Source: a virus
Virus record (IMG/VR): IMGVR_UViG_3300022542_000399
Coordinates: 1 to 37,024 of that record
Length of the DNA stretch: 37,024 nucleotides
Direction: 5' to 3' (one strand)
The notes below the pieces were generated by a model. That model made no database searches. It was not told the DNA's origin and was given only the letters and a program-made list of their open reading frames with translations. Numbering within the stretch: position 1 is the stretch's first letter; every line of letters starts with the position of its first letter. Made by a program: the position numbers and the translations under genes. Shown piece after piece: positions 1 to 37,024 of the stretch.

Positions 1-2643
1 TACAACGATTCTGGACTTGAAGAATGGAGATGGAGTATATCTTCTCAATACTTATATGATAGATTATTAGTTGCATTTAGAATGCAACCAGTTAGATTTA
101 TACACAGTTCTTTCGGTACAGATTTTTATGATGTTGCTGACTTACAAGTTGATAAACGAACAGGAAAAGTTTATAGTCATAGTGATGCTATATTCCATGG
201 TGATATTGTTGACGGTACAGTTGGTATACAAATTACTGGTATTAATCAGTGGTATGTTAATCATGGACGATTCAGTGGGTATGATATTAGCTTCTCTGAT
301 TTTAGACGTCTTTGGATAAATTGGACTGCACCATTGGGATATCAATTTGGATCATTTGTTGAAACGTCAGGTGTTGAGATTTTTAATAGGAACTTTGATG
401 TAAACGAAAAAGACTATACTATCCGTATGAAGCGCTCACCTGGAATATTAGATTTTTGGGTTGATTCTTTTAATGTAACACTAATACAAATTCCACCTTC
501 TCGTGTTACTTATAATACCGAGAAAGAATGGAAGTTTGAATTTACTACAGCATCGCCGACAGGTAGGTCTCTTACAGGATATGGTGTTCGTAATTATGAA
601 TTTACGTTTGAGTCTGGAACAAATGAAGGAACTATTTACCGATATACTATTGACAATGCTAATGCGGTAAATGATACTGTTACAATTAGTGGAGATAAAA
701 CTGATCTTCTAACATATAATAAACAATTTAGTATTATTGATTCCATAGGAAATGATGGAACATATACAGTAAAAAGTACGGTATATAATTTAGCAGATGA
801 TACTACTCTTGTAGGAACAAATGAAAATTTACCTGACCCTTCAGATACTGGAGCAATAGTTGTAAGTCATCGGACACTTCCTTGGGTTACAGGAGATGAA
901 GTATATCTTTCTACATCAAGATTGTTGCCGTATGAACTTGATATTACTACAAAATATTATGTAATTAGAGATAGTGGTATAACATTTAGATTAGCAGAAA
1001 CATACGATGATGCTATTAATGGTAATGCAATAGATATAGCAACTATTGGAACTGGAGTACATTATATTGGACAAGTAAAGAGTACGTTCAATGCTTTGGA
1101 TGGTACTGATACATGGAGACACTATGAAATAGACACTTCAGCGACTCGTACATTTATTCCACCATTTGCTGTACAAGGAATACAAGAATCTATTGATATT
1201 ATTGATGGATATGTTGCATATTCAGAAAATCAAGGATTCAGATTTAACGATAATTCAATAACAGAAACTGATAGTGTTACAAATAGATCTGTAACTTGGC
1301 AGTTAGAAATTGAACGGTTCATTGATTGGACATCTAATAATCGTTTAACCAAATACAAAGAACCAGATTTTTATCCAATCACTGTAGATGATACAACGGA
1401 TACTATTAGTTTCACTGAAGAAACACCTATATGGGGTACAGGTACAAAAGTTACACTTTCTTCATTTACTGGAGTAATGCCTACACCACTATTGCGTAAT
1501 ATATCTTATTATATTATACGTCCATCAGCAACTGAATTTCAACTTGCTGCTACGAAGAACGAAGCAAATAATGGTACAGCTATTGATATTACAGGAATAG
1601 GTAGTGGCGATTTATTAATTCAAGAATTTGTTGATCGTGGTGTTCTTCCAACTCATGAAATCAATCCTTTTAGAAATAATGTATGGATTGAACACGAGCA
1701 AGGCATTGTTGCAAATATGATATCTGGTCCTTATAAAGATGTTCGTACTGAACAAACAGTTTATGACCAATATAGCAGACCAGTAAATTCTGATGATTTG
1801 GTTGTTCTTCGTGAGGATACTATTAGTCGTATTTCTATTCACCCTGAAATTACGAACGACAGAATTATGACATTTACCAGTACTGAAGATGAGTACACTT
1901 ACTTACATATCGGCGGTGCTCACATATTCATGGATGGGTATGAACATATTGTATTGTTTAACAACTACTCAACTGAAGATGCATTGATATATGATCCGTT
2001 CTTTGGATTAAACACTGCTAAATTTAATATGCGGTTTGAGAGACAACAAGAATTTACTTTACGACCAAATGTTGGTGGTTATGCATTACATGATAACCAA
2101 TTAATAAGAAACCTTGAAGCATCTGTCACTGATATGCAAAACTATTATGATACATTTAACGTATCTGAATCAAGTGACATTGCATTGTATTCTCGTGACT
2201 TATTAGGATATGATCGTTCAAATACGTACTTGGATCAAATCAATATTAATCCTAAATCTAACTTTATATTTTGGCGTGGTATGATTCAAAATAAAGGGTC
2301 GGTAAATTCTGTTAAAGCATTTATCAATTCAAGAAGATTTATTGATGCTAAGGTTGATGAATTCTGGGCATATAAGATTGCTGAATTTGGAGATGCAAGA
2401 GAGAAAGAATATCTTTCTTTGAATTTGTTTACAGTTGATTCACTTCAAACAGAACTGAAGGTAGAATTTATAACAAACATACTTGATGAACCAAAAGAAG
2501 ATTTTATTGGTGTCCACTTAACAGACACAACAAGATGGTACAAACAACCTAACCAGAATCAGAAGTTAGTAAATAACACAGAAATGTATTTTGATGCTGA
2601 AATTACAACAGTAGATGAATCACCAATTATAACGAGTATATAA
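1..2643 (+). CDS. Large tail/baseplate-type structural protein, 5' end outside the window
   Basis: The reading frame is open from base 1 (it begins YNDSGLEEWRW), so the ATG at 82 is internal and the true start lies upstream; 880 codons are visible. The protein is beta-rich, with no enzyme motif seen. At about 673-810 it carries one copy of a repeat also found in the 5599 gene (TISGD, then NDGTYTV). Two copies of an FCCH-like module follow at about 850-1075 and 1375-1620, each with a LPxxLxxxxxYY(V/I)I core, FxLA and a G(T/S)G ending. The C-terminal part (SNFIFWRGMIQNKGS, then EFWAYKIAEFG) lacks repeats and may be an attachment domain. It ends one base before the next ATG, so the two are coupled. 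A baseplate or tail-fibre role is inferred from size, repeats and neighbours; no specific T4 homologue was recognised. Confidence 0.8.
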   Translation, partial: YNDSGLEEWRWSISSQYLYDRLLVAFRMQPVRFIHSSFGTDFYDVADLQVDKRTGKVYSHSDAIFHGDIVDGTVGIQITGINQWYVNHGRFSGYDISFSDFRRLWINWTAPLGYQFGSFVETSGVEIFNRNFDVNEKDYTIRMKRSPGILDFWVDSFNVTLIQIPPSRVTYNTEKEWKFEFTTASPTGRSLTGYGVRNYEFTFESGTNEGTIYRYTIDNANAVNDTVTISGDKTDLLTYNKQFSIIDSIGNDGTYTVKSTVYNLADDTTLVGTNENLPDPSDTGAIVVSHRTLPWVTGDEVYLSTSRLLPYELDITTKYYVIRDSGITFRLAETYDDAINGNAIDIATIGTGVHYIGQVKSTFNALDGTDTWRHYEIDTSATRTFIPPFAVQGIQESIDIIDGYVAYSENQGFRFNDNSITETDSVTNRSVTWQLEIERFIDWTSNNRLTKYKEPDFYPITVDDTTDTISFTEETPIWGTGTKVTLSSFTGVMPTPLLRNISYYIIRPSATEFQLAATKNEANNGTAIDITGIGSGDLLIQEFVDRGVLPTHEINPFRNNVWIEHEQGIVANMISGPYKDVRTEQTVYDQYSRPVNSDDLVVLREDTISRISIHPEITNDRIMTFTSTEDEYTYLHIGGAHIFMDGYEHIVLFNNYSTEDALIYDPFFGLNTAKFNMRFERQQEFTLRPNVGGYALHDNQLIRNLEASVTDMQNYYDTFNVSESSDIALYSRDLLGYDRSNTYLDQININPKSNFIFWRGMIQNKGSVNSVKAFINSRRFIDAKVDEFWAYKIAEFGDAREKEYLSLNLFTVDSLQTELKVEFITNILDEPKEDFIGVHLTDTTRWYKQPNQNQKLVNNTEMYFDAEITTVDESPIITSI

Positions 2644-2644
2644 G

Positions 2645-5578
2645 ATGCCAAATTATTATAAAACAGATGTACCATGTGACGGTGTTGAAATTATTTTTGA
2701 TCAAGGATATGCAACAACAGGTGAAGTCCCAGTAGGTTCTCCTGCAATACTAGAAGTTCCTGAATATATAATGGGATCAAACAATATTCAGGTATTTGCA
2801 GAAATTGGATCACCATTAACATGGACTCTATTAACTGAAGCTGACTATACAGAAATATCTTCTACGACTATTACAGTTGGTGCAATTGTTGCTGGAAATG
2901 TAAAGGTTATCCGTAAACCTGGATTGTTGGTTGATGGTGTTCATTATACTCGTGTGAATTCACAGATAATGCAATTTGAAGAGGAATTTGTAGGACAGCT
3001 TTATGGTGGTTCTCCACTCATTAATAACCTTACAAAAATTTATACTCACAATCCAGCAAAATCAAAACTTAATCCAGCCAAGATAATTGATATGGAATCC
3101 AATGTAGTTGTTGCTGATGTTCCAATTTGGGATCCAGCTCGTGGCCATCATTCCCACAATGCGATTCATGTTGCTAAATTACAACGTGGTGATCCTCTCG
3201 ATCCGAACGGAGAAGACCCAGCATTATATAATATGGTAGTAAATGATACTGATGTTTCTGATAAAGCTTGGAATAGTCAAGAAGTTGGAATAACATGGTT
3301 TGATAAATCAACGTTAGGATACTTACCATATTATGACGAAAATGTATATTCAAACCTTGATGATAGATTGTTCTATTGGGGCAAACTTGCACCATGGGCA
3401 AGTATTAATTTATATGAATGGACAGAATCAACTGTACCACCAGCAGAGTATGATGCTATATCAGCCGTACAAGAAGGTGATGTTACAATAGATGAAAAGA
3501 TACGTGTTACTGGACAAGCTAAAGGAACACCATATACAAGAAGTCGTAATAATTTTACTTTTGATGTTACTATTGAAGCCAGTGGATATCAAACTTTTAC
3601 TGTTCCAGATTTGTATGGTACAGTAAGTGAAAGTGATGCTACTGGATTAGTTAATAACTTCGTACAACAATTTACTGCTATTGGTTCAGGTTCACCTTCT
3701 GTAGATGAAGTGTTTACTTTAGATCAACCATATGCAAATGGACAAGTTCCAACTCGTATACAAGTTACACAAAATGGTATTCCAGTCGCAATAACAGAAA
3801 TATCTTCTACTCAATTTTCAGTTAGTGTAGCAACAGCAACAGATGATATAATTCAAGCAACAATAACTGCTCCAAATTATACAACAGGAATTACTGTAGA
3901 TGGTACATTATATAATGTTGTCATTAATGGTTCAGTTGCTCAAAACTACGGACAACTTCTTGGTCGCTTAACTGATGATCTAAGTTTATCGGGTGCAATA
4001 GTTGAACTTGATGGAAACGATATTAAAATTACTAGCCCAACAACTGGTTCATCGTCAACTGTATTAATAACAGAACCTGTTAACTTACCATTGTTTGGAA
4101 GCATTGGACCATATGGTGGTAGTCCTCTACTTACGGCAAATGATGCAGTTGATGGAATTGATAGTGAAGTTATTCCTGTAGTAGGGTATACGTTTGTACC
4201 TGGCGATGAAGTAATTGTATCGTCTGCTGGTACCCTTCCAGCACCATTGGAAGCCGGTGGAACTTACACAGTAGATCTATCTGCCTCTCCTATGTCTTTC
4301 CAGCTTAAAGACTCTACTGGTACAGAAGTTGAGTTTACAGATACTGGTACGGGTATTCATACGATCGCTGATTCTACATTCCCAACAACATGGGACAAAG
4401 AAATAGATGTACATGACTTAATTGATGTTGTATACCAACAAGGGTTACAAGATACGACAGATTCAATAAATTTACCATTATATGGAAGTCCTGCTGTACC
4501 AAAATTTGCTGATGGTGATAGTGTAGATGTTTATATTAATGAAGTATTCCAAGAAACAGTAACTGTCGCATCATCAACAGTTACTTTAACTAACTATACT
4601 TTCCAATCACAGGATACAATCCGGATCATCCGTCAAGCACATGATATCATCGCTGCTGATGAAGAATTCGATCCAGACACTACTGACGACGGAACGATTC
4701 ACATTCAATACAAAAATTTGTATAATTATACTGAAGTTACAACAATAGACGAAAATGGTATTGATGAAATTAAAACATATTATTTCTGGGTTGGGAATAA
4801 GTCTGTTCGTACTATTCCGAATAGTGCTCTTTCTCTTCGTGAAGCAAAAGAACAATTAGAAGAAATTCCAACACCATATATTATTTTCCAAAATTTGGAA
4901 CCACAACAAATTGCAACACCAACGTCTCCAGGGTTACCATCAAGATATAATCGAATGATATTACGTGGACATGCTGGATTAATTAATGCTGATAATCGTT
5001 ATGTTCTTCGTTTCACACGAGACCTTACCTTACGTGATACTTTAGAATCACCAGAAAATGCACCAATGCAGAAAAATGTTCATACAGAGTGGGAATTATT
5101 CCGCGAAAACCAACAAAGCCATCCTCGTAGAGATTTGTGGGATAAAGTTACAGAAAGTATCGTTGGTTATCTTTTAGCAGATAGCACAGTACGTATTCCA
5201 TCACGAGAACGTGAATTATATGATGATGTACACGGTACTGATACTCGTTATGGATTAGGCGATGGACAAATCTTTATTGATGGTGATTTAGCACAAGCAA
5301 CGATACTAGCTGATCTTAATAATCCTGATAATGATTTCTACCCGACAGATATTGACTTATTCTTCCAGAATTATAACTTCGATACTGCAGAAAACTCCAT
5401 TGCATTAATGGATAGAATATATAATAACTTTGCTTATGATCATGTGAATAGAATGTTCCATGCAGTGCTGTTAGATGCTTTTTCTAAAAAGGATAAATAC
5501 CCTGAGATATTCAAAACTTCGATGATTTCATTACACGGTATTAGAATCTTGGAAACAGCGGGACTTTATGATGATTAA
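2645..5578 (+). CDS. Large tail-type structural protein (977 aa) with FCCH-like module and GSP motifs
   Basis: I do not recognise a named family. The 977-residue protein starts one base after the upstream stop (TAAGATG). It is beta-rich, with one FCCH-like module encoded at about 4138-4368 (GDEVIVSSAGTLPAPL, FQLKD, TGTGIHTI), related to those in the upstream gene. The tripeptide GSP occurs six times (2735, 2807, 3008, 3689, 4118, 4484), usually followed by L, A or S, always at what looks like a loop. The C-terminal 300 residues are less repetitive and helical-looking (DRIYNNFAYDHVNRMFHAV), which could be a particle-attachment domain. Position between two other giant proteins and upstream of late-type genes supports a tail or baseplate component; this is inference. 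Confidence 0.8.
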   Translation: MPNYYKTDVPCDGVEIIFDQGYATTGEVPVGSPAILEVPEYIMGSNNIQVFAEIGSPLTWTLLTEADYTEISSTTITVGAIVAGNVKVIRKPGLLVDGVHYTRVNSQIMQFEEEFVGQLYGGSPLINNLTKIYTHNPAKSKLNPAKIIDMESNVVVADVPIWDPARGHHSHNAIHVAKLQRGDPLDPNGEDPALYNMVVNDTDVSDKAWNSQEVGITWFDKSTLGYLPYYDENVYSNLDDRLFYWGKLAPWASINLYEWTESTVPPAEYDAISAVQEGDVTIDEKIRVTGQAKGTPYTRSRNNFTFDVTIEASGYQTFTVPDLYGTVSESDATGLVNNFVQQFTAIGSGSPSVDEVFTLDQPYANGQVPTRIQVTQNGIPVAITEISSTQFSVSVATATDDIIQATITAPNYTTGITVDGTLYNVVINGSVAQNYGQLLGRLTDDLSLSGAIVELDGNDIKITSPTTGSSSTVLITEPVNLPLFGSIGPYGGSPLLTANDAVDGIDSEVIPVVGYTFVPGDEVIVSSAGTLPAPLEAGGTYTVDLSASPMSFQLKDSTGTEVEFTDTGTGIHTIADSTFPTTWDKEIDVHDLIDVVYQQGLQDTTDSINLPLYGSPAVPKFADGDSVDVYINEVFQETVTVASSTVTLTNYTFQSQDTIRIIRQAHDIIAADEEFDPDTTDDGTIHIQYKNLYNYTEVTTIDENGIDEIKTYYFWVGNKSVRTIPNSALSLREAKEQLEEIPTPYIIFQNLEPQQIATPTSPGLPSRYNRMILRGHAGLINADNRYVLRFTRDLTLRDTLESPENAPMQKNVHTEWELFRENQQSHPRRDLWDKVTESIVGYLLADSTVRIPSRERELYDDVHGTDTRYGLGDGQIFIDGDLAQATILADLNNPDNDFYPTDIDLFFQNYNFDTAENSIALMDRIYNNFAYDHVNRMFHAVLLDAFSKKDKYPEIFKTSMISLHGIRILETAGLYDD

Positions 5579-5598
5579 GGATTCTAGGGAATTAAACA

Positions 5599-8565
5599 AT
5601 GGCTAGCCGAATAACAATTGATCCAGTACAAGGACTAGTCGATTACGTACTAGAAATTAAACCATATCACACCAAGATTGTTGAGATATTGGTTGAGCAT
5701 ATCCAGACAGAACCAATTGATGTAACAATTATAGAAGATCTTGATATGTGTATCAATTTGGGTATCCCTGATATTGATACTCGATTTTCTTACACAATAA
5801 TTGGTGTCGATACGATAGCAAATACTTTTACTATATCTGGTGATAAGCGTCTCAATCTACACGTCGGCCAAGTTATGGAAGTCTTCCGTAGCACACTCAA
5901 TGATAATAGATATACAATTACTTCATTAGAATTTGATGGAGTAAATACAGAAGTTGGTGTTTCTATTACTATCCCATCTACTACAGTTGATGGTACCATA
6001 GTTTATCGTGTTATAGAATATTGCCCAGAAGGCAATCTTTATAGTGAATACCTAGCACCAGTTTTTGAAGAAGAAGCTTGTGGTGGAGGATTCGGTGCTT
6101 TATTTGATAGCATTCCTACTACATATGAAGCTCAAGTTGGGACTGGAACTGGTAGTCCATTAATTAGTTATACAATCACTGCCAGTGGAGATCTTTCTTC
6201 TGCTTTTGTCATAGGATCACAATTTTATCTTGAATACGTTACTACCACAGAACCTGGAACAGTAGTTGAAGGAATTTATACTATTGCTAACGTATCAGTT
6301 GCTGCATCAGTAACTACGATTACAACAACTCAACCAATTCCAGCACCTACAACAATAGACATTGCTATTGTATATCCATTAGATACGCAATATGCAATTG
6401 ATTCTACTAATAATGGTGGAACGACTAATACGTTTGATATACTCGGTGATTACACAGGAGTGTTTATAACTGGTTCATTGATTGAGGTTAGTCATTCATT
6501 CGGTAACGATGGTGTATTTTATGTATTGCAATCAACACTAGTTGGAGGCAACACAAGAATTGCTGTAGCTCAACATGTTCCGAATCCACTCGGAGAAGGT
6601 CAGTTAAAACTTAAGAATATTGGATTCGATGAAATTGTTCAATGTACAAATGTTCCTGAAGGTCGCATTGATGTAATGTTTGATGAACGAATCGAATTTA
6701 ACACACAATTACATCCATTAGATGACATATATGCATATAACCTTGAAAATACAGATAGTACTTTATATGGTAGTGGTTCGCCATTATTAGCTATTGAACC
6801 ACTTACGGTCAATCACGAAGGAACATATGGTGGTGGTTCTCCACTTGCGAATGTTGTGGTTTCATCCGTCTCTCCAGACAAATTTGAAATTTATGGTGGT
6901 AACTTTGCTTACCATTTCTTTGGCAACACAACATTCGATGGATATACTGGTGTATCGTTATCAGGCCAGTGGCAGATAACAAACTTCCCAGTTGTTGCTG
7001 TTGGGGATGGTGTTAATACGATGTCAGTTCCTGGTGATCATACATCATACTTCACACCTGGTGTATCTTTTTATGTTGATTATACATTAACAAATAAAGG
7101 TTGGTTTACTGTTGTTAGTTCTACCTATGTTGGCTCACCAGGTAATACAGTTATTACTGTTAGTGAAGAAGTTGTAAATGCAACATTTAATAATGGTGAT
7201 GGTGGTTCTCCAACAACAGTTATTGAACAGAACTATTCAAAAAATCTTGGTAATATTAAAGGTGCGCTATTTGATGCTTCTACACAAACAACAATTGTTA
7301 TTCCAAAAACAACTGGTGATGCATCGGTTGATAGAATTACGTATATTTGGTCAGGTCCATTACATGTTGATGTTGATTTGTTACCAACTAGTTTAATTAA
7401 TCCAACCATCTCTAGTGTTGTAGATATGTCGAACGAAATCGTAGCATCAGCTAATTATCTCAACATAGTTGATGTTGATTTATCTCTTGATACATTTACA
7501 GTGCTTGGTGACCAAACAACTTTATTCCCAGATGCTAGTAAGTTTACTATCCAAGATGCATACTCAACTGGATTGTCGCCAGAGACTACAAATAATGGTA
7601 CTTGGACTGTTTCTCGTGCATTCTATAATGGAGCAGGCAATGAAACTGTAACAGCTGTCGATACGGGTGCTGATACATTTACTATTGCAGGAAACTATGC
7701 TGATAAGTTTATCCCAGGATTTGCATTTATTGTTGCTGGATCAGGTTCTCCATCAAATGATGGAAGTTATGTTGTTCAAGGATCAGGTTCTCCACTAGTT
7801 GGTGCGACATATAGTTCTGGACCTAATACGACAACCATTCCTGTAACTACACAAATACCAAGTTCGTTGATTGGTGGGTTATTGACATTCGGTGGTACAG
7901 ATGAAACATTAATTTACATATCTGGAAACATTATAACCGATCAACAACCATATGGAAAAATCCTAAACATAACAGGTGTATCTGCTGCACAATTGAGTGG
8001 TACAATTACTGATGATCTTAATTTTGGTTGGACTGTTACTGATTGGTTCCAGTATATGATTCTTTCTGTTGACCTTGTAGAAAATACTATCACCATCGCT
8101 GATCCTTCTAGTACTGCTGTTAGTGACTTACAGATTGGACAAGACTTTGAAATATTAGGTGGCTTTGATACAACAGGCTCACCACCAAGTGGTTCACCTG
8201 CAGGAATAACAAATAATGGAATGTACAAAATACGGATCGATGAAGATTATAGAATGTATGGTTCACCTGTCTTGTATAGAACAGAAGTTAATGATAATGG
8301 AGATAATACTGTGACATTAACAGTATATCCAAACATTACTACGGCTGTCCAACCATATGGCTGGATTGAACCAAACAACGATGCACAAGCTATTTTTGCA
8401 TTTACTGATGCTATCGGTGTTAGTTGTGTTGAAGCTGTTGATGCAGCAGTAATTCAAACAGGTGGTTCAATTATAGATTCATTTGACTATCCATTCTGGG
8501 ATGTTGGTTCATTCGATGAAACGTTGGGTACAGTTATTCATCTTTACAGCAATACTTTCGAGTAA
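5599..8565 (+). CDS. Large repeat-built tail-type structural protein (988 aa)
   Basis: The 988-residue protein starts at an ATG preceded by AGGGAATT. The N-terminal 60 residues (VDYVLEIKPYHTKIVEIL) look like a conserved attachment segment. Most of the rest is about seven diverged copies of a 55-70 residue beta repeat of form NTFTIxGDxTxxFxxGxxF, then NDGxYxV and NTxIxV, encoded at about 5821, 6133, 6427, 7015, 7490, 7672 and 8086. Ten GSP tripeptides are scattered through it, several interrupting the repeat. One copy of this repeat occurs in the first gene, so the three giants share building blocks. No catalytic motif was seen. It is probably an elongated virion surface or baseplate protein; the exact role is unknown. 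Confidence 0.8.
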   Translation: MASRITIDPVQGLVDYVLEIKPYHTKIVEILVEHIQTEPIDVTIIEDLDMCINLGIPDIDTRFSYTIIGVDTIANTFTISGDKRLNLHVGQVMEVFRSTLNDNRYTITSLEFDGVNTEVGVSITIPSTTVDGTIVYRVIEYCPEGNLYSEYLAPVFEEEACGGGFGALFDSIPTTYEAQVGTGTGSPLISYTITASGDLSSAFVIGSQFYLEYVTTTEPGTVVEGIYTIANVSVAASVTTITTTQPIPAPTTIDIAIVYPLDTQYAIDSTNNGGTTNTFDILGDYTGVFITGSLIEVSHSFGNDGVFYVLQSTLVGGNTRIAVAQHVPNPLGEGQLKLKNIGFDEIVQCTNVPEGRIDVMFDERIEFNTQLHPLDDIYAYNLENTDSTLYGSGSPLLAIEPLTVNHEGTYGGGSPLANVVVSSVSPDKFEIYGGNFAYHFFGNTTFDGYTGVSLSGQWQITNFPVVAVGDGVNTMSVPGDHTSYFTPGVSFYVDYTLTNKGWFTVVSSTYVGSPGNTVITVSEEVVNATFNNGDGGSPTTVIEQNYSKNLGNIKGALFDASTQTTIVIPKTTGDASVDRITYIWSGPLHVDVDLLPTSLINPTISSVVDMSNEIVASANYLNIVDVDLSLDTFTVLGDQTTLFPDASKFTIQDAYSTGLSPETTNNGTWTVSRAFYNGAGNETVTAVDTGADTFTIAGNYADKFIPGFAFIVAGSGSPSNDGSYVVQGSGSPLVGATYSSGPNTTTIPVTTQIPSSLIGGLLTFGGTDETLIYISGNIITDQQPYGKILNITGVSAAQLSGTITDDLNFGWTVTDWFQYMILSVDLVENTITIADPSSTAVSDLQIGQDFEILGGFDTTGSPPSGSPAGITNNGMYKIRIDEDYRMYGSPVLYRTEVNDNGDNTVTLTVYPNITTAVQPYGWIEPNNDAQAIFAFTDAIGVSCVEAVDAAVIQTGGSIIDSFDYPFWDVGSFDETLGTVIHLYSNTFE
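5821..8340 (+). repeat. Seven diverged beta-repeat units within the 988-aa tail protein
   Basis: Units begin with (N/D)T(F/M/I)(T/D/S)(I/V) followed by GD or GN, an aromatic-Gly segment, NDG/NNG/NKG followed by (Y/F/W)xV, and a strand ending near IP. Approximate spans are 5821-5982, 6133-6352, 6427-6590, 7015-7176, 7490-7650, 7672-7866 and 8086-8340. The second and seventh are the most degenerate. Similarity is at protein level only, so the duplications are old. Confidence 0.6.
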
Positions 8566-8578
8566 TTTGTAATAAACT

Positions 8579-8586
8579 TATAAATA
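8579..8586 (+). promoter_or_regulatory. T4-type late promoter box TATAAATA
   Basis: Exact TATAAATA in the 48-bp gap before the ATG at 8614, leaving a short leader with AGGGTAG as a modest ribosome binding site. In T4 this octamer alone defines late promoters used by gp55-RNA polymerase with the gp45 clamp. It probably drives the 8614 and 8889 genes. Confidence 0.7.
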
Positions 8587-8613
8587 TTACATAAATTAAA
8601 ATAGGGTAGTTTT

Positions 8614-8844
8614 ATGATAATCAAAGAATTTCGAACAACAGACATCGTTTTGGCAGCTTGCCTCAAAGTCAATAATTTTAGCATGTCATCAATTGAGCGC
8701 ACTGGAAACAAAGGAACCTTCATATTTGCAGACATAGATGATGCATTTATTGAGCAATTTGACCTCGGTAACACAAAGGTAGAGCCTGTTATGTTCAATA
8801 ACGCGATCAAACAGCTTACAACTAGTGTTAGACGTATGGGGTAA
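8614..8844 (+). CDS. Small conserved phage protein, DUF5659-like
   Basis: A 76-residue protein. The N-terminus FRTTDIVLAACLKVNNF, the central GTFIFAD and the acidic-aromatic patch before the C-terminal helix match the pattern I know for DUF5659, a short family of unknown function common in T4-like phages. It stands alone behind an exact late box and 44 bp ahead of the 8889 virion-type gene, so late expression and a morphogenesis-related role are plausible. No membrane segment or catalytic motif is visible. The family call is from pattern memory only. Confidence 0.6.
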   Translation: MIIKEFRTTDIVLAACLKVNNFSMSSIERTGNKGTFIFADIDDAFIEQFDLGNTKVEPVMFNNAIKQLTTSVRRMG

Positions 8845-8847
8845 AGT

Positions 8848-8855
8848 CATAAATA
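8848..8855 (+). promoter_or_regulatory. Near-consensus late box CATAAATA
   Basis: CATAAATA differs from the late octamer only at the first base and lies 33 bp before the ATG of the 8889 gene, whose ribosome binding site is CAGGAGA. It could be a weaker late promoter, or the gene may be read through from 8579. Confidence 0.3.
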
Positions 8856-8888
8856 CTAAAAATACTAAGAATAGCAGGAGACTATAGA

Positions 8889-10070
8889 ATGGAACAATTT
8901 TTACCAATTAGTGTTAAGGGACACGTTAAAATCGAGAATGATTTGGGCGAAGTACTTCTTAACGAGGATAATGCGGTTCATCCACAGAATCTATCTCGTG
9001 TCATTGCGAGAGCACTTTCGGCTGAAAGCAATTACTGGATTCATAGAATCGCTTACGGTAATGGTGGTACTTCTGTTGATGCCGCTTTCTTGATAACATA
9101 CAATACACCGAATGATGGACAATCACCTGATTCAAATACTTGGGATTCTCGTTTATATAACGAAACATATTCTGAAATTATCAACGACAGTGCTGGTGGT
9201 CTTTTAGGTACAGATCCAGGTTCTTCTGGTCCAAATGCTGGACAACGTTCTGGTGGTGGTGCAGATCCAACTGGTGATCCAACTACTGTTGAACACGTTT
9301 CTGGTCCTGGTGTCCGTAGTAATGAACTTGGACTCACATCTGAAATCGTTATCACATCTGTTTTAAATCCTGGTGAGCCAACCGGACAATTTTTAACTGA
9401 TGATCAAACAGACACAGAGAGTGATTTCACATTTGACGAAATCGGTCTTTATACAACTGGAACACCTGCTAGTGCATCTGTTGGTTACCACAATATTGAC
9501 GTTGGTAACAGAACTTCTGAAGATGATTCAGGACTTTTAGCTAATACAGCATATTCTCTTGATGTTACAATTGATGGTGGCACACTTCAACAAATTAACT
9601 TTACCACACCAGTTGCTGGTGGTTCTGGTCCAAGTAGTGAAATTCTTTACGGTGATATTTGTGAAGCTATTAATACTGGTGCCGTTGCTTGGGGAACTCC
9701 ATCTTTTACTGGTGGAACATTAACCATTACTGATAATTCAGGAAGCTTCTCTTCAATTCCAATTGGTACTCAAACATTTGGCTTCTTGAAAGCTACAAGT
9801 GATACTACTGGTGCAACATCATCTGTTTTACTTGCTGCAGGTACAGGTGGTGGAGCTGACATGATTGCTTCAGTAAACACACCTACTGGTGGTGTTTTAC
9901 AAACAGCTGTTGATGGTGTTGATGCTGGTATTCAAAATGACCCAGTCAATTCTACAACTGAACGTGAAAGATTGTTAACACATATCATTTTCAGCCCAGT
10001 ACTTAAAAGTGCAAATAGAACATTGACGATTACATATACACTTACGGTATCTGTTGCTAGAACAGCATAA
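8889..10070 (+). CDS. Virion-type structural protein (393 aa)
   Basis: The N-terminus (EQFLPISVKGHVKIENDLGE and on to SRVIARALSAESNYWIHRIAYGNGG) is of a type I know from structural proteins of T4-like aquatic phages. The middle, about residues 100-150, is Gly/Pro/Asp-rich and probably flexible (DPGSSGPNAGQRSGGGADP). A beta-rich segment near 190-310 looks like a decoration or receptor-binding insertion, and the C-terminal strand pattern RTLTITYTLTVSVARTA resembles a beta-sandwich end. Strong AGGAGA ribosome binding site. It is followed 25 bp later by a terminator, so it ends the plus-strand structural block. The exact virion location cannot be told from sequence alone. Confidence 0.7.
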   Translation: MEQFLPISVKGHVKIENDLGEVLLNEDNAVHPQNLSRVIARALSAESNYWIHRIAYGNGGTSVDAAFLITYNTPNDGQSPDSNTWDSRLYNETYSEIINDSAGGLLGTDPGSSGPNAGQRSGGGADPTGDPTTVEHVSGPGVRSNELGLTSEIVITSVLNPGEPTGQFLTDDQTDTESDFTFDEIGLYTTGTPASASVGYHNIDVGNRTSEDDSGLLANTAYSLDVTIDGGTLQQINFTTPVAGGSGPSSEILYGDICEAINTGAVAWGTPSFTGGTLTITDNSGSFSSIPIGTQTFGFLKATSDTTGATSSVLLAAGTGGGADMIASVNTPTGGVLQTAVDGVDAGIQNDPVNSTTERERLLTHIIFSPVLKSANRTLTITYTLTVSVARTA

Positions 10071-10094
10071 TAAGTAATAATGTAGAAAAGAAAT

Positions 10095-10122
10095 AAAAAA
10101 GGTGGCTTAAGCCACCTTTTTT
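10095..10122. terminator. Bidirectional intrinsic terminator
   Basis: A perfect palindrome: six A, the stem GGTGGCTTAAGCCACC, six T. It sits between the convergent stops at 10070 (plus) and 10137 (minus) and has a U-tract in both directions, so it can end both transcripts. Confidence 0.92.
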
Positions 10123-10136
10123 ATTGTTGGGATATA

Positions 10137-10514
10137 TTACTCAGCAGGGGGTGTAGGTTCTGCAGGAGCTGCAGGAGCTGCTTTTGGAGCAGCAGGAGCA
10201 CCAATCACACCAGATGTTGGTGTCATAACTTTACCAGCAGGTGTTCTAACTTTGACAAGCTGATGGAAATATGTAAGAGCATTAACACCGTTTCCAAGTG
10301 TTACATTGCTCATCAAATCCCATAACTCATATAATTCAGCGTTACGGTTTGTAACAATTTTAAATAGACGTTTCTTATCAATTTCATCAAGATTATCAAG
10401 TCGTACAAAGTACATATTTCCGAGCCCATCACGTCTCATCACAGCCACTTCTGTAAGTGTGCCATCGTTGTTTAAATCGATCCATTCAATATGTGGATAT
10501 TTTGATTTTGCCAT
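10137..10514 (-). CDS. Small conserved phage protein with Ala/Pro-rich tail
   Basis: A 125-residue protein of unknown function. Residues 1-90 look folded (HIEWIDLNNDGTLTEVAVMRRD, then GNMYFVRLDNLDEIDKKRLFKIV). The last 30 or so are an Ala/Pro linker (APAAPKAAPAAPAEPTPPAE), as in proteins tethered to particles or membranes. The ribosome binding site AGGAGA is eight bases before the ATG. It lies downstream of the LamG gene on the same strand with a 92-bp gap and ends at the shared terminator, so it is probably co-transcribed with the PAAR/LamG operon. No exact late box was found in the gap. Confidence 0.65.
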   Translation of the reverse strand: MAKSKYPHIEWIDLNNDGTLTEVAVMRRDGLGNMYFVRLDNLDEIDKKRLFKIVTNRNAELYELWDLMSNVTLGNGVNALTYFHQLVKVRTPAGKVMTPTSGVIGAPAAPKAAPAAPAEPTPPAE

Positions 10515-10606
10515 TTTTTCGTTCTCCTATTAAACGGTTATAATTTGGTTTAATAATATTTAGACTGTATTTTTGAGGGGTTACCAATTAAAATAATAGG
10601 GTAAAA

Positions 10607-13600
10607 TTATGCACCAGCACCTCCATTATATAATGCATCAATTTCATTTTGTGTTAAGGCTCTATCAAATACTCTCATTTGATCTGCTTGTCCATCCAAA
10701 TGTTCAATACCTTGCCCTATACCAGTATAGAATGATGTAGTCGTTAAATTATTAGTAAATCCAGTTCCGACTAATTCAGTGTCACCGTTTATAGAAATAT
10801 AAATGTTTGTCCCTTCTCGCATTAATACAATATGCTGCCAGCTACCAGCAGTTAATCCTGTAGAGTAAACCTTTGAACCCGATGCAAGTGTGTAGAAATA
10901 TGGTTTACCTGAAAATGCACTATCCCCAATTTTAAAGGCAAAATCACTTTGACCAGTCGTAGCTGTTAATAAGTGTGAATAGAATGTAAATGTATCTGGA
11001 TTGTACCACATTGATATAGCAAAATCGTTAGTACCAAAAGCAGGTAATGTATGAGTAATATATGTACTCGTACTGCTAAAGTCTAATGCTTGTCCTATTA
11101 GACCTGATGTTTGTGTTGCACCTGTAATTATTGAATCGTTTCCATTTGGAGATTCATCTACAAGTGTTGATCCAGAAATATTATCCATTGTCCATCCAGC
11201 AACAAGATTTGGATGATTGAATGCAATTATATTTTCATAACCAGTAGCATCATAGTGATTGATTACTTGTGCAGGTGTTAATGCATAATCATATAAAGAC
11301 ATATCATCTATAACACCATTAAATGTTGCACCACTAGCAGTACTCCAAGCCAATTGACCTATCGACCAACCAGTTGTGGCAACACCTGTATATACTTCAG
11401 CTAAAGCATCGCTATTATCAAGTACTCCATTAATGTATAGATATCGGTTAATTCCATCCTCTATATAAACTAAATGGTAAATCTGACCTAAGGTCACAGA
11501 CAAGTTTGAATTAAATTCATTTCCTGTTGAAGGTGATTTATTAATAGCAAATTTTCCCGTAGACTCTCTATACAAGAATGCAATACTATGTTCTCCGATA
11601 GTTTCATCTCGTTGATCATATATAAACTGACTGCTAGTTCCTGTATTGTCAGCAATTATTTTAACTATTACTTCAATTGAAAAAGTTGTTGGGTTGTCCC
11701 CTAGTGGTACACCTGTTCCATTAACAGCTCCTGAACTACCATTAAATAATATTGACTGATCATTTTCTGTTGGTATGAGACTGGTCTGTCCTACACTTAC
11801 ATCTCCTCCATATGTACCATTATATGTACCTATTTCATCAATAGCAACTATTCCAGAACTTTCACCCAATCTCCAATATGCAATAGGAGCATCTGCAGTA
11901 ATAGCATTATAATATGGTCGTGATATTGTATAACCAGCAGCAATGTAGTGGTCGTGAATTTGAGTTAGAGATAATTGATAATCGTATATTGCAGCTTCAT
12001 CTAGTATACCATCAAATTTAAGGCCTGCACCACTAGATGTTCCAGCGATCCATGCATTAGCTGCAGATGATGAACTAGAAAGTCCTACATATGAATCTGG
12101 ATCACCTACTTGTATCCCATCTACATACATTGTTACTGCTGATCCACTTCCAGTAACAACAACATGATGTGGTAGATTATCTGTGACTGCTTCATCATTT
12201 GAAAAGGCAACTATTCCATAAGTACCTTCCGTTCCTTTAGCTATTAAAAAGGCAATAGCATGTGATCCCGCCCCTGTTCTATTTTCATACCATATAGTCC
12301 ACCCATGTCCAGCTGATGCAAATTCAGTACCTGCAATAATCTGAACTGTATTCAGAGTATAATCAGTTAATTGTATCCATACTTCTATAGTAAATATTCC
12401 TGTCTGTTGAATAAAATCATACTTGTATCCTGTTGATACATATTGGGTAGTTCCATCAAATGCCACAGCTGTATCGGAATCAAATAAAATTAATCCAGTT
12501 TGGCCCATATTGAGTCCATCATATAATATATTGTAGTCTAATCCATTTAATGAACCCACCAAATCATTTGAATTATCTTCAAAATTATGATATGAATATA
12601 ACCCACTAAGTAGGGTAGTACCTGTACCAAATGGGTGTGATATTCCATTATCACTATTATATAATTCTGCTATTTCTGGATCAGTGAGAGATCGGTTCCA
12701 TATACCAAGTTCATCTATATCACCATTCCAATATGTTACAGGATTATTATAATATCCAAGACTGATTGTTTTTGTTCCCACTGCAAATGTAGATGTTGTT
12801 GCGTTACTAGCAACAAGAGTACCATTACGATATATCCTCATACCAACTCCACTCTCTGCTATAAATGTCCAATGAGCCATAACATTTAACCATCCAGCGT
12901 CAGATATTAGAATCAATCTTCCACCAACAAGAATGTCTCCCCAATCCCAAAATATTCTTCCATCACTCCAAGTGAAATGAATATTGAAGCGATTTAATGG
13001 TGTCTCATCTGGTGAAGCAAATATAATAGAACTTTTTTCAGTGTTGGTTGTGTATTTGGCCCAAAAGCTAACTGTTACATCTGTAGTTGGAAATCCTGTA
13101 ACGAAACTAAAATCAATTTTTGAATCGGAACCATTGAACACAGCTCCTTTACCTATTTTACCAAAATCACCAGTGTGGTATATACCGTCAATGGTTCCAA
13201 TCTCATCAACCGCTAAATGAGATGAACTTTCACCAAGCCTCCAATACGATACAGGTATATCATCGACGATGACAACATTATAATATACTGAACCTTCATC
13301 ATATAACTCAATTATTTCACTTTGAGTTAATACTCTATCAAATATTCTCATTTGGTCTTGTTGACCATCAGATGCTTCTGATGGAACATTCCCACCGATG
13401 CCAGTATAGAATGATGTAGTAGTTAAATCATAAGTAAATCCAGTCCCAACTAATTCTGTTACACCATTTACAGAAATATAAATGTCTGTTCCACTTCTCA
13501 TTAATACTATATGATACCAATTAGCCCCAGTTAATGAAGATGAATAGGCCAGAGTGCCCGATGGACTTGTAAAGAAGTAAGGTACCTGATTAAATCCAGT

Positions 13601-14860
13601 AGTACCAATCTTAAAAGCAAAATTATCTTGGTCGACCGCATCTGTTAATAAATGATTATATAATGTGAATGTATCAGGATTATACCATAATGATATTGAA
13701 AAATCATTAGTTCCAAATGTAGGTAGCGTATGAGTAATATATGTACTCGTACTGCTAAAATCTAATGCTTGGTCAATTATTCCTGAAACTGGGGTAGCTC
13801 CTGTAATTACTGAATCATATCCATTTGGTGATTCATCGATAAGTGTTGATCCAGAAATATTATCCATAGTCCATGCAGCAGTTAGATCAGGATGAGTAAA
13901 CGAAGTTATGAGTTCATATGCAATTACAACAGTCCAAATAAAATCATCAGTAACGACTCCACCCCTTCCATCATTTGCAGTTACTGTAACGCTATACGGA
14001 CTACTTACAGCAGCACCAGCATCAACTGTTCCTGATATTAATCCTGTATTGATATCAATCGTTACTCCTGATGGCAAACCGTCAGCACTATAAGAAATAA
14101 CATTTCCATCTGGATCAGAAGCTACAGATGACAAAGAAATAACGTCTGTTTCAAAGTTTGCTTGATCAAGAATATCTTGAGCAAATACTGGAGGGAAATT
14201 TCCTGCTTGATCAACACCAATCAACGTGGTTGCTGGGCAAGCACCAGGAACAAGATTTTGATAAGTTACCCATTCACTTCCATCCCATTGTTGAATTTTT
14301 CTTTCTACAGGAGGATCGGTTGGGGTTCCATCAGCCCGTTCTGTTGAATTAATTATAATTATTGTACGTTCAGGCCCAGTGTTAATGTTTGCTATAATTG
14401 AACCATCTTGTGGTCCACCAGACCCACCAGACATAAACGTTTCTGTGAAAGTGTCTAGACAGATGCTATCCTCACCTTCTATATCGAATTCAGTATCGGC
14501 TCCACGAGTATACATTTCAATATACTGGCTATCACGATTAACAAGAAAACGTAAAGTATCTATTCCACCAACATCACACTCTAATGGTGAGCCTGCAGAA
14601 GTTTGTATAAAATCATACGTTTCTGTATCGGTAGCAGCTTCACTTAGTACAGCATAATATCTAACCGTTAAACGAAATACATCTGATCCAATATATGAAG
14701 ATTGGATAGAAATATTATTCAAGAGAGGACCTTGTTCAATGCTCCTAAAATAACTCCCACCAGTGAATAGACGAGAGCGATGTTCAATAAAAACAGGTGC
14801 AGAACAGAAAGCGACAGGTGCCGCTATTGGTCTATAATCGTATGGAGGTTGGCAGCTCAT
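10607..14860 (-). CDS. Giant multi-LamG adhesin-like virion protein (1417 aa)
   Basis: The N-terminal 200 residues look particle-attached. Residues about 216-310 form a cadherin-like He_PIG-type domain (SDPDGNVISYSADGLPSGVTI, NTGLISGTV). Five concanavalin A/LamG-type domains follow, at about 320-520, 523-740, 747-977, 977-1203 and 1210-1417, each with W(Y/H)HIVLM- or YWRLGES-like signatures. Domains 1 and 5 are near-duplicates, and 2 and 4 resemble each other. LamG domains typically bind glycans, so a host-surface binding fibre or spike decoration is likely. Its ATG overlaps the PAAR stop (TAATG), coupling it to the spike tip protein. One GSP tripeptide lies at 14585-14593. The long reading frame is intact. 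Confidence 0.85.
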   Translation of the reverse strand: MSCQPPYDYRPIAAPVAFCSAPVFIEHRSRLFTGGSYFRSIEQGPLLNNISIQSSYIGSDVFRLTVRYYAVLSEAATDTETYDFIQTSAGSPLECDVGGIDTLRFLVNRDSQYIEMYTRGADTEFDIEGEDSICLDTFTETFMSGGSGGPQDGSIIANINTGPERTIIIINSTERADGTPTDPPVERKIQQWDGSEWVTYQNLVPGACPATTLIGVDQAGNFPPVFAQDILDQANFETDVISLSSVASDPDGNVISYSADGLPSGVTIDINTGLISGTVDAGAAVSSPYSVTVTANDGRGGVVTDDFIWTVVIAYELITSFTHPDLTAAWTMDNISGSTLIDESPNGYDSVITGATPVSGIIDQALDFSSTSTYITHTLPTFGTNDFSISLWYNPDTFTLYNHLLTDAVDQDNFAFKIGTTGFNQVPYFFTSPSGTLAYSSSLTGANWYHIVLMRSGTDIYISVNGVTELVGTGFTYDLTTTSFYTGIGGNVPSEASDGQQDQMRIFDRVLTQSEIIELYDEGSVYYNVVIVDDIPVSYWRLGESSSHLAVDEIGTIDGIYHTGDFGKIGKGAVFNGSDSKIDFSFVTGFPTTDVTVSFWAKYTTNTEKSSIIFASPDETPLNRFNIHFTWSDGRIFWDWGDILVGGRLILISDAGWLNVMAHWTFIAESGVGMRIYRNGTLVASNATTSTFAVGTKTISLGYYNNPVTYWNGDIDELGIWNRSLTDPEIAELYNSDNGISHPFGTGTTLLSGLYSYHNFEDNSNDLVGSLNGLDYNILYDGLNMGQTGLILFDSDTAVAFDGTTQYVSTGYKYDFIQQTGIFTIEVWIQLTDYTLNTVQIIAGTEFASAGHGWTIWYENRTGAGSHAIAFLIAKGTEGTYGIVAFSNDEAVTDNLPHHVVVTGSGSAVTMYVDGIQVGDPDSYVGLSSSSSAANAWIAGTSSGAGLKFDGILDEAAIYDYQLSLTQIHDHYIAAGYTISRPYYNAITADAPIAYWRLGESSGIVAIDEIGTYNGTYGGDVSVGQTSLIPTENDQSILFNGSSGAVNGTGVPLGDNPTTFSIEVIVKIIADNTGTSSQFIYDQRDETIGEHSIAFLYRESTGKFAINKSPSTGNEFNSNLSVTLGQIYHLVYIEDGINRYLYINGVLDNSDALAEVYTGVATTGWSIGQLAWSTASGATFNGVIDDMSLYDYALTPAQVINHYDATGYENIIAFNHPNLVAGWTMDNISGSTLVDESPNGNDSIITGATQTSGLIGQALDFSSTSTYITHTLPAFGTNDFAISMWYNPDTFTFYSHLLTATTGQSDFAFKIGDSAFSGKPYFYTLASGSKVYSTGLTAGSWQHIVLMREGTNIYISINGDTELVGTGFTNNLTTTSFYTGIGQGIEHLDGQADQMRVFDRALTQNEIDALYNGGAGA
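10630..11220 (-). repeat. LamG copy A' (C-terminal), direct repeat partner of 13310-13900
   Basis: DNA coding for the last LamG domain. Long stretches match the first LamG domain at an offset of about 2680 bp, for example the segments around 11166-11200 and 11040-11100. Protein differences are mostly conservative (AWTMDNISGSTL against GWTMDNISGSTL). Confidence 0.85.
13310..13900 (-). repeat. LamG copy A (first LamG), direct repeat partner of 10630-11220
   Basis: Same orientation as the C-terminal copy, with nearly identical blocks near 13737-13775 and 13845-13880. A small indel lies near the end (offset falls from about 2680 to 2674). This looks like a fairly recent intragenic duplication. 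Confidence 0.85.
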
Positions 14861-15159
14861 TAGTTAGCGAATACGTCAGGAGAACCATTTGCTATTGGAT
14901 TATCATGACAAGAACGACCACAACAATGAGTAACAATTGGATCGTCTACACGTGCCATTGGCGAATTATTAACAAATACGTTAGGAGAGCCTTCTGATAT
15001 GGGAGTAGGTGGCCAGTAACATCTTCCAATCCAATGCCCGACAGTGTTATCAGGGCCAACACGAGTGACAGGCATACCATTAGAGAAAACGTTTCCGCTT
15101 CCTTGATCTATTATATCACCACATGAAACTGGGTCTGCTATACGGGCTACTGCTGGCAT
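14860..15159 (-). CDS. PAAR-motif spike tip protein (T4 gp5.4-like)
   Basis: About 99 residues. Typical PAAR features are MPAVARIADPVSCG at the start and the repeated G(S)xxVFxN elements GSGNVFSNGMPVTRV, GSPNVFVNNSPMARV and GSPDVFAN, with Cys and His residues suited to metal binding (THCCGR). PAAR proteins form the sharp metal-bound tip on the gp5/VgrG spike and can carry attached effectors. The start at 15159 is chosen over an upstream ATG at 15207 because GAGGAA lies just before it and the extra 16 residues are not PAAR-like and overlap the promoter. Translation is coupled to the LamG giant. Confidence 0.85.
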   Translation of the reverse strand: MPAVARIADPVSCGDIIDQGSGNVFSNGMPVTRVGPDNTVGHWIGRCYWPPTPISEGSPNVFVNNSPMARVDDPIVTHCCGRSCHDNPIANGSPDVFAN

Positions 15160-15184
15160 ATCTTTATTCCTCAAATTATGTGTA

Positions 15185-15196
15185 TATTTATAAATA
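15185..15196. promoter_or_regulatory. Divergent late promoter palindrome TATTTATAAATA
   Basis: A 12-bp perfect palindrome containing TATAAATA on the plus strand (15189-15196) and on the minus strand (15192-15185). The plus copy precedes AAGGAG and the ATG at 15218; the minus copy precedes GAGGAA and the PAAR ATG at 15159. Both leaders are of suitable length, so both directions are probably used. Confidence 0.75.
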
Positions 15197-15217
15197 TTAA
15201 AGAACAAGGAGAATAGT

Positions 15218-15574
15218 ATGGATGTAAATGGATTTAGAAAATGGTCAAATGCGGTTGCAGAAACAGTAGATGCATGGCGAATTGTTCCACGTTTAATGGT
15301 AATTGCTTATGGATTTTTAACATGGAAAACTTGGGTCTGGTATACAGGAATTGATGTCATTGTGACAAAAACCAATTGTCAATTGCTTGCCACACAAGTG
15401 GTGTGTGACATTACAGGCGTTGTTGGACCAAGTACACAACAAGCGACATTGGTTACTGCAATCGTTAGTATGGCTGCTGTTGTAATCGGTTTATATTCAA
15501 GTTCAGGTAAAGATTGGACGAAGCCACTATTACCTTGGTTCGGTAAAAAGAAAGAAAAAACTGAGGAGGAATAA
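15218..15574 (+). CDS. Two-TM membrane protein, possible holin
   Basis: 118 residues with two hydrophobic segments: about 27-46 (LMVIAYGFLTWKTWVWYTG) and about 76-95 (ATLVTAIVSMAAVVIGLYS). A highly charged C-terminus follows (GKKKEKTEEE). Small size, two TM helices, a charged tail and a late promoter fit a class II or III holin, but no family-specific motif was recognised and the lytic transglycosylase is 5 kb away. Ribosome binding site AAGGAG. Its stop abuts the stop of the convergent RNase H gene with no spacer and no visible terminator. Confidence 0.65.
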   Translation: MDVNGFRKWSNAVAETVDAWRIVPRLMVIAYGFLTWKTWVWYTGIDVIVTKTNCQLLATQVVCDITGVVGPSTQQATLVTAIVSMAAVVIGLYSSSGKDWTKPLLPWFGKKKEKTEEE

Positions 15575-16492
15575 TTACCTACTCAGCATAGGAACATATT
15601 GGTCAAGATTCTGGGATATTTTTTTCATGTCATATTTGCCTAAAAAGCGCATGAAATGAAAATAACTAAATGTTCCAGGATCGGCCATTTCGTGGTCAAT
15701 CACTTCATCCATCTGGCGGCGTATACAATTTGGTTGCGCTGTTAAATCCATTAATAATTTATTTTCAGCGAACAAATGACGAACTACGTGTTCTTTACCG
15801 TTTTGGTCTGTCCACGTATCATTCATTACATTAACACGTTCAAACGAATCTTCATAGGCTTTTAATATTTTAGTTTTGCGTATGCGAGGATATGCACTAC
15901 CAACATTATCACCAGCATCACCACGAAGACATTTTTCAAACATAAACAAGTCAGCATCACCGTTCCATTCTTCAAGAGTTCTATCTTTACCAGTTGCTGG
16001 GTCAACAAGACGAACACCATCGTGACGAAGAAGTTGAATCATATCTTTATCTCCACTTACGACAATAATTTCATCATCTGGATGTTTTTGACAAAAACCA
16101 GCAATAAGGTCATCTGCTTCAAGTCCATCACCAGCTAAACATACAACGCTTGAATGAACACGCATTAACTCTTCAAATTCATGTAAATGTTGAAGAAATG
16201 CTTCAAACTTCTCTTTTTCTTTTGGTGTCATACTTTGACGACGATTGCCTTTATATGGCTTACCAGAAAGACACTCTTCGCTTGCTGTATATTCCTTTCT
16301 CCAACTACTTCTATCATAAGCCATAATTACCTTATGTGGTTGGAATGCTTTATAGTATTTGTTTAAGGTTGTTAACGCTATATGATGAGCAAGACCAGCA
16401 GTCGTTTCATCATCTTGTTGTTTATTGGCAAAGAAAGCACGATATAACAAATTACTTATATCAAAAAGAATATATTTTTTAGACGAGTCCAT
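15575..16492 (-). CDS. rnh: RNase H / 5'-3' exonuclease, T4 rnh-like (FEN family)
   Basis: 305 residues, matching the usual T4 RNase H length. FEN-family acidic residues are visible: D11 (ILFDISNLLYRAF), E125/D127/D128 (GLEADDLIAGF), D148/D150 (VSGDKDMIQL) and D192/D195 (RGDAGDNVG). It removes RNA primers and 5' flaps during lagging-strand synthesis, working with gp45 and gp32 in T4. The start at 16492 is preferred over 16504 because GGAGCTGATA directly precedes it. The gene overlaps the upstream coiled-coil gene by 14 bases and ends the replication operon. Confidence 0.9.
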   Translation of the reverse strand: MDSSKKYILFDISNLLYRAFFANKQQDDETTAGLAHHIALTTLNKYYKAFQPHKVIMAYDRSSWRKEYTASEECLSGKPYKGNRRQSMTPKEKEKFEAFLQHLHEFEELMRVHSSVVCLAGDGLEADDLIAGFCQKHPDDEIIVVSGDKDMIQLLRHDGVRLVDPATGKDRTLEEWNGDADLFMFEKCLRGDAGDNVGSAYPRIRKTKILKAYEDSFERVNVMNDTWTDQNGKEHVVRHLFAENKLLMDLTAQPNCIRRQMDEVIDHEMADPGTFSYFHFMRFLGKYDMKKISQNLDQYVPMLSR

Positions 16493-16847
16493 TATCAGCT
16501 CCATTCTTACCTTGTTGTTGTTCTATTAAGTCTCGGTATAACAATGTTATCCACTTTTGAACAACGATTTCATCATCCGCCCCTGTAATACCATTTTCAC
16601 GAAGATAGTCAACGAAAGCCTCATTCCAATCCAAATCAACTTTAATGCCGTGTTTTGGGTCTTCCATAATACCTCTAATGTCAACCCAAGGTTCTTTAGC
16701 CTTTTCTTCGGCAATTTTTTCTTCTTCAGCCTTTTGCTCTTCTATTCGTTTTTGTTCAACGATACGTTCTTCTTCACGTTCTTTACGAACTTGAGCAAGA
16801 ACCTCATTGCGAATTTCTTCAGCAGTTTTCCACCAACGTAACTTCAT
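16479..16847 (-). CDS. Unknown protein with N-terminal coiled coil
   Basis: 122 residues. Residues about 8-52 are a strongly charged Glu/Lys/Arg helix (RKEREEERIVEQKRIEEQ) likely to be a coiled coil. Residues 53-110 look globular (PWVDIRGIMEDPKHGIKVDLDWNEAFVDYLRENGI), and the end is Gln/Asn-rich. No function recognised. It sits four bases after the clamp gene and overlaps RNase H, so it belongs to the replication operon; a replisome accessory or scaffold role is a guess from context only. Confidence 0.7.
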   Translation of the reverse strand: MKLRWWKTAEEIRNEVLAQVRKEREEERIVEQKRIEEQKAEEEKIAEEKAKEPWVDIRGIMEDPKHGIKVDLDWNEAFVDYLRENGITGADDEIVVQKWITLLYRDLIEQQQGKNGADNGLV

Positions 16848-16851
16848 AATA

Positions 16852-17556
16852 TTATACCTGTGGTAATACGAACAAGTTTAATCCTTGTACGGAAATACTC
16901 AATATTCCTTTTTGTCCTACCTCAAAGAAACCATCTGCATTCTGCTTAAATAATGGAAGCAATGTTTTAATTGGGTAACGATGAGCAAAATTGATATCAG
17001 TATCGTCTGTCAAATTTTCAACTTCTGTTGTGAATGTATGTGAAAAGATATCATTATTAATATCAACAATTTCAAAAGACACACCACTCTTATTACTTAC
17101 TATTGTAACTATATCTGCACTCATAGCAGACTGTCCTTTTTGTAACAGTACAACTGCTTCAGCATTCAATGGGACGCGATGTTTTAATACATCATTGATT
17201 TGACGAGGTGCTTGAATAGTTGATGGATTTGCACAGCGATAGTCAATTTTTACACCCTTTGCCTTCATTGTTAATGAACGAACAAACTCACTACCCTCTG
17301 GACTATCAGATTCAATTGAAAAACCATCTTGTGTTTTTGCAATATCTAAACGAGACATGAATACCCCAATACGATTTAATCCAATTGAACCAAATGGCAT
17401 ATCGGGTACATTTTCATTTTGAAATAATACAACCGTTTTATCATCATCTATAGCACGAGTAAGTTCAGGTTCAATAATTACATTATCAATCCCAACCATT
17501 TGTGCTGTTTTTACTACTTTTTGAATATAAGCAATAGTATCTACGTCTACTTTCAT
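16852..17556 (-). CDS. 45: Sliding clamp, gp45-like
   Basis: 234 residues against 228 in T4 gp45. The central ANPSTIQAPRQIND segment matches the gp45 family signature (ADPST...AP), and the RIGVFMSRLDIAKTQDGFSIESD stretch resembles the first clamp domain. It is immediately downstream of the polymerase, the classic partner. gp45 forms a trimeric ring giving the polymerase processivity and, in T4, also activates transcription from TATAAATA promoters, which fits the exact late boxes in this window. Ribosome binding site AAGGA. It has its own sigma70-type promoter within the end of the polymerase gene. Sequence is diverged from T4, so the call rests on signature plus context. Confidence 0.82.
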   Translation of the reverse strand: MKVDVDTIAYIQKVVKTAQMVGIDNVIIEPELTRAIDDDKTVVLFQNENVPDMPFGSIGLNRIGVFMSRLDIAKTQDGFSIESDSPEGSEFVRSLTMKAKGVKIDYRCANPSTIQAPRQINDVLKHRVPLNAEAVVLLQKGQSAMSADIVTIVSNKSGVSFEIVDINNDIFSHTFTTEVENLTDDTDINFAHRYPIKTLLPLFKQNADGFFEVGQKGILSISVQGLNLFVLPQV

Positions 17557-17586
17557 TTTTATTATCCTTTATTATTATTTTTCTTT

Positions 17587-17615
17587 ATTATACTAGAAGT
17601 CAAGTAAAGAATCAA
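17587..17615 (-). promoter_or_regulatory. sigma70-type promoter for the clamp gene
   Basis: Minus strand TTGATT, 17-bp spacer, TATAAT. The -35 lies in the last codons of the polymerase gene and the -10 just after its stop. Predicted start near 17580, leaving a leader of about 25 bases to the clamp ATG. Confidence 0.6.
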
Positions 17616-20133
17616 CTACCATGCTCTGCTTTGAGGGTACATCTTTACCGATGGCTTTTATTATATTACCAAGAGGTTTATCAACCAATCGTTCAATGTG
17701 AGCATCTTTATCAATAGGGAAATCATTCAAGAACCATTGTGGAACGATTTCTGTATCTGTTGGTAACGCAATACTTTTGAATCGTCCAACCTTTTGTTTC
17801 AAATAAAATACCTTAATTTTCATACCAGAAGAAATTGGCATACTTTCTTTGTCATCATATTCTTCAAGGCATCTATTATAATGAATACTTGCTGCAACGT
17901 GTCCTGGTAATCTTGTACCTTCACCATATACTTTCATATTTTGAGTATATTCTTCAACGCCTTTTACGCCTTTTGGTAAACCAATTGTCATTACATCTTC
18001 AGCATTTTCCAACTCGTCTTTATAATCAACAATATCTGTAGCAATTACATCCCAATCTTCACCTTTAAGGAATCGTTCAATGAAAGAATTCAACCTTTTA
18101 GATACATCAGGTGGTAATGTTGTTTTCTTTGTATCAACACCCATCACTTTTAATTTATCAACTGTTTCACCTTCATTATCAATAACGTGAAGAATGTATC
18201 GTTTCTTATCAACAAAAATACCTCTATCGGAAACTATTTCTCGTCCAGCTTTAATAATGTCATCAAAACCAGGAGTACATAAGAATGTTTCTTGCATAAA
18301 TTCTTGGAATGAATCACTAACAAGTTCACCTACTCTATCAGCAATTAGAATCGCCTCTCTTGCATCTTTAGCAGATGTTGCAAAGTATGTTGAATCTGTA
18401 TCACCATATACAATTGCATCACCGAATTGGTCATATTCACCTGTCATTAGTTCATTAGTTTTAGCACACTGATGAACAAGAATCATTCGTCCTGTACCAG
18501 TTGTACTTTCACCCATTCGTAAATCATAAAAACGGAAATATTGGTTATTCAACGCACCATAGAGACTATTAAGTTTAATCTTATAAACATATTGGAGTCT
18601 ATCATAATATGCTGCTTTTTCTTTATCACCATCATCCAATGCTTGTGCTTTCATCTTCTGATACTCTTTACGAGTTGCATACCAGTTTTCAAGAATTGCT
18701 GGAATAATCCCTTTTGTTTCTTGATTAAATACAGTACCGTATCCGCTCATAGCCCACTTGCGTTCTTTTAATACTTCACGCCAATCATCAGCATTATACT
18801 CTTCTGTCTTTCCGTTATCGTATTCAAACATAAGAGATACCATTGACCCCTTTGCTATTTCTTCAGCAGCACGAACGTTATCTGGAAACTGTCCAATTAA
18901 TGTTTCAGGACTGATATTGATTGAACGAATTGCAGATGGATATAGTGAGTTAATATCAATAGACCCAACCCATTCGTGTAGTCCAACTTTAGGTTTTAAT
19001 ACATATGCACCTTGTATAGAATCACTGCTTTCAGGGATTTTTACATTTGGAACTCTCATATTAAGTTCGTGGTGACAGTAGTTGTTAATAGCAAGTTCAG
19101 CTAATTTTAATGTACCACCAACGTGTTTAAATAAACCACAAGAGATATGACACATATCATTTGCAAGTGCTACGTACCCAAGACGTTCTTCAAATCCTTT
19201 TAGGATTTCTGTATCTCGGATGTTGTACCGAATAAAATGTTGGAAGTCGTTACGGTATAAGCTATGAAGAGTTCCTTCATAATGTAACTTTGGCAATTCG
19301 GGAAGAACGTCATCTGCAACGGCTTCTAATTTATATGATGAACGGCCACCCATTTCATATTTTTGAACCAAGTTAAGATAATCAATACTAATTCGGCCTT
19401 GTAGATCAAGCGTCTCCATAATCTTTCCGTATTTTTCAACTTCACGGTATTTTGGATTCCCAGCATTTGGAAATGATAACATTCTAAAATACTTTTTTCC
19501 TAACACTCGTTCAATACGTTTGGCTATGTATGGCATATCAAAGAAGTCACTATTCCAACCACACAAAACATCACTATCTTCTATTTCAGCAATAATGTAT
19601 AGTAATAATTCTTTTTCATCTTTACAGAAAACAATTTCTGCTAAGTCGTGAAGTTCTTGATCAAATTGACTTGGGTCAGTCCAAGAGTCATCAGGTGGCA
19701 CACAATATACAACCGTGCGATCTTGGTGTGTATGATATATCGCTATAGCGTTAATTGGAGCGTATGGATTAGCTATAGTACTGAAACCAATCTTGATATC
19801 ATAATCTACTTCAATATCAAGAAACGTTATATTGAGCTTTGGGGCAGGCTTGTTGTAATAATGTTCAGATAATACTCGGATTTCAGGTAAAATATCTGAT
19901 TCAAACATTTCAATGCCTGAACTTTTGAATTCGGAACGAGTATAATTAAATTCTTTGCTTGTTCTAAAGTCGTGTCTGGTTAGATTATCACCAAATATGC
20001 TACTCTCATCACCATCTTTATCTTTTGTATAGAAATAATAGGGAGCACGGTAGGTCTTTTCAATTCGTCCTTCATCCGTTCTCTCCCATACTATTACATC
20101 ATCTCTATCTCGTTTAGCAGAGATGTAACTCAA
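17593..20133 (-). CDS. 43: Family B DNA polymerase, gp43-like
   Basis: 846 residues (T4 gp43 is 898). Proofreading exonuclease: Exo I D106/E108 (FLDIEVD), Exo II N194-D199 (WNSDFFD), Exo III Y303-D307 (YNIRD). Polymerase: motif A D393 with SLYPS, motif B KIKLNSLYG (518-526), motif C YGDTDS (576-581), then DKKRYILHV. The C-terminus SLLDF resembles the clamp-binding tail of gp43. All catalytic residues are present, so it should be an active replicative polymerase. The start codon is TTG, overlapping the GroES stop (TTGA) with GGAG seven bases upstream; no nearby in-frame ATG exists. It is followed by the clamp gene. Confidence 0.96.
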   Translation of the reverse strand: MSYISAKRDRDDVIVWERTDEGRIEKTYRAPYYFYTKDKDGDESSIFGDNLTRHDFRTSKEFNYTRSEFKSSGIEMFESDILPEIRVLSEHYYNKPAPKLNITFLDIEVDYDIKIGFSTIANPYAPINAIAIYHTHQDRTVVYCVPPDDSWTDPSQFDQELHDLAEIVFCKDEKELLLYIIAEIEDSDVLCGWNSDFFDMPYIAKRIERVLGKKYFRMLSFPNAGNPKYREVEKYGKIMETLDLQGRISIDYLNLVQKYEMGGRSSYKLEAVADDVLPELPKLHYEGTLHSLYRNDFQHFIRYNIRDTEILKGFEERLGYVALANDMCHISCGLFKHVGGTLKLAELAINNYCHHELNMRVPNVKIPESSDSIQGAYVLKPKVGLHEWVGSIDINSLYPSAIRSINISPETLIGQFPDNVRAAEEIAKGSMVSLMFEYDNGKTEEYNADDWREVLKERKWAMSGYGTVFNQETKGIIPAILENWYATRKEYQKMKAQALDDGDKEKAAYYDRLQYVYKIKLNSLYGALNNQYFRFYDLRMGESTTGTGRMILVHQCAKTNELMTGEYDQFGDAIVYGDTDSTYFATSAKDAREAILIADRVGELVSDSFQEFMQETFLCTPGFDDIIKAGREIVSDRGIFVDKKRYILHVIDNEGETVDKLKVMGVDTKKTTLPPDVSKRLNSFIERFLKGEDWDVIATDIVDYKDELENAEDVMTIGLPKGVKGVEEYTQNMKVYGEGTRLPGHVAASIHYNRCLEEYDDKESMPISSGMKIKVFYLKQKVGRFKSIALPTDTEIVPQWFLNDFPIDKDAHIERLVDKPLGNIIKAIGKDVPSKQSMVVDSLLDF

Positions 20134-20420
20134 GACATCACTCCAACGATTTCAGGTTCTGATACGATAACAATTTTCTGTCCATCTAAATCAACTTCAG
20201 AACCTGTACCTTTTGATACTATAATTCTATCACCAGGTTTAACAGTCATTGGACGAATAGTTCCATCTGGCAAACATGCACCTGTTCCAACAGCGATAAC
20301 AGTTCCGAAATCAGGTTCCTCATCAACTCCACCAGGCACTAATATTCCACCTTCGGAAACTTCTTTAACGTCATCTCGTATAAATGCTATACGGTCGTAT
20401 AGCGGGCGAATTGTACTCAT
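20130..20420 (-). CDS. groES: GroES-type co-chaperonin
   Basis: 96 residues, the length of bacterial GroES and shorter than T4 gp31 (111). RPLYDRIAF opens the beta barrel. The mobile loop EVSEGGILVPGG carries the hydrophobic tripeptide ILV (26-28) that binds GroEL. It closes with PGDRIIVSKGTG and a barrel strand. Phage co-chaperonins remodel the host GroEL cavity for capsid protein folding. The position directly upstream of and overlapping the DNA polymerase suggests coupled translation. It resembles cellular GroES more than gp31, so independent acquisition from a host is possible. Confidence 0.9.
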   Translation of the reverse strand: MSTIRPLYDRIAFIRDDVKEVSEGGILVPGGVDEEPDFGTVIAVGTGACLPDGTIRPMTVKPGDRIIVSKGTGSEVDLDGQKIVIVSEPEIVGVMS

Positions 20421-20422
20421 AA

Positions 20423-20710
20423 TTAAGCTGCCTCTGATGAAGATTTACCTTCCACAAGAGCTTCATAAAGAAATTCAAAGTCTTCATTTTCAGCTTGAAG
20501 GTCAGCATAATTGCGTTTGTACATTGTACGTGCAAGTTTGTTAACAATCTTTTTAGGAATATTAAATTGGTTATATGCTTCTTCAGCAATTTCTTTCATT
20601 GATTCTCTTTCATCGTCTGCTCGTTGCATACAATGTGTCATCTCTGCAAGAAATGATTTTAGTTTTTGGCGTTCGGCTGGGTCACTAGGGACATTTACGT
20701 GATCGGTCAT
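20423..20710 (-). CDS. dsbA: DsbA-like double-stranded DNA-binding protein (late transcription)
   Basis: 95 residues. The segment ESMKEIAEEAYNQFNIPK and the following VNKLARTMYKRNYADLQAE...LYEAL align without gaps, from memory, to T4 DsbA (KDIRIRAKDELGV..., NRLLALYHKDNRDVFEAE...LYDTVF). T4 DsbA binds near late promoters and modulates their use. The alignment pattern (NxL, YxxN, AE, LY) is convincing but made by eye. Ribosome binding site AAGGAG. The stop lies two bases before the GroES ATG, so it shares an operon with GroES and polymerase. Confidence 0.65.
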   Translation of the reverse strand: MTDHVNVPSDPAERQKLKSFLAEMTHCMQRADDERESMKEIAEEAYNQFNIPKKIVNKLARTMYKRNYADLQAENEDFEFLYEALVEGKSSSEAA

Positions 20711-20748
20711 TGGATTTTCTCCTTATTGTTATTATTTTATTTGTTTAA

Positions 20749-20780
20749 GCTTCAGATTATACACAAATATAATCTGAAGC
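20749..20780. repeat. 12-bp perfect inverted repeat (hairpin), GCTTCAGATTAT arms
   Basis: Arms 20749-20760 and 20769-20780 with an 8-base loop, between the transglycosylase stop and the DsbA-like start. No U-tract follows in either direction. On the minus strand the loop and second arm contain TATAAT, with TTGTGC 17 bp upstream, so the repeat overlaps a possible weak promoter. It may be an RNA processing signal, an attenuator or an operator. Confidence 0.6.
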
Positions 20781-20786
20781 ACAACA

Positions 20787-21740
20787 TTATTCTTTTGTGG
20801 GTATTGATAACCCAACACTTTTGTTAAATGGACGAACTTCTTTAATTAAACGTTGAACAATTTTGCGGTAATACTTGTGTTCTTTTGGTGCTGTCAAGTG
20901 ACGAGCTCCACCAAGACCTTGATTGTACGCGACGACAGCTACTGACCAACTTTTTGCAAATCTGCGTTGATGTGCAAAGTATAATGCAGCGACCTTAATA
21001 GTGAATACATCATCTTGAATTAATTGGATAATGATTTCTTCATCACGTATTTTCTTTTCTGATTTAAATTGTGGAAAATATTTTTTGCGCAGATCGGGGT
21101 TCAGTCGTAACACTTGTCGTGCAGTACCTGCCTTAACTTGCATTACACCATACGACCTTTTCATTGTTGGTAAAACGGTATCACCAATTCGGTTACCAAG
21201 TTTACCCGCTAATGTTTCTTGCAGTAAAATAGATTGAACTGTTTCTGGATATCCTACCTCTTTACCAATATGCCAAGCAAGCGTTAAGAGATTGCGTTGT
21301 TGATGGTCATATTTTCTACCATTGACTTTTACTGGTTGAAGATTGATTTCAGTTTCAGCATCTGATTGACCAACTTCATATCCCTTTGCATTGATGGTTA
21401 GTGTAAGGTTATTTTCTTTTCTTGCACGCGCAGCTACTGCATATGGATTTTGTGCAGCCAATGCTTCTTGTCGCCTTGCTTCTGTTTCGGATTTTTTAGC
21501 ATCAGCAGTAATTTTAGCAATCTCTATTTCTTTTTGTAATTCAGCTTGTTTGATTTCAATCTTAACACTTGACTCTTTCCAATCAGTCGCTACAAATCCC
21601 AGTACAATAACAGTTATGCAAATAGCAATAACCATAAATGTGTGACAAATTAATTGAATCGCTGGATAAGATTCAACGTGTTCAATGACTCGCTGCCACC
21701 ATTTTCCATTTGATATGTTTTTTACTTGCTTGTGTGTCAT
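20787..21740 (-). CDS. Membrane-anchored lytic transglycosylase (SLT type)
   Basis: 317 residues. A hydrophobic segment at about 29-51 (IQLICHTFMVIAICITVIVLG) anchors the N-terminus, and a Lys/Glu/Ala-rich helix (60-110) may span or line the periplasm. The C-terminal SLT-type domain has catalytic Glu175 (ILLQETLAGKLG), GVMQVK (198-203) and AYNQG (271-275), the conserved transglycosylase landmarks. It would cleave peptidoglycan between MurNAc and GlcNAc, with a role in lysis or wall remodelling. A near-consensus sigma70 promoter stands upstream rather than a late box, which is unusual for a lysis enzyme and may point to an early wall or secretion-related role. Confidence 0.85.
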   Translation of the reverse strand: MTHKQVKNISNGKWWQRVIEHVESYPAIQLICHTFMVIAICITVIVLGFVATDWKESSVKIEIKQAELQKEIEIAKITADAKKSETEARRQEALAAQNPYAVAARARKENNLTLTINAKGYEVGQSDAETEINLQPVKVNGRKYDHQQRNLLTLAWHIGKEVGYPETVQSILLQETLAGKLGNRIGDTVLPTMKRSYGVMQVKAGTARQVLRLNPDLRKKYFPQFKSEKKIRDEEIIIQLIQDDVFTIKVAALYFAHQRRFAKSWSVAVVAYNQGLGGARHLTAPKEHKYYRKIVQRLIKEVRPFNKSVGLSIPTKE

Positions 21741-21766
21741 TGTATTACTCCGTTTAATAAGAAAAA

Positions 21767-21805
21767 GTTACCCACATAATAGGTTATATTATACCATAGG
21801 GTAAC
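21767..21805. promoter_or_regulatory. Inverted repeat GTTACCC/GGGTAAC flanking the 21788 promoter -10
   Basis: GTTACCC at 21767-21773 and GGGTAAC at 21799-21805 bracket the -10 and the expected start site. This spacing could be an operator or a leader hairpin. Short arms, so chance is possible. Confidence 0.35.
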
Positions 21806-21816
21806 GCAAAAGTCAA
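21788..21816 (-). promoter_or_regulatory. Strong sigma70-type promoter upstream of the transglycosylase operon
   Basis: Minus strand TTGACT, 17-bp spacer, TATAAT, in the gap between the 21740 start and the 21827 stop. Expected start near 21781. It could drive transglycosylase, DsbA-like, GroES and polymerase. Confidence 0.85.
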
Positions 21817-21826
21817 CGGTTATTTG

Positions 21827-22450
21827 TTACGCGAATTGCTCTAACCACACGCGATAATCGCCAGGAAATGCGGTGGGGTCATATAGAAAAGGAGATTGAG
21901 CCGCAATATGGAATCGTACTTGGTACAAATCGCCAGCCAATACAGGAGTAGTGTTATTAATGAAATGAGGGTCACTTGGGAAGATAATCATTGTCCCTCT
22001 TTGTGGATTAAATCCAAATCCGTGTTGTGCAAATTCTAACTTACCACCATACGCTTCAAAATCATCATCAAAAGGAATTCGTTCTTGATAATCACTTAAA
22101 AATATGACACCAGTTAAGTCACGGTCTTTTGTACGTAACCATTGTTTACGAATATAGTTACTATTTTCACAATGCGGTTCGTATCCATTACAACCAGAAG
22201 CATACCATTCAAATACCATTTGTTCAGTACCACGATAATCTATTCTAAAGTATTCTTCAATTTCGGGAACGATTTCTTCAAGATAATTGAATACATTTAA
22301 TTCAGCACGTTCGTGCATGCGGATAGTTCTTATTGGATGTTCTTCGGTGTTTGTATCAGGAACAGTTAAATCAAGCATATCAACCAAATCTTCACAAAGA
22401 AGTGGTGAGAGGAATTCTTGTTTAATAAAAAACGGAGATTTGTTGGCCAT
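21827..22450 (-). CDS. 2OG-Fe(II) oxygenase-like protein (HxE variant)
   Basis: 207 residues with the double-stranded beta-helix pattern of prolyl 4-hydroxylase-like oxygenases. First metal pair H93-C94-E95 (YEPHCENS), then GGKLEF (135-140), GTMIIFPS, distal His162 (PHFIN) and a 2-oxoglutarate-binding Arg179 (YQVRFHI). The usual HxD is HxE here, which some family members have but which can change activity. Related genes are common in T4-like cyanophages, where the substrate is unknown. It is 16 bases after the retropepsin-like gene, probably the last gene of the late operon starting at 23387. Confidence 0.78.
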   Translation of the reverse strand: MANKSPFFIKQEFLSPLLCEDLVDMLDLTVPDTNTEEHPIRTIRMHERAELNVFNYLEEIVPEIEEYFRIDYRGTEQMVFEWYASGCNGYEPHCENSNYIRKQWLRTKDRDLTGVIFLSDYQERIPFDDDFEAYGGKLEFAQHGFGFNPQRGTMIIFPSDPHFINNTTPVLAGDLYQVRFHIAAQSPFLYDPTAFPGDYRVWLEQFA

Positions 22451-22466
22451 ATGTGGTTCCTATGTG

Positions 22467-23357
22467 TTATTCTTTATTTCTATTATATTCAACAGCATCA
22501 GAAAAGCTTTGTAAGATTTCTTCCATATCCCACATCTCAATTTTTTCTTCAACTACTATATCTTTAAATTCTTCTTGAAGCATATCCCAATCAATAACTT
22601 CTTCCCCTTCTTGAATGGATGGGTCAATTAAGAATTTACCTTTCTCTAAAATATTTTGACCAATCAATAATTTGTGGTCCATATTATTTCTATCATTTAA
22701 GTTAATTAAAACATCTTGCAGAAGCTTTCCATTAATTTCAAGATTAAGAGCAATAACAGGACGATACTCTGTACCACCATCGGCAGACTTAACTGCTTGC
22801 TTATCTTGGAGCGGTAATGAAATAATATTTGGAGAAAGTACTTTTGATAAGAAACTTACAGTGTTTGTTTTTTCATTTATGTCAAATTTATCAGCGTGTA
22901 ATGAACTCATAAGAGCACCAGTATCAACTTTACCTTTAAGAGTAACACTTTGTGGCATAGATGTAAACCGAACATCTACAACGTCACCAATAACATTTTG
23001 GTCGTTTGCTTCACGAACCATAACCATTCCCATTCGGCCTTTAGAAACAAATTTAACTTCAACAGGACGAATCGTAAGACGAGTCATAGCCCAAACAAAA
23101 ACTAAACGGTCCTGAAAACTTGATGTATCATCAGCACTTGTATGTTTTTCATCATACTTTTCTTTATTTTCTTTATTTGGGTCAAGGCTGTAAACCAACA
23201 TAGCTTTTTTGTTATCGTTGATTATATCTTCAAATTTATCAGTAGTACCGCTTGATAGTTTATACTTGATATCTTCAACAGAAAGTTCATTAGGCAAAGA
23301 TTTTAATTTACCTTTTGTAAACTGTGATTTGAGGTCTTGTAGGTTGTCAAATTTCAT
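22467..23357 (-). CDS. Retropepsin-like aspartic protease-fold protein (PF05618-type)
   Basis: 296 residues. The segment KVDTGALMSSLHA (catalytic-type Asp145, DTGA at 145-148) and the later LLIGQNILEKGKFLIDPS match the family once called ATP-dependent zinc protease, in fact a retropepsin fold. Residues 1-90 are helical and unrelated (possible partner-binding domain), and the C-terminal 40 residues are very acidic. Retropepsins act as dimers, so one motif is expected. An exact late box lies 23 bp upstream with AAGGAGA. Its ATG overlaps the nuclease stop (TAATG). Late expression suggests a virion or maturation role; the proteolytic activity is inferred. Confidence 0.75.
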   Translation of the reverse strand: MKFDNLQDLKSQFTKGKLKSLPNELSVEDIKYKLSSGTTDKFEDIINDNKKAMLVYSLDPNKENKEKYDEKHTSADDTSSFQDRLVFVWAMTRLTIRPVEVKFVSKGRMGMVMVREANDQNVIGDVVDVRFTSMPQSVTLKGKVDTGALMSSLHADKFDINEKTNTVSFLSKVLSPNIISLPLQDKQAVKSADGGTEYRPVIALNLEINGKLLQDVLINLNDRNNMDHKLLIGQNILEKGKFLIDPSIQEGEEVIDWDMLQEEFKDIVVEEKIEMWDMEEILQSFSDAVEYNRNKE

Positions 23358-24022
23358 TAAGAGTTCTCCTTCTGGAATGTATTTATACGTTCCAACAACG
23401 GTGCAATATAATCATCAATTTTGCGCCTATACACCATTGGCATCATTCCCTTCTCGACTGCAATTATTACAACAATATCTTCAATAGCCTCACCAAATAA
23501 TTCATGATACATAATAGCATACGCAGTACATTGAATGAAATAATCTTCAATCATATCTGCTGTCTTGTTATTGTTGGACGTCTTAAAATCAATGATAGAA
23601 AGCGTACCGTCATATTCTCCCACGCAATCAACACGACCAGCAATCTCTAATCTATCACTATAAAGTGGTACTTCTTGAGCGCGGATATTATTGATTTTAT
23701 TGAGGCGAAGCTTGATTTGATTAAACAAACGAACATTTTCAACTTTTTCACCTTTCGTGAAATTTTCTTCATTGTTTAGATATTTTTCAGCTAAAAGATG
23801 AACTACAGTCCCTCTATCAGCACATCGTTTTGTTTCTTTATCAGCTTTGGCCACACCAAGAGATTGTCGCCATGCTTCAAGATATGGTTTTGGTTTGGAG
23901 CTAAGGATTGTTGTTATGGATGGATACTTCTTGCCAGTGGGAGTCGTATAATAACGCTTCCCATTGACAATTTTAGCATCAAGTTCGTTGAATTGTGGAA
24001 TGTTTGTGTGATTGAATGTCAT
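23357..24022 (-). CDS. PD-(D/E)XK exonuclease (MGME1/Cas4/RecB-like)
   Basis: 221 residues. YPSITTILS near residue 33 and W51 are typical of MGME1-like nucleases. The catalytic core shows H75xxxE79, GRVD with D132, IIDFKTS with D145 and K147, and QCTAYA (Q164, Y168), the complete PD-(D/E)XK plus QxxxY motif set. It should be an active metal-dependent DNA exonuclease, perhaps for host DNA degradation or recombination. It lies within the late-type block between a basic core-like protein and the retropepsin-like gene. The start is weakly defined (no clear ribosome binding site). Confidence 0.85.
   Translation of the reverse strand: MTFNHTNIPQFNELDAKIVNGKRYYTTPTGKKYPSITTILSSKPKPYLEAWRQSLGVAKADKETKRCADRGTVVHLLAEKYLNNEENFTKGEKVENVRLFNQIKLRLNKINNIRAQEVPLYSDRLEIAGRVDCVGEYDGTLSIIDFKTSNNNKTADMIEDYFIQCTAYAIMYHELFGEAIEDIVVIIAVEKGMMPMVYRRKIDDYIAPLLERINTFQKENS
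23380..23387 (-). promoter_or_regulatory. T4-type late promoter box TATAAATA
   Basis: Exact TATAAATA on the minus strand inside the 3' end of the nuclease gene, followed by AAGGAGA and the ATG at 23357. Expected to drive the retropepsin-like and oxygenase genes. Confidence 0.75.
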
Positions 24023-24052
24023 ACATATATTTATTAAGTTTTATTTAGCCGC

Positions 24053-24397
24053 TTATTTTGTCGCCACTGGTCGTTTACCAGATAATCTTTGGTTCATTTT
24101 TGTAACCATTTTAGAAATTGACTTTCTTTTAGCAATCGCTGTCTTACGAACCCGTATTCCTTTCTTCGTCCTTGCAACTTTTTTACCGTGACGGACTTTA
24201 CGTGGGTCTTTACGTTGGCTACAAGATTGTGGAGAAGCTACTATCTTACCTTTTTTTGGTCCAGAAGTGCAACGGTATTGTCGTTTAATTACTGACCCAA
24301 AACGTTTAAACTGTCTCAGTGCAGCTTCATTGAGAGTATTACCCTCTTCATCAGTATAAATCACTTCACATTCATATAAAATTTCATCAAGAAACAT
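24053..24397 (-). CDS. Very basic small protein with capsid-targeting-like leader
   Basis: 114 residues. After an acidic N-terminus (MFLDEILYECEVIYTDEEGN) the protein is dominated by Lys and Arg (KKGKIVASPQSCSQRKDPRK, KKVARTKKGIRVRKT), a nucleic-acid-binding composition. The first residues end in I-L-Y-E, which resembles the leader and (I/L)xE cleavage site of T4 internal head proteins. One possibility is a DNA-compacting internal or core protein; another is a basic replication or transcription factor. It is coupled to the upstream charged protein (TAATG overlap) with GGGAGGT just upstream. Function not recognised. Confidence 0.7.
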   Translation of the reverse strand: MFLDEILYECEVIYTDEEGNTLNEAALRQFKRFGSVIKRQYRCTSGPKKGKIVASPQSCSQRKDPRKVRHGKKVARTKKGIRVRKTAIAKRKSISKMVTKMNQRLSGKRPVATK

Positions 24398-24972
24398 TAC
24401 ATACCTCCCATGTCGCCACCAGAACGTAATGCTTTAAGCTTGTCTTGAAGTTCTTTGATTTTTTCGCGAATCGCTCGTTCTTGTTGAGGCTTGCTCTTCG
24501 TTTTTCTTTGTTGTAACATTGCTTCTCTCTTCTTAACAGGATCACGAAGGTCTTCAGGATTTACATCCATCGTTACAGCAGCTGGTTCATTTCCTGCAGC
24601 GGTCCCAACTTCATTTAGAAGATGATTCATAAAGGTCAATTTACCTTCTTTAACTTCTTTCTTTTCTTCAGGTTTCTTTTCATCTTCTGGCTCAGCCCCT
24701 TCTTCTTTTTCTGGTTCTTCTCTACGCTTGGATTTTGATTTATTTTTTGCAGCATCTTCTTCTGCCATATCAATAGCTTGATTAATTCGTTTGTGTGTAC
24801 TCCCACTCAAATTTCTTATGTGGTTTTTCATATCTGCAAACTCACCACTATCAACTATACGTTTCATCATAAGACTAATAGTCTTTGGGGTTAGTCCCAT
24901 TCCATCTTTCATAAAAGCTCGAACAAGTGCATCTATTCCACTATCGCTTCTGCTTAATCTTTCCTTCGCCAT
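24397..24972 (-). CDS. Charged, coiled-coil-rich protein, possible head-core component
   Basis: 191 residues. Residues about 1-75 are helical (RMxxIxxSGEFADMKNHIRNLSG pattern), 76-115 are a Lys/Glu low-complexity stretch (KSKSKRREEPEKEEGAEPED), and the end is a helix with GGDMGGM. No enzyme motif. Composition and position between the acidic 326-residue protein and the very basic 114-residue protein suggest a prohead core or scaffold set, but I recognise no homologue. Ribosome binding site AAGGGGA. Eleven bases separate it from the upstream gene. Confidence 0.65.
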   Translation of the reverse strand: MAKERLSRSDSGIDALVRAFMKDGMGLTPKTISLMMKRIVDSGEFADMKNHIRNLSGSTHKRINQAIDMAEEDAAKNKSKSKRREEPEKEEGAEPEDEKKPEEKKEVKEGKLTFMNHLLNEVGTAAGNEPAAVTMDVNPEDLRDPVKKREAMLQQRKTKSKPQQERAIREKIKELQDKLKALRSGGDMGGM

Positions 24973-24983
24973 TTTAAATCCCC

Positions 24984-25964
24984 TTAATTTGCTTGAAGTC
25001 GTCGTCTTAATAAATCTGTTAATTCATCTACTGTTAAAGTTTCCTTACCCATTTCTTCCTCTTCTTCTGGAAGGGCTGGTTCTTCTTCGCTTACGCTATC
25101 AGATGATAAATCGTGTTTGTATTTTGCGAGTTGAGCAAGTTTCTTTGCCTCTTTATCTGCAGTAGCCTTGTCTTTGTTATATGTCTCCATATCAAGAATT
25201 TCTTCTTCCTGCTTAACTTTTTCACCGGCCGCCTTAGCAGCATATTCTGCAGACTTGGCATCTGCCTCAGCTTTCTTAGCATCTGCCTCAGCTTTCTTAG
25301 CTTCCGCATCCGCTTTCATCATATCAATAACTTGAGTTAATGCCGTCTTAGCATCTTCTTCATCACCCATTTCATCAGCGACCATTTCTTCATCACCGAG
25401 ATCACCTTCTTCATCACCGAGATCACCTTCTTCATCGCCTAAACCAAGTTCATCGCCTTCACCTTCTACTTCTTGATTCTCTTCTTCGTCTTCTGGAATT
25501 GCACCCCATTCAACATCAATTATATCAAACTTATCTTTTAAATCGAATAGAACTTCAGCAATTTCAAATGTTGAATTTTCATCGTCATCGTCATCATCTT
25601 TACCTGCGAGAGCAGTTTCAAGAGCTTTTTCAAATTCTTCAGCTTGGTCAGCTTTTACATATACTTTAACCATTTCACCATTTTCATCTTCAAGACCAAA
25701 TGATACGGTATCATTTTCAACAGAAGCACTTTTTTCAGCGGATTTTAATTTAGAAATAACATCTGCTGAATCAAATTTATCTTCAACACCTTCACCAACT
25801 GTCATTCGTTTGAGTAGAGAATGTTTCTTTTTCTTCTTCTTTTTATTCACTTTTACTTTTTCGGTAGGTTCAGATCCCAACGGACTACGGACTCCAGCGA
25901 TATCGCCAGCACTTGTAGCACCTTCCGCAGCTTCTTCTTTGATTAATGTTCGCAATAATGACAT
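24984..25964 (-). CDS. Acidic repeat-containing protein, possible prohead core/scaffold
   Basis: 326 residues, very acidic overall, with a KKKKKKKH run near residue 42. A globular segment at about 75-165 (FEIAEVLFDLKDKFDIIDVEWG) is followed by heptad repeats EGDLGDE (2.5 copies), then KAEADAK repeats forming a long helix, then an acidic C-terminus with a final LTVDELTDLLRRRLQAN helix. Scaffold and prohead core proteins of T4-like phages have this kind of acid-rich helical composition. The N-terminus MSLLRTLIKEEA includes an IxE motif. An exact late box lies 29 bp upstream and AGGA precedes the ATG. Assignment is by composition and regulation only. Confidence 0.65.
   Translation of the reverse strand: MSLLRTLIKEEAAEGATSAGDIAGVRSPLGSEPTEKVKVNKKKKKKKHSLLKRMTVGEGVEDKFDSADVISKLKSAEKSASVENDTVSFGLEDENGEMVKVYVKADQAEEFEKALETALAGKDDDDDDENSTFEIAEVLFDLKDKFDIIDVEWGAIPEDEEENQEVEGEGDELGLGDEEGDLGDEEGDLGDEEMVADEMGDEEDAKTALTQVIDMMKADAEAKKAEADAKKAEADAKSAEYAAKAAGEKVKQEEEILDMETYNKDKATADKEAKKLAQLAKYKHDLSSDSVSEEEPALPEEEEEMGKETLTVDELTDLLRRRLQAN
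25261..25302 (-). repeat. 21-bp tandem repeat coding KAEADAK units
   Basis: Two adjacent 21-bp units differing at the last base, with a degenerate third copy following. They encode the helical Lys/Ala/Glu/Asp heptads of the acidic protein. Confidence 0.85.
25387..25440 (-). repeat. 21-bp tandem repeat coding EGDLGDE units
   Basis: Two exact 21-bp copies (25387-25407, 25408-25428) and a partial third. Exact identity at DNA level indicates a recent slippage-type expansion in an acidic linker. Confidence 0.9.
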
Positions 25965-25992
25965 AATTATTTTCCTATTTCAGCATCTTATG

Positions 25993-26000
25993 TATTTATA
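25993..26000 (-). promoter_or_regulatory. T4-type late promoter box TATAAATA
   Basis: Exact box on the minus strand in the 153-bp gap, followed by a leader with AGGA and the ATG at 25964. Heads the block of acidic, charged and basic proteins plus the nuclease. The rest of the gap holds the terminator at 26061-26094. Confidence 0.8.
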
Positions 26001-26060
26001 GTGGTAACGCATACAATGCACGAATTTCGTGTTTGGTTGTGTAATGTATTTATGGCAGAC

Positions 26061-26094
26061 AAAAAGGAACCCAGCATCTTACGATAACTGGGTT
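26061..26094 (-). terminator. Intrinsic terminator after the 26118 gene
   Basis: On the minus strand AACCCAG, 13-base loop, CTGGGTT, then CCTTTTTG. It lies 23 bp past the stop of the 26118 gene and just upstream of the late promoter at 25993, separating early and late blocks. Confidence 0.7.
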
Positions 26095-26117
26095 TATTTG
26101 AGACAAAATGTGGGGAT

Positions 26118-26441
26118 TTATAGAATTTCGGTACTATCAAGTTTGAATGTACGATATTTCACATTACTAATATCTGTATTCTTTGAATGTTCAGCCCATT
26201 TATCAAATGAAAATGTTGTTTTTGAGCAGTCTTTCACATATTGGTTATACTCTTTTAACATATCTTGTAATTGAATACGATCTTCTTCTGAAAGATCAGT
26301 CACATCAATTGCTTTTATGTTAGGTTTTGGAATGAATGTTGGAATGATGACACGTTCAGTGACTTCAAATCTGTCCATAGTTCCACTATCAGCATTTGCT
26401 TTTGTGTACCGTATGTTTTGAATTTCACCTTCTTTAAGCAT
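26118..26441 (-). CDS. Small protein resembling a WYL-type domain
   Basis: 107 residues. The layout EIQNIRYTKANADSG, R(x)VIIPTFIP, NIKAIDVTD and the final KYRTFKLDS strand is reminiscent of WYL domains (Y near the start, R, then YRTF at the end), which sense ligands or nucleic acid in bacterial regulators and phage proteins. Similarity is by eye and weak. The start at 26441 is preferred over 26477: it overlaps the upstream stop in a coupled arrangement and AAGGTG precedes it. Last gene before the terminator. Confidence 0.6.
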   Translation of the reverse strand: MLKEGEIQNIRYTKANADSGTMDRFEVTERVIIPTFIPKPNIKAIDVTDLSEEDRIQLQDMLKEYNQYVKDCSKTTFSFDKWAEHSKNTDISNVKYRTFKLDSTEIL

Positions 26442-26742
26442 CGACAATTTCACCTTCTGTAGCATCAGCTGCATCATTTGCTGCTGTCGCTTCAGCCTTT
26501 GCCGCTTCTACTGCAGCCTTTGCCACTTCTGCCGCTTCTTTCTCTCTGCGAATTGTAGTGATGATTTCACGAGAAAGGTCACGTTGTCCAGCTTGAACCA
26601 ACATTAATTCAGATTTGATATCTGATTCTTTTTGACGCCACTCATTGTAAAATTCAACTAAACGTTTTACATCTTCCGACATATCGCTTACTGCATAAGG
26701 TACTTCATCAACGTTAATAATTGAAATTGCTTCTACTTTCAT
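26434..26742 (-). CDS. DUF6447-like small helical protein
   Basis: 102 residues. A short beta start (ISIINVDEVPYAVSDMSEDVKRL), then a helix rich in charged residues ending LMLVQAGQRDL, fits my memory of DUF6447, a small phage family of unknown function. The tail is an Ala/Lys/Glu helix (AAEVAKAAVEAAKAEATAAN), likely coiled coil. Ribosome binding site AGGAG. It has its own perfect sigma70 promoter, so it is likely expressed strongly and early. Its end overlaps the following gene. Confidence 0.55.
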   Translation of the reverse strand: MKVEAISIINVDEVPYAVSDMSEDVKRLVEFYNEWRQKESDIKSELMLVQAGQRDLSREIITTIRREKEAAEVAKAAVEAAKAEATAANDAADATEGEIVDA

Positions 26743-26766
26743 TCTATTCTCCTATTTTATATTTGT

Positions 26767-26795
26767 ATTATATATGTATTCTGTATTTATGTCAA
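26767..26795 (-). promoter_or_regulatory. Perfect-consensus sigma70 promoter
   Basis: Minus strand TTGACA, 17-bp spacer, TATAAT, every base matching consensus. It lies between the helicase stop (26796) and the ATG at 26742. Confidence 0.92.
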
Positions 26796-28115
26796 CTAAA
26801 TTTGCATAAGGTCAATTAACCCTTTGCCACTTGGTTGATTTAAAAAATCTTCACTACCATTTTTTGCTTTTGGGCTCTTTAAGTTTAATGGAGTTGTATG
26901 TCCTCCACCATCAGGGTCTGTAATTCTCAATGATGACCCATCCCATTTTAGATATATTGTTTTACCCACACCATCACTTGATCGTGTTTTAAGGAACATA
27001 AATGCAATTTCCCCATTTGCTCTCATCGCATCATTCATTATAATGGAAATGTATACATCTGTTGTGTTAATTTTACTTATGCCACCTGCAATGTGGCTAT
27101 GGTTCAAATCTGTTTGTCCGACCGCAGTCCTATTTTGTTGAGCTGCTGTAATCATAAATGCGTTATAATCATTTGCAATATTACGTAATTGTTCTGCAGC
27201 CGCTTTATCTTTCTCGAACACATTATCAGCTGATATGAATTCATTTGTACCCATCAAGTCAAGGTAATCAACAATAATTGCATCTGGAGTATATCCATAT
27301 GTTAGTTCAAATTCTTTTAAGTATGCTCTTATATCATTCGAATTGGACCCAGCGTTCATATACTTAATAGTGATTTCGCCCATATTTTGTATAGCTGATT
27401 CAACCTTTGTAGCAATTTCACTAATCTTATATTGCCACCCTGCAGCCGAAATACCTGTGACCATACTATCGTATCGTAATGATACCATCTCTTCTGATAA
27501 TTCAAGCGAAATATAAAGAACATTCAATCCTTGTTGAGCGAAGTTTAATCCAAGGTTAGCCATAGCAATAGATTTACCACCACCAGAGTTAGCAGAGAAT
27601 AATAACATCTGCTTACGAACGATACCACCATTTAAAAGTTCGTCAACCTCTTTCCAATTTGTAGAAGTTGTTTCTTCTGTATTTGCTAATCGTCTTAATC
27701 GCTCTTCAGGATCATCAGAATATAATAATCCCAAATCTCTATTAAGAGAAACAGTTATTGCATCTCTTATTATTTCTTCGACTTTACCATAATCTCCTTT
27801 ATCAATTAAAGCAGGAGATGATAGGATTGCTTTTTCAATAGCTTTTCGTTTACAAAAAGATTCGATTTCATTTGAACAATATGAAACTTGATCTTTGGTG
27901 ACTTCTTGTATTTTTAGCTCAACACCAGTCTCGCCTTCTATTTGTGATTCTGTTGGTGTTGAATTATACTCATCGTAATATTTCTTGATAAAAGAAATAG
28001 TATTACGGAGTTCGGGATCAAAATATTCAGGTTGAATGATCGAAGCACATAAAGCAAATGTGTCAGCAGATGATATCAAATATTCTGTTAATAATTTTTG
28101 TTTTTTTATATCCAA
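26796..28115 (-). CDS. 41: DnaB-type replicative helicase, gp41-like
   Basis: 439 residues (T4 gp41 is 475). The N-terminal 110 residues resemble the DnaB/gp41 N-domain. The RecA-like core has Walker A SANSGGGKS (174-182), ISLE (202-205), Walker B AIIVDYLDL with D283, and a downstream QQNRT motif with ISKINTTD, as in hexameric SF4 helicases. It unwinds DNA at the fork and pairs with a primase (gp61-type, not in this window). It has its own sigma70-type promoter upstream. No primase domain is fused to it. Confidence 0.92.
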   Translation of the reverse strand: MDIKKQKLLTEYLISSADTFALCASIIQPEYFDPELRNTISFIKKYYDEYNSTPTESQIEGETGVELKIQEVTKDQVSYCSNEIESFCKRKAIEKAILSSPALIDKGDYGKVEEIIRDAITVSLNRDLGLLYSDDPEERLRRLANTEETTSTNWKEVDELLNGGIVRKQMLLFSANSGGGKSIAMANLGLNFAQQGLNVLYISLELSEEMVSLRYDSMVTGISAAGWQYKISEIATKVESAIQNMGEITIKYMNAGSNSNDIRAYLKEFELTYGYTPDAIIVDYLDLMGTNEFISADNVFEKDKAAAEQLRNIANDYNAFMITAAQQNRTAVGQTDLNHSHIAGGISKINTTDVYISIIMNDAMRANGEIAFMFLKTRSSDGVGKTIYLKWDGSSLRITDPDGGGHTTPLNLKSPKAKNGSEDFLNQPSGKGLIDLMQI

Positions 28116-28144
28116 TGTATTCTTCTTATTATAGTTATGGATGT

Positions 28145-28173
28145 AGTATACAACAAGAACGAAAAACCATCAA
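28145..28173 (-). promoter_or_regulatory. sigma70-type promoter for the helicase
   Basis: Minus strand TTGATG, 17-bp spacer, TATACT, in the gap between the 28177 stop and the helicase ATG. Expected start near 28138, leaving a leader of about 23 bases. Confidence 0.7.
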
Positions 28174-28176
28174 CGG

Positions 28177-29166
28177 TTATACTTCTCGTATGTGAGGGAA
28201 AATGGTTTCTATTAGGTTATCATACCCAAATATTTCACTATTTGCATAATAAAATGAGAATGCAGCTTCGTTAATTCCAATTGGTGTTGGGTCAATGAAT
28301 TGGTCTGTGAGCTTATCATATATTGCATACGGACTATCTGCAAGAAGTATTATCACTTCTTCTGAGGTCATAGCTCGTGCAGCAACATCTGATGATGTTT
28401 TTATATTCTTGATATACACAGAAGAACTATCAACGATTGTTCCGTCTGTTAATTCGACTTTACTAATTAAATCAAAACTTCTGACTGTGTATAATTTGCT
28501 ATGGAGCAATACCTTATCAAAGTCAGACCAAGGTGAAATAATAGATGGTGTGTCATCAACTGTATATGTCAAATCGGTTACATCACCATTTGGAGTTGTA
28601 AATGAAAGTGTAACATCAATATTCGTAGAATCATCTAATGTCGCAATTGATAATCTTGAACTTGATGTAAGTTGGAATGGTTCTATACCATCAGCCACAG
28701 TCGCGACAACACGAGAGTCATCAATAATAGGTCGGGAAGACCGAGCTATACATTGTGCAACACCAGATTCAGTTCGTGAGAAGTTTAATATTAAAATATT
28801 TTCATCTTCAATCACAATTGAATCAGGTTCAATCTCCACAAGCTCAACTTCACTTCCAGATGATTGTCTTTCACCAAATACTTGAACTGAAGGATTTACG
28901 CCAAGGTTGTGTTCAACTCTCCATTGAACAGTCGCAACGGATTGTGTGTGGTTATATAATATTTTCCGTTGTGTCCAATCAGACAATCCAGAAACGGCAT
29001 CTGGAAACGTTCCACGAATAAAATCTTTATGTGTAGCAATCTCAAAAAGATTACCTCGGCAACCATCAGTGATTACGCACCGCCCGACCGTCTCCAATCC
29101 TTTCAAGTTTTGGAGTATATCTATTTCACGGTCACACACATCACACTTATAAACGACAATAGCCAT
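28177..29166 (-). CDS. Conserved phage protein with N-terminal zinc ribbon
   Basis: 329 residues. Residues 7-40 contain CDVCDRE, then CVITDGC, a four-cysteine zinc ribbon. A conserved stretch follows (LSDWTQRKILYNH, RVEHNLGVNPSVQVF), which I remember from proteins of many T4-like aquatic phages without a known role. The remainder is beta-rich and could be structural. It starts two bases after the LSm-like stop and shares its operon. Possibilities include a virion-associated protein or a nucleic-acid-binding factor; context among early genes does not decide. Confidence 0.7.
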   Translation of the reverse strand: MAIVVYKCDVCDREIDILQNLKGLETVGRCVITDGCRGNLFEIATHKDFIRGTFPDAVSGLSDWTQRKILYNHTQSVATVQWRVEHNLGVNPSVQVFGERQSSGSEVELVEIEPDSIVIEDENILILNFSRTESGVAQCIARSSRPIIDDSRVVATVADGIEPFQLTSSSRLSIATLDDSTNIDVTLSFTTPNGDVTDLTYTVDDTPSIISPWSDFDKVLLHSKLYTVRSFDLISKVELTDGTIVDSSSVYIKNIKTSSDVAARAMTSEEVIILLADSPYAIYDKLTDQFIDPTPIGINEAAFSFYYANSEIFGYDNLIETIFPHIREV

Positions 29167-29168
29167 AA

Positions 29169-29453
29169 TTAAACCAATGCAAGCCCTGTTGTTTGTTCAA
29201 GATATCCAGCTTCAAGTTCTTTGGCGATTTCACCATTTGGTCTACCGACGATAGCTGACTTTTCAAGTTCAAGGTCACCGTCAGGATTGCTTGCAAGTAG
29301 AGGAATAAGTGTAATACTCATTTGTCCACCAGGACCTGGACCAATTGCAACTACACGAGGTTTTACTAATGTAATGGTAGTTTCTTTTTCTTCACCAATT
29401 CTAGAAATTACTTCTTCACCAGTGATTAATTTGTATACTTGAACTTCGGACAT
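29169..29453 (-). CDS. LSm/Hfq-like small protein
   Basis: 94 residues. VYKLITGEEVISRI, the LVKPRVVAIG strand, ITLIPLLA and the C-terminal LEAGYLEQTTGLALV follow the layout of the phage LSm-like family known from aquatic phages (Sm fold, ring-forming). Such proteins probably bind RNA, but their phage role is unproven. Ribosome binding site AGGAG. It follows the membrane protein gene and precedes the zinc-ribbon protein, in a transcript likely starting at the 29791 promoter. Confidence 0.7.
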   Translation of the reverse strand: MSEVQVYKLITGEEVISRIGEEKETTITLVKPRVVAIGPGPGGQMSITLIPLLASNPDGDLELEKSAIVGRPNGEIAKELEAGYLEQTTGLALV

Positions 29454-29483
29454 GTTTGTCTCCTATTATTATTATATTTATTG

Positions 29484-29762
29484 TTAGAATCTGATTACCA
29501 TAGCATACAGGTCTAATGGGATAAAAAACCCGTTTAATGCCATTAATGGCTTGTCTTTCATAGCAAACGCTGCCACCAACCAAATGATGTGTGCGATAAA
29601 AAATCCAACAAATGCCCAAGCAGATGCTGAAAAAGCTATTGAAAATGATATCATGATTGCACTAATATACATATTGATATTAGCAAACCACTTGATTCTG
29701 TTTAACCAAACAGAATCTGTTTGTAAATGGTAGAGTAAATAATCAACCGCATGAAAAAACAT
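29484..29762 (-). CDS. Small three-TM membrane protein
   Basis: 92 residues with hydrophobic segments near 28-45 (ANINMYISAIMISFSIAF), 48-67 (AWAFVGFFIAHIIWLVAAFA) and 75-92 (LNGFFIPLDLYAMVIRF), and a His/Tyr-rich start. No family recognised. It is the first gene behind a perfect sigma70 promoter, so an early membrane function such as superinfection exclusion or transport modification is possible, but unsupported beyond context. Ribosome binding site AAGGAAGAG. Confidence 0.7.
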   Translation of the reverse strand: MFFHAVDYLLYHLQTDSVWLNRIKWFANINMYISAIMISFSIAFSASAWAFVGFFIAHIIWLVAAFAMKDKPLMALNGFFIPLDLYAMVIRF

Positions 29763-29790
29763 AACTCTTCCTTATTTTGTATAATCGTAT

Positions 29791-29819
29791 ATTATAGAGG
29801 TTTATATTAAAGATGTCAA
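29791..29819 (-). promoter_or_regulatory. Perfect-consensus sigma70 promoter
   Basis: Minus strand TTGACA, 17-bp spacer, TATAAT. The -35 overlaps the last codons of the 29802 gene. Expected start near 29784, giving a leader of about 22 bases to the ATG at 29762. Confidence 0.9.
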
Positions 29820-30383
29820 CAATTCATCATATTCGGGGAATACTGAAGCCCGAACAGCGTAATAAAATGGGATGTTGTATAAGATAATCTCTGATTCATT
29901 TTGTATACCCTCAATTAGGTTTTTTGATGTATATGTGTATTTTAACAAATCTGCAATAACTTGAACTGCTTCATCATTATTCCCACCAAGTTGTTCGAGT
30001 ATAGTATCGAACGCTTGCTTATAATCTTCATTTGAATTCGCAACTTCTTTATTATAAAAGAACTTGTACCCATTTGTTGGGAACACGTAGAACATTTCAT
30101 CACTCTCATTCACTTGAATATTTGCAGGAGAACTTGAAGCAAAGATGGCACGTTGGCGGAGATTTCTTATTTCATTAGTAAACGCTTGATTGAATGTTTC
30201 TATAAAATCATTCTTCTTTTTGTGGAGGCGAACTTTAACTTTATGTATATCGTTGTAGGTCATTGGAAGACTTTTAACCAATGGTAACCCTTCCGATTCA
30301 GTAATAAAATCAGAACAATATTCTACAATCACGTGAAATTCGTTAGTTGTAGTGGCTGGGTGAAGAATGTCGTTTATTAGCAT
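29802..30383 (-). CDS. Conserved hypothetical protein behind an RBS hairpin
   Basis: 193 residues, no known domain recognised. Distinct segments are KVKVRLHKKKNDFIETFNQ (helical, basic), NLRQRAIFA, YVFPTNGYKFFYNKEV and IPFYYAVRASVFPEYDELL. I recall similar conserved hypotheticals in T4-like phages without a function. The ribosome binding site AGGAGG is ideally spaced but lies in the arm of a perfect 16-bp inverted repeat whose loop carries a late-promoter box, so its translation is probably controlled. Its 3' end contains the -35 of the next gene's promoter. Confidence 0.7.
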   Translation of the reverse strand: MLINDILHPATTTNEFHVIVEYCSDFITESEGLPLVKSLPMTYNDIHKVKVRLHKKKNDFIETFNQAFTNEIRNLRQRAIFASSSPANIQVNESDEMFYVFPTNGYKFFYNKEVANSNEDYKQAFDTILEQLGGNNDEAVQVIADLLKYTYTSKNLIEGIQNESEIILYNIPFYYAVRASVFPEYDELLTSLI

Positions 30384-30385
30384 AT

Positions 30386-30430
30386 TAGTTTCCTCCTATA
30401 TTTATACTACAACGATATAGGAGGAAACTA
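30386..30430 (-). promoter_or_regulatory. Perfect 16-bp inverted repeat sequestering an RBS
   Basis: Arms TAGTTTCCTCCTATAT (30386-30401) and its exact complement (30415-30430) around a 13-base loop. In a minus-strand transcript the 3' arm contains the AGGAGG of the 29802-30383 gene, paired with CCTCCT of the 5' arm. The repeat lies wholly between the 30439 stop and the 30383 start. Confidence 0.85.
30399..30406 (-). promoter_or_regulatory. TATAAATA late box inside the RBS hairpin
   Basis: Exact box on the minus strand at the loop and 3' arm boundary. A transcript begun about six bases downstream would lose the 5' arm but would also keep only part of the AGGAGG. This spacing to the ATG (15 bases) is shorter than at the other late boxes here. 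Confidence 0.5.
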
Positions 30431-30438
30431 TATTACTA

Positions 30439-30681
30439 TTATACGTTATTGTGGAATGTTATTCCGTCGATTAGCCGATTAGCTTCAGCTATAACTTTTG
30501 GAACCATATAACTTGGACCAAGTTTAATTTCGTTAATAAGATAACAATAATTAACTTGATGGTTATGCAATTCAGTGCCAATAATATTTTTGGCTCCAAA
30601 TTGTTGGGTAGCTTTCGAAAAAGCATGATTCAGGTATTTGATAACCTGGTCTCTATTGATTATTTTTGACTCATACGCCAT
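30439..30681 (-). CDS. Small hypothetical protein (80 aa)
   Basis: Not recognised. The sequence is mixed charged and helical (MAYESKIINRDQVIKYLNHA), with a central strand-like HNHQVNYCYLINEIKLG and a helix VPKVIAEANRLIDG. AAAGGG precedes the ATG. It is the first gene after the promoter at 30743, whose leader is about 55 bases long. Confidence 0.6.
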   Translation of the reverse strand: MAYESKIINRDQVIKYLNHAFSKATQQFGAKNIIGTELHNHQVNYCYLINEIKLGPSYMVPKVIAEANRLIDGITFHNNV

Positions 30682-30742
30682 TTTATTACCCTTTTCAGGT
30701 GGTTACTACATGTTACAACACAATGTCGCAACTCCAAAATTA

Positions 30743-30771
30743 ATTATCATCTAATTGATGAAGAAAGTCAA
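30743..30771 (-). promoter_or_regulatory. sigma70-type promoter for the 30439 gene
   Basis: Minus strand TTGACT, 17-bp spacer, GATAAT. The -35 overlaps the 3' end of the 30768 gene. Confidence 0.7.
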
Positions 30772-30971
30772 CTCTTTTTTCTAGTCCCTATTTCTCGGTG
30801 CATTTTCATTTGAGTATCAAGGGTGATATCTAAGTCTATCAATAATGCATACGCATCATCATACATTTGTCGCATTACGTCACTATCTACATGTCTCTCA
30901 AAATTCTCTACATATGTTAGTAATTGAAAATCAAGATAATTAAGAAGAGCATCCTTTTCGTTTTGAGTCAT
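30768..30971 (-). CDS. Small helical hypothetical protein (67 aa)
   Basis: Acidic, all-helical looking (TQNEKDALLNYLDFQLLTYV, then SDVMRQMYDDAYALLIDLDI) with a basic end (GTRKKS). No family recognised. It starts eight bases after the RNA ligase stop without a clear ribosome binding site, so translation probably depends on the ligase being read. Confidence 0.55.
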   Translation of the reverse strand: MTQNEKDALLNYLDFQLLTYVENFERHVDSDVMRQMYDDAYALLIDLDITLDTQMKMHREIGTRKKS

Positions 30972-30979
30972 ACATGTAT

Positions 30980-31954
30980 TTAGAACTCATTGTATTTGTC
31001 CATGAAAAACTTCTTTGCACGTGACGTAACTAATTTTGCTACATCCTTCCACTCAAGGTCATTTGCCTCCACAGTATCAATTTCTTCCTTCTGTGTATCC
31101 TGACCAATCCATTTGAGATATTTGCCCATGTTTTTCATTTCAAAGTCGAGATGGTTTTCTTTCAAATGCTCAAGTCCTTGAACAAGGCGACCTTCCGTAA
31201 GAATGATATCGACACATTTTTCGATACTTTCTACTTTCTGTGGGTCAATCGTTGCAATCTTTTTACCTGATTTTTTCTTACCTGAATGCTTGTCGCCTTT
31301 AGTTTTAAACCACAATCCAGAATCATCAGGACGTTCGTCACAAGTCCAAACAATTCCTTCACCTATGCCTTTAACGCCAAATGAATATGACCAAGGACAT
31401 TGGTCCTCAACTTCTTTAGTTAGTTGTTCAAGTTTTTCGATAGCATCACCAGGATTTTTGAAGTCGATGGTAATTTGATAAGTGTCAATATCTAAAATAT
31501 TAAAGATGTTGAATGCATCAAGTCGCCAAAAATACTGATTGGGAACATATTCATCATTTACGTGAGCACCAAATATAACCCATTGTTTGTCTAATTCGCT
31601 AACACCAACACCACTCTGTATACCTTTACCTATCCATTCCCCATATATTGTAATATTGGCGTCAGTAATAGGAGTAATGCGGTCAAATAGTTTGTTTAGT
31701 TCATTATGAGGAATTTCTTCGACATATTTTGCAAAACCATAGTTGTCGCATGTTGGGCTGATAATCTGTTCACGAGATTGTGCTTGTATTTTTCCACTCG
31801 CAGACCTACGGATACCTGCATTCGTACCATGCAGCTTAACTGTACCTGTGAAGTGCTGAGTTGGTACTTCCGTTGGCCGATCTGTACGCTCAAAGTACAA
31901 CTGTACGGATTTGACAACATGTCGAAACTGTTCAATGCTTGAGAATTTTTTCAT
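30980..31954 (-). CDS. RNA ligase, Rnl2-type
   Basis: 324 residues (T4 Rnl2 is 334). Nucleotidyl transferase motif I K40 (TVKLHGTN), a later E106 in IYGEWIGKG (motif III region), motif IV EGIVW (199-203) and motif V WFKTKGDKHS with K217 and K219. It should adenylylate itself at K40 and seal RNA nicks, repairing tRNAs or other RNAs cut by host defences. The C-terminal third is the helical Rnl2-type domain. AAGGG precedes the ATG. It has its own promoter, divergent from the dCMP deaminase. Identity to Rnl2 proper or a related Rnl group is not settled by eye. Confidence 0.88.
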   Translation of the reverse strand: MKKFSSIEQFRHVVKSVQLYFERTDRPTEVPTQHFTGTVKLHGTNAGIRRSASGKIQAQSREQIISPTCDNYGFAKYVEEIPHNELNKLFDRITPITDANITIYGEWIGKGIQSGVGVSELDKQWVIFGAHVNDEYVPNQYFWRLDAFNIFNILDIDTYQITIDFKNPGDAIEKLEQLTKEVEDQCPWSYSFGVKGIGEGIVWTCDERPDDSGLWFKTKGDKHSGKKKSGKKIATIDPQKVESIEKCVDIILTEGRLVQGLEHLKENHLDFEMKNMGKYLKWIGQDTQKEEIDTVEANDLEWKDVAKLVTSRAKKFFMDKYNEF

Positions 31955-31993
31955 TGTTTACCCTTGAATTCTAATATGTGTTTGTGTATAATA

Positions 31994-32022
31994 AGCATAC
32001 TAAATTACATGGGAAAGGTCAA
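31994..32022 (-). promoter_or_regulatory. sigma70-type promoter for the RNA ligase (divergent pair, left)
   Basis: Minus strand TTGACC, 17-bp spacer, TATGCT; a second possible -10 TATTAT lies a few bases on. Leader of about 32 bases to the ATG at 31954. Confidence 0.6.
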
Positions 32023-32035
32023 CAAAAAATATATG

Positions 32036-32065
32036 TTGACTAACCCCTTTTGTTTGTTGTATATT
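32036..32065 (+). promoter_or_regulatory. sigma70-type promoter for the dCMP deaminase operon (divergent pair, right)
   Basis: TTGACT, 18-bp spacer, TATATT. It faces away from the ligase promoter, with 13 bp between the two -35 hexamers, and GTCAAC (32018-32023) and GTTGAC (32035-32040) form an inverted repeat. Confidence 0.65.
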
Positions 32066-32104
32066 ATCTGCTCATTGATAACAATAATAAATAGGATTAA
32101 CCTC

Positions 32105-32515
32105 ATGAAAACAAGATACGCAAACGCCCACATGAGGGTCGCCCACATATATGCTGAATTGTCATATTGCAAGCGGAAACAGGTGGGCTGCGTAATCGTC
32201 AAGGACGATAGAATTATCTCGATTGGATTCAATGGAACTCCATCAGGATGGGATAATTGTTGCGAAGACAACAATAACGTCACAAAGAACGAAACATTAC
32301 ATGCAGAAGCAAATGCCCTTACGAAACTGGCCCGAAATCACGAGTCAGGCGAGGGAGCTATCGCTTTCATAACATGCTCTCCATGTATGGATTGTGCAAA
32401 ATTAATAGCTCAATCAGGAATAAGTGAGGTCTTCTATGCCGAAGAATACAGAGGCACAGAAGGCCTTACCTTTCTACAGAATTGCAACATAGCAGTCCAT
32501 AAGATGGAAGGTTAA
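32105..32515 (+). CDS. cd: dCMP deaminase
   Basis: 136 residues from the ATG at 32105, which has AGGA at good spacing; an upstream ATG at 31964 would run through the promoters and is rejected. Zinc site H66-A-E68 (LHAEANAL), C94 and C97 (CSPCMDC). VGCVIVKDDRIISIGFNGTP is the family's substrate-binding start. It converts dCMP to dUMP to feed thymidylate synthesis. It lacks an obvious regulatory insert and is shorter than T4 Cd (193), closer to compact ComEB-type forms. First gene of the nucleotide block. Confidence 0.88.
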   Translation: MKTRYANAHMRVAHIYAELSYCKRKQVGCVIVKDDRIISIGFNGTPSGWDNCCEDNNNVTKNETLHAEANALTKLARNHESGEGAIAFITCSPCMDCAKLIAQSGISEVFYAEEYRGTEGLTFLQNCNIAVHKMEG

Positions 32516-32592
32516 ATCTTCCGATATAAATTCCACTCAATTGTTTAAGTGCGATTGGGATAATAATAAAAATAAGAAGGAGTAAAGCAGGA

Positions 32593-34926
32593 ATGCTTCC
32601 AAACCACGATATCGTTGTCACTAAACGTGATGGCACAACAGAAATATTTGACCTTGAAAAAGTACACAAAGTTCTTTTCTGGGCGACAGAAGGAATAAAT
32701 GGAGTATCAGTCTCCGAGATTGAAATTAAGTCTCACATACAATTTTATGATAAAATAAAGACATCAGAAATACACGAAACATTAATTAAGACAGCAGCAG
32801 ATTTGATTTCTGAAGAAACTCCAAATTATCAGTTCGTTGCTGCGCATCTTGTTAATATTACACTTCGTAAGCAAGTATATAATTCATTCACACCACCACA
32901 TTTATATGACCACGTTAAAAAGAACGTTGAGTTGAAGAAGTATGATTCTGAATTGCTTGCGCTTTATGATGAAGATGAGTGGGATAGATTAAACAACATT
33001 GCTAAGCATAATCGTGATAATCTTTTAACTTATGCTGCAATTGAACAATTTCGAGGAAAGTATCTTGTTCAAGATAGAACAAAGAATCAATACTTTGAAA
33101 CACCACAAATGGCATATATTCTTATTGCTGCAACATTGTTTGCTAACTACCCAAAAGAAACAAGATTGCAATATGTTAAAGATTATTATGATGCTATATC
33201 AAAAGGTGCTAAATCTACAATTACATTACCAACACCAGTATTAGCAGGTATCCGTACACCAACAAGACAATTTAGTTCTTGTGTTCTAATTGAAACTGGT
33301 GACAGTCTTGATAGCATAAATGAAACAGCTTCGTCTATTGTTGATTATGCTTCACGTCGTGCAGGTATTGGAGTTAATGCTGGACGTATTCGTGCTAAGG
33401 GGTCTGCAGTAAAAGGTGGAGAAGTTTTTCATACAGGCAACATTCCATTCTACAAGTATTTGCAAGCTGCTTTAAAGAGTTGTTCACAAGGTGGTGTTCG
33501 TGGTGCATCTTCGACCGTTTACTTTCCGTTGTGGCATTTGGAAGCTGAAGACCTTGTAGTATTAAAGAATAATAAAGGAACGGATGAAACACGTGTTCGC
33601 CATATGGACTATGGTGTTCAGTTTAATGGGTACTTATACAAACGATTGATTGAAGGCAAAAACATTACATTATTCAGTCCTAATGAAGTACCAGATTTAT
33701 ACGAAGCATTCTTTAACGATCAAGAAAAGTTTGCTGAATTATATGAAAAATATGAACGTGCTTATAGCGTTCGTAAGAAGGTTATCCCAGCAATTGAACT
33801 TATATCAAGTGTATTGATGGAACGTAATAACACTGGCCGCATTTATATACAAAACGTTGACCATACAAATACGCACAGCTCCTTCTTAGAAGAAACAAGT
33901 CCAGTTCGTATGTCAAACTTATGTGTAGAAATTACTCTACCAACAGCTCCATTAACAAGCAAAAGTAGACTACGGGACTACATGAGTCATGTAATGCATG
34001 GAGATGCCCAAGAGTTTCAAGAAGAATATGGAGAGATTGCTTTGTGTACATTGTCTTCTATTAATATGGGAGCATTAACTTGTCCCGAAGATATGGAACG
34101 TCCTGCAGAGTTAGCTGTTCGTGCTTTAGATGAGTTACTTGATTATCAGCACTATCCGATGATTGCTGCTGAAATCCCAGCAAAGAATAGACGGTCACTT
34201 GGAGTCGGTATTAGTAACCTTGCATATTTTATTGCAAAGAATAATATGAAATACTCTGATGGGTCAGCGAATGAAATAATAAACGAATACGCTGAAGCAT
34301 TTTCATATTATTTAATTAAAGCATCCAATAAATTAGCGAAAGAAAAAGGTTCTTGTACCTGGTTTTATGAAACAAAGTACGCAGAAGGTATTCTACCAGT
34401 AGATACATATAAAAAAGCTGTTGATGATATAGTAACATCTAAACTTAAAATGGATTGGAACACGTTACGTGCAAATATTTTTAAATATGGAATGCGGAAC
34501 TCGACAACAATGGCACTGATGCCTGTTGAATCAAGCTCACAAATTATTAATGCTACGAATGGAATTGAACCACCCCGTAGTTGTGTGACAGTGAAGGGTT
34601 CTAAAGATGGAGCATTGTCTCAAGTTGTTCCAGAAATTCATCACTTGAAAAACAAATATGAATATCTTTGGGATATGCCGAACACTCGTGGGTACTTAGA
34701 AATCGCAGCAATCTTTCAAAAATATGTCGACCAATCAATATCAACGAATACGCATTACAATCCTGAGAACTATGAAGGTAATCAAGTACCAATGTCGGAA
34801 TTGATTAAGGATTTGGTATATGCTTATAAGCTCGGACTCAAAACATTATACTATCAGAACACATATGATGGAGCAGGTGAAATTGAATTCGAAGATGAAT
34901 CAGAATGTTCTGCATGTAAATTATAA
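32593..34926 (+). CDS. nrdA: Class Ia ribonucleotide reductase large subunit NrdA
   Basis: 777 residues. An ATP-cone lies at about 1-90 (VTKRDGTTEIFDLEKVHKV). Catalytic residues: C230 (RQFSSCVL), N442/C444/E446 (NLCVEI) and C485 (ALCTLSSINMG). The shuttle cysteine pair at the C-terminus is C772 and C775 (CSACKL), two residues apart rather than the four of E. coli NrdA. GVRGASSTVYFPLWHLE is the usual substrate-binding region. It reduces ribonucleoside diphosphates using the NrdB radical. AAGGAG precedes the ATG by several bases. The downstream NrdB starts 11 bases after the stop. Confidence 0.96.
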   Translation: MLPNHDIVVTKRDGTTEIFDLEKVHKVLFWATEGINGVSVSEIEIKSHIQFYDKIKTSEIHETLIKTAADLISEETPNYQFVAAHLVNITLRKQVYNSFTPPHLYDHVKKNVELKKYDSELLALYDEDEWDRLNNIAKHNRDNLLTYAAIEQFRGKYLVQDRTKNQYFETPQMAYILIAATLFANYPKETRLQYVKDYYDAISKGAKSTITLPTPVLAGIRTPTRQFSSCVLIETGDSLDSINETASSIVDYASRRAGIGVNAGRIRAKGSAVKGGEVFHTGNIPFYKYLQAALKSCSQGGVRGASSTVYFPLWHLEAEDLVVLKNNKGTDETRVRHMDYGVQFNGYLYKRLIEGKNITLFSPNEVPDLYEAFFNDQEKFAELYEKYERAYSVRKKVIPAIELISSVLMERNNTGRIYIQNVDHTNTHSSFLEETSPVRMSNLCVEITLPTAPLTSKSRLRDYMSHVMHGDAQEFQEEYGEIALCTLSSINMGALTCPEDMERPAELAVRALDELLDYQHYPMIAAEIPAKNRRSLGVGISNLAYFIAKNNMKYSDGSANEIINEYAEAFSYYLIKASNKLAKEKGSCTWFYETKYAEGILPVDTYKKAVDDIVTSKLKMDWNTLRANIFKYGMRNSTTMALMPVESSSQIINATNGIEPPRSCVTVKGSKDGALSQVVPEIHHLKNKYEYLWDMPNTRGYLEIAAIFQKYVDQSISTNTHYNPENYEGNQVPMSELIKDLVYAYKLGLKTLYYQNTYDGAGEIEFEDESECSACKL

Positions 34927-34937
34927 GAGAGAATAAT

Positions 34938-36059
34938 ATGTCAAAAGTTTTTAATACAAATGCCACCAATCATCTAAAAGCAAAAATGTTTTTAGACCCA
35001 AATGGTGGTCCAGAGATTGCTCGATACGAGGAAGTAAAATACCCAACCTTTGAAAATTTTACTGAAAAACAGTTAAGTTTTTTCTGGCGACCAGAAGAAG
35101 TTGATTTATCAAAAGACAAGTTAGACTTTCGTGACCTCACAGAACATGAACAACATATCTTTACAAGTAATTTGTTTCGTCAGATTTTGTTAGATAGCGT
35201 TCAAGGTCGCGGACCAAATTTAATATTGTTACCAATTGCTTCTTTGCCAGAAATTGAAGCTTGGATTGAAGCTTGGGGAGCGAATGAAACTATTCATAGT
35301 CGTTCATATACTCATATCATACGAAACATTTATCCTAACCCATCAGAAATATTTAATCAGATAACTTCTATTCCAGAAATTCTTGATTGTGCTGCTGATG
35401 TATCAAAGTATTATGATGAATTACATAAGTGGAATATATTATATGCAGCAGAACAAACGGGTATAATTGCTTGTGAAAGTAACTACAACTCATATAATCA
35501 TAAAAAAGCGTTATGGCTTTGCCTTAATAGTATTAACATTCTTGAAGGTATTCGTTTTTATGTTTCGTTTGCATGTAGTTGGAACTTTGCTGAACAGAAG
35601 AAGCTGGAAGGTAATGCGAAAATCATTAAATTAATTTGTCGCGATGAAAACCTTCATCTTGGTTCGACACAGTATATGCTCCGTACACTACCAAAAGATG
35701 ACACAATATATGAAAAGATAAAAGAAGAAACACGAGACGAAGTTCGTCAAATGTTTATGGACGCGATACGTCAAGAAAAAGAATGGGCTAAATACCTTTT
35801 CAAAGATGGGTCAATGATTGGATTGAATGAAGAAATTCTTTGTCAGTATATTGAACACATAGGTGTTAAGCGTATGAGAACTATTGGACTTGATATTGAT
35901 TTTGACTACCCAACAACAGATCCATTACCATGGACTAAAAATTGGATTAGTGGCAAAGAAGTACAAGTCGCCCCACAAGAATCAGAAATTTCAAGCTATT
36001 TGGTTTCTGATATTAACCAAGATGTTGATGCATCATCATTAAAAGATTTAGAATTATAA
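34938..36059 (+). CDS. nrdB: Class Ia ribonucleotide reductase small subunit NrdB
   Basis: 373 residues, close to E. coli NrdB (376). Iron ligands D86, E117, H120, E203, E237 and H240 and the radical Tyr124 (NETIHSRSYTHIIRN) are all present. SFFWRPEEVDLSKD and the end YLVSDINQDVDASSLKD are strikingly like E. coli NrdB. The C-terminal tail docks to NrdA. GAGAGAATA upstream serves as ribosome binding site. Forms the reductase with NrdA; glutaredoxin follows. Confidence 0.96.
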   Translation: MSKVFNTNATNHLKAKMFLDPNGGPEIARYEEVKYPTFENFTEKQLSFFWRPEEVDLSKDKLDFRDLTEHEQHIFTSNLFRQILLDSVQGRGPNLILLPIASLPEIEAWIEAWGANETIHSRSYTHIIRNIYPNPSEIFNQITSIPEILDCAADVSKYYDELHKWNILYAAEQTGIIACESNYNSYNHKKALWLCLNSINILEGIRFYVSFACSWNFAEQKKLEGNAKIIKLICRDENLHLGSTQYMLRTLPKDDTIYEKIKEETRDEVRQMFMDAIRQEKEWAKYLFKDGSMIGLNEEILCQYIEHIGVKRMRTIGLDIDFDYPTTDPLPWTKNWISGKEVQVAPQESEISSYLVSDINQDVDASSLKDLEL

Positions 36060-36068
36060 GGAAACAAA

Positions 36069-36299
36069 ATGAAAATTACGATTTATGGAACCCCAGTTTG
36101 TCCTAACTGCAAAAATGTATTAGCTTTTTTGAAAGGGAATGAAGCCAAATATGAATATAAAGTTGTTGGTGAAGATGTATCAAAAGAACACCTTGAAAGT
36201 GTTGTTGGTCGCCCTGTTCGGGCAGTACCTGTGATAGTTGTCGATGGTGATGAGTTAAGTTTTGATTCACTAAGAACTAAAGTAAGCATGTCAACATGA
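36069..36299 (+). CDS. Glutaredoxin
   Basis: 76 residues. Active site C11-P-N-C14 after the first strand (MKITIYGTPVCPNC) and the cis-proline loop (RAVPVIVVDG). The CPNC pair replaces the more usual CPYC. It most likely reduces the NrdA C-terminal disulphide. AAGGAAA precedes the ATG. Its stop overlaps the next ATG (ATGA). Confidence 0.88.
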   Translation: MKITIYGTPVCPNCKNVLAFLKGNEAKYEYKVVGEDVSKEHLESVVGRPVRAVPVIVVDGDELSFDSLRTKVSMST

Positions 36300-36688
36300 A
36301 AGTAGAGGAGTTATTCGAAATGTATACAGCATTGGTTCTTGATTCCAAGTCACGAAGGGAGCTTCAAAAAAAGTTCCCACCAAAGTATCCAGATTTTATT
36401 GGACATCATGTCACATTGAAATTTGGTGTACCTAAAGATACACCTAAACCAAAACAACCGGCTACAATTGAAGTGGTTGGGTACAAGGATGATGGAAAAG
36501 GTGTAGAGGCACTTGTTGTTGCCGTAAATGGTAAGTCTGAACGTCCTGATGGAAGCACGTATCATATAACTTGGTCTATTGATCGTTCAGCAGGAAGAAA
36601 GCCTGTTGACTCAAATAAGATTCTAAAAGATGGATTCGATAAAGTCGAATCAACACCAATTAAAATAACTCCTGAGGTTCTAAAATGA
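36296..36688 (+). CDS. 2H-phosphoesterase-like small protein with leader
   Basis: 130 residues. Two HxT-type motifs, H38-V-T40-L and H90-I-T92-W, about 50 residues apart, fit the 2H phosphoesterase superfamily, which cleaves cyclic phosphodiester or 2'-5' linkages (LigT/ThpR, AKAP-type, T4 Acb1). The N-terminus MKVEELFE precedes YTALVLD, the usual first strand, and resembles a capsid-targeting leader with an LxE end. The substrate cannot be told; RNA-end healing and destruction of a defence cyclic nucleotide are options. It overlaps both neighbours by four bases, so it is tightly coupled to the nrd/glutaredoxin operon. Confidence 0.65.
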   Translation: MKVEELFEMYTALVLDSKSRRELQKKFPPKYPDFIGHHVTLKFGVPKDTPKPKQPATIEVVGYKDDGKGVEALVVAVNGKSERPDGSTYHITWSIDRSAGRKPVDSNKILKDGFDKVESTPIKITPEVLK

Positions 36689-37024
36689 AGTTAGATGAAA
36701 TATATGAGCCGGAAGGACAAAAAGAAAAAGCTGGTCCACAAGATTATAAAATATTCTGTGACATGGATGGTGTTCTTGTTGACTTCATCAGAGGTGTTAA
36801 GGAACTTATTGATGACGACTACAGTGAAGAAGCATATGACAGAGACCCGAAAGTTAGAAAGAGAATGTGGGACGCTGTAAAAAAATATAGTAAAGGTGAT
36901 GGTGACTTTTGGCTTGAGTTAGAAGAAATGCCTGATGCTCGAGTACTATGGGATTATATTAAAGTTCACGACCCAGAAATATTAACTGCAACTGGTCATT
37001 CTGTAAAAACAGCTGGTGACCAGA
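36685..37024 (+). CDS. HAD-superfamily 5'(3')-deoxyribonucleotidase, cut by window end
   Basis: 113 codons visible. FCDMDGVLVDF (D26, D28) is the HAD nucleophile motif in the NT5C-like form. WLELEEMPDARVLWDYIK and EILTATGH, with the threonine of motif II, follow as in phage nucleotidases. It dephosphorylates deoxyribonucleoside monophosphates. The N-terminus MKLDEIYEPEG is an extension ahead of the HAD fold and resembles the leader of the previous gene. Coupled by an ATGA overlap. C-terminal part not in the window. Confidence 0.85.
   Translation, partial: MKLDEIYEPEGQKEKAGPQDYKIFCDMDGVLVDFIRGVKELIDDDYSEEAYDRDPKVRKRMWDAVKKYSKGDGDFWLELEEMPDARVLWDYIKVHDPEILTATGHSVKTAGDQ

Follow-up and report, generated by a model that had tools for sequence, protein, structure and literature searches.

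Why should a single tripeptide, Gly-Ser-Pro (GSP), recur in two adjacent virion proteins of a jumbo myovirus? The window, that is, the whole stretch of 37,024 nt that was analysed, comes from a viral contig; it has 99.99% identity to a stretch of the 92-kb IMG/VR contig G001. The two GSP-bearing genes are followed by a conserved neighbour:

2645..5578, + strand: virion protein of 977 aa with 6 GSP (phrog_10938, E 3e-15)
5599..8565, + strand: virion protein of 988 aa with 10 GSP and repeated beta-rich domains with NDG loops
8889..10070, + strand: protein of 393 aa without GSP (phrog_11259)

The 977-aa protein is homologous to the C-terminal part of a structural protein of ~3,100-3,300 aa from the baseplate region of XacN1 and RAS14, jumbo myoviruses in which this protein adjoins baseplate wedge genes. 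The preceding ORF is also homologous to part of it, so that what is a single protein in XacN1 and RAS14 is represented by two ORFs in the window phage (window 1-5578), the second of which is extended at its N-terminus and contains ~300 inserted residues relative to its counterpart. For the 988-aa protein, no XacN1 or RAS14 sequence match was detectable, and a 1,018-aa protein at the same place in RAS14 did not align. The gene order is that of XacN1 and RAS14, namely giant protein, adjacent protein and phrog_11259 protein. No GSP is present in the XacN1 and RAS14 counterparts of the window proteins; both of these relatives are cultured phages.

All 16 GSP coordinates translate in frame, 6 in the 977-aa ORF and 10 in the 988-aa ORF, where composition predicts 0.25 and 0.39, respectively (Poisson tails of 3e-7 and 2e-11); the maximum in 20,000 residue shuffles per protein was 4. 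The first-pass annotation had reported six and ten copies as far more than composition would give, and this is borne out at 16 of 16 sites:

2735..2743, + strand: GSP site 1 (in-frame translation)
2807..2815, + strand: GSP site 2 (in-frame translation)
3008..3016, + strand: GSP site 3 (in-frame translation)
3689..3697, + strand: GSP site 4, within the ~300-aa segment missing from XacN1 and RAS14
4118..4126, + strand: GSP site 5, within the same ~300-aa segment
4484..4492, + strand: GSP site 6 (in-frame translation)
6151..6159, + strand: GSP site 7, without counterpart in the related loci L015 and L016
6775..6783, + strand: GSP site 8, conserved in L015 and L016
6835..6843, + strand: GSP site 9, conserved in L015 and L016
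7132..7140, + strand: GSP site 10, in a hairpin turn; absent from L015 and L016, at a near-equivalent place in L019
7204..7212, + strand: GSP site 11, conserved in L015 and L016
7744..7752, + strand: GSP site 12, ahead of an NDG loop, conserved in L015 and L016
7786..7794, + strand: GSP site 13, inside a ~5-residue lineage-specific insertion
8176..8184, + strand: GSP site 14, conserved in L015 and L016
8191..8199, + strand: GSP site 15, conserved in L015 and L016
8260..8268, + strand: GSP site 16, conserved in L015 and L016

GSP had also been described as nearly absent from the rest of the window apart from one copy in the LamG protein. That copy is present, but two others had been missed in a gene that adjoins the LamG giant:

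14860-15207, - strand: PAAR protein with two GSP, both covered by a PF05488 match (E 4e-14)

These two copies (GSPNVFV and GSPDVFA) were set aside as part of the pattern. PAAR proteins are alike in bearing GSP in GSPNVFVN-type repeats, but the tripeptide is there an ordinary family motif, which is expected outside the clade too.

The phrog_11259 protein was used as a handle for fetching relatives and for building a tree. Of the 119 related viral loci that were fetched, some are highly enriched in GSP and the others have it at chance. Larger parts of 24 relatives were read, and the count of every tripeptide was set against that predicted from the composition of the protein in question. Of 8,000 tripeptides, GSP is the most over-represented in 13 of 13 rich jumbo-myovirus contigs, the window phage included (for instance, 87 observed vs 16 expected in a 364-kb contig, and 75 vs 7 in a 100-kb contig). 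Elsewhere, in 12 contigs, its rank is 75th or far lower and its frequency at or near chance, as in a 350-kb contig (21 vs 19 expected); the weakest excesses among these, about two-fold, are in three small contigs. The GSP-rich contigs are one group when compared by overall protein identity. The phrog_11259 protein tree requires at least four changes of the GSP-rich label, so that exchange of this one gene is possible. The outcome that the first-pass annotation had set against its own observation, an equal GSP rate in the structural proteins of related phages, is not what was found: relatives outside the group are at chance, and inside the group GSP is kept as an inherited unit.

GSP is thus clustered in one group of XacN1-like jumbo myoviruses, on multi-copy virion-type proteins and in loops. 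Carriers with a family match comprise tail sheath, tail fibre, wedge-fibre connector, LamG, head-decoration-like and other structural proteins, as well as one endolysin-like protein; several carriers have no family match. In most contigs, the number of GSP in proteins that have at most one is near expectation, the main exception being G019 (14 vs 7). In the sheath alignment, most copies fall in variable, lineage-specific loops, and 15 of the 16 window sites lie wholly in coil in AlphaFold models of the two proteins, both of which are low-confidence models (mean pLDDT 55.5 and 48.7). Because the 988-aa model is poor, a fold search with it gave only weak beta-rich matches.

Location in loops, near NDG turns, would suit an ordinary loop or turn spacer that contributes to the stability or flexibility of repeated beta-domains and was amplified by domain duplication. 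Some Trp contexts at +3 do stem from a repeated fibre unit, to which an initial +3 Trp preference was largely traced before being discarded. However, the carriers come from unrelated protein families, relatives with the same domains have no GSP, and other good turn tripeptides are not enriched. Such a spacer is therefore very improbable, and the fold-stability role suggested in the first-pass annotation is contradicted, because the equivalent turn tripeptides GTP, GNP, GDP, NSP and DSP show no enrichment.

The tripeptide itself is strict. In 70 multi-GSP proteins pooled from ten contigs, there are 399 GSP vs 22.3 expected. Of the 57 tripeptides that are one residue away (GTP, GAP, SSP, DSP and so on), not one is enriched to a similar degree; the largest absolute excess among them is that of GSG (57 vs 41 expected). 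Replacement of serine by threonine is not seen (GTP, 33 vs 28 expected). Directly beside GSP, R, K and F are nearly excluded, T, G, S and V are favoured at -1, and A, L and P at +1, a restriction that suggests an active site.

Comparison between related GSP-rich phages indicates that GSP triplets are selected as units at the protein level: 110 of 191 (58%) are intact, whereas retention of other loop-type triplets of these proteins is 24%. For the 988-aa protein, 14 of 14 GSP are common to the window's two closest relatives. Many GSP changes involve indels, and both the loop location and the frequent link to indels that had been proposed from the window are supported by the alignments and AlphaFold models. 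The inserts that carry GSP are of mixed lengths, with exactly three residues in only 5 of 77, and therefore the idea of loop micro-insertions was right in location but wrong in form. In the example chosen to illustrate it, the repeat copy at about 7672-7866 in which GSP was thought to interrupt the NDG loop and the following strand, both nearest relatives also have the first GSP, and the second is part of the ~5-residue insertion.

Coincidence of many sites with indels would also be expected if a process acting on DNA, such as a mobile 9-mer or repeat expansion, had placed the GSP codons. This is extremely unlikely. The inserts are mostly not 9 bp long, one gain is a V-to-S substitution at a conserved site (LYGVP to LYGSP in the sheath of G004), and only multi-copy virion-type genes are affected. 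Moreover, the codons differ between copies, as had been noted at the outset, and apart from modest shifts they stay near background usage, AGT/AGC serine codons included.

In this phage group, GSP is therefore very probably a recognition motif that is strict and under selection. Among the meanings first considered, that of a modification or binding motif agrees with the strictness at all three residues, with the occurrence on many virion proteins and with retention of the triplet as a unit. For the same reasons, GSP may be a sequon whose serine is covalently modified by an enzyme, by analogy through O-glycosylation, a reading that is given about an even chance. A single factor, most likely an enzyme, would then recognise GSP in trans, acting in the host cytoplasm before or during particle assembly, and the particle surface would be decorated at many scattered points. 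Short enzymatic sequons include N-X-S/T and the Bacteroidetes O-glycosylation motif D-S/T-(A/I/L/V/M/T). Like GSP, these are short surface-loop motifs that are kept or lost as a unit over unrelated proteins; in contrast to them, GSP allows no substitution at any of its three positions and no threonine. The intolerance of threonine, unlike most O-glycosylation systems, argues against O-glycosylation of the serine.

Strict loop specificity and presence on many virion proteins would equally suit a binding pocket, and the depletion of K, R and F beside GSP would suit a tight one. GSP could then be a non-covalent docking motif, with a small phage or host protein (a decoration protein, chaperone or assembly factor) binding the loops. 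However, a three-residue epitope without strongly conserved flanks offers little binding energy. Several clade-specific small proteins do exist, but the best-spread of them is also found in GSP-poor phages:

15218-15574, + strand: membrane-protein-like ORF of 118 aa (phrog_10198), between the PAAR and exonuclease genes and on the opposite strand to them

This holin-like protein at first looked clade-specific and was rejected as such when, besides 11 of the 13 GSP-rich contigs, it was matched in 2 GSP-poor contigs. Docking is thus considered rather unlikely.

What most favours a modification is the analogy with a sister clade, which is without GSP and whose virion proteins bear Thr-Pro-rich tracts; no dense [ST]P tracts were found in proteins of the GSP-rich contigs. 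Beside its tail genes, XacN1 encodes a carbamoyltransferase and a PF11397 (GlcNAc glycosyltransferase) protein:

L289 (XacN1 200000-249999), 22136-23509: PF11397 polypeptide GlcNAc-transferase

PF11397 is also present in G027, G029-G033, G040, G041, G044, G046-G048, G051 and RAS14. Across 48 genomes, it occurs in 15 Thr-Pro-clade contigs, among which G030 was counted by its tree placement since the fetched locus is too short to score, vs 0 of 28 GSP-rich or neutral contigs (0 of 13 GSP-rich). Of the 16 clade contigs that reach 30 kb, 15 have it and only G034 lacks it (Fisher p 2e-10 for contigs of at least 30 kb, although the contigs are related and the effective number of events is smaller). 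PF11397 proteins correspond to GT60 enzymes of the kind that initiate mucin-type O-glycosylation in protists.

At least two virion glycoproteins have been identified in XacN1 by proteomics, and the authors of that study suggest that phage transferases make them (PMC5852040). The sister clade therefore appears to glycosylate its particles, plausibly at the Thr-Pro tracts, and by analogy the GSP group may use a different and stricter acceptor. The two systems are found in the same phage group and on overlapping virion protein classes, and both have a hydroxy-amino acid adjoining proline. They differ in that the sister clade has clustered TP tracts, threonine and PF11397, whereas the GSP group has scattered single GSP, serine and no PF11397 in any GSP-rich contig. 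The GT60-family enzymes of protists have Ser/Thr-rich mucins or hydroxyproline as substrates (PMC8724618, PMC6939170); unlike the GSP pattern, this O-glycosylation (T. cruzi, Dictyostelium, the Skp1 pathway) is not confined to a three-residue motif, and the family was not found in the GSP-rich phages.

A search for a gene that could write the modification bears on the nature of the putative enzyme. No GT2, GT4 or GT60 glycosyltransferase was found in the GSP-rich contigs at the sensitivity used, the 364-kb contig included. This speaks against a glycan sequon, and the putative writer, if phage-encoded, would therefore be of another kind; a host enzyme is possible. The large genes that several GSP-rich contigs share, and that are absent from every poor contig in the comparison, are a DinG-like helicase gene and the prkA-yeaH-spoVR operon, normally a bacterial stress operon:

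G001 22391-27232: complete prkA-yeaH(DUF444)-spoVR operon, also in six other GSP-rich contigs

Among the other relatives tested, prkA and spoVR were found in only three, which are distant and GSP-poor; the remainder of the 13 GSP-rich contigs are fragments. In the window, a second candidate is encoded:

21827..22450, - strand: 2OG-Fe(II) oxygenase-like protein, conserved in relatives whether rich or poor in GSP

The distribution of the operon and the presence of a 2OG oxygenase in nearly every large contig would be compatible with GSP as a site of processing or of another chemical change (backbone cleavage, prolyl hydroxylation or phosphorylation), with PrkA, YeaH, SpoVR or the oxygenase as writer. 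However, in the tail regions that were read, GSP is not in excess in PrkA-bearing phages outside the group, namely the three relatives and the 640-kb phages tested, and kinase activity of B. anthracis PrkA was not detectable (PMC13001217). For these reasons, PrkA alone was rejected as the writer and the operon, the only clade-specific multi-gene candidate, is treated as a correlate. The window oxygenase was likewise rejected, since it is equally present in GSP-poor relatives and does not explain the dichotomy. A processing site is accordingly regarded as unlikely.

Returning to GSP as a sequon, a fuller version can be proposed tentatively, and it is somewhat doubtful: the group might possess a dedicated decoration system with a strict Gly-Ser-Pro sequon and a putative writer that is not GT2, GT4 or GT60 and is possibly linked to PrkA-YeaH-SpoVR, acting on many virion proteins, as one of several alternative virion-decoration codes swapped by sister phages. 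No description of a Gly-Ser-Pro virion motif was found in the literature searched. If true, a three-residue sequon of such strictness, present at tens of sites on each particle, would give an unusually clean code for recognition that sequence alone suffices to read. It makes directly testable whether, and by which enzyme, phages add chemical groups to their virions. Such decoration has rarely been documented and bears on host recognition and phage survival, and the sister clade, with its Thr-Pro tracts, GT60-type GlcNAc-transferase and a cultured phage with reported virion glycoproteins, offers a tractable comparison.

A further gene cluster, not conserved in the other contigs, was observed in contig G015 directly between two GSP-rich virion genes:

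L144 13041-18232: three radical-SAM genes and a fourth weak match
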